Assembly: GCA_017465055.1 (NCBI GenBank)
Contig: JAFTWZ010000007.1
Location: 1 to 39,426, forward strand
Origin: Alistipes sp.
Lineage (GTDB): Bacteria > Bacteroidota > Bacteroidia > Bacteroidales > Rikenellaceae
DNA: 39,426 nucleotides
Direction: 5' to 3'
Below the pieces are notes generated by a model that was given only the letters and a program-made list of their open reading frames with translations, ran no database searches and had not been told where the DNA came from. The position numbers and the translations under genes are program-made. Below, piece after piece: positions 1-39,426 of the stretch (its first letter is position 1; the number at the start of each line of letters is the position of its first letter).

Positions 1-159
1 AGATAACTCTCAAGCATAAGAATCTTTGTCTATGTTCGGATTTTTCTGATAATAATGGTTTATAGATTAGATGTAATCATAAATGTAGTTAGCTGTTAGG
101 TGGCATAAACACAAAATATCGGAATTGTAGATACTATTATTATTGTTATAGTAAGTAAT

Positions 160-189
160 AAGGGAGGATAGATTAATCTATCCTCCCTT
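160..189 (-). terminator. Perfect 15-bp palindrome after the helicase gene
   Basis: Positions 160-174 and 175-189 are exact reverse complements (AAGGGAGGATAGATT and its complement) and begin four bases past the helicase stop codon. On the minus strand this gives a long stem with a minimal loop, followed by a moderately T-containing stretch (ATTACTTACT) rather than a clean U-run. A terminator or 3' stabilising hairpin is most likely; a protein-binding palindrome is possible. I see no gene in 1-159. Confidence 0.55.
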
Positions 190-192
190 AAT

Positions 193-3100
193 CTAAATAC
201 GTATCCCCTTATAAGTTGGAATACTATTTGGTTGAACAACCTTATTGGAATCAGAATCTTGCTTCTGTTCCTGTTCCTCATTTACGGGAGTGGGCGGGGC
301 AAGCTCCAACTGAATCTTACGGTCAAGTGCAGAAAGTTCCGTTTTCAATTGTTTCAGTTCATCTTCCTTTTTCCAAACTTTTCCGGCCAGTTCTTGCAGT
401 TGTGGAATATCCTTTGCCAACGCTTCGTTTTTCTCTTTCCGTTGGGAGATTATACCGGGTATTTTCTCCAACGCATTGAGAAAGTTGGTAGCAGCGGCTT
501 TCGGATCGGCCATTGCCAGATGTCCGTTGTTGAAGGTATATTTGTAATGACCCTCGATTACAAAACGGTTCTCAATGGTAGCCAACCCACTTGCAAGCGA
601 AGTTTCACTGATTACCTTGATAGGGAATCCGTACAATTCACCCACACGGACATACTGACCGCCCGTAGTGGCATTCTTGGCTATCTCCTGCAACTTCTTT
701 CCGATGTTTTTCTCATCAGTAGAAGGGAAGTCGTCCAGCTTTATCAGGTTCAGCCGGTTCCCATCCTTATCGGTCTTGGCAAGAGAAAGGAACTTGTTGT
801 AGTCTGCCGTCATGCCGTCAATGATTACACGGTTGTTGTCATACTCCTTCTGAATGCCATTCAAGGTAAACTCCGCATTTGCCTTGCCCTTGTTGAACGA
901 CTTGCGTTCACCTTCCAAAGAGGCTATACGCTTTTCCAACTTCGCCTTTTCAAGCAGGTCGGTATTGCCTGACAGGATAGCCATATACTCCGAGAAGTTC
1001 ATGCCTGATTTCTCGTCCATAGCACCCTCGTCAATGGTTCTTGCACCCATAGCACCGCTTTTGAGCTGTGTGATGAAGGTCTGCTTGCAATGGAGTAGGT
1101 TGAACTTGTAACTGTCCAATGACTTTTCCACCGCGTAGATGATTACATCCACATTGTCGCCTGCAAAATGCTTGGCAATCTCGTTGCCTGCACGTACGCC
1201 ACGACCGTCACGCTGTGCAAGGTCAGACGGTCGCCAGGGTGTATCCAAATGATGGATGGCCACACACCGTTTCTGGGCATTGACTCCCGTTCCGAGCATA
1301 CTTGTAGAGCCGAACAGCACACGCACCGAACCTTCATTCATGGCGGCTATCACCGCCTTGCGTGCCTTTTCGTTCTTGCACTCCTGAATGAAGCGGATTT
1401 CCGAAGCGGGTATGCCGTAATCCTCCGTCAGCTTACGCTTGATTTCGGAATAGACATTCCAACCGTTACCGGGCTGATATGTACCCAAGTCGGAGAAGAC
1501 GAACTGCGTTCCCTTCTGTGCATCGTACTTGTTGTAGTATTCCGCTATCACTTTGGCACAATGGCTTGCCTTGTTGTCGGGATGGTCTTCGTACTTGTTT
1601 TCATCAATCATACGCATATCCAACGCCATCTTACGGGCATAGTCCGTAGCAATGAGCATCTTCGCCTTTTCTTCCGTTTCAGATAGCGGCAAGCGTCCCA
1701 AAATGGTGGCATTGCCTGTCTTGGCAAACTCCATCAGTCTTTGGATGAAGTCCTCCTGCTCCGGAGTGGGTGGTATATGGTGCAGTATCTCGTTCTTCTT
1801 CGGACGGTCAACACCCACATCCTCCGCCGTGCGATAGTCCGTAATTTCATTGTAGAAGGCAGCCAGCTCCGGCACCTTGATGAAGTAGCGGAAACGTTCC
1901 TTCTGCACGATGTTGTTGGTTACATTGAACTCGAAGTCGGTAGTCTTCTTGGCGAAGATTGCCGCCCACGCATCGAAACAGCGGATGTCCTGACGTTCCA
2001 GTTCCTTCGGACGGAGATACTTGAACAGCAGGTATAGCTCCGTGAGGGAGTTGCTGATGGTCGTTCCCGAAAGGAAAGTAGCCCCCAAGTCCTTACCCGT
2101 GCGTTCCTGTATGGTACGGATGGCAAAGAGCATATTGAGTGCCTTTTGTGAGCCTTCGGAATTGCCCAATCCCGCCACACGGTCGTGTCGGGTGTTGAAC
2201 ATCAGGTTCTTGAACTGGTGGCTTTCGTCCACAAAGAGATGGTCGATACCCATCTGACGGAAGTCCACCACATCGTCCGTGCGGTTCTTTATGGTGTAGG
2301 CTATCTTCTCCAGCTTCACTTCCAAGTTGAACTTGCGTTTCTCCAATCCCTTGAGCATCGCACGGGATATGTCCTTACCCTGCGAACGCAACACCTCCAA
2401 GTTTTCCTCCACCGTATCAAGCTCTGCCTGCAATATGCGTTGCTGTAATTCCGGTGACTGAGGTATCTTGCCGAACTGGTCGTGCGACATGATGACACAA
2501 TCGTAGTCGTTGTTCTTGATGTTGTTGAAGAAACGGACACGGTTCTCGGTGGAGAAATCCTTCTCCGAAGCATAGAGGATACGGGCATTGGGATATGCCG
2601 TCTGATAGGTGGCGGCAATCTCCGCTACATTGGCTTTCAGCCCGATAATCATCGGCTTGTGTGCCAATCCCAGACGTTTCATTTCGTGTGCAGCCATACA
2701 CATGATGAGTGTCTTTCCCGTACCCACCTCGTGGTCACATATCCCGCCGCCGTTCTGTTTCAGCATCCAGACACAATCCTTCTGACTCGGATAGATGCTC
2801 TTCACTCCGTAACGGGAAGAGAGGGCTTTCAAGTCCAAGTCGGGAAAAGTCTGATGGCTTCCGTCATACTTCGGTCGCACGAAGCAGTTGAACTTGCGGT
2901 TATACATATCCGTCAGCGTGTCCTTGAACGACTGCGGCTGTTCCTCTAGCCATTCGGCAAAGCCGTTTCGTATCTCGTCAATCTTGCTGTTGGCAAGCTG
3001 TATGCCCTCGGCATCGCGTACCTTGATGTCGTTGCCGTTCTCGTCCTTGCCGATGCTCTTCATCATATCGGGACAGGTGTTGTGCAAGGCGTGTTTCAGC

Positions 3101-5919
3101 AGGTTCATACCGTCATAACTGCGGTAATATCCCTGCACGGCAAACTCCTTCCAAATCTTCATATTCTTATGTCCGCACTTTACGGAATACTCGTCCAGAC
3201 TCTCCGAGTAGGCGATGTTGATGTCCGTATCGTAGAGCTTGCTCATATAGGCTGCATAAACACCCGTAGGTATCCAGCGTTCCCCGAAGTTGAAGTCAAG
3301 TTCCTCAAAAGTAATCTTCTGCGGCTCTGCCGCCTTCAATGCGGCAAGCGATTCCTTGACACGCTCATCCTCACCATTCTCCTGCATCCATTGCTCGATG
3401 CGTTCCGCCTTTTCAATCACATTGCCTGCGATGAAACAGTCGGCAATCTCATAGTTCTGCACCAATGGATTGTAGTAGATACGACCGGACAAGGCAGTGA
3501 GCAGTTCCTCTTCCGTTCCGTCCGTCAAGCCTCGCATATAGTCGAGGTTTACACCTCCGTATTTGTTCAGCGAAGCCGACAGTGCCTCTTCAGGTGTGTC
3601 CACATGGGTAACGGCATCCACAGCAAATGCCACAGGACGCTCGAAGATGTCAGCCTTCACAAACTTGCCATCCTCGCTACGCTCCAACGACAATATATCC
3701 CGTCCGGTGGCATCCATCATTATCAGTTTCACGTTCAGTCTGCTGTTCAGATTGCCGTAACGTGCTATAAACTCATCGTAATACTTATTGAGGTAGCCAC
3801 GCTGCGGGTCGTTAGCCTCGTGGTTCTCCATTTCATAGGTATATAGTCGCTCATACGCATCACGAAGTGATACATACAGTTGTGCTTTCTCCCGTTGCAC
3901 ACCCGAAAGGTCAAGCGGATGGAACATTGCCCCGTATGTGGTAACATCTTTCAGATAGCCGGGATTGTAGAGAGTATCAACCACCAAAGAGCCGTCACGG
4001 TGGTGCGGCTCCAGCGGACGGTCAAACTCTCTCGGCTGCATCAGTTCCTCTTTCTTCCGCTTCTTCTCTTCCTCGCTTTCCGTATCGGGAAACAGCGACA
4101 GAGTGCCGTCCGATGATACGGCAACGGGAGTTTCAACACTCTGCGTAACCTCTTCCGTAACCTTTTCTGTTGGTGTCGGCACTTCCGTTTTCACTTCAAC
4201 GGCAGGTGCTTCCATCTGCTTCTTCTCCGCTTCCCAACGAGCCTGAGCCTTGGCACGAAGTTCCTTACGTTGTTCGGGTATCAAGTCCATCACCATCTCA
4301 TAGAAGCCGTTGATGGGCGGATTGTCCTCCCAATTGATGGCAGCGTATATATCATCGGGATCAACCGTGCTTGAAGTTGCTTCCGCTTTCGCTTCTTCCT
4401 TTGGCTCTTGAACAGGCGGCTTAACCTCTTCAACCTTCTTGGGTTCTTCTTTAGGTTTGGCAGACATATCAAACAGACTTGGCTGTATCGGTTTACTCTT
4501 GCCTTTCTTTCCACCTTTGGCACTCTTAATTTTCTGCCCGGTTTCTGCTGCCTTGCGTTCATCTTCGGTAAAGTTCCACAGGTCGTAAAGACTCATAACC
4601 GGAGTCCTCGATGATATTATTCCCGAATCGGTGTCAATAACTTTCTTTTCTTCGGCTGGTTTCTCTGCGGGTTTAGGTTGTTCAACGACCAGTTGCCGAG
4701 TTACCTTCGGTGTCTCCACTTTCGGACTTTCCAGCTTAATCGGTTCACTCTTTACCACCTGCACGGTAGCCGAAACATAGCGTTCCATATCCAGACGATT
4801 ACGGAAATCCTCACCGAGCATATTACGCAAGTCTTCGGCAATACCCGGTACACCTCCTTCATGTTGGTACACAAGGGCTGGCTTCCCGTAAGGGTCGGTA
4901 TCGACCTTTCGGGAAGTATGGACAATCCTTTCGGGATGCTCCGAAAGATAGCGGTTTATGCCTATGCCGTCCTGCACGGTAGTCTGTGTGAAGGTCTTGT
5001 CCTCTTCACTCAGTTGCTCCTTACGCTCATTCTTCTGAAGAATGATAAGGTCGCTTCCTACTTCCGTATTGGCTTCGTTCACGAACAGATTGTTCGGCAG
5101 ACGGATGGCAGAAACAAGGTCTGCCTGCTTCATCATCATGAAACGGGTACTGCTGCTTGCTTCCGAGTTCAGTACACCCTGTGAGGTGATAAACGCCACG
5201 ATACCGCCGTCACGCACGGCATCCAGTCCTTTCAGGAAGAAATAGTTGTGTATATGCTTTGCCGACTGCTTGCGGAGCGGATTGCCGAAGGCAAATGCTG
5301 GGTCGAACACGGCAATATCCCCGAAAGGGATGTTTGACATAGCCACATCGAAGCGGTTAAGGAAAGGCTTTTCAATCTTCTCGAAACCTTCAATGCGTAC
5401 CTTCTTGTCGGGATAGAGGTGTTTCAGCAGCTTGCCCGTAAGCAAGTCCTTTTCAAATGCCATTATATCGGCATCGGGATTGTGCTTGACAAGCGAATCC
5501 ACGAACGCACCGCGTCCGGCAGAGGGTTCAAGCAGCATCTTCGGCTGTATGCCGTGGCTGTGCAATACCTCCGCCAATACATCGGTTATCTCCTTCGGTG
5601 TGTAGAATGCCGTAAGTATGGACGCTTTCAGCGAGTCCACATAGCGTTTGTACTCCGTATCGTCCTTGCTGTTCTCACGGATGAGCTTGTGTAGTTCAAC
5701 GGTGTGAGCAAACAGATCGAGGTCGGATTTCGCCCAATGGACGGCATCCGTCAAGTCCTTGGCAGGGTTAAGAATACATTTCAAGCCACCGAAACCGCAA
5801 TATTTCTCCAATACTGCACGCTCTTCGGGTGTGGGTGTACGCTGTTCCCTGTCAAGGGTGAATACCGTCCTAATCGCCTCGATGTTGTCCCGCAGCTTCG
5901 CCTTGCGGTTAAATGCCAT
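193..5919 (-). CDS. N6-adenine methyltransferase-like / SNF2-type helicase fusion of a conjugative element
   Basis: This protein of 1,908 residues has a methyltransferase-like N-terminal domain: an FYTP motif near 105-108, an SAM-binding [10 protein letters not shown] at 130-139, and SNIPFG at 195-200 where active enzymes have NPPF/Y. A low-complexity Pro/Glu/Lys linker spans roughly 400-640. An SF2/SNF2 ATPase follows, with GTGKT near 1066, DESH near 1230, SGTTISNS after it, and motif [13 protein letters not shown] near 1573. The C-terminal ~200 residues are coiled-coil-like. Such proteins are common in Bacteroides conjugative elements; roles in transfer DNA processing or anti-restriction are inferred. 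Its start codon lies inside the last 11 bases of the upstream DUF1896 gene, implying translational coupling. Whether the methyltransferase is active is uncertain because motif IV is altered. Confidence 0.9.
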
Positions 5920-6352
5920 ACTCTTCGAGATAGAGGATTACGGCTCCTGTCAGTTCCGAATATAGCAGGTCATATTCGGGTGATTGGGCGAAGAAATCAT
6001 CTGTCAGGTCGTAGATGGAAAACACCTTATCAATGAGTGGAAGCAGTTTTTCGGCAAAGGCGATACGCTTTGCCTCCGGCACTTCACGGTCAAACTCCCT
6101 TTCAAGCACCTCCATAAGCAGTGTATATTTCGGATAGTGGAGTCCACGCATGAGGTCTGCCATAGCCAGCTCCTGTGCCCCGTCAGCGGAATGACCTTCA
6201 CGGCGTGCCTGCTCATAGACTTCTGCGGCACGGTTGGCACGGGACTTTACGAAGGACAAGTCCTTGGCTTCAACAAAACGATGTTCCTTGAGATAGTTCA
6301 GAAGATAGAGTCCGTAGTAGGACAGTTCTGTTTCATGAATGTTCTTGTTCAT
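5909..6352 (-). CDS. DUF1896 family protein
   Basis: A small, acidic, mainly helical protein of 147 residues with no signal peptide or membrane segment. Its sequence ([15 protein letters not shown] near the start, a middle helix with [21 protein letters not shown]) matches my recollection of the DUF1896 family, found almost only in Bacteroidetes conjugative elements beside topoisomerase and the giant helicase. No biochemical function is known to me. The gene ends by overlapping the helicase start by 11 nt, so the two are surely one transcript. Its leader contains an intrinsic terminator flanked by a 12-bp inverted repeat. Confidence 0.8.
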
Positions 6353-6359
6353 ATTACTT

Positions 6360-6371
6360 TGGATTTAGTGG
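6360..6371 (-). repeat. 12-bp leader motif CCACTAAATCCA, copy 1
   Basis: Exact copy on the minus strand seven bases upstream of the DUF1896 start codon. It is the inverted partner of the copy at 6431-6442. Confidence 0.75.
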
Positions 6372-6397
6372 TATATGGGATGGAATGGATAAGGAAG

Positions 6398-6429
6398 AAA
6401 AAAAGGCACCCGGTATCCCTCCGAGTGCC
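6398..6429 (-). terminator. Intrinsic terminator between topB and the DUF1896 gene
   Basis: On the minus strand GGCACTCGG and CCGGGTGCC form a 9-bp stem with one G-U pair and a 7-nt loop, followed directly by seven Ts (6404-6398). This is a textbook intrinsic terminator. It lies about 115 bases past the topB stop and 50 bases before the next start, so it may both end the upstream operon and gate the downstream one. Confidence 0.85.
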
Positions 6430-6430
6430 A

Positions 6431-6442
6431 CCACTAAATCCA
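6431..6442 (+). repeat. 12-bp leader motif CCACTAAATCCA, copy 2 (inverted)
   Basis: Exact copy in the opposite orientation to copy 1. It abuts the terminator stem and is not next to any plus-strand gene. With copy 1 it forms an inverted repeat around the terminator. Confidence 0.75.
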
Positions 6443-6542
6443 TTGTAAAAAGAAGTATTCCGTAAAGAAAAACCAATTGAACAATGAATCAGTGGCAAAG
6501 GTACTCTTTATTTCTTCCTTATGAAACAATTACACCCGTTTT

Positions 6543-8597
6543 TTACTTCGGGAAGATGAATTGGGTGTTGAAATCGCTGTCAAAGGCAACGATGGCACTG
6601 AATTTCTTGCCCTGCTTGCTCTTGAAACCTTTGAGGACTCCGGTCTTGCCATTTGTAATCAGTTCCTTCATCTCATCATCGGTAAGATCTTTTCCCGCTT
6701 TCTGTCGGAAGATGGGCAAGCCGCACTCCTTGTTGTCGCAACGCACGACCTTATGGAAGAACTGCATCTTTCCCGTTCCACATTTCGGGCAGGTGCATTC
6801 AGACTCTTTGTGTCCGAAAATCTTCTGGCACGAAAGCAGTTCGGAGGTAATCAGACTGGTGTATTCCTCGATACCTCGGCGGAAATCCCTGTCGTCCATC
6901 TCTCCACGCTCGATTTTGGCAAGCGATTGTTCCCATTCACCCGTCATGGCGACATCTGCAATCTGCATCTCCTTGACGACATAGTAGAGTGCCAATCCCT
7001 TTTCGGTAGGTACAAGGGATTTTTCGGCACGCACCACATAGCCGCGTGCAAACAGCGTTTCGATGATAGCTGCACGTGTGGCAGGTGTTCCGATACCACA
7101 GTCCTTGATTGCCTGTCGCATCTCATCGTCCTCAATATCCTTTCCGCAAGTCTCCATTGCTGCAAGCAGGGATGCTTCGGTGTGAAGTGGCTTTGGTTTG
7201 GTCTGTCCGGTGGTCAGTGATGAGGAATTGACAGATACAACATCGCCCTCGTTCCAATCGGCAGGCAGCAGCACATCTTTCTTGTCCGCACCATAGATAT
7301 ATCGCCAGCCCTCCTTCTTGATTACCGAGCCTTTGGCGGTAAAGGTGATACCGCAACAGTCGGCAGTCACTTGGGTTACATCCTTGATGCACTTCTCAGA
7401 AAAGGCTTCCAGCATACGACCGACAATCATATCGTAGATGGTCATATCCTCATTGGACATATGCTTGGGCAATTCACCTGTGATGATAATGGCGTGATGG
7501 TCCGTTACCTTTGAGCCGTCCACGCTACGGCGTGTCGGTTTCTTGATGGAGAGTGCATAGAGACTCCACACCGGACGGTTCTTCAAGGTCTGCAACAGTT
7601 TCGGAATCTCAGCAAAGACATCTTCCGATATATAACGGCTTCCCGTTCTCGGATAGGTGATGAGCTTCGCTTCATAGAGTTTTTGGGCAATGGCAAGTGT
7701 CTGTTCAGCCGTGAAGCCGTGCTTGCTGTTCGCATCCTTCTGAAGAGTGGTAAGGTCATAGAGTAACGGTGTGTCTTCCGTTTTCTCCTTACGGACTACT
7801 TTTGTAAGGGTGGCACTGCTTGTTCCCTTAACCTTATTATATAGTTCCTCCGCAACAGCCTTGTCCTTGTATTTCTCCTCGGAGTCAAACTTCACGACCG
7901 TGCCGTCCTTATGCTCCGTACCGAAATGCAGCTGGTGGAAAGTTTCGGGAGTGAAACGCTTGTTCTCCCAGAAACGCTTGCACACCATAGCAAGTGTAGG
8001 AGTCTGCACTCTGCCGAGTGAATAGGTGCCACGACCTGCGGCAAGCGTGATGGCTTGCGTTGCATTGATGCCTACAAGCCAATCGGCTTCGCTGCGTGCT
8101 TTGGCGGCATAGTACAGATTATCATACTTGCTACCGCATTCAAGGTTCTTCAATCCCTCACGGATAGCCTTGTCTGTAAGCGAACTGATCCAAAGACGGT
8201 CAAATGGTGTGGCACAGCCTATATATTCATATAGGTATCGGAAAATCAACTCACCTTCACGTCCGGCATCGGTAGCCACGATAATCCTGTCGCTCTCGCT
8301 GAACAGACGGGTAATTACCTTAATCTGTTTCATTACTCCGGCATCGGTCTTATAGCCCTTGTCGGTCTTGACTTGTCTGGGAACAAGGGTGAACACCTGC
8401 GGGATGATGGGCAGGTTCTCAGGGTGGAAACCTCTGATGCCATATCCTTCGGGCAGGGCAGGCTGTACCAAATGCCCGAATGCCCAAGTGACGTTGTAGC
8501 CGTTACCGGTGAAGTAACCTTCCTCTCTTTCCGTTGCCCCTACGATGCGGGCTATCTCTCTTGCCACGGATGGCTTTTCTGCTATGATTGTTTTCAT
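6543..8597 (-). CDS. topB: DNA topoisomerase III (type IA), mobile-element form
   Basis: A complete type IA topoisomerase of 684 residues. The Toprim domain starts at MKTIIAEKPS and has the acidic motif TDAGREGE near 109-116. SLGRVQTPTL is at 193-202, the catalytic tyrosine is Y315 in ITYPRTGS, and a C-terminal four-cysteine zinc finger uses C603, C606, C620 and C625. It relaxes or decatenates negatively supercoiled DNA through a covalent 5'-phosphotyrosine. In CTnDOT the topoisomerase III homologue Exc is encoded in the excision operon. Here the gene follows the DUF3945 gene by 54 nt and carries the 12-bp motif in its leader. No damage is visible. Confidence 0.95.
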   Translation of the reverse strand: MKTIIAEKPSVAREIARIVGATEREEGYFTGNGYNVTWAFGHLVQPALPEGYGIRGFHPENLPIIPQVFTLVPRQVKTDKGYKTDAGVMKQIKVITRLFSESDRIIVATDAGREGELIFRYLYEYIGCATPFDRLWISSLTDKAIREGLKNLECGSKYDNLYYAAKARSEADWLVGINATQAITLAAGRGTYSLGRVQTPTLAMVCKRFWENKRFTPETFHQLHFGTEHKDGTVVKFDSEEKYKDKAVAEELYNKVKGTSSATLTKVVRKEKTEDTPLLYDLTTLQKDANSKHGFTAEQTLAIAQKLYEAKLITYPRTGSRYISEDVFAEIPKLLQTLKNRPVWSLYALSIKKPTRRSVDGSKVTDHHAIIITGELPKHMSNEDMTIYDMIVGRMLEAFSEKCIKDVTQVTADCCGITFTAKGSVIKKEGWRYIYGADKKDVLLPADWNEGDVVSVNSSSLTTGQTKPKPLHTEASLLAAMETCGKDIEDDEMRQAIKDCGIGTPATRAAIIETLFARGYVVRAEKSLVPTEKGLALYYVVKEMQIADVAMTGEWEQSLAKIERGEMDDRDFRRGIEEYTSLITSELLSCQKIFGHKESECTCPKCGTGKMQFFHKVVRCDNKECGLPIFRQKAGKDLTDDEMKELITNGKTGVLKGFKSKQGKKFSAIVAFDSDFNTQFIFPK

Positions 8598-8630
8598 TGT
8601 ATTTTTCTTTTCGTTTTACGATTCTACTTT

Positions 8631-8642
8631 TGGATTTAGTGG
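8631..8642 (-). repeat. 12-bp leader motif CCACTAAATCCA, copy 3
   Basis: Exact minus-strand copy in the 54-nt gap between the DUF3945 gene and topB, 33 bases upstream of the topB start codon. Confidence 0.75.
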
Positions 8643-8651
8643 TGGTCGGGA

Positions 8652-10217
8652 TTACATCTTCACGCCCTTGCTTCGCTTGGGCTGTTGCTGCTCTCCCTGT
8701 TTCTGCTCCTGTTGCTGTTTCTTGTCGTCAGGTGCAGTCTGTCCTTGCTTCAAAGGCTCTTTTACGTGCTTAGTTGCTTCGTTGGTCTTGCCCTCGTTGT
8801 TCACGGCTATCTGCGTGCGGCTCTCGTTGGACGGTGCAACTTTCTGTGCTGTGTCGGGATTGTTGTTATAGAGATACGGGCGACCTGCCTCACGATTGAA
8901 CTTCAGGTACATCGTGGCTTCCTTACCCTGTGCATCAACGACCTTTTCAAGTTTCACGGTCTTTCCGGCTACATAGTCGGCTTTCTGTTGGTCATTGAAC
9001 TCGACATTCTTCCATCTCTCGATAGGTTTTATCTCACCGTTCTTCAACCAGTTCTTCTTGTTTCGTTCCAACTTCTCTTCGGCTGTCTCCTGTTTCTTTT
9101 CGGTATCACGCTTTTCTCCCTGCTGTTGTCGGTTGCCGTCCACGGACTGCCTGACGCTTTGCCCTTTGGGAACGAACTCGATACCTCTCTGCTCGACATT
9201 CACCTGCAAGGTGGCTTTGAACTTGCGACCGTTGGAGAGCTGGATTTCCTTGTCAATGAGTGGTGCTCCCGTTTTCAGCAAGTCCATTTCGGGCTGGCTC
9301 AACTTCGTGTTGCCGATGGTATCTTTCCACTTGATACGGCTCACGGGAATACTCGTGATTTCGTTGGTCTGTCGGTCGATGCTCACGTATGAGGGGATAA
9401 TCTCTCCCGTACTCTTGTCCACCAAATCGGCGACACGTCCCATGTTACCCGTTTCACGGAGGTTCCTTGCATCCTCAGCACTGAACTTATACCCCTTGAA
9501 CTCCTCTTTCAGATTGGCTTCCTTCTGAATGAGGTGGGGAACAAGGCGGACACTGCCGTCCTCCTGTTGCTTGAATGATAGTCGGGCTGCCGTCTCAAAC
9601 TTCTCGTCACCGAAAGTCGGTGTTACCGTTACCAAGTTGGACTTGCCATAGTTGAGCATCTTCTCCAAGTCGCCCGACTTTTCCAAATCGTCACGGCGGA
9701 TACCCCAACGCTCTTCCAACTGTTGCCAATTGATCTTGCTCTCGTCAATGGGCTGATAGCCCTTACGCTTGCCCTCTGTCTGGGCTTGTTCCTGTTTCTC
9801 TTCGTTTTCCTTTTTCATTTCTTCTTTGTTTTGAGGTTCTACACTTTTTGCCTGCTCTGCCTTGACCTTGTTTTCGTATTCCGAAATATCGACCTTGTGC
9901 GGTGCAAGCAGTTCCTTGTTCGCTTCGGGATTCTTCAGCAGCTCTTTCATTACGCCGATAAGGTGTTCTGCCTGGTCTGCCGCCACACGGTAAAAACCGA
10001 AGCGGCTGGGTTCCTTACACTGCCGGACGAAATTCTTGAAGAAGTTGTCCAGCACATCGCCGTGTCTGTCGAACTGAAGGAAGTCCTGTGCATTCTCCGC
10101 CTTGGCGGGTGTGCGTTTCGGATTGCCGTCCTTGTCAAGTCCGGCTACTACGCTGATTTCGCCCGTCTTCTCGTCACGGACAATCAGCACGTCCTTGTCT
10201 TTCTTTTTCTGTTCCAT
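8652..10217 (-). CDS. DUF3945/DUF4099-type mobile-element protein
   Basis: A soluble, highly charged protein of 521 residues. The N-terminal ~110 residues look like the conserved DUF4099-type region (sequence DFLQFDRHGDVLDNFFKNFV at about 46-65). A Glu/Lys/Gln-rich linker follows, then repeated DUF3945-like blocks with the pattern of polar strands ending in NGRKFKATLQVN and EATMYLKFNREAGRPYLYNN. The C-terminus is a Gln/Lys-rich tail ending KRSKGVKM. Proteins of this family sit next to topB in Bacteroidetes conjugative elements; no activity is established that I know of, and a nucleic-acid-binding accessory role is only inferred. It starts 15 nt after the upstream HTH gene and is part of the same operon. 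Confidence 0.8.
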   Translation of the reverse strand: MEQKKKDKDVLIVRDEKTGEISVVAGLDKDGNPKRTPAKAENAQDFLQFDRHGDVLDNFFKNFVRQCKEPSRFGFYRVAADQAEHLIGVMKELLKNPEANKELLAPHKVDISEYENKVKAEQAKSVEPQNKEEMKKENEEKQEQAQTEGKRKGYQPIDESKINWQQLEERWGIRRDDLEKSGDLEKMLNYGKSNLVTVTPTFGDEKFETAARLSFKQQEDGSVRLVPHLIQKEANLKEEFKGYKFSAEDARNLRETGNMGRVADLVDKSTGEIIPSYVSIDRQTNEITSIPVSRIKWKDTIGNTKLSQPEMDLLKTGAPLIDKEIQLSNGRKFKATLQVNVEQRGIEFVPKGQSVRQSVDGNRQQQGEKRDTEKKQETAEEKLERNKKNWLKNGEIKPIERWKNVEFNDQQKADYVAGKTVKLEKVVDAQGKEATMYLKFNREAGRPYLYNNNPDTAQKVAPSNESRTQIAVNNEGKTNEATKHVKEPLKQGQTAPDDKKQQQEQKQGEQQQPKRSKGVKM

Positions 10218-10232
10218 TGTTTTTTGAATTTG

Positions 10233-10604
10233 TTATTTGGTTAGTTTATGAAGGCAGGTTTCGTAAAACACTGCATCTCCTTTTCTGAAAATCTCTCCGT
10301 GTTCCTTGATGAACTCCCGCACGTCAGACACCTTGTAGTAGCTCTTTCTGCCTATTCTTATATAGGGCAGTATCTTCATGCTACGGTAGCGTTGCAGGGA
10401 GCGCTTGCTGAATTGCAGAAGCATACACAAGTCCTGATTGTCAAGCAGCCTTTCACCATCCACAAGCGGAATTTCCATCACATCGGAATTGTCCTTCTCG
10501 TACTCCTTGCGGGCAAGCATCGCTATCAGTTTGTCCTGACGGTCAAGACGGGTAGTAATTTCACGCACCCACATCTCGAATGTTCTCTTATCCAGTGCAT
10601 CCAT
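10233..10604 (-). CDS. Excisionase-like helix-turn-helix protein (HTH_17 type)
   Basis: A protein of 123 residues whose second half is a MerR/excisionase-like winged HTH: LLDNQDLCMLLQFSKRSLQR supplies the helices and the wing is KILPYIRIGRKSYYKVSDVREFI. The N-terminal ~45 residues are helical and probably mediate dimerisation. Small proteins of this kind include the CTnDOT excision factors Xis2c and Xis2d, so a role in excision or in controlling the downstream DUF3945-topB genes is likely but inferred. It lies 4 nt after the next HTH gene, forming one operon. Confidence 0.8.
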   Translation of the reverse strand: MDALDKRTFEMWVREITTRLDRQDKLIAMLARKEYEKDNSDVMEIPLVDGERLLDNQDLCMLLQFSKRSLQRYRSMKILPYIRIGRKSYYKVSDVREFIKEHGEIFRKGDAVFYETCLHKLTK

Positions 10605-10608
10605 AAGT

Positions 10609-10968
10609 TCAAAGTTTTTTCATTGTGGGTATTCTTTTTCCCGTTCGCATCATATAGTTCTGCTTGAACTCTTCCAGACGTTTCGGGTCACAGAACACAA
10701 TACTGCTTCTTACCATTCGCTCAACCTCTGACAAGGAGTAGCGGCAGTTGCCACGAACCATGTAGTAGCTGATTTTCTTCTCGCTGCGAAGTCGTTGCAG
10801 GGTGCGTTTGCTTATCTGCAAAAGCGCGGCTACCTGTTCATTGTCAAGAAGTATTTCGGTATTCTCTTCACTCATTCGTTTCTCACTCTTGCGGACAAAA
10901 GCGGCAATACCGTCTATCTTTTCCATCAGCTCCTTGTAGGCTGTACTTTCCATCTGAATTACTTCCAT
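10609..10968 (-). CDS. Excisionase-like helix-turn-helix protein
   Basis: I chose the internal ATG at 10968, giving 119 residues, because the start MEVIQMESTAYKELMEKID lines up with MEVVTIEKKTFEAMLTEIA of the divergent HTH gene at 11174. The open frame extends upstream to 11031 and that longer start is possible. The HTH (LLDNEQVAALLQISKRTLQR) is followed by a wing containing YYMVRGNCRYSLSEVERMV. It heads the minus-strand operon leading to topB. Function is inferred from family resemblance to CTnDOT-type Xis and regulatory proteins. Confidence 0.78.
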   Translation of the reverse strand: MEVIQMESTAYKELMEKIDGIAAFVRKSEKRMSEENTEILLDNEQVAALLQISKRTLQRLRSEKKISYYMVRGNCRYSLSEVERMVRSSIVFCDPKRLEEFKQNYMMRTGKRIPTMKKL

Positions 10969-11143
10969 ATCATGCTCTTGTTTTTCGTTTCTGATGCGAA
11001 TTTCGGGGATTTCCAAAAGGGCGTTTAACAACTCACTAATGACTCACGGAAGATTTTCTTGAATTTGTCCGGCTGTTGCACCGTCAAGTGTGCCAGATAC
11101 GGCAACAAGGGTGAGAAAAACGCAGAATCAGCATATTGCAGGC

Positions 11144-11151
11144 TACTTTTG
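11144..11151 (+). promoter_or_regulatory. Promoter -7 box for the plus-strand HTH pair
   Basis: TACTTTTG fits the Bacteroidetes TAnnTTTG -7 consensus and lies 22 bases before the ATG at 11174. No convincing -33 TTTG is seen. It supports the start at 11174 over the longer open frame, whose upstream ATG would lie before the promoter. Confidence 0.55.
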
Positions 11152-11173
11152 CAGCAAACAAATTTTATCGCGT

Positions 11174-11461
11174 ATGGAAGTAGTAACTATTGAGAAAAAG
11201 ACATTTGAAGCGATGCTCACGGAGATTGCAACGCTTATACGAAAGGTGGACCTGCTTTGCGAGAAATGCAATGACAAGAGACTGCCACAATGGTTGGACA
11301 ATGAAGATGTGTGCCGCAGGCTACGCATCAGTCCAAGAACCTTGCAGACAATGAGGGATACTCATATGATAGGCTGCACACAAATAAATCGCAAGTTCTT
11401 CTATAAGCCCGAAGAGATTGCACGGCTTCTTCCCCTGTTGGAAGATGAAAACAAGACATAA
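11174..11461 (+). CDS. Excisionase-like helix-turn-helix protein
   Basis: A protein of 95 residues beginning MEVVTIEKKTFEAMLTEI; a candidate -7 box lies just upstream. The HTH is WLDNEDVCRRLRISPRTLQT and the wing ends in INRKFFYKPEEIARLL. It is a paralogue of the divergently transcribed gene at 10609-10968. The 31-nt gap to the next HTH gene contains the 12-bp element motif, so the two are cotranscribed. The likely role is control of excision or of the flanking operons (inference). Confidence 0.8.
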   Translation: MEVVTIEKKTFEAMLTEIATLIRKVDLLCEKCNDKRLPQWLDNEDVCRRLRISPRTLQTMRDTHMIGCTQINRKFFYKPEEIARLLPLLEDENKT

Positions 11462-11474
11462 TAAATAACTCTAA

Positions 11475-11486
11475 CCACTAAATCCA
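11475..11486 (+). repeat. 12-bp leader motif CCACTAAATCCA, copy 4
   Basis: Exact plus-strand copy six bases upstream of the ATG of the second plus-strand HTH gene. Its position relative to the start is almost the same as that of copy 1. Confidence 0.75.
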
Positions 11487-11492
11487 TTTTTC

Positions 11493-11792
11493 ATGAACAA
11501 TCATCAAGTAATTACAGCAGACGATGAGCCTATCGCAACTGCATTACATTCTTTAAGAAATGCAACCCGTAAGGTCAGTAGTTTTATACGCCAATATCAA
11601 CCGCCGATGGATGGTGAACGTTATATGACGGATAAAGAGGTTTCGCAAACACTGAAAATCAGCCGTAGGACATTGCAGGAATACCGCAACGAGAAGATAC
11701 TGCCGTATATCATATTCGGTGGAAAGGTGCTGTATCGTGAAAGCGACATCCAAGAAACACTGCAAAGGAACTATCGGAAAGCTATGCCGTAG
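11493..11792 (+). CDS. Excisionase-like helix-turn-helix protein
   Basis: A protein of 99 residues. The N-terminal third is a helical region (ALHSLRNATRKVSSFI), followed by the HTH YMTDKEVSQTLKISRRTLQE and the wing KILPYIIFGGKVLYRESDI. It is more like the protein at 10233-10604 than its direct neighbour, so the locus holds two types of HTH gene on each strand. A strong hairpin follows the stop codon. DNA binding is firm by family; the target is unknown. Confidence 0.8.
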   Translation: MNNHQVITADDEPIATALHSLRNATRKVSSFIRQYQPPMDGERYMTDKEVSQTLKISRRTLQEYRNEKILPYIIFGGKVLYRESDIQETLQRNYRKAMP

Positions 11793-11800
11793 TCCTAAAA

Positions 11801-11838
11801 CAAGAAACGGACAACCTTTATTGGCTGTCCGTTTCTTG
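11801..11838. terminator. Bidirectional terminator between convergent genes
   Basis: CAAGAAACGGACA (11801-11813) and its exact complement (11826-11838) form a 13-bp stem around a 12-nt loop that can close further. On the minus strand it is followed by TTTTAGG. It lies between the plus-strand HTH pair and the minus-strand int-RhuM operon and probably serves both. Confidence 0.8.
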
Positions 11839-11889
11839 TGATATTCGGTTTTGCCACAAATTTATAAGACATTTGTGGCAGAATGATGT

Positions 11890-12288
11890 TCAGCAGCAGT
11901 ACCCGCTTCGGGGTATATGAATAAATATCTGTTCACTCTTGCGATACTTATCATATATTTTATTGACTATCCATTTGCGAAAAACATCGGTAAAGTAGGT
12001 GTCTATGCGGTAGGCTATCGGTATTATAATTTCCAATGAATAGACATCGGCGGTGTTGCCGTTCTCCAAATGGATAGACCGACAGACTTCGTAATCGTTA
12101 AGTATATCCGACTTACGGATTGACTTTATTGCATTACTCACAGCTGTTCCCGTCACATTGAATGCCTCAGCAATTTCCCATACCGTCATCCATATTCCGT
12201 TACCTAATTCGTTACCCATATAGTTACCTGCCGGGGCAGTGGTAACGCTTACCATATTTCCTTCTATCTTGATAATGTTTCGTTTCAT
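11890..12288 (-). CDS. RhuM/Bro-N-like DNA-binding protein downstream of the integrase
   Basis: I chose ATG 12288 (132 residues) because GGAGG stands just before it; the open frame extends to a TTG at 12318 inside the integrase gene. The region VWEIAEAFNVTGTAVSNAI is an HTH. The following part (NDYEVCRS, then VYSLEIIIPIAYRIDTYFT and FRKWIV) closely follows the pattern of RhuM-family and related phage antirepressor N-terminal domains, which carry a YNLDVIIAVGYRV-like core. It begins 14 nt after the integrase stop, so it is cotranscribed with int. Possible jobs are regulation of integration or phage-type control; neither is shown. Confidence 0.6.
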   Translation of the reverse strand: MKRNIIKIEGNMVSVTTAPAGNYMGNELGNGIWMTVWEIAEAFNVTGTAVSNAIKSIRKSDILNDYEVCRSIHLENGNTADVYSLEIIIPIAYRIDTYFTDVFRKWIVNKIYDKYRKSEQIFIHIPRSGYCC

Positions 12289-12302
12289 AACGACCTCCGT
12301 TC

Positions 12303-13535
12303 TTATATCGCTTGACAAATGAAATTCTCCATAGGAGCCAGAGCTTGAGAGAGTTTCTCCATATCATTGCTGACCTTTTCAGCTGTGATTTTGGCGTAAA
12401 TTTGCGTCGTTCTGATGCTACGGTGTCCCAGCATCTTCGACAATGTTTCAATAGGCATATCATTGGAAAGACAGACTGTAGTCGCAAAACTATGGCGACT
12501 CATGTGCCAAGTGACGTTCTTTTCTATACCGCATTTCTTCGCAATAACTTTGATTCCGTTTTTGCAGTTCGGGTAGCAGGGAACGGGTAGCAACTTACCG
12601 TCTTCGGAACATCCTTCATATTTCTTGATGATACGCAAAGGCACTTCAAGAAGGCGAAGATTTGTTTCTGTTCCTGTCTTCTGACGGTTGGTTTTAATCC
12701 ACAAATGTCCGTCAAAAGAGGTCTGCAAGTTCTCCTTTGTCAAGTTTGCCATGTCCGTCCAACTTAGTCCGGTGAAGCAACAGAAGATAAAGAGGTCTCT
12801 GATAAGCTCATAACTTTTCTTCTTGAAACTTCCCTCAATGAGCATCTTTATTTCCTCCTTTGAAAGAAACCCTCGTTTCGTTTCCTCTTTGGTGATGCTG
12901 TACGCATAGAACGGGTCACGTTGCAACCAACCATTATTGATAGACATATAGATGATTCTTTTGAACGGCATCATATATGACCAGATGGTATTGGTGCAAT
13001 GATTCTTCTCTGTGCGGAGGAACAACTCGAAATCCGTGATAAAGGCAGGAGCAAGTTCCTTCAAGGCAATATCGCTGACCTTGTATCGCTGACGGATGAA
13101 CTCCGACAGGTGGTTATATACGGTACAATATTTCCAATAACTGCGTTGACTCTTGATTTTTCCAACTTGCTTTGCATAGTCCTCATTATGCTGACGGAAT
13201 ACGGCAAGCAGTGTTTCGTGGTTCATACCCATACCCAAGAAGGCATTTCGTACCTTCTCTGCGGTAACATAGTTGTCCTTATCACAAATATCCTGATAAG
13301 CCTTGTTAATACCCACTCGGATTTTGTCAAGCATTCGGTTAGCCTCCAATGCTACAACACTTCTTCCCGTCATTCTTCCGGTCTTGACATCCCAATGCTT
13401 TTCATCGACATCAAGTTTGCAACTGAACTGTGAAATCTTACCGTTCACAGTGATACGACACATTACAGGTACAAGCCCGTTGCTCTTCGGAGCATTACGC
13501 TTCAAGTAAAATAGGATTCTGAATGTACTTCTCAT
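12303..13535 (-). CDS. int: Tyrosine recombinase (integrase), IntDOT type
   Basis: The protein has 410 residues: an N-terminal arm-binding domain (about 1-100), a core-binding domain (about 105-205) and a C-terminal catalytic domain. Visible catalytic residues are K286, H344 and R347 (HMSRHSF), H371 (LGHRS) and the nucleophile Y380 (TTQIYAKI). The first conserved arginine is replaced by Ser258 in CFTGLSWTD. To my knowledge IntDOT of CTnDOT has the same Ser and near-identical spacing, so this is the element's integration and excision recombinase and it is intact. The RhuM-like gene follows at 14 nt. A -7 box lies just upstream. Confidence 0.95.
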   Translation of the reverse strand: MRSTFRILFYLKRNAPKSNGLVPVMCRITVNGKISQFSCKLDVDEKHWDVKTGRMTGRSVVALEANRMLDKIRVGINKAYQDICDKDNYVTAEKVRNAFLGMGMNHETLLAVFRQHNEDYAKQVGKIKSQRSYWKYCTVYNHLSEFIRQRYKVSDIALKELAPAFITDFELFLRTEKNHCTNTIWSYMMPFKRIIYMSINNGWLQRDPFYAYSITKEETKRGFLSKEEIKMLIEGSFKKKSYELIRDLFIFCCFTGLSWTDMANLTKENLQTSFDGHLWIKTNRQKTGTETNLRLLEVPLRIIKKYEGCSEDGKLLPVPCYPNCKNGIKVIAKKCGIEKNVTWHMSRHSFATTVCLSNDMPIETLSKMLGHRSIRTTQIYAKITAEKVSNDMEKLSQALAPMENFICQAI

Positions 13536-13556
13536 ACTCTACAATTTTTAGTGAGA

Positions 13557-13564
13557 CAAAATTA
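13557..13564 (-). promoter_or_regulatory. Promoter -7 box for int
   Basis: On the minus strand the sequence reads TAATTTTG, matching TAnnTTTG, with 21 bases to the ATG at 13535. No -33 match at the usual spacing is evident, which would suit a promoter that needs activation. Confidence 0.45.
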
Positions 13565-13751
13565 TTTATTGTAGAGCTGGATGATGGTTTGCAAATCACC
13601 GCATATCAACGCAATCGCACCAAGCGAAAATTTTTCTTTGCCATTTTGGATTATAACAGCCAAATCGGTGTTATATTTGTGCCGTGATAGCATTGAGATC
13701 GCATGACATCAGTCGGTTGGCAAGCCCTTCTTTTCAGTCTGTCTTGCCGTG

Positions 13752-13820
13752 GTTCTTCGTAACGAGTTGGTAACGAAACTTTGGCTTCAACGGGCATTTT
13801 GTTGGCTTTTCGTGGCTTCG
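13752..13820 (+). repeat. Short direct repeats between int and the element end
   Basis: GTAACGA occurs at 13759-13765 and 13770-13776, 11 bp apart and so on the same face of the helix. GGCTT occurs three times in 13780-13820 (TTGGCTTC, TTGGCTTT, GTGGCTTC). Clustered short repeats next to an integrase gene are typical of arm-type integrase or excisionase sites. The assignment is inference; no gene is visible in 13536-13899. Confidence 0.4.
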
Positions 13821-13899
13821 CCTTATTTCGCCAATGTACGATAAATCGCTCGCAGACAACTATTATTCCCCGATTTTCCCTGTCTTTCGATTTTTCTTA

Positions 13900-13909
13900 C
13901 TATCTTTGC
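13900..13909 (+). promoter_or_regulatory. Candidate attachment core overlapping the nfo promoter -7 box
   Basis: CTATCTTTGC matches the CTnDOT-type core consensus GTANNTTTGC in nine of ten positions and contains the promoter box TATCTTTG (13901-13908). It lies 365 bp from int and 128 bp before nfo. CTnDOT-like elements are known to use such promoter-like sequences as target sites. The other junction is outside the window, so the exact crossover cannot be confirmed. Confidence 0.45.
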
Positions 13910-14036
13910 AGAAGAGAGAGTTACAAATGCCAATTTATCCTCTTTGAAGGCGATTGATAGGCTCGAGGTGATGATTCGATGGTGTAATTGGTGCGGAGAG
14001 ACTCTCTGGTAAACATAACATAAGAGTATATATAGT

Positions 14037-14885
14037 ATGAAATATTTTGGAGCGCACGTAAGTGCATCAGGCGGCGTTGAGAACGCCATAAAAAATGCTA
14101 AGGCAATAGGCGCTACGGCCTTTGCACTCTTCACCAAGAACCAGCGTCAATGGCTTGCGCCCGAGCTTACTGCGGCGCAGATAGAGTTATTTCGCCAGCA
14201 GATGGCCGAAGCCGGATATGCAGCGTGGCAGGTGTTGCCACACGATAGCTACCTCATAAACCTCGGTCATCCCGACCAGGAGGGGCTTGATAAGTCGCGC
14301 GAGTCGTTCTTCGAGGAGATGCGTCGTTGCGAGCTGCTCGGTCTTGACCGCCTAAACTTCCACCCAGGTAGTCATCTAAAGCGTATCTCGGAGGAGGGGT
14401 CGCTCGACCGCATCGCCGAGTCGATAAATATGGCTCTGGAGCGCACGTCGGGCGTTACGGCCGTCCTGGAGAATACCGCAGGGCAGGGCTCGAACCTCGG
14501 TTTTAGATTCGAGCATTTGGCCTATATCATCGACCGTGTTGAGGATAAGAGCCGCGTAGGCGTCTGCCTCGATACGTGCCATACGTTTGCCGCAGGCTAC
14601 GATCTGCGTACTACGGAGGCCCTGGATGCTACGTTTGCTGAGTTTGATAGGGTGGTAGGCTTTAACTATCTGCGTGGTATGCACCTCAACGACGCTATGC
14701 GCCCATTGGGTAGCCGCGTAGACCGCCACTCTCCGTTGGGCGATGGCGAGATAGGCTGGGAGTGCTTTAGATATATCGCCCGCGACAGCCGCTTCGACAA
14801 CATACCTCTTATCTTAGAGACCCCCGATGAGGCGCGCTGGAGCGAGGAGATAGCTAAGCTCAAGGAGTTTGCTACACAAGAATAA
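14037..14885 (+). CDS. nfo: Endonuclease IV (AP endonuclease)
   Basis: This 282-residue enzyme cleaves DNA 5' to abasic sites in base-excision repair. All nine zinc ligands fall at the same residue numbers as in the E. coli enzyme: H69, H109, E145, D179, H182, H216, D229, H231 and E261. The start ATG begins [13 protein letters not shown], the usual N-terminus of the family. It is the first gene on the chromosomal side of the conjugative element, which may have replaced sequence upstream of its -7 box. The GH53 gene follows after 22 nt. Confidence 0.97.
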
Positions 14886-14907
14886 TTTACCGCATAACAC
14901 AACTATT

Positions 14908-15876
14908 ATGAAACGATTACTACTACTAACGATTGCGCTCGCGACGCTTAGCGTTGCCTCGGCGCAGGTATCTATCGACCGCCCTTATGCCGTTGGTGCC
15001 GACGTCTCGTGGCTTCAGTCTCAGGAGGCTCGAGGCACGCAGTTCTCGGATCGAGGTGAGGCTGGCGATGCGCTCGACATATTGTGTGACAATGGCTTTA
15101 ACTACATTCGTCTGCGCCTCTTCGTAAACCCTCGTTCCGAGCTCGGCTACTCGCAGCGCGATGGCTACTGCGACTTAGAGCACACGCTTGTTATGGCCAA
15201 GCGCATCAAGGAGGCAGGTATGTACTTCTTGCTCGACTTCCACTACTCGGATAACTGGGCCGACCCCCAGAAGCAGATAATGCCTCAGGCGTGGCAGACA
15301 TACTCCTACGACGAGGTGTGTCAGGCACTCTATGAACATACGCGCGACGTCCTTGTAGCCCTTGAAGCTCAGGGTACTGCCCCCGATATGGTGCAGGTGG
15401 GTAACGAGGTGAGCAACGGTATGTTGTGGCCCTATGGCTCCGTGCGTCACAGCTTCGAGGGCCTCTGTGGTTTGCTGCGTGAGGGTGTGCGTGCCGTACG
15501 CGAGTATGCCCCAAGTGCCGAGGTTATGCTCCACGTGGCCTTAGGTGGCCAGGCCGAGGAGTCGCAGCGCTTCTTCGACGCTATGAACGAATATGGCGTA
15601 GAGTACGACATCATAGGTCAGTCGTACTACCCCGAGTGGCACGGTACGCTCGAGGAGCTTGAGGCTAACACCAATGCACTGGTACTCAAGTATAATAAGC
15701 CGCTTATCGTTGTGGAGTATCGCGACCACTACCTCGATATCGAGCGTATTGTAAGCTCGCTGCCTAATGGCTTGGGCCGTGGCACATTTATCTGGGAGGC
15801 TACATCGCCACAATGGGGTAAGCTCTTTGACGAGAGCGGAGCTACTACCGAGGCAATCAGGGCCTATAACCGTTAA
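14908..15876 (+). CDS. Secreted GH53 endo-beta-1,4-galactanase
   Basis: The ATG at 14908 begins a clear signal peptide (MKRLLLLTIALATLSVASAQ); the open frame extends 13 codons further but without one. The mature enzyme is a TIM barrel with GH53 hallmarks: GADVSWLQ near the start, YIRLRLFVNP, the acid/base E167 in VQVGNEVSNGMLWPYG, and the nucleophile E270 in LIVVEYRDHY. It would cleave beta-1,4-galactan side chains of pectin or arabinogalactan in the periplasm or outside. It lies between nfo and mntP with short gaps; no SusC/D pair is nearby. Confidence 0.93.
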   Translation: MKRLLLLTIALATLSVASAQVSIDRPYAVGADVSWLQSQEARGTQFSDRGEAGDALDILCDNGFNYIRLRLFVNPRSELGYSQRDGYCDLEHTLVMAKRIKEAGMYFLLDFHYSDNWADPQKQIMPQAWQTYSYDEVCQALYEHTRDVLVALEAQGTAPDMVQVGNEVSNGMLWPYGSVRHSFEGLCGLLREGVRAVREYAPSAEVMLHVALGGQAEESQRFFDAMNEYGVEYDIIGQSYYPEWHGTLEELEANTNALVLKYNKPLIVVEYRDHYLDIERIVSSLPNGLGRGTFIWEATSPQWGKLFDESGATTEAIRAYNR

Positions 15877-15894
15877 TGCTAACAGCGTAGTATT

Positions 15895-16452
15895 GTGGGC
15901 GTTGTTGAACTTATAGTCATTGCCATAGGGTTGGCTATGGATGCCTTTGCCGTCTCGTTAGGTAAGGGCCTTACCGTGCGCCACGTCGCCGTGCACCACG
16001 CGCTGAAGGCTGGTGTGTGGTTCGGAGGTTTTCAGGCGCTGATGCCCATCGTGGGCTACGCCCTCGGCTACAGCTTTACAGATGTTGTTGCCAGCATCGA
16101 CCACTGGATAGCCTTTGGTCTCTTGGCGCTTATAGGCCTAAATATGATTCGTGAGGCGGTGTGGGGCGACGATGAGGCCCAGGATGCCGACTTTGGACCA
16201 CGCACGATGTTCGTTATGGCCGTTGCCACGAGCATCGATGCCTTAGCCGTAGGTGTCACTATGGCCTTTCTCAATGTAAATATCGTATTGGCTGCCACAG
16301 TTATAGGCGTTATCACACTCCTGCTCTCTGCCTGGGGTGTCTATCTCGGCTCTCGTGTCGGCGATAGGCTTGGCTCACGCGTCGGAATCCTCGGTGGCGT
16401 GATACTTATAGCGTTGGGTATTAAGATATTGGTTGAGCATCTCTGCTCTTAG
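15895..16452 (+). CDS. mntP: Manganese efflux pump MntP
   Basis: An inner-membrane protein of 185 residues with about six transmembrane helices. The two signature motifs are MDAFAVSLGKG (about residue 15) and the matching SIDALAVGVTMAF in the second half, which supply the acidic residues of the Mn(II) path. It starts at GTG, 18 nt after the galactanase stop, so it is probably cotranscribed. I looked for a yybP-ykoY Mn riboswitch upstream and there is no room for one. Confidence 0.93.
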   Translation: MGVVELIVIAIGLAMDAFAVSLGKGLTVRHVAVHHALKAGVWFGGFQALMPIVGYALGYSFTDVVASIDHWIAFGLLALIGLNMIREAVWGDDEAQDADFGPRTMFVMAVATSIDALAVGVTMAFLNVNIVLAATVIGVITLLLSAWGVYLGSRVGDRLGSRVGILGGVILIALGIKILVEHLCS

Positions 16453-16498
16453 TGCCAAAAAGAGCGCGAACTTCTGCGTTACGCTCGGCTTACGCGTG

Positions 16499-16622
16499 AA
16501 AGGAATTTAAGGAATTTAAGGAGATTAGGGAATTTAGGGAGATTAGGGAGCAGCGAAGTTTGTGCGTTAAGCCGCTGTCGCTAAACTCCCTATATTCTCT
16601 AAACTCTCTAAACTCTTTCCCA
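16499..16622. repeat. Hairpin of degenerate 9-nt repeats between convergent genes
   Basis: The left arm (16499-16550) is a run of units such as GGAATTTAA, GGAGATTAG and GGGAATTTA. The right arm (16580-16622) is a run of CTAAACTCC-like units that are roughly their complement. The arms can pair in several registers around a ~30-nt loop. It fills the gap between mntP and the phosphatase and may act as a bidirectional terminator. Confidence 0.7.
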
Positions 16623-16628
16623 AATTAC

Positions 16629-17699
16629 TTATCGCTCTGCAACGATTGCCTTGAGCTTTGCGCCGAGCTCGCTATTCTCTATGACTCCGTTTATAAGCTC
16701 CGCGCCTGCACCATATAGATATACGGGCACCATAATGCCCGAGTGACCATCCGTCGTCCAGCGATACTCTACACCCTGCTCCGAGAGATTAAAGTCCGAA
16801 TTGCTGCTCACAAGCGACAGACCGCCAGTCTCGTGGTCCGAGGTGACCACAACTAACGTGTCGCCGTGGCTCTCGGCATAGGCTACAGCAACCTCTATAG
16901 CCTCCATAAAGTCGCGCATCTCGGCCTGCTGACCCTCGGCATCGTTGCCGTGACCTGCACCATCGATTATCGAGCCCTCGACCATAAGCACAAAGCCCGA
17001 GTCGCCACCCTCGCGCTCGAGGTGGTTTAGTGCTGCCGAGGTGGCACTGGCGAGGTAGCCTGTGCGCTGCTCAATCTCCTTGTCGGCCAAGAGTATCAAT
17101 TTGCGCGGTGCGCTACTTGCGCTGGCAGCGTCCAGAGTCTGGTAAAACGCAAAGCCTCGATTGCTGATTGCGGCAAGTGCCTGCTCGCGACCGCCGTAAC
17201 GCTCGTCGAAGAAGTGTGTGCCGCCGCCGATGGCTATGTCTAAGTCGCTATATAACAGCTGCTCCGATATCGTTGCGTAGTCGTGGCGCGAGGCTACGTG
17301 GGCATAGAATGCGCCAGGTGTGGCGTGCTGAACGTAGGTGGTGACCACGACGCCTGTGGCCTTGCCGAGCTTCGAGGCCGCCTCCATAAGTGTCTCGAGT
17401 GGAGTGCCATCGGGAAGCTGTCCGAGCACCGTGTTGTTGGTCTTCTGCCCCGTAGCCAATGCCGTGCCCGAGGCTGCCGAGTCGGTGACGCGGTTGTCGA
17501 GCGAGTAGGTCTTCTGCAGGGCTATGTTGTCTGCACGGTCGAAAATCGTGGGCTCGTAGCGATTCTCGAGCTGCATCATCGACACCGATGCAAGGCCCAT
17601 ACCGTCGCCGATAAGGTATATGATATTGCGAACCTCCTGAGCTACAGAGATATTGGTGATAAGTGTAAAGATTGCGATAAGTGATATTAAGCGACGCAT
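16629..17699 (-). CDS. Secreted alkaline phosphatase (PhoA type)
   Basis: The protein has 356 residues with a signal peptide cleaved near residue 20 (NISVAQ). Catalytic features are the metal-binding D32 in LIGDGMG, the nucleophile S74 in VTDSAASGTA, E241 and H250 around EGSIIDGAGHGND, D288-H289 in VTSDHETGG, and H319 in TDGHSGIMVP. It hydrolyses phosphomonoesters in the periplasm. It is shorter than E. coli PhoA, as is usual for the Bacteroidetes form. It is convergent to mntP and divergent from ung with interlocked promoters. Confidence 0.93.
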   Translation of the reverse strand: MRRLISLIAIFTLITNISVAQEVRNIIYLIGDGMGLASVSMMQLENRYEPTIFDRADNIALQKTYSLDNRVTDSAASGTALATGQKTNNTVLGQLPDGTPLETLMEAASKLGKATGVVVTTYVQHATPGAFYAHVASRHDYATISEQLLYSDLDIAIGGGTHFFDERYGGREQALAAISNRGFAFYQTLDAASASSAPRKLILLADKEIEQRTGYLASATSAALNHLEREGGDSGFVLMVEGSIIDGAGHGNDAEGQQAEMRDFMEAIEVAVAYAESHGDTLVVVTSDHETGGLSLVSSNSDFNLSEQGVEYRWTTDGHSGIMVPVYLYGAGAELINGVIENSELGAKLKAIVAER

Positions 17700-17770
17700 A
17701 GTAGTACTCTATTTTATATATTTACGATAACGATAAGCGTTGAGGTGCAACCTTAATCTGCCCCCATTGC

Positions 17771-17801
17771 TTGCAAAAGTAGTTAAAATTAGTTATCTTC
17801 G
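17771..17801 (+). promoter_or_regulatory. Promoter of ung
   Basis: A -33 TTGC at 17771-17774 and a -7 TATCTTCG at 17794-17801 are 19 bp apart, close to the Bacteroidetes consensus. The ATG follows 51 bases later. Confidence 0.6.
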
Positions 17802-17804
17802 CAA
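17774..17804 (-). promoter_or_regulatory. Promoter of the alkaline phosphatase gene
   Basis: On the minus strand a -33 TTG (17804-17802) and a -7 TACTTTTG (17781-17774) are 20 bp apart. The promoter occupies the same 34 bp as the ung promoter in the opposite direction. Confidence 0.55.
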
Positions 17805-17852
17805 CTATAAACGCAATAATCGTAACAATAGTATTAGTAAATCGTTAAAGCG

Positions 17853-18518
17853 ATGGCAGAGGTACGCATAGCACAGGATTGGAAGGAGATTCTCGGAGCG
17901 GAGTTTCAGAAACCATACTTCGAGGAGCTGGTGTCGTTCGTTCGAAGCGAGTACTCCTCGGGCGAGATTTACCCCGCGGGCCGCAACATATTTCGAGCCT
18001 TCGATAAGTGCCCTTTCGACAAGCTCAAGGTGGTAATCATTGGTCAGGACCCATATCACGGCCCGGGACAGGCCAACGGCTTGTGCTTCTCGGTAAACGA
18101 GGGTGTGCCCTTTCCTCCCTCGCTGCAAAATATCTTCAAGGAGGTGCGCGACGATGTGGGTGCCGAGGTACCCGTATCGGGCGAGCTTGACCGCTGGGCC
18201 GAGCAGGGCGTACTTCTACTAAACGCTGTGCTCACAGTGAGGGCGCACAACGCGGCCTCGCACGCTGGGCGCGGCTGGGAGCAGTTTACCGATGCTGTGG
18301 TAAGGGCTATTGCCGAGCGTAAGCGTGGCGTGGTATATATGCTGTGGGGTAACTATGCACAGCGCAAGTGTGCCATTGTCGACGGCTCACAAAATCTGAT
18401 ACTTAGGGCAGTGCACCCCTCGCCACTATCGGCCTATCGTGGCTTCTTTGGCTGTCGCCACTTCTCTGCGGCGAATGCCTACCTCGAGAGTCAGGGGTGC
18501 TCGCCAATCGTTTGGTAG
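17853..18518 (+). CDS. ung: Uracil-DNA glycosylase (family 1)
   Basis: This 221-residue enzyme removes uracil from DNA. The water-activating loop GQDPYHGPGQANGL has D66 as the catalytic base, and the Leu/His loop HPSPLSAYRGFFG begins at H188. FSVNEGVPFPPSL and LLLNAVLTVR are also typical. The start was chosen at the ATG 51 bases past a good -7 box. It ends one base before the convergent AraC gene, leaving no room for a separate terminator. Confidence 0.97.
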   Translation: MAEVRIAQDWKEILGAEFQKPYFEELVSFVRSEYSSGEIYPAGRNIFRAFDKCPFDKLKVVIIGQDPYHGPGQANGLCFSVNEGVPFPPSLQNIFKEVRDDVGAEVPVSGELDRWAEQGVLLLNAVLTVRAHNAASHAGRGWEQFTDAVVRAIAERKRGVVYMLWGNYAQRKCAIVDGSQNLILRAVHPSPLSAYRGFFGCRHFSAANAYLESQGCSPIVW

Positions 18519-18519
18519 C

Positions 18520-19383
18520 CTACTTCGATTGGCGATACTGCTTGGGCGAGAGTCCGGTGGCGCGCTTGAAGTACTTGCCAAAGAAGGATTGGTTAGGGAA
18601 GTTTAGCGACGTAGCAATCTGCTGTATTGTCATATCCGACGATTGCAGTAGTGCGCGCGCCTCGAGAATTACGTGGCTCTCGATCCACTCGCCTGCCGAG
18701 CGCCCAGTATGCTCCTTGACCAGCTTCGAGAGGTACTTAGGTGTTATGCATAGCCTATCGGCGTAGAAGCCTATGAGTCGCTCATCGCGGTAGTGCTCCT
18801 GCACCAATTCGAAGAATCGCTCGACAACACTATTCTTATATATATATTCGTCACGCTGCTTGCTATCGAGGCTTGAGACTCCGCCGTAGTAGAACACGCG
18901 AATGAGGTTCTCGATGACTTGCAGGCGGAAGGGGTTTGCGGTATTCTCGGCTGCGCGGTATAGTATTGCGTAGAAGAAGTGTATGGCCGTGAGCTTATCG
19001 CTATCGATATCCACCACAGGGTTGTTGTACATAACCATATACTGACGTTGCCAGCCTGGTAGGTTGAGTATATCGATAAAGCGCTTCGAGAGCGAGATGG
19101 CGTAGCCCTTGATGTTGTGGCTGTGGCCCATAGGCTCGATTATCTGCCCTGGCATAAGGGTTATGAGCTGCGGACTCTCTACCTCATACTCCTTGAGGTT
19201 TATCTTCAGACGACAGTGTCCACTGGTGCACATCACAATCACGGCGTGTGTGAGTTTACGAGGCTCGTTGTGTAGGCTCTTGTCTGCGAGGTTGTCGATG
19301 GTGAATAGCTTGAGGTCGTCGTCGATGGCTACGCTATCCATAGGGGTGCGATCTAAGTCGATGTGGTTGAAGAATCGTTTCAT
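18520..19383 (-). CDS. AraC-family transcriptional regulator
   Basis: The start ATG at 19383 gives 287 residues beginning MKRFFNHIDLDRTPMDSVAI; the open frame extends 32 codons upstream but is low quality. The N-terminal half is a cupin-like sensing domain (about 30-140), and the C-terminal ~100 residues carry the two HTH motifs, ending FPNQSFFGKYFKRATGLSPKQYRQ. The ligand and targets are unknown. It could control its own gene or an unlinked glycan locus. A 16-bp near-palindrome lies upstream of it. Confidence 0.9.
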   Translation of the reverse strand: MKRFFNHIDLDRTPMDSVAIDDDLKLFTIDNLADKSLHNEPRKLTHAVIVMCTSGHCRLKINLKEYEVESPQLITLMPGQIIEPMGHSHNIKGYAISLSKRFIDILNLPGWQRQYMVMYNNPVVDIDSDKLTAIHFFYAILYRAAENTANPFRLQVIENLIRVFYYGGVSSLDSKQRDEYIYKNSVVERFFELVQEHYRDERLIGFYADRLCITPKYLSKLVKEHTGRSAGEWIESHVILEARALLQSSDMTIQQIATSLNFPNQSFFGKYFKRATGLSPKQYRQSK

Positions 19384-19440
19384 AGCAAGATGTATGTTTA
19401 AAGTTTTTCGCCGTTGTCTGGTGCAAAGTAACAAAATAGT

Positions 19441-19456
19441 ATTTGTAAATACAAAT
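19441..19456. promoter_or_regulatory. Near-palindrome upstream of the AraC gene
   Basis: ATTTGTA-AA-TACAAAT has perfect 7-bp arms and lies 58 bp before the AraC start codon. It is a candidate autoregulatory operator; this is inference from position and symmetry. Confidence 0.4.
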
Positions 19457-19601
19457 GTGATTCTGCCTTTAGAACACAATACAGGTCTAAAGAGAATATT
19501 TTTCAGAGTATATACGACTAATTGGCTATTATTTATAATATAAAGTGGAGTGGTTAAAAGGAGTGATGGCGAGCGATTGTTGAAAACTTATTGGACGATT
19601 A

Positions 19602-19634
19602 TTTGTAGTTATCATCGAAAAATTAGTATCTTTG
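19602..19634 (+). promoter_or_regulatory. Promoter of murA
   Basis: A -33 TTTG at 19602-19605 and a -7 TATCTTTG at 19627-19634 are 21 bp apart, a full match to the Bacteroidetes consensus. The leader to the ATG is about 105 nt and I recognise no riboswitch in it. Confidence 0.7.
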
Positions 19635-19747
19635 GGCATTATAATGATGCGCCCTATATAGAGGCGTTTAAAAGGTGGTTGGGACTGAAGTGTTGGGTAT
19701 ATGGCGCTTGTCCTCAATGAAGTCCTAACCGATAAAAAATTACAACT

Positions 19748-21058
19748 ATGGCAAAGTTTATTGTTGAGGGTGGCCACCGCCTTAAGGGTGAGATAATGCC
19801 TCAGGGTGCTAAGAACGAGGCACTGCAAATAATATGTGCTGCGCTGCTCACATCGGAGCGCGTGGTGCTTCACAACGTCCCCATCATAGCAGATGTTATG
19901 CAGCTGCTCGAGCTTATGAAGAGGATGGGCGTCAAGGTCGAGCGTCTCTCCGACGACGATTTTGCGCTCCAGGCCGATAATATAGACCTCGACTACCTCC
20001 GTACGGCCGACTACCACAAGCGCTGCCGTCGCCTGCGTGGCTCGGTGATGATGATTGGCCCGCTACTTGCGCGCTTCGGCATAGGCTTTATGCCCAAGCC
20101 CGGAGGCGATAAGATTGGTCGCCGCAGATTAGATACCCACTTCCTCGGCTTCCAGAAACTCGGCGCCGACTTCAATTTCGACCTCAGCGACGAGTTTTAT
20201 ACCGTTGAGGCTAAGCGTCTTAAGGGTACATATATGCTCCTCGACGAGGCCTCGGTGACGGGTACGGCAAATATCGTGATGGCAGCGGTGTTGGCCGAGG
20301 GTCGCACGACGATATACAACGCCGCCTGCGAGCCCTACCTTCAGCAGCTCTGCAAGATGCTCAACCGTATGGGTGCCAAGATTTCAGGCATAGCCTCAAA
20401 CCTGCTCACCATCGATGGCGTAGAGTCGCTCGGTGGCACTGAGCATACTATGCTCCCTGATATGATCGAGGTGGGAAGTTTCATTGGTATGGCCGCTATG
20501 ACGCGCTCCGAACTGACCATTAAGAATGTGTCGTACGACAACCTCGGCATTATACCTCAGCAGTTTGCGCGTATGGGTATACGCTTCGAGCAGCGTGGCG
20601 ACGACATATATATCCCCACGCAGGAGAACTATAGCATCGAGAGCTTTATCGATGGCTCTATTATGACCATCGCCGATGCTCCCTGGCCAGGCCTTACGCC
20701 CGACCTATTGTCGATATTCTTGGTTGTAGCTACTCAGGCTAAGGGCTCGGTGCTTATCCACCAGAAGATGTTCGAGAGCCGACTCTTCTTTGTCGATAAG
20801 CTCATAGATATGGGCGCTCAGATTATCCTCTGCGACCCTCACCGCGCCACAGTTATTGGTCACGACCACCAGCATCCACTTAGAGCTGCAAGTATGACTT
20901 CCCCAGATATACGTGCTGGCGTGGCGCTACTTATTGCGGCTATGAGTGCCGAGGGTACGAGCACCATTCAGAATATCGAGCAGATAGATCGTGGATATCG
21001 CGATATCGATGGCAGGCTTAATGCGTTGGGGGCTAAGATATTGCGTCTCGACGAATAG
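19748..21058 (+). CDS. murA: UDP-N-acetylglucosamine 1-carboxyvinyltransferase with Asp active-site residue
   Basis: This 436-residue enzyme transfers enolpyruvate from PEP to UDP-GlcNAc, the first committed step of peptidoglycan synthesis. The EPSP-synthase-like fold is shown by GAKNEALQIICAALLTSE (20-37), GGDKIGRRRLDTH (119-131) and the late DIRAGVALLIAAMSAEGTS. The loop residue that is Cys115 in E. coli is Asp121 here. Enzymes with Asp there are active but not alkylated by fosfomycin. The rest of the protein is complete, so this is a functional variant. Two hairpin repeats follow it. Confidence 0.96.
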   Translation: MAKFIVEGGHRLKGEIMPQGAKNEALQIICAALLTSERVVLHNVPIIADVMQLLELMKRMGVKVERLSDDDFALQADNIDLDYLRTADYHKRCRRLRGSVMMIGPLLARFGIGFMPKPGGDKIGRRRLDTHFLGFQKLGADFNFDLSDEFYTVEAKRLKGTYMLLDEASVTGTANIVMAAVLAEGRTTIYNAACEPYLQQLCKMLNRMGAKISGIASNLLTIDGVESLGGTEHTMLPDMIEVGSFIGMAAMTRSELTIKNVSYDNLGIIPQQFARMGIRFEQRGDDIYIPTQENYSIESFIDGSIMTIADAPWPGLTPDLLSIFLVVATQAKGSVLIHQKMFESRLFFVDKLIDMGAQIILCDPHRATVIGHDHQHPLRAASMTSPDIRAGVALLIAAMSAEGTSTIQNIEQIDRGYRDIDGRLNALGAKILRLDE

Positions 21059-21062
21059 CCTC

Positions 21063-21185
21063 TTTGTTGTGATAAGGGGTCATCTGTGAAGCTTTGCTTG
21101 TCTGAAAAATGCTCATTTACCTCGAGTAAACTCCGCTTTTTCAGTCTGCGACAAATCTTCAAATCTAACCCCTTCTAACAACAAA
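21063..21185 (+). repeat. About 122-nt hairpin repeat, copy A
   Basis: Outer arms TTTGTTGT...AAGGGGT and ACCCCTT...AACAACAAA enclose a second stem CTGAAAAA/TTTTTCAG. The core is TGCTCATTTAC, a loop, then AGTAAACTCCG. Copy B follows after 8 bp and copy C is at 29208. It starts 4 bp past the murA stop. Confidence 0.8.
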
Positions 21186-21193
21186 TAGGGTTC

Positions 21194-21314
21194 TTTGTTG
21201 TGATAAGGCATCATCTGCGGCGTTTAGCTTGTTTGCAAATTCCTCATTTACCTCAAGTAAACTCCGGATTTGTAAACTTCGACTAACCACCACATCTAAT
21301 GCCTTTTAACAAAA
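21194..21314 (+). repeat. About 122-nt hairpin repeat, copy B
   Basis: The same layout as copy A, but with outer arms AAGGCAT/ATGCCTT and an inner stem GTTTGCAAAT/ATTTGTAAAC. The core CTCATTTAC...AGTAAACTCCG is conserved. It ends 36 bp before tdk. Confidence 0.8.
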
Positions 21315-21350
21315 TGTTTTTGTTGAGTAATATGAGTAAATAAGTAAGAT

Positions 21351-21923
21351 ATGTTTTTAGAGAATAACAAACACAAGGGCTGGATCGAGGTGATATGCGG
21401 CTCGATGTTCTCGGGTAAGACCGAGGAGCTTATCCGCCGTATGAAGCGTGCGCAGTTTGCTAATCTAAGGGTCGAGATTTTCAAGCCCTCGATCGATGTT
21501 CGATACTCCGAAGAGGAGGTGGTGTCGCACGATGCCAATGCCATACAATCTACGCCCGTAGAGTCGGCGCAGAACATCCTACTTATGACTGCCGATGTCG
21601 ACGTCGTAGGTATCGACGAGGCGCAGTTCTTCGATGACGGCATAGTAGATGTATGCCGCAAGCTCGCCGATAGCGGTATCAGAGTAATTGTCGCAGGTCT
21701 CGATATGGACTATATGGGTGTACCCTTTGGCCCTATGCCTGCGCTGATGGCTACGGCCGAGTATGTCACCAAGGTGCACGCCATATGCGTACGCTGTGGC
21801 GACTTAGCCAACCACTCGCACCGCCTTACCGAGGACGATAAGCAGGTGCTCTTGGGCGCACACGACACCTATCAACCAATATGCCGCCACTGCTTCAACG
21901 AGCTGAGGGGCAAGAAGGAGTAG
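21351..21923 (+). CDS. tdk: Thymidine kinase (type II)
   Basis: This 190-residue salvage enzyme phosphorylates thymidine with ATP. The P-loop GSMFSGKT is at 17-24, the catalytic E90 is in [10 protein letters not shown], and the lasso-domain zinc ligands are C146, C149, C178 and C181. The tsaC-like gene follows at 26 nt and probably shares its transcript. No good TAnnTTTG box is seen in the short gap after hairpin repeat B, so the gene may be read through from upstream. Confidence 0.95.
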
Positions 21924-21949
21924 ACAGACGTAATAACTATTATAATACT

Positions 21950-22513
21950 ATGCAGAAGGCTGTAGAACAATGTGTTGAGGTGCTCCGAGCTGGAGGACTT
22001 ATTCTCTATCCTACCGATACGGTGTGGGGCATAGGCTGCGATGCCACAAACGAGGAGGCTGTGCAGCGAGTCTATGCGCTTAAGCAGAGTAGCGATAAGA
22101 GGTCTATGTTGTGCCTTTGTCGCGATGCCGATATGGTTGTGCGATACGTAAACCGCGCTCCAGGCATAGCTTTTGAGGTTATGGAGCTCTCGGAGAAGCC
22201 TCTGACGGCTATTCTCCCAGGAGCTACGGGCGTTGCCGCAAGCCTTATCCCCGACGAGGGTACTTTGGGTGTGCGTGTTCCGCGTCACGACTTTTGCCAG
22301 GCGCTACTGCGCAAGTTTGGTCGTCCGATAGTCTCTACGTCGGCCAACATCTCGGGCGAGCCAGCCGCCAAGCGCCTCAAGGAGGTTGAGCGTACGATTA
22401 TCGAGGGTGTCGACTATGTGGTCAACCCTCGCTTCGAGGGCAAGCCCACGTTTAAGCCAAGCTCGATAATAGCCTTTGGCGAGGGAAACGAGGTTAAGAT
22501 TATTAGAGAGTAG
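21950..22513 (+). CDS. Sua5/YciO/YrdC-family protein, probable threonylcarbamoyl-AMP synthase
   Basis: The ATG at 21950 gives 187 residues; the longer frame would overlap tdk. The YrdC fold is shown by LYPTDTVWGIGCDA (19-32), KRSM (50-53) and STSANISG (129-136). Members with these motifs make L-threonylcarbamoyladenylate for the t6A modification of tRNA, although YciO-type paralogues exist and cannot be excluded. The thioesterase gene starts 8 nt after its stop. Confidence 0.88.
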   Translation: MQKAVEQCVEVLRAGGLILYPTDTVWGIGCDATNEEAVQRVYALKQSSDKRSMLCLCRDADMVVRYVNRAPGIAFEVMELSEKPLTAILPGATGVAASLIPDEGTLGVRVPRHDFCQALLRKFGRPIVSTSANISGEPAAKRLKEVERTIIEGVDYVVNPRFEGKPTFKPSSIIAFGEGNEVKIIRE

Positions 22514-22521
22514 TACCATAT

Positions 22522-22929
22522 ATGGCAAAGCAACTTATAACCCCTGTGCAGAAGCGTTTCTCGGACGTAGACTCCTTTATGCACGTAAATAACATCTGGC
22601 AGCAGAGCTACTTCGATATGGGCAAGACTCAGTTCTATACTCAGGTCTTGGGTATCACAGGAGTATTCGACAAGCTGCGCATCATCACCGCCTCGACGCA
22701 CACCGACTACTTGGGTCAGGTGCGCCTTACGGACGATATCGTCGTTGTCACCGACGTCGCGCGCGTGGGCAACAAGAGTATGACGCTGCACCAGCGCATT
22801 ATGTCGGGCGATAGGTGTCTTACGGAGAGTAGCTCGGTGATGGTAGCCTTCGACTTTGAACTTCAGCAGACGGTGCCTATACCCGAAGAGTGGCGCGAAA
22901 AACTCAGCGAGTACCTCATTGAGGCGTAA
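22522..22929 (+). CDS. Hotdog-fold acyl-CoA thioesterase
   Basis: A protein of 135 residues with the 4HBT signature: a catalytic Asp in FSDVDSFMHVNN (13-24) followed by a long helix. It resembles YbgC/FadM-type thioesterases that hydrolyse acyl-CoA or acyl-ACP. Substrate cannot be read from the sequence. It is the last gene of the tdk-tsaC-like operon and is followed by a strong terminator. Confidence 0.85.
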   Translation: MAKQLITPVQKRFSDVDSFMHVNNIWQQSYFDMGKTQFYTQVLGITGVFDKLRIITASTHTDYLGQVRLTDDIVVVTDVARVGNKSMTLHQRIMSGDRCLTESSSVMVAFDFELQQTVPIPEEWREKLSEYLIEA

Positions 22930-22979
22930 ACGGCGCCTGCCGCTCGTAGGTGTAAACAATCCATTCATACTCAAAATAT

Positions 22980-23012
22980 CACCACCGGGTAAATTCACTC
23001 GGTGGTGTTTTT
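22980..23012 (+). terminator. Terminator of the tdk operon
   Basis: CACCACCG and CGGTGGTG form an 8-bp stem with a 12-nt loop, followed by five Ts. Confidence 0.88.
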
Positions 23013-23031
23013 CATTGTCGATAATTTTCTA

Positions 23032-23039
23032 TAACTTTG
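23032..23039 (+). promoter_or_regulatory. Promoter -7 box upstream of the amylase gene
   Basis: TAACTTTG fits TAnnTTTG. A TTG lies 14 bp upstream, which is shorter than usual. If used, the leader to the amylase start is about 280 nt and contains the whole palindromic element. Confidence 0.45.
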
Positions 23040-23093
23040 CAGAGCAAAGTGGCTACACGGGATTTCGCTCTGATGTAGCACGCTGGTGCGATA

Positions 23094-23289
23094 TAGAATC
23101 TGTTTTGAATTTTATTAAACAAGTTAATTCGTTATTGCTAAGAGTAGTTTCGGATTCTTTGAGGCTCTTTTCGGCATCTATCCATTTTGGGAATTTGAAA
23201 ATAGCTCGCTATTCCCTGTATCCCCAAAATGAATATCTGCTCAAAAATAGTCCTCAAATAATCTCGAAATAAAATTAAAACAGATTCTA
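23094..23289. repeat. 196-bp palindromic element, MITE-like
   Basis: The ends 23094-23116 and 23268-23289 are inverted copies (TAGAATCTGTTTT...ATTTTATT) with a single-base insertion. Inside, 23151-23190 pairs imperfectly with 23219-23265, so most of the element folds on itself. There is no coding sequence. TA stands at both outer ends, as for IS630/mariner-type targets, though it is part of the palindrome. A structured leader is the alternative. Confidence 0.65.
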
Positions 23290-23325
23290 GTCGAAACAAA
23301 CAATATTAACACAAATAGTACACAA

Positions 23326-25842
23326 ATGAAAAAGTTTCGCTTTCTGTTGATGGCTCTTATGGCCATCGCGATGATTGGATGTGCTGGCGATGATGGCGGC
23401 CTTGTTTTGCCTCCTAATCCCAATCCTCCTGCCCCAACCCCCGATCCTGAGCCTTCGGAGTATCCACTAATCTCTACCGACCCTGCGTTCGTCACAGAGG
23501 CTATGACCGAGGATGTAACCGTAATCCTCAACACTGCAGGCACGGCAGCCGATGGCTTCACTGGCGAGCTCTATGCCCACACTGGCGTTCTGACTACCGA
23601 TAGCGCCACGACGGGCGACTGGAAGCACGTCTTGGCAGAGTGGGGCGATAACATCCCCGAGTGTAAGCTCGAGAGGGTAGAGGATAACCTTTGGCACTAC
23701 GTAATCAAGGGCGGCCCACGCGCTTGGTATGGTGTTGAGGAGGGTGAAACTATCACACATATCGCCTTTGTATTCCGCTCGGCAGATAGCAAGATTGAGG
23801 TTAAAGATAATGGCGCAGATATCTTCGTCGAGCTGGCCTCGGAGGGTATGTCCGTAAAGATTATCTCTCCTGCTCACGGCGATATTCTCAAGGTGGGCGA
23901 GGAGTATACGGTGCAGGTACAGCAGAAGGCTGCAACCAACGTTAAGCTCTTCAAGAATGATACGGCCGTAGCTGAGACTGGCAGCGCAACGTTGACATAT
24001 ACCTACGCTCCTACAGAGCCTGAGGATGTGGTATTTAAGGCTGTGGCTACCGATGGCACTAATACGTTGGAGGATAGCATCAGCGTAGCTGTCTTGGGCG
24101 ATACGGAGACCGCTTCGCGTCCTGCAGGTCTCGAGAATGGTGTGAATATCAGTGGCAACGAGGCCACCTTCGTACTCTTCGCGCCTGGCAAGGAGTCGGT
24201 AGTGTTGCTCGGCGACTTCAACGATTACGCTCCATCGAACAAGTATATGATGAAGAGGGATGGCAACTACTTCTGGACTACCGTTGCGGGTCTCGAGGAG
24301 GGTGTTGAGTATGGCTATCAGTACCTCGTTGATGCCACAATCAAGATTGGCGATCCATATGCTAAGAAGATTCTCGACCCCTGGAACGATAAGTGGATTG
24401 ATGCTGCGGTATATCCTAACTTGAAGGAGTATCCTGCCAAGCTCACCTCGGATATTGTGTCGGTTTTTGAGCTTAATCCTACGGAGTATCAGTGGACTGC
24501 GACATCGTATGACCGCCCTGCAGAGAACTCATTGGCAATTTATGAGCTCCTTATACGTGACTTTACCGAGGCTGGCTCGATCGATGCTGTCACCGCTAAG
24601 CTCGACTACCTCGAGACTTTGGGTATTAACGCCATCGAGCTTATGCCTATCCAGGAGTTCGACGGCAACGACTCGTGGGGTTACAATCCTTGCTTCTTCT
24701 TCGCTGCCGACAAGGCCTACGGTACAGAGGAGGCATACAAGCGCTTCATCGACGAGTGTCACAAGCGCGATATCGCCGTTATCCTCGACGTAGTCTTCAA
24801 CCACGCTACGGGTCAGTTCCCATACGCTAAGATGTGGTGGGATGGTGGCGTGAACAAGACATCGAAGGATAACCCATTCTTCAACGTCGATGCGCCACAC
24901 AACTGGAGCGTCTTCCACGACTTCAACCATACCTACACCGAGACTGTTAACTATATCGACGAGGTGCTTGAGTATTGGTTGGAGGAGTACAACGTCGATG
25001 GTTTCCGCTTCGACTTAACTAAGGGCTTTGTGCAGAATCCTGGCAACTACGATGCTGGTGGCTACTCGGCACAGCGTATCGGTATCTTGAAGCACTATGC
25101 CGAGACTATTCGCGAGGTAGACGAGGATGCCTACATCATCTTTGAGCACTTCTGCGATCAGCGTGAGGAGACCGAGCTTTATGAGTCGGTGGGTGCTCTC
25201 TGCTGGAACAACAATCAGCGTAATGGCTATAAGCAGTCGGTTCTCGGCTTTACGGGAAGCAGCTTTGCAGACTTTAAGAAGGGTCGCGTAAATAATATCG
25301 AGACCCACGACGAGGAGCGTATCGCCTACGATGCTGTTAAGTATGCTCAGTCGTGGGCAAAGCCCTGGAATGTGCTTACAAAGCGTCTTCAGGCTGTCTA
25401 CGCCTTCCACTTCCTCACTCCATATCCTAAGATGATGTGGCAGTTTGGTGAGCTCGGTTACGACGTCTCTATCGAGGAGAATGGCCGTACGGGTCGCAAG
25501 CCAGTGCGCTGGAACTACTTCGACGATGCTAACCGCAAGGCTCTCTACGATGCTATGTCGAAGGTTATCTCTTGGCGTACGGACCACGAGGAGTACTATG
25601 GTCAGGATGTGGTTGAGGTACATACTTGGCAGGTTGGCGACGGCAATATGGGAGGCAAGGTGCTTGTTATGGACAAGGTTATCGTTGTTGCTAACTTCAA
25701 TAATGCCGAGTCTACAACGCAGGTTAACGTTCCTAATGCTGGCCAGTGGACTAACCTTATGACTGGCGAGGAGGTTACACTTGGCTCAACATATAGCTGC
25801 ACGCTCGGTGCAAGTGACTATATAGTGCTTGTTCGTGAGTAG
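23326..25842 (+). CDS. GH13 alpha-amylase-family lipoprotein
   Basis: The protein has 838 residues. A lipoprotein signal ends at MIGC (Cys19) and a Pro-rich spacer follows. Then come a strand-rich N-terminal domain (about 45-165), an Ig-like domain (about 175-260), a CBM48-like domain (FVLFAPGKESVVLLGDFNDY onward) and the GH13 barrel. Catalytic residues are nucleophile D563 (GFRFDLTKG), acid/base E607 (IIFEHF) and D662 (IETHDEERI). It would degrade alpha-1,4-glucans at the cell surface, like SusG, but no SusC/D or regulator adjoins it. The exact bond preference cannot be read from sequence. Confidence 0.92.
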   Translation: MKKFRFLLMALMAIAMIGCAGDDGGLVLPPNPNPPAPTPDPEPSEYPLISTDPAFVTEAMTEDVTVILNTAGTAADGFTGELYAHTGVLTTDSATTGDWKHVLAEWGDNIPECKLERVEDNLWHYVIKGGPRAWYGVEEGETITHIAFVFRSADSKIEVKDNGADIFVELASEGMSVKIISPAHGDILKVGEEYTVQVQQKAATNVKLFKNDTAVAETGSATLTYTYAPTEPEDVVFKAVATDGTNTLEDSISVAVLGDTETASRPAGLENGVNISGNEATFVLFAPGKESVVLLGDFNDYAPSNKYMMKRDGNYFWTTVAGLEEGVEYGYQYLVDATIKIGDPYAKKILDPWNDKWIDAAVYPNLKEYPAKLTSDIVSVFELNPTEYQWTATSYDRPAENSLAIYELLIRDFTEAGSIDAVTAKLDYLETLGINAIELMPIQEFDGNDSWGYNPCFFFAADKAYGTEEAYKRFIDECHKRDIAVILDVVFNHATGQFPYAKMWWDGGVNKTSKDNPFFNVDAPHNWSVFHDFNHTYTETVNYIDEVLEYWLEEYNVDGFRFDLTKGFVQNPGNYDAGGYSAQRIGILKHYAETIREVDEDAYIIFEHFCDQREETELYESVGALCWNNNQRNGYKQSVLGFTGSSFADFKKGRVNNIETHDEERIAYDAVKYAQSWAKPWNVLTKRLQAVYAFHFLTPYPKMMWQFGELGYDVSIEENGRTGRKPVRWNYFDDANRKALYDAMSKVISWRTDHEEYYGQDVVEVHTWQVGDGNMGGKVLVMDKVIVVANFNNAESTTQVNVPNAGQWTNLMTGEEVTLGSTYSCTLGASDYIVLVRE

Positions 25843-25863
25843 TGCTTGCTGACTCTACATATT

Positions 25864-25897
25864 GGGCCGATTCCGCTTGGAGTCGGCCCTTGTTTTG
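25864..25897 (+). terminator. Terminator of the amylase gene
   Basis: GGGCCGATTCC and GGAGTCGGCCC pair over 11 bp with one G-U, around a 4-nt loop, followed by TTGTTTTG. Confidence 0.85.
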
Positions 25898-25955
25898 TAG
25901 TATGGCGATTCGAATTTCTGCGGCCTCAGTCATCTTGAATGTGGTGAATGAGTGG

Positions 25956-26090
25956 GATGGGTCTCGATGGGGTATAATGGGTTAAAATGGGTCTCGATGG
26001 GTTAAATGAGTTACTATGCAACGAGGGATAATGCATATACCTTGCTGTCATAGTAACCCATATTAACTCATTTAAACTCATAGAAACCCA
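25956..26090. repeat. Hairpin of degenerate ~10-nt repeats (ATGGGTnnnn)
   Basis: The left arm (25956-26018) is a run of ATGGGTCTCG-, ATGGGTTAAA- and ATGAGTTACT-like units, including two exact copies of ATGGGTCTCGATGGG. The right arm (26048-26090) carries complementary CATAGTAACC and AACTCATTTAAACTC units. The 29-nt loop holds no gene. It resembles the structure at 16499-16622 in design but not in sequence. Confidence 0.7.
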
Positions 26091-26306
26091 CAAACACACC
26101 CCTGCAACCCTTTCACACGAAAATACCCCCCCCGCAAAATGGAAAAAAAATAACCATAAAAGGATAAATCTTTTGGAGCAAAACGTGGTGCCGAGGCAAT
26201 TGCCATTATAAAAAGATGCCTGTTTATGCTATCTTTTCTACGGAATATTAATGCACGATATGTAAGAATAATGCAGTGTTATAGTGTGAGTTTCAAAAAT
26301 TATTCC

Positions 26307-26314
26307 TATATTTG
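26307..26314 (+). promoter_or_regulatory. Promoter -7 box of the 936-residue lipoprotein gene
   Basis: TATATTTG matches the consensus exactly; the -33 region is weak (a GTGTG about 19 bp upstream). The leader is about 55 nt. Between 26091 and 26306 I see only AT-rich sequence and a run of Cs, with no gene. Confidence 0.6.
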
Positions 26315-26375
26315 CAAGCTACTAAATATGTATTGGTAGAAGGACACACAATAAAAAAACAAAATTATTAACTTT

Positions 26376-29186
26376 ATGAGAAACTTTAAAAACTATTTTA
26401 TTGCAGCTGTAGCCCTTGTGGCAGGCTTTGCAATAAGCGCGTGTACGCCCGACGACGTTGATGATAAGAAGGGCGGCAATACGACGGTTGAGGTGACCGT
26501 AGGCGACATCACGCCTAATGGTGCTACCATTACCGTAACAACCGAGGGTATCAAGGAGTATGCCTACATCCAGCGCGAGGATGCTATCGATGCAGCTGCT
26601 ATATTCGTGGCTGGCGAGAAGGTAACAATTGAGGCTACCGATGTAGCTACCACCAAGGAGATTAAGTTGCAGGGTCTTGAGCCTAACACTGGCTACAAGT
26701 ACTTCTTCGCATTCCGCAAGGCCGACAACGACATCTACGACGAGGTTAAGTGTGCTGAGTTTACCACAACAGGTTATGGCGACAACGTCTTGACCGTCGT
26801 TGAGCGCAAGCTCGATGGCTTCGCTATCCACGTGCAGGTGCCTGCCGAGGTTAAGGAGCGTGGCAATGCGTTGCGTTACTCTACATCGTCACTTCCTATG
26901 TACAACTACTCGAAGATTGAGGGCGGTATGGAGATCGATATGCTTCTCTACAACGCTCAGCAGTTTACCACCGAGGATAAGACCGTACGTTACGATGAGT
27001 ACTACAGCTACGAGCGTGATGAGGATGGCAACTTAATAGAGAATGGTGCTGGATATGCAGATCCTAAGGTTCCTGGTGAGCCTGGTGTATTCCTCATTGG
27101 TGAGTACGGCTATATGGACGATCCCAACGAGATGGTTGTCTATATGGATGGCGAGGTTAAGACTGTAAGCGTTGGCGAGGATGATCCCAAATTTGTCGAC
27201 TATATCTCAAATGCAATCTGGTCATACCCTGCAGGTTGGTCTGCTGGCTACTATATGCCTATTTACGACTGGAAGCGTTGGGTTGAGGAGGCTAAGAACA
27301 ACCCCGATGGCTACGACCCCGAGAAGTACTGGACTGGCTACTACGAGAAGCTCTATATCAACACTCAGGAGCCAGAGAAGTTGGCTGGTAACGTAGAGAT
27401 TAAGGTGACCGACAAGACTCCTATCGATGCTTGTATTACATTCACCGCTTCGGATGATGTACTCTTCTACAACTACTTCATCTGCACCGAGAGTGAGTAT
27501 CAGAACAATGTGATGCCACTGCTCGACAATAACGAGGATTATCTCCAGTGGTTTGTAGGTTCATACTTCGCTATGATGACATTTGGAACAGATGCAGGCA
27601 CAGGTGTTACAGAGCAGTGGCTTAAGGACGACTGGTTCGTGGATACTAAGGGTCTGGCAGGTCAGCAGATTCGTGTATTGGTAGCAGGTATTGGCGACAA
27701 CGATGGTACTAAGCAGTGCTTCAACTCGTTTACCTTCACTATGCCCGAGGTTACATTGCCAAAACCCGATGTTGTTATCACTCCTGTTGAGAGCGACAAC
27801 CCATATATCGTTACCTTCAACATCAAGAACCCCGACCTTACAAACCCCATTACCGAGGCATACTTCGCTTGTAACTACGTTCGTGAGTTCGACCAGATTC
27901 TTAAGGAGTACTCTTACACGTCGCTCCTCCAGACTATGGGTAACCCTCTTCACGTAGACAAGACCGCTATCGAGCAGATTAACTCTGAGGCAGGTTTCAA
28001 CTTCAGCATCGCTAGCCGCGAGAATGCTACAACACGTCTTGCAATGCTCGTTTACAACTGGGAGGGCTCGGGTAACAACCCCGATACTCCTGGCTCACAG
28101 GCTGTTGCCGAGTGTACTACTCCTAAGGCTAACTACCCCGTACGTGTAAACTCAGACTTGTTCACAACACTCTGCGGCGAGTGGGAGGCTACTGCTCCTA
28201 TGAAGGAGTGGATTAACGCTACCGAGACAGAGGAGGGCTACTGGAAGGCTGCTGGTAGCTACACTTCACCTGTAACGATTGCCGCTGGCATTGAGTATCC
28301 CGAGACGCTTCCTTCGGAGGTTTACGATATCTACGAGGAGTGGGGTATCGACCGCGACAAGACCGATGCACTCTACGAGGAGTTCGTAACATTGGCTAAG
28401 GATTACAACAACCGCACACGTGGTTTCAACCGTCTGTTGTGCCTCGGCTTTAACTTCGCTGATCCTGCTTATATGCTCAACGTTGTTCAGACACCTTACG
28501 ACCTCTTCATCTCAGACGAGTTTAGCTCGGCTACCGTAGCCGATATGTTCTACGACTTCGGTCCAAAGTGGAACCTCGAGATCGACTCTGAGGGTAATGT
28601 ATGGTTGCCTATCAACATCGAGCGTGAGTTCCCAATGTCGACATTCTACTTCGGTATGGACTACACATTCTATATGTTGGCTGTAGGTGAGAACTCATAT
28701 ATGGGCGCTCCTGTCTACAACAATAAGGGCGAGCTTGTTTGCGACTCTAAGTTCCCAGTAGAGGTATCTGAGGATGGCAACACTCTTACCATCAAGCCTA
28801 TCATCTACAACTATAAGGATGCTAATAATAACGATGCTGTTGAGACATACTATCCTTGCGTAGCACAGCTCCAGTACGGTATGGCTACTCCGCTTAACCC
28901 ACGTGTTAACGGCGAGATCGTTCTTAAGCGTAAGGGTGCTTCTACGCAGGCCGCTAAGGCTAACGCTTCGGTAGGCAAGGCTAACGTTCAGAGCGTTGAG
29001 TCATTCGGCCAAGCTCCTGTTGCTAAGCAGCGCACCTACTCGATGACTCCTCTCACAATCGACGAGACTAAGGTTCCAAAGCGTAACGTTCGCGAGACTC
29101 CTATCGATAACTCTGAGGAGGCTTACCACGCACGTGTTCGCAAGCTCTTCAAGCAGACCTACGGCTTCGACTTCCCTGCGAAGTAG
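26376..29186 (+). CDS. Large lipoprotein of unknown function with an N-terminal fibronectin-like domain
   Basis: I do not recognise a family for the full length. The 936-residue protein starts with a lipoprotein signal ending AISAC, followed by an acidic spacer (TPDDVDDKKGG). A domain at about 38-135 has fibronectin type III-like features (GATITVTTEG, then GLEPNTGYKYFFAFRKA). The remainder is rich in Tyr, Asp and Asn and lacks catalytic motifs I can name. The last ~90 residues are basic and Ala/Lys-rich, ending FKQTYGFDFPAK. Codons such as AAC, CGT and GAG are strongly preferred, suggesting high expression. A surface adhesin or glycan-binding role is a guess. Confidence 0.75.
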   Translation: MRNFKNYFIAAVALVAGFAISACTPDDVDDKKGGNTTVEVTVGDITPNGATITVTTEGIKEYAYIQREDAIDAAAIFVAGEKVTIEATDVATTKEIKLQGLEPNTGYKYFFAFRKADNDIYDEVKCAEFTTTGYGDNVLTVVERKLDGFAIHVQVPAEVKERGNALRYSTSSLPMYNYSKIEGGMEIDMLLYNAQQFTTEDKTVRYDEYYSYERDEDGNLIENGAGYADPKVPGEPGVFLIGEYGYMDDPNEMVVYMDGEVKTVSVGEDDPKFVDYISNAIWSYPAGWSAGYYMPIYDWKRWVEEAKNNPDGYDPEKYWTGYYEKLYINTQEPEKLAGNVEIKVTDKTPIDACITFTASDDVLFYNYFICTESEYQNNVMPLLDNNEDYLQWFVGSYFAMMTFGTDAGTGVTEQWLKDDWFVDTKGLAGQQIRVLVAGIGDNDGTKQCFNSFTFTMPEVTLPKPDVVITPVESDNPYIVTFNIKNPDLTNPITEAYFACNYVREFDQILKEYSYTSLLQTMGNPLHVDKTAIEQINSEAGFNFSIASRENATTRLAMLVYNWEGSGNNPDTPGSQAVAECTTPKANYPVRVNSDLFTTLCGEWEATAPMKEWINATETEEGYWKAAGSYTSPVTIAAGIEYPETLPSEVYDIYEEWGIDRDKTDALYEEFVTLAKDYNNRTRGFNRLLCLGFNFADPAYMLNVVQTPYDLFISDEFSSATVADMFYDFGPKWNLEIDSEGNVWLPINIEREFPMSTFYFGMDYTFYMLAVGENSYMGAPVYNNKGELVCDSKFPVEVSEDGNTLTIKPIIYNYKDANNNDAVETYYPCVAQLQYGMATPLNPRVNGEIVLKRKGASTQAAKANASVGKANVQSVESFGQAPVAKQRTYSMTPLTIDETKVPKRNVRETPIDNSEEAYHARVRKLFKQTYGFDFPAK

Positions 29187-29207
29187 TGTAGCTTATGGTA
29201 ATACGAT

Positions 29208-29331
29208 AAGAGGCTGAATAAAAAGTGTATTTTGTCGTTATGCTCGCCTTCAAAATGCTCATTTACGCAAAGTAAACTCCGCTTTTTCAGGCTTCGCAAG
29301 CCTAAAACTACATCTTTTTATTCAACCTCTT
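29208..29331 (+). repeat. About 122-nt hairpin repeat, copy C
   Basis: Outer arms AAGAGG-TGAATAAAAAG and CTTTTTATTCA-CCTCTT enclose the same core as copies A and B (TGCTCATTTAC, loop, AGTAAACTCCG). The outer-stem sequence differs from copies A and B but still pairs. It lies 21 bp after a stop codon, as copy A follows murA. Confidence 0.8.
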
Positions 29332-29339
29332 GGCAAAAC

Positions 29340-29371
29340 GGGGATGGCAAATTTACTTTTTAGTCATCCCC
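29340..29371 (+). terminator. Terminator after the large lipoprotein gene
   Basis: GGGGATG and CATCCCC form a 7-bp stem around an 18-nt T-rich loop, followed by TTGTTG. It comes 8 bp after hairpin repeat C. Confidence 0.55.
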
Positions 29372-29436
29372 TTGTTGTATGTATAGGTGCAGATATCGCT
29401 ATATATAGTGTCATATCGCATAATCCGTGGCCGTAA

Positions 29437-29469
29437 GTTGTGTATATTGCATTTTTTTGCGTATATTTG
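29437..29469 (+). promoter_or_regulatory. Promoter of the nitroreductase-galactosidase operon
   Basis: GTTG at 29437-29440 and TATATTTG at 29462-29469 are 21 bp apart. The ATG follows after 20 nt. Confidence 0.6.
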
Positions 29470-29489
29470 CGATATATATATTCAGACTT

Positions 29490-33214
<3,725 letters not shown>

Positions 33215-33246
33215 TGTGGCCAGTTTGTCGACATACCACGATTTGT

Positions 33247-33278
33247 GATTGTAAATCTTGAAATAATATATACCTTTG
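33247..33278 (+). promoter_or_regulatory. Promoter upstream of the structured RNA
   Basis: ATTG at 33247-33250 and TACCTTTG at 33271-33278 are 20 bp apart. A transcript would begin near 33285. Confidence 0.6.
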
Positions 33279-33284
33279 TTGTGA

Positions 33285-33514
33285 TATTAACGCACTATGC
33301 CTATGTAGCATTGTAGAGTAACTGACATATAAAGTAGTAATAAACAGCATTTTAGCACTATATCAAAATCCCAAAAGTCTGGCAGCTTAATGGATAACGG
33401 TATGAATATTGCGGAGATGCTCGCGCTTCTGGCGCGGGCTTTCGGTTATTCTATCGTTGGGTAATGCCAGACACCTTGGGATGCGAGTACGCCGAATGTA
33501 CCGCGTCTTTTTTT
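33285..33514 (+). ncRNA. Candidate structured RNA or attenuator ahead of a small HTH gene
   Basis: Between a good promoter and an intrinsic terminator lies a rod-like fold at 33370-33480. The nested stems are CCCAA/TTGGG, GTCTGGCA/TGCCAGAC, AACGGTATGAATA/TATTCTATCGTT (one bulge) and GCTCGCGC/GCGCGGGC. The terminator is GATGCG-GTAC/GTACCGCGTC followed by seven Ts (33508-33514). It could be a standalone small RNA of about 230 nt or a leader controlling the gene at 33538. It lacks the SRP RNA domain and I do not recognise it as a known family; a 6S-like RNA is conceivable from the rod shape. Ends are estimated. Confidence 0.6.
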
Positions 33515-33537
33515 GTATGTACTAACAACAAAAGTGT

Positions 33538-33765
33538 ATGAAGAGCCCAGCAATAGGAGAGCTTATCAAGAGGGAGCTATCGCGCCAGGAGCGTACGGTG
33601 GTGTGGTTTGCCAACCGCCTATCGTGCGATAGAACCAACGTCTATCGCATCTTTGCCAAGAGGAGTCTCGATACTGAACTGCTCGTAAGAATATCTATTG
33701 TACTGGGGCACAACTTCTTTGCCGACATAGCCTCGGAGCTCGATAACGATCTGTCGAATAAATAG
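33538..33765 (+). CDS. Small XRE-like helix-turn-helix protein
   Basis: A protein of 75 residues that is little more than one HTH: VVWFANRLSCDRTNVYRIFAK, then LDTELLVRISIVLGHNFFADI, the usual XRE layout of a recognition helix followed by a packing helix. The start lies 23 nt after the T-run of an intrinsic terminator, so its expression probably depends on read-through. No toxin partner is adjacent. Similar stand-alone HTH proteins are common in Bacteroidetes; the target is unknown. Confidence 0.82.
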   Translation: MKSPAIGELIKRELSRQERTVVWFANRLSCDRTNVYRIFAKRSLDTELLVRISIVLGHNFFADIASELDNDLSNK

Positions 33766-33822
33766 CAACATAAGTGTCGCGCCTCCCACGATATAACTTA
33801 GCGTGATATTGACCTGCGTATT

Positions 33823-33865
33823 CCTATCTTTGTGATAGGTAAGTGTCGGCGCTGTTCTGCCGACA
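33823..33865 (+). promoter_or_regulatory. Promoter with overlapping palindrome and leader hairpin
   Basis: The -7 box TATCTTTG (33825-33832) lies inside CCTATC-TTTGT-GATAGG (33823-33839). TGTCGGC/GCCGACA (33844-33850, 33859-33865) forms a 7-bp leader hairpin 24 bases before the ATG. The -33 region is weak. Control by a repressor or RNA structure is inference. Confidence 0.45.
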
Positions 33866-33889
33866 ATTGAATATCATAACAAGTTATAT

Positions 33890-34867
33890 ATGAGGCGTTT
33901 ATTATCAATTTTAATCTTTCTTGCGCTCGGCGTTGTAGCTACTGAGGCTCAGAGCGTGGACTACTCTGTTGTTAATGCTACCGAGGAGCGAGGCATCGAC
34001 TTTATGCAGGTCACGCTGCCTAACGACTATGTCTGTATGCCTGTGGTCAGTCGTCGGGGTGGCGAGATAAGCTGGCTCTCGAATCGCATTCTCGATATAT
34101 CGGTCGATGGCAAGAGTATTGCCTACGTATCGGCGCGCAATGGCTCGACAAATATATTTATTAAGGAGCTCGGCAAGCAGGGCGGCTCTACGCAGCGCAC
34201 CAATCGCCAGGCCATCATCGACTTCTCGTACTCTCCCGATGGTAAGTCGATAGTATTCTCGGAGAGCCGAGGTGCTACGAATCAGATATTTCTAACAGAT
34301 GCCACCACGGGCTACGTATGTCGTCAGATTACCACGTCGAATCTCGACTACTCGCCTATCTACACCTCGAAGATGGATAAGATTCTCTTCTCGCGTATGG
34401 AGAATAACGGTGTGGCTATCTGGGGCTACGATGTCAAGAGTAACTTTCTTTCGAGCTACTCGTCGGGTATGAACCCCTGCCCTGTGGCCAATAGCGAGGT
34501 CTACCTATGCGTGCGCGTTAGTAGCGGTGGCCGTGGCGAGATATGGAAGATAAACTACCGTACGGGTGTCGAGGAGTGTATCGTTTCCGACCCCTCGAGG
34601 AGCTTTACTACGCCTATGCTATCGCCCGATGGCAAGTGGATAGTCTTTGTTGGCGAGAGCGATATTATTGCGCCCGATTTTGTCTATAAGAATACGGATA
34701 TCTACGCCTGTCGTATCGATGGTACGGGTATGGCGCAGCTTACCTACCACGCTGCCGACGATCTCAGCCCAGTGTGGAGTCGTTGCGGTCGGTATATCTA
34801 CTTTATCTCGCAGCGTGGTAGCGCCTCGGCTACTGCGAATATTTGGCGTATGCCATTTGTCTACTAA
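33890..34867 (+). CDS. TolB-like beta-propeller (PD40) protein, secreted
   Basis: The protein has 325 residues with a signal peptide ending near EAQS. WD40-like PD40 repeats are visible at ILDISVDGKSIAYVSAR, IDFSYSPDGKSIVFSES, TPMLSPDGKWIVFVGES and LSPVWSRCGRYIYFISQ, each followed by an N-I-F/W-type strand. It is periplasmic or outer-membrane associated and lacks a TonB-box or peptidase domain, so it is a scaffold or binding protein, not an enzyme I can name. The beta-barrel gene follows after 51 nt, probably in the same operon, hinting at a joint envelope role. Confidence 0.82.
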   Translation: MRRLLSILIFLALGVVATEAQSVDYSVVNATEERGIDFMQVTLPNDYVCMPVVSRRGGEISWLSNRILDISVDGKSIAYVSARNGSTNIFIKELGKQGGSTQRTNRQAIIDFSYSPDGKSIVFSESRGATNQIFLTDATTGYVCRQITTSNLDYSPIYTSKMDKILFSRMENNGVAIWGYDVKSNFLSSYSSGMNPCPVANSEVYLCVRVSSGGRGEIWKINYRTGVEECIVSDPSRSFTTPMLSPDGKWIVFVGESDIIAPDFVYKNTDIYACRIDGTGMAQLTYHAADDLSPVWSRCGRYIYFISQRGSASATANIWRMPFVY

Positions 34868-34918
34868 GGTGTCGAATCACAAACAATTTTTACTATAAAC
34901 TTTAAAACATTTAACACT

Positions 34919-35683
34919 ATGAAGAGACTTTACTATCTTTTGGTCGTTGCATTTGTGGCTATGGCTACTAACGCCTCGGCGCAGTTTGTGCAGAGCTCTG
35001 GCGAGCAGAACTCTATGAGCACCACTACCGCAAATAGTGGCTCGGATTTCTTTAAGAAGATGCCATCGAGCGATTACAATCGCTTCTATATCGGCTATAA
35101 CCCTACTAAGATTAAGTGGGAGGATTACCAGAGCCAGAATGAGGCACGTAGGCCATTTAAGAATGGTATTACCGTAGGATATCTCCACGCCAGCAACCTT
35201 GTTAGGAATGTTCCTCTCTATCTGGAGTATGGTGCTAACTTTATGTACTCTTTCGGTAAGGATGAGGATAGCGAGGATGGTTTTAAGGAGACGGTAAAGG
35301 GTAATATGTACTCTATAAATGTGCCAGTTAATTTGGCCCTGCGCCTCTCATTTAATAACGATAAGGTAGCTGTTACTCCCTATTTGGGCCTTAATTTCCG
35401 ACTTAATGTAGCTGGTAACTTGAAATACGAGGAATCATATAGGGGCAATAATGAGACTGAGACTTATAAACTCTTTGATAGCTCTGATGATGACGATGCT
35501 ATGGGCGACTACGCCTTTAAGCGTTTCCAAGCAGGATTCAACGTAGGTATTGGTCTTACCTTTAGGTCAGTATATTTGGGTGTAGGCTATGTTGTAGACT
35601 TCTCTAAGATTGCTGATTATGACGATGACTATCACGTTGGCAAACTTGGAGTTACCACGATATCATTGGGTATAGCATTCTAA
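34919..35683 (+). CDS. Outer-membrane beta-barrel protein (OmpA/PorT-like fold)
   Basis: The protein has 254 residues with a signal peptide cleaved at NASAQF. It has alternating amphipathic strands (VPLYLEYGANFMYSFG, YSINVPVNLALRLSF, VAVTPYLGLNFRLNVAG, FQAGFNVGIGLTF, VYLGVGYVVDFS) and a C-terminal strand ending in Phe (TTISLGIAF), typical of small barrels of 8-10 strands. The DSSDDDDAMGD stretch is a likely acidic loop. Function unknown. It follows the propeller gene by 51 nt, and a hairpin lies after its stop. Confidence 0.82.
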   Translation: MKRLYYLLVVAFVAMATNASAQFVQSSGEQNSMSTTTANSGSDFFKKMPSSDYNRFYIGYNPTKIKWEDYQSQNEARRPFKNGITVGYLHASNLVRNVPLYLEYGANFMYSFGKDEDSEDGFKETVKGNMYSINVPVNLALRLSFNNDKVAVTPYLGLNFRLNVAGNLKYEESYRGNNETETYKLFDSSDDDDAMGDYAFKRFQAGFNVGIGLTFRSVYLGVGYVVDFSKIADYDDDYHVGKLGVTTISLGIAF

Positions 35684-35699
35684 ATTGTGAACTTGGCGC

Positions 35700-35745
35700 A
35701 AGGCCGGCTAAAAGAGATTTGGTCGGCCTTATGCTTTAATTTTAA
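35700..35745 (+). terminator. Terminator of the propeller-barrel operon
   Basis: AAGGCCG and CGGCCTT form a stem around a 17-nt loop, followed by the T-rich stretch ATGCTTTAATTTTAA. Read-through to the lipoprotein gene 80 bp on is possible. Confidence 0.6.
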
Positions 35746-35767
35746 TCTTGTTAAGTAAAAGAAGATA

Positions 35768-36634
35768 ATGAAAAACGTAAAAGTAAATATACTATTGGCT
35801 CTATTAGCCATTGTAGGTTTGTCGCTGTCGTGTACGACTGATAGCGATTCGGGTAGTGGCTCTGGGGGTAATAGCCGCCAGCGTGTGGTCTCGAAGATTA
35901 TATTCGAGGATGTTGAATTCGACGATACAAATGAGTATGCCTTTAAGTATGATAGCTACGGACGTATAACTCGTGTTACTCATACCGAGGACTCCTATGA
36001 TGAGATTTGCCATTATGAATATTATAGATATGGTTCTGGTAATGGTTTGGAGATATCTTGGGAAGAAGATGATGGTTATGTTTACGACATATATGATGCC
36101 ACACTTAATAATAAGGGCTATCTCTCGGAGGTGTACTACGAAGATGGAGATTATACTGATAAGTGGAGCTATACCTATGATTCAAAGGGTCGCTTGACAC
36201 GTATATACAATGTTTATGGTGAGTATGAGGAGAGTTGGAGCGAAGCTACATATAGCTGGAGTGGAGGCAATATCGTGGAAGTGAGATCTGAGTATGAAGA
36301 AGATTCAGGAGATTACAGCGAGACGATAGAGACACAGCTTAGCTATAATAGTAAGTCTATGGATATAGTTAACTTAGACCTTAATGCTGCTATAGGTGGA
36401 TGGTTCGAAGGTCTATATATTGATATCTGTGATGAGCACTATTGGGGCGATGGGCTCTGTGGCCAGAAGAGCAAGAACTTCTTGACTGGCTGGGTTGTTG
36501 ACGACGGAGAAGATGAGTGGGAGTATAGCCTAAAGTGGAGCTACGACGAGGATGGATATCCTGTGGAGGTTATCGTGAAGTCTGATAACCTTGAAGGTGG
36601 TTATTACCGCGTAAGCATAATATATAAATCGTAG
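35768..36634 (+). CDS. DUF4595-like lipoprotein with YD-type repeats
   Basis: The protein has 288 residues with a lipoprotein signal ending LSLSC (Cys22), then a Ser/Gly linker. Repeats of the form YDSYGRITRVTH, YDSKGRLTRIYN and YDEDGYPVEVIV resemble the RHS/YD-like repeats of DUF4595 lipoproteins common in Bacteroides. It is very acidic and Tyr-rich. The protein would be anchored in the outer membrane; no activity is known. It has more AT-rich codons than the genes to its left and is followed by a strong terminator. Confidence 0.75.
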   Translation: MKNVKVNILLALLAIVGLSLSCTTDSDSGSGSGGNSRQRVVSKIIFEDVEFDDTNEYAFKYDSYGRITRVTHTEDSYDEICHYEYYRYGSGNGLEISWEEDDGYVYDIYDATLNNKGYLSEVYYEDGDYTDKWSYTYDSKGRLTRIYNVYGEYEESWSEATYSWSGGNIVEVRSEYEEDSGDYSETIETQLSYNSKSMDIVNLDLNAAIGGWFEGLYIDICDEHYWGDGLCGQKSKNFLTGWVVDDGEDEWEYSLKWSYDEDGYPVEVIVKSDNLEGGYYRVSIIYKS

Positions 36635-36667
36635 CGAGCAACAAATCTCAAATTATCATTAAATACG

Positions 36668-36699
36668 CACCCCCGACCTTGTGGTCGGGGGTGTTGTTT
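36668..36699. terminator. Strong hairpin between convergent genes
   Basis: CACCCCCGACC and GGTCGGGGGTG form a perfect 11-bp stem with a TTGT loop, followed by TTGTTT on the plus strand. It probably ends the lipoprotein transcript and limits read-through from slyD. Confidence 0.85.
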
Positions 36700-36743
36700 A
36701 CAAGCAGTGGTCACTAACCACCGTCTATGTCGTATGCCGCAGA

Positions 36744-37298
36744 TTAGTTGCAGCCGCCGCAGTCGCAGCCCTCGCCACACTCGTGGTCGCCACAGCCACC
36801 ACCGCACTCGCCGCAGCCACAGCCACCGCCCATAACCTTAGCAAGATCCTCTGGTGTGGTCTCTACTACGTCGACAACATTAACGTCGAAGTTAAGGGTC
36901 TTGCCCGCCATAGGCGAGTTGAAGTCCATAACCACGGTCTCATCCTTAACCTCCTTAACTACGCCCATCATATGCTGACCATCGGCCGTAGCCATAGGAA
37001 TCTGGCTGCCTACGAAGAGGATATCCTCGGCAACCTTGCCATCCATCATAAATACGCTCTTAGGAAGCTCAACGATAGCCTCGGGGATAATCTCGCCGTA
37101 GCCATCCTTAGGCTCGAGCGTAAACGATACCTTCTCGCCTGGCTCCTTGCCCATAATAGCCTCCTCGAACTTAGGAAGCAACATTCCCAAGCCACAGATA
37201 AACTCAAGTGGCTGGCCTGGCATAGACTGGTCGGCAATCTGACCATCTACGGTGAGTGTATAATCTACTGATACCTTCTTACCATTCTCTACTTTCAT
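36744..37298 (-). CDS. slyD: SlyD-like FKBP peptidyl-prolyl isomerase with metal-binding tail
   Basis: The protein has 184 residues. The N-terminal FKBP half (VSVDYTLTVDGQIADQSMPG, then LEFICGLGMLLPKFEEAIMG) is interrupted by the SlyD insert-in-flap domain (about 70-130) and closes with LNFDVNVVDVVE. The last ~32 residues hold 8 Cys and 1 His in a Gly-rich run, like the nickel-binding tail of E. coli SlyD, although here Cys dominates over His. It is cytosolic and acts in proline isomerisation and possibly metal delivery. A full promoter match lies upstream. Confidence 0.92.
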   Translation of the reverse strand: MKVENGKKVSVDYTLTVDGQIADQSMPGQPLEFICGLGMLLPKFEEAIMGKEPGEKVSFTLEPKDGYGEIIPEAIVELPKSVFMMDGKVAEDILFVGSQIPMATADGQHMMGVVKEVKDETVVMDFNSPMAGKTLNFDVNVVDVVETTPEDLAKVMGGGCGCGECGGGCGDHECGEGCDCGGCN

Positions 37299-37344
37299 AT
37301 CTTAAAAAATCATTTATAGGTTAATACTCATTTTTTTTGCCCTG

Positions 37345-37375
37345 CAAAGATAGCGACTTAGATGCGAGTTGCAAA
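37345..37375 (-). promoter_or_regulatory. Promoter of slyD
   Basis: On the minus strand TTTG (37375-37372) and TATCTTTG (37352-37345) are 19 bp apart, a full consensus match. The leader is about 40 nt. Confidence 0.75.
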
Positions 37376-37465
37376 ATTTGAGAGCTAAATTAATCATAAA
37401 AAGGGGTAATTTTGTGTAAAACCGATATGTAATGATGTCAAGATAATGTGTTGGTCGCAGTCATT

Positions 37466-37585
37466 GGAGGGCCATACCAGTAGACTCGAGGCATTAAGCG
37501 CGCCCTTTATCCCATCAATCTCGCTGAAAACCACGTGTAAGCGCCTCTTGCAATCCTGAAAGAAGTATACTGGTAGAAGCCCTCC
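37466..37585 (+). ncRNA. Candidate structured RNA between slyD and the tRNA cluster
   Basis: Nested inverted repeats GGAGGGC/GCCCTCC (37466, 37579), ACCAGTA/TACTGGT (37476, 37568) and GAGGC/GCCTC (37488, 37543) give a branched fold of 120 nt. A -7 box TAATTTTG lies at 37407-37414. No U-run follows. The strand is not certain. No open frame of note is present and I do not recognise the family. Confidence 0.45.
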
Positions 37586-37699
37586 TGCGCTATTAATAAT
37601 ATATATAGGTATAAGGATATAATGTTGCCTAAATGGAAAAAAATTGGGGGTAATTGAAAAAAAAGTGAGCTTACTGTTTCGCGTTTCATAAATTAGTTA

Positions 37700-37707
37700 T
37701 ATATTTG
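37700..37707 (+). promoter_or_regulatory. Upstream promoter box of the tRNA-tuf cluster
   Basis: TATATTTG matches the -7 consensus; TTTC lies 19 bp upstream in the -33 position. It would add about 140 nt of leader ahead of the first tRNA. Confidence 0.5.
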
Positions 37708-37800
37708 CACTCGATTTTCCGCTATAAGCACGTGAGTGTCGAGCGGTGAGTTCTTTGAAAGGGGCAGGATAAAGATTTTTTAAAAAAAGTCCGCAAAAAA

Positions 37801-37831
37801 TTTGCAGGTTTAAAAAATGTTTGTACCTTTG
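37801..37831 (+). promoter_or_regulatory. Main promoter of the tRNA-tuf cluster
   Basis: TTTG at 37801-37804 and TACCTTTG at 37824-37831 are 19 bp apart, a perfect match. The first tRNA begins 19 bases further on. Confidence 0.8.
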
Positions 37832-37850
37832 CATCCCGGTAAGGTCAAAT

Positions 37851-37924
37851 GCCGATGTAGCTCAGTTGGCCAGAGCAGCTGATTTGTAATCAGCTGGTCG
37901 GGGGTTCGAATCCCTCCATCGGCT
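37851..37924 (+). tRNA. tRNA-Thr (anticodon TGT)
   Basis: The acceptor arms GCCGATG and CATCGGC pair fully, the anticodon stem is CTGAT/ATCAG around TGT, and GGTTCGAATCC forms the T arm. CCA is not encoded. It is the first of three tRNA genes leading to tuf. Confidence 0.96.
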
Positions 37925-37962
37925 CTTATGACTGCGAGTTGGAAACAGCTCAAGGAGATATC

Positions 37963-38045
37963 GGGAAGATACCAGAGTGGCCAAATGGGGCAGACTGTAA
38001 ATCTGCTGGCTTATGCCTTCGGTGGTTCGAATCCATCTCTTCCCA
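37963..38045 (+). tRNA. tRNA-Tyr (anticodon GTA)
   Basis: The acceptor arms GGGAAGA and TCTTCCC pair, the anticodon stem is CAGA/TCTG around TGTAA, and the long variable arm is that of a class II tRNA. CCA is not encoded. Confidence 0.95.
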
Positions 38046-38118
38046 CGATGATGCCGGTTGGGGTTGCAAAGGCTCACTTAACAAGTTTGAGTGAGGGCGC
38101 TCCGAGCGGTATATTTTT

Positions 38119-38191
38119 GCGGAAGTAGCTCAGTTGATAGAGCAATAGCCTTCCAAGCTATGGGTCGCGAGTTTGAGCCTCGTCTTCCGCT
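38119..38191 (+). tRNA. tRNA-Gly (anticodon TCC)
   Basis: The acceptor arms GCGGAAG and CTTCCGC pair, with the anticodon TCC in an ATAGC/GCTAT stem. The T arm is CGAG/CTCG around a TTTGAGC loop, slightly unusual in having TTTGA where TTCGA is common. Confidence 0.94.
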
Positions 38192-38302
38192 CCACTAAGA
38201 CAGCGTGTAGCACTGCAATCCTCCGAGAGAGGTGTGGGTGCTGCGCGATAAGTCTGTAAAAGATGAAATAAGTAACTTTAAAACTTAAAAACTTATATTA
38301 CT

Positions 38303-39426
38303 ATGGCAAAAGAAAAATTTGATCGTTCGAAACCACACGTCAACATTGGTACTATCGGTCACGTTGACCACGGTAAGACTACTCTTACTGCTGCTATTAC
38401 CACTGTTTTGGCTAAGGCTGGTCTTTCAGAGCTTCGTTCATTCGACTCTATCGATAACGCACCTGAGGAGAAGGAGCGTGGTATCACCATCAACACTTCT
38501 CACGTTGAGTATCAGACTGCAAACCGTCACTATGCTCACGTAGACTGCCCAGGTCACGCCGACTACGTTAAGAACATGGTTACTGGTGCTGCTCAGATGG
38601 ATGGTGCTATCCTTGTAGTTGCTGCTACTGATGGTCCTATGCCTCAGACTAACGAGCACGTACTTCTTGCTAAGCAGGTAAACGTTCCACGTATCGTTGT
38701 GTTCTTGAACAAGTGCGATATGGTTGACGATCCTGAGATGCTTGACCTCGTAGAGATGGAGGTTCGTGACCTTCTTTCTAAGTACGACTTCGACGGCGAT
38801 AACGCACCTGTTATCCGTGGTTCAGCTCTTGGTGGTTTGAACGGCGAGCCACAGTGGGAGGAGAAGATTATGGAGCTTATGACAAACGTTGATGAGTACA
38901 TCCAGTTGCCTCCACGTGACAACGAGAAGCCATTCTTGATGCCTGTTGAGGACGTATTCTCAATCACTGGTCGTGGTACCGTAGTAACTGGTCGTATCGA
39001 GACAGGTATCATCCACGTAGGTGATCCAGTTGAGATTATCGGTTTGGATGAGAAGATCCGTACTTCTACTTGTACTGGCGTTGAGATGTTCCGTAAGCTC
39101 CTCGATCAGGGTGAAGCTGGTGACAACGTAGGTCTGCTCCTCCGTGGTATCGACAAGAACGAAATCAAGCGTGGTATGGTAATTACACACCCCGGTGTAA
39201 TCAAGCCCCACTCTAAGTTCAAGGCTTCTATCTACGTGTTGAAGAAGGAAGAGGGTGGTCGTCACACTCCGTTCGGCAACAAGTATCGTCCTCAGTTCTA
39301 TCTCCGTACTATGGACTGTACAGGTGAGATCCACCTCCCCGAAGGTACAGAGATGGTAATGCCCGGTGACAACGTTGAGATTCAGGTTGAGCTCATCTAT
39401 CCGGTAGCATTGAACCTCGGGCTCCG
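38303..39426 (+). CDS. tuf: Elongation factor Tu (3' end outside the window)
   Basis: About 374 of roughly 395 codons are present. The GTPase that brings aminoacyl-tRNA to the ribosome is shown by GHVDHGKTT (19-27), ERGITI, DCPGH and NKCD, followed by domains II ([13 protein letters not shown]) and III ([13 protein letters not shown]). The gene starts 111 nt after tRNA-Gly, in the arrangement known from the tufB operon of other bacteria. Codon use is that of a highly expressed gene (GGT, CGT, AAC, GTT). Confidence 0.98.

Follow-up and report, generated by a model that had tools for sequence, protein, structure and literature searches.

A hairpin repeat of an Alistipes genome, probably a MITE-like mobile element with a centre resembling that of ERIC

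Two hairpin repeats that stand in tandem behind a putative murA gene of an Alistipes sp. probably represent a MITE-like mobile element, non-autonomous and about 120 bp long, which belongs to a very widespread ERIC-like superfamily and whose centre would be conserved for its own spread more than for the host. The copies were found in a window of 39,426 nucleotides (contig JAFTWZ010000007.1), the stretch of DNA from which the analysis started.

Copies in the window and in its genome

A first-pass annotation, made from the letters of the window, had described tandem copies of about 122 nt separated by an 8-bp gap, and both are present in the sequence. Copy 1 (TTTGTTGTGATAAGGGGT...ACCCCTTCTAACAACAAA; 21063-21185, plus strand) belongs to the subfamily AAGGGGT/ACCCCTT with the loop CTCGA, and its left end is located 4 nt past the stop codon at 21056-21058. 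After the spacer TAGGGTTC (21186-21193) follows copy 2 (21194-21314, plus strand), which belongs to the subfamily AAGGCAT/ATGCCTT with the loop CTCAA and has a degenerate right end. The stem pairs named for the two copies were found as well, one pair in GTTTGCAAAT/ATTTGTAAAC being G-T. The third copy, which had been placed at 29208, exists on the plus strand, but it starts at 29210 and ends at 29329; its subfamily has the ends GAGGCTGAATAAAAAG / CTTTTTATTCAACCTC. The core hairpins of the three copies, on the folding (minus) strand, span 21098-21148, 21229-21279 and 29244-29294 and score 64.0, 59.8 and 67.7 bits, respectively, with our covariance model R1, in which copies 1 and 2 are themselves rows; copy 3 is not a row, and its sister copy L002 is. 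Beyond copy 3 lies a second short, terminator-like hairpin (GGGGATGGCAAATTTACTTTTTAGTCATCCCC; 29340-29371, plus strand), and a hairpin resembling it follows many copies of the same subfamily. Because this hairpin is outside the element, we rejected an intrinsic terminator as the full explanation of the repeats.

The tandem copies are located between two ORFs on the plus strand: one of 436 aa (19748-21058), which we take to be murA from the reading of its sequence in the first-pass annotation, and one of 190 aa (21351-21923), presumably a thymidine-kinase gene (tdk) by reading alone, which served as the orthology anchor and is present in 52 of 61 genus genomes. Elsewhere in the window, positions 193-13535 resemble an integrative element with a tyrosine integrase (12303-13535), a topoisomerase-like protein and a 1908-aa protein containing N6-methylase and helicase domains; several small ORFs are scattered between its large genes.

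With up to 3 mismatches, the core pattern matched three times in the window and never in 100 shuffles. In the whole genome (2.13 Mb in 49 contigs, 84% complete), a 3-mismatch search gave 63 matches, 58 of them with zero mismatches, and the looser pattern CTCANNTACN{3,6}GTANNCTCCG gave 73, compared with 0 for the reversed control. The first-pass annotation had named a lack of further genomic copies, or stems without covariation, as outcomes that would refute it; neither was observed, since further copies exist and their stems covary, as described below. The element is short, has inverted ends and occurs in many copies, as a MITE does. These copies split into subfamilies that differ in their ends and stems, one of which has several copies at contig ends, as near-identical repeats do. 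The tandem copies represent two subfamilies, both of which have members at other places in the genome; the differences between their stems are thus differences between subfamilies and did not necessarily arise between copies 1 and 2.

Several variants were observed in the same genome. At loci L350-L352, L358, L360, L361 and L363-L365, near position 1501 (378 in L361), elements with the same ends have another centre; their ends are ATTTGTTGTGA.AAGG or near it, the centre is GGGNNNTAC...GTANNNCCC-like, and TA mostly precedes them. Judging from their sequences, ends and centres seem to have been exchanged. Since the same ends carry a quite different core, the conserved core is not required by every element with such ends. 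Long forms of the third subfamily (L004, L036, L037, L054) have in common a right arm that is about 75 nt longer (GCGCCGCGATTAAGTGAG...). In L004, L005, L014, L020, L028, L036 and L041 the left arm is replaced by a sequence resembling another subfamily's right end (TCTAATGCCTTCTCCCAACAAAT), and we read these copies as chimeras or fused tandem arrays.

A conserved core with covarying stems

The core reads CTCA-NNTAC-loop-GTANN-CTCCG, in which the bases of the internal loops are fixed and the stems covary; CTCA, TAC, GTA and CTCCG were imposed by the search patterns, so that the 3-mismatch search of the own genome is the sole test of their constancy. To describe the structure, 306 copies were reduced to 81 representatives, of which 55 had at least 5 of 7 arm pairs and 52 were aligned (L129, L142 and L181 were left out). 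The rows had been pre-filtered for arm pairs and the test consequently leans towards paired arms; within this frame, 85% of the cells are paired in the 52 diverse rows, 266 cells are changed on both sides (94 when shuffled), and the covariation score of 0.533, compared with 0.150 when shuffled and at most 0.131 when slid, bears out the selection on structure for which the first-pass annotation had argued. Pairs changed on both sides number 15 versus 13.4, a difference without significance (44 of 500 shuffles). In the 81 unfiltered representatives, arm pairs 1-5 are paired in 78, 61, 67, 58 and 58, and a bulged T that no pattern demanded is present in 75. Of 158 hits read among the matches listed, 156 have complementary bases at the two free stem positions.

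A second module flanks the core. When 285 copies were reduced to 78 elements, GCGTT was found on the left in 39, at 18 nt in 27 of these (shuffled, 6 of 78), and GCCTTG was found on the right in 34, at 17-18 nt in 31 of these (shuffled, 1 of 78). GCGTT and the shorter GCCT occur together in 35 of the 78.

Which strand folds? If one strand does, half-changed pairs are expected to appear as G.U on that strand. Counted once per cluster, position and type, A.C on the plus strand, which is G.U on the minus strand, was observed 207 times, versus 94 for G.T. When sets were compared separately, using 254 distinct copies flanked on either side by 45 nt or more, the excess was missing from G464 taken alone (15 versus 19; 1 versus 3) and from G467 taken alone (3 versus 4; 4 versus 11). 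The minus strand (GGAG...TGAG) is predicted to be the stabler in 96 of 99 clusters, by a mean of 9.9 kcal/mol, and still in 85 of 99 when the core is replaced on both strands. A plus-strand RNA as the structured form is disfavoured both by the excess of A.C and by this predicted stability. Recent private variants have no significant strand asymmetry (25 versus 18; 45 versus 32), a result to be expected of drifting resident copies. Conservation of the fold is accordingly seen between lineages and is not visible within resident copies.

Distribution across bacteria

Core matches were found in 33 of 61 relatives, namely in 29 of 37 genomes of the genus (the own genome included) and in 4 of 24 elsewhere in the order; single matches among them may be due to chance, because the reversed control also has some. 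A stricter core with TTTAC was found in the own genome alone among 395 genomes of the phylum, so that its presence is patchy. In a collection of 84,980 species, the scan of which demanded G-C adjoining the core, at least 117 stretches hold a core match, including those of Pseudomonas, Halomonas, Mesorhizobium, Klebsiella, Nitrosomonadales, Nitrospirales, Desulfobacterales, a Rickettsia endosymbiont, Tannerellaceae, Prevotellaceae and others. The core together with the second module recurs in Pseudomonas, rhizobia, Nitrospirales, Desulfobacterales, the Rickettsia endosymbiont and other Bacteroidota, and seven viral contigs carry a core match. Twenty genomes picked from the hits hold 1 to 83 copies each; these genomes, like the 117 or more loci, were selected because each holds a hit. 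The ends of the element vary by lineage, and the core is shared between lineages.

Evidence for mobility

A mobile hairpin family was among the candidates of the first-pass annotation, and two observations bear it out. First, the element is present or absent at an orthologous site, as a MITE is. We found 52 tdk loci and read 30, of which 27 have murA adjacent. The core is present in one of these 27 spacers, that of the own genome, and the end word TTTGTTGTGATAA in three: that of the own genome, that of L234, where the centre is another, and that of L230, where the element is broken. The remaining 24 spacers have lengths of 17-152 nt. Inside the broken element of L230 (genome G489) we noted a repeat-like TGTCATTCCGAGCG...GAGGAATCTC.

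Second, target duplications were found in two Bacteroidota genomes, G467 and G471, both outside the window's own genome. With 4 bp, the best of seven flank widths tried, identical flanks were found at 6 of 16 elements of the Prevotellaceae genome G467 (shuffled mean 1.7, p 0.0005) and at 3 of 4 elements of G471 (p 0.04). In the Desulfobacterales genome G468, TA flanks at 6 of 9 elements are not significant (p 0.11). Of the loci fetched, 16 of 20 in G467, 4 of 6 in G471 and 9 of 11 in G468 had recognised ends. Elements of the Prevotellaceae host have the ends GGGAACCTCTAAAAA, with 4-bp duplications, and the ends found in the own genus include GAGGCTGAATAAAAAG. G471 also holds core-less forms of 35 bp, which consist of the ends only; 9 of 12 have identical 4-bp flanks (shuffled 0.9, p 0.0002), these 12 having been fetched from at least 17. 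Counted by eye, at least 17 short end pairs stand against 12 core matches in this genome. The core-less forms, one of which occurs in the own genome too, appear to have arisen by deletion between short direct repeats located at the hairpin's foot. As a separate observation, the core is partly duplicated (GTGCTCATTTACTGCGCTCATTTAC and variants) at L273, L285, L289, L291, L383 and L384 of G467, in a step-like doubling of one half of the hairpin.

An autonomous partner with the ends of the element was not seen by eye in the own genome (84% complete), and none was present among the matches listed for the incomplete assemblies of G467 and G471. Five DDE_Tnp_1 matches in G467 and G468 have no such ends flanking them within the stretches examined, and G471 has no DDE_Tnp_1 match. 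Near a 473-aa transposase frame of G467 (L388) the end word occurs twice, once exactly and once with 3 mismatches; since both occurrences are downstream of the gene, it is not flanked, and we rejected it as the partner. Might the element instead move as single-stranded DNA by means of a tyrosine (HUH) transposase, as REP/REPIN do with RAYT? An imperfect, bulged and strand-specific hairpin would fit this. However, the own genome, at 84% completeness, has no match to Y1_Tnp, a profile that matches 5 of 14 control genomes, so that RAYT was rejected as the partner and the REP-associated transposase suggested by the first-pass annotation was not found there. Moreover, the combination of 4-bp duplications and inverted ends observed in two other genomes is not expected of an HUH mechanism. 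We regard movement of this kind as very improbable.

Position behind genes

In the own genome, 63 of 65 copies are outside called ORFs, the ORF calls behind all counts of position being mechanical. Where both neighbours are in tandem, 19 copies have the sense of the upstream gene versus 4 with the opposite sense (p 0.003); counted by locus, the numbers are 12 and 4 (p 0.08). Among 123 copies at public loci, 43 lie no more than 110 nt behind a sense stop codon, whereas 22 face one in antisense (p 0.013), and in 14 of these 43 the distance from stop to core is exactly 58-59 nt, where 1.2 would be expected if the copies were spread evenly over the range. Orientation between tandem neighbours at the public loci is not significant (27 versus 16; 20 versus 14).

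Left ends that abut stop codons in this way, together with the favoured sense orientation, would suit an RNA element selected by the host, in which the hairpin in the 3' UTR controls mRNA decay or processing through RNase E or III, as has been argued for ERIC in Yersinia. Effects of ERIC in Yersinia are described in passages of PMC2229807, which concern upstream transcripts, and of PMC10969869. In the favoured orientation, however, the conserved fold lies on the strand that is antisense to the upstream gene; elements lose their cores and retain their ends, as in G471; the orientation bias of the own genome amounts by locus to just 12 versus 4; and the core is absent from 26 of the 27 orthologous murA-tdk spacers. 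Both the identity of the folding strand and the loss of cores make it less likely that the core serves the host. Given that copies sit behind stop codons, and given the effects reported in Yersinia, we retain a host-selected RNA element as an alternative and consider it unlikely.

A proposed model of propagation

How might a mobile element conserved for its own spread work? Its inverted, lineage-specific ends are likely to be the sites that a transposase supplied in trans recognises and cuts, a presumed enzyme that would make the short target duplications; the combination of lineage-specific inverted ends and duplications argues for transposition in trans. The centre consists of two conserved internal-loop modules on one long hairpin. 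Its conserved one-strand fold, 5'-CAAGGC..GCGGAG-NNTAC-loop-GTANN-TGAGCA..AACGC-3', would be recognised, as single-stranded DNA or RNA, during mobilisation. Resident copies drift, can lose the core and are often retained directly behind stop codons. Because the one-strand centre is common to phyla and lost from resident copies, we infer that selection acts during propagation; and since resident copies drift or lose the core while the consensus recurs across phyla, selection is most likely on the propagation of the element itself. Several observations tell against this model: the lack of an autonomous partner in the sequences covered, the restriction of the duplications to two other genomes, the TA flanks of G468 that miss significance, the two sets without the A.C excess, the patchy distribution, and the different core between the same ends in the own genome.

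Comparison with known systems

Correia/NEMIS, RIME and the Rickettsia palindromic elements are candidates for comparison, as intergenic palindromes of similar size that occur in or near core-bearing lineages. YPAL (RU-2) is likewise a palindromic miniature element, and it sits close behind stop codons. The RU-2 sequence printed in PMC2759123, inspected by eye, has no such core. REP/REPIN with RAYT resemble the element as palindromic, extragenic, strand-specific hairpins; in contrast, the element is 3-4 times longer than a REP unit, no RAYT was found in the own genome, and two other genomes have target duplications. Membership in an Rfam family was rejected, because neither the window nor 15 public loci gave a match to the element at gathering score; the other hits were weak.

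The first-pass annotation knew of no named family that fits, but ERIC (IRU, RU-1) has the same centre, second module and folding strand. ERIC has been described in enterobacteria and Vibrio and has been in use for bacterial typing for decades. It is 127 bp long, compared with about 122 bp for the element, and both are long, intergenic, multi-copy hairpins with a GAG-NNTAC-4 nt-GTANN-TGA centre, GCGTT on the left, GCCTTG on the right and the same strand stabler. The element differs from it in its terminal sequence (ERIC ends TATAC..), in its bulged G, which ERIC lacks, in the distance of GCGTT from the core (18 nt, versus 11 in ERIC) and in its hosts, which are mostly outside enterobacteria and Vibrio. 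In the part of PMC2759123 that prints the ERIC consensus, GCGTT is located on the left at 11 nt and GCCTTG on the right at 19 nt, and the same strand of this consensus is predicted to be the stabler (-61.8 versus -45.2 kcal/mol). Model R1, which was built without ERIC, scores 21.5 bits at the centre of an E. coli ERIC, on the corresponding strand (E 6.7e-5 in 3 kb, or about 0.1 when scaled by proportion to a whole E. coli genome), and the next-best match has 12.1 bits. An ERIC sequence used as query was found in 5375 of 5426 E. coli genomes. On 19 loci, most of them chosen for other-centre elements, R1 gave 8.8-9.9 bits at the positions of those elements (L363, L365 and, presumably of the same kind, L357), 13.1 bits for another hairpin, and 64.6 and 67.5 bits at two loci with true copies.

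Could the likeness to ERIC, and among phyla, be a convergence of long hairpins without common descent? The missing bulged G, the different distance of GCGTT and the moderate R1 score of ERIC would fit this, as would the fact that GCGTT and GCCT are both present in just 35 of the 78. On the other hand, identical bases are unpaired at identical places, the same strand folds, and the second module stands at a fixed distance far more often than in shuffled sequences, while R1 gives other-centre elements and another hairpin lower scores than it gives ERIC. Convergence is, in our judgement, improbable.

We tentatively suggest, as a possibility that goes beyond the mobile element itself, that ERIC and the elements of Bacteroidota, Pseudomonadota, Nitrospirales, Desulfobacterales and the Rickettsia endosymbiont form one ancient superfamily, in which the two-module, one-strand fold would be a mobilisation signal for a conserved factor and the ends would be exchanged to suit the available transposase. 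According to the review PMC2229807, the way in which ERIC-type elements move lacked experimental support. The part of PMC2267715 that concerns them lists ERIC and several structured repeat families, each of a single species, and we found no union of these families in the open-access literature, including parts of PMC3733652, PMC2573895 and PMC5082802. If true, a cross-phylum fold whose ends can be swapped would unite several local repeat families in a single system open to testing, with the GGAG/TGAG and CAAGGC/AACGC loops of one strand as the places to look and with R1, which we supply, as the means of finding further members. It would also bear on why hairpins of this kind gather behind stop codons.
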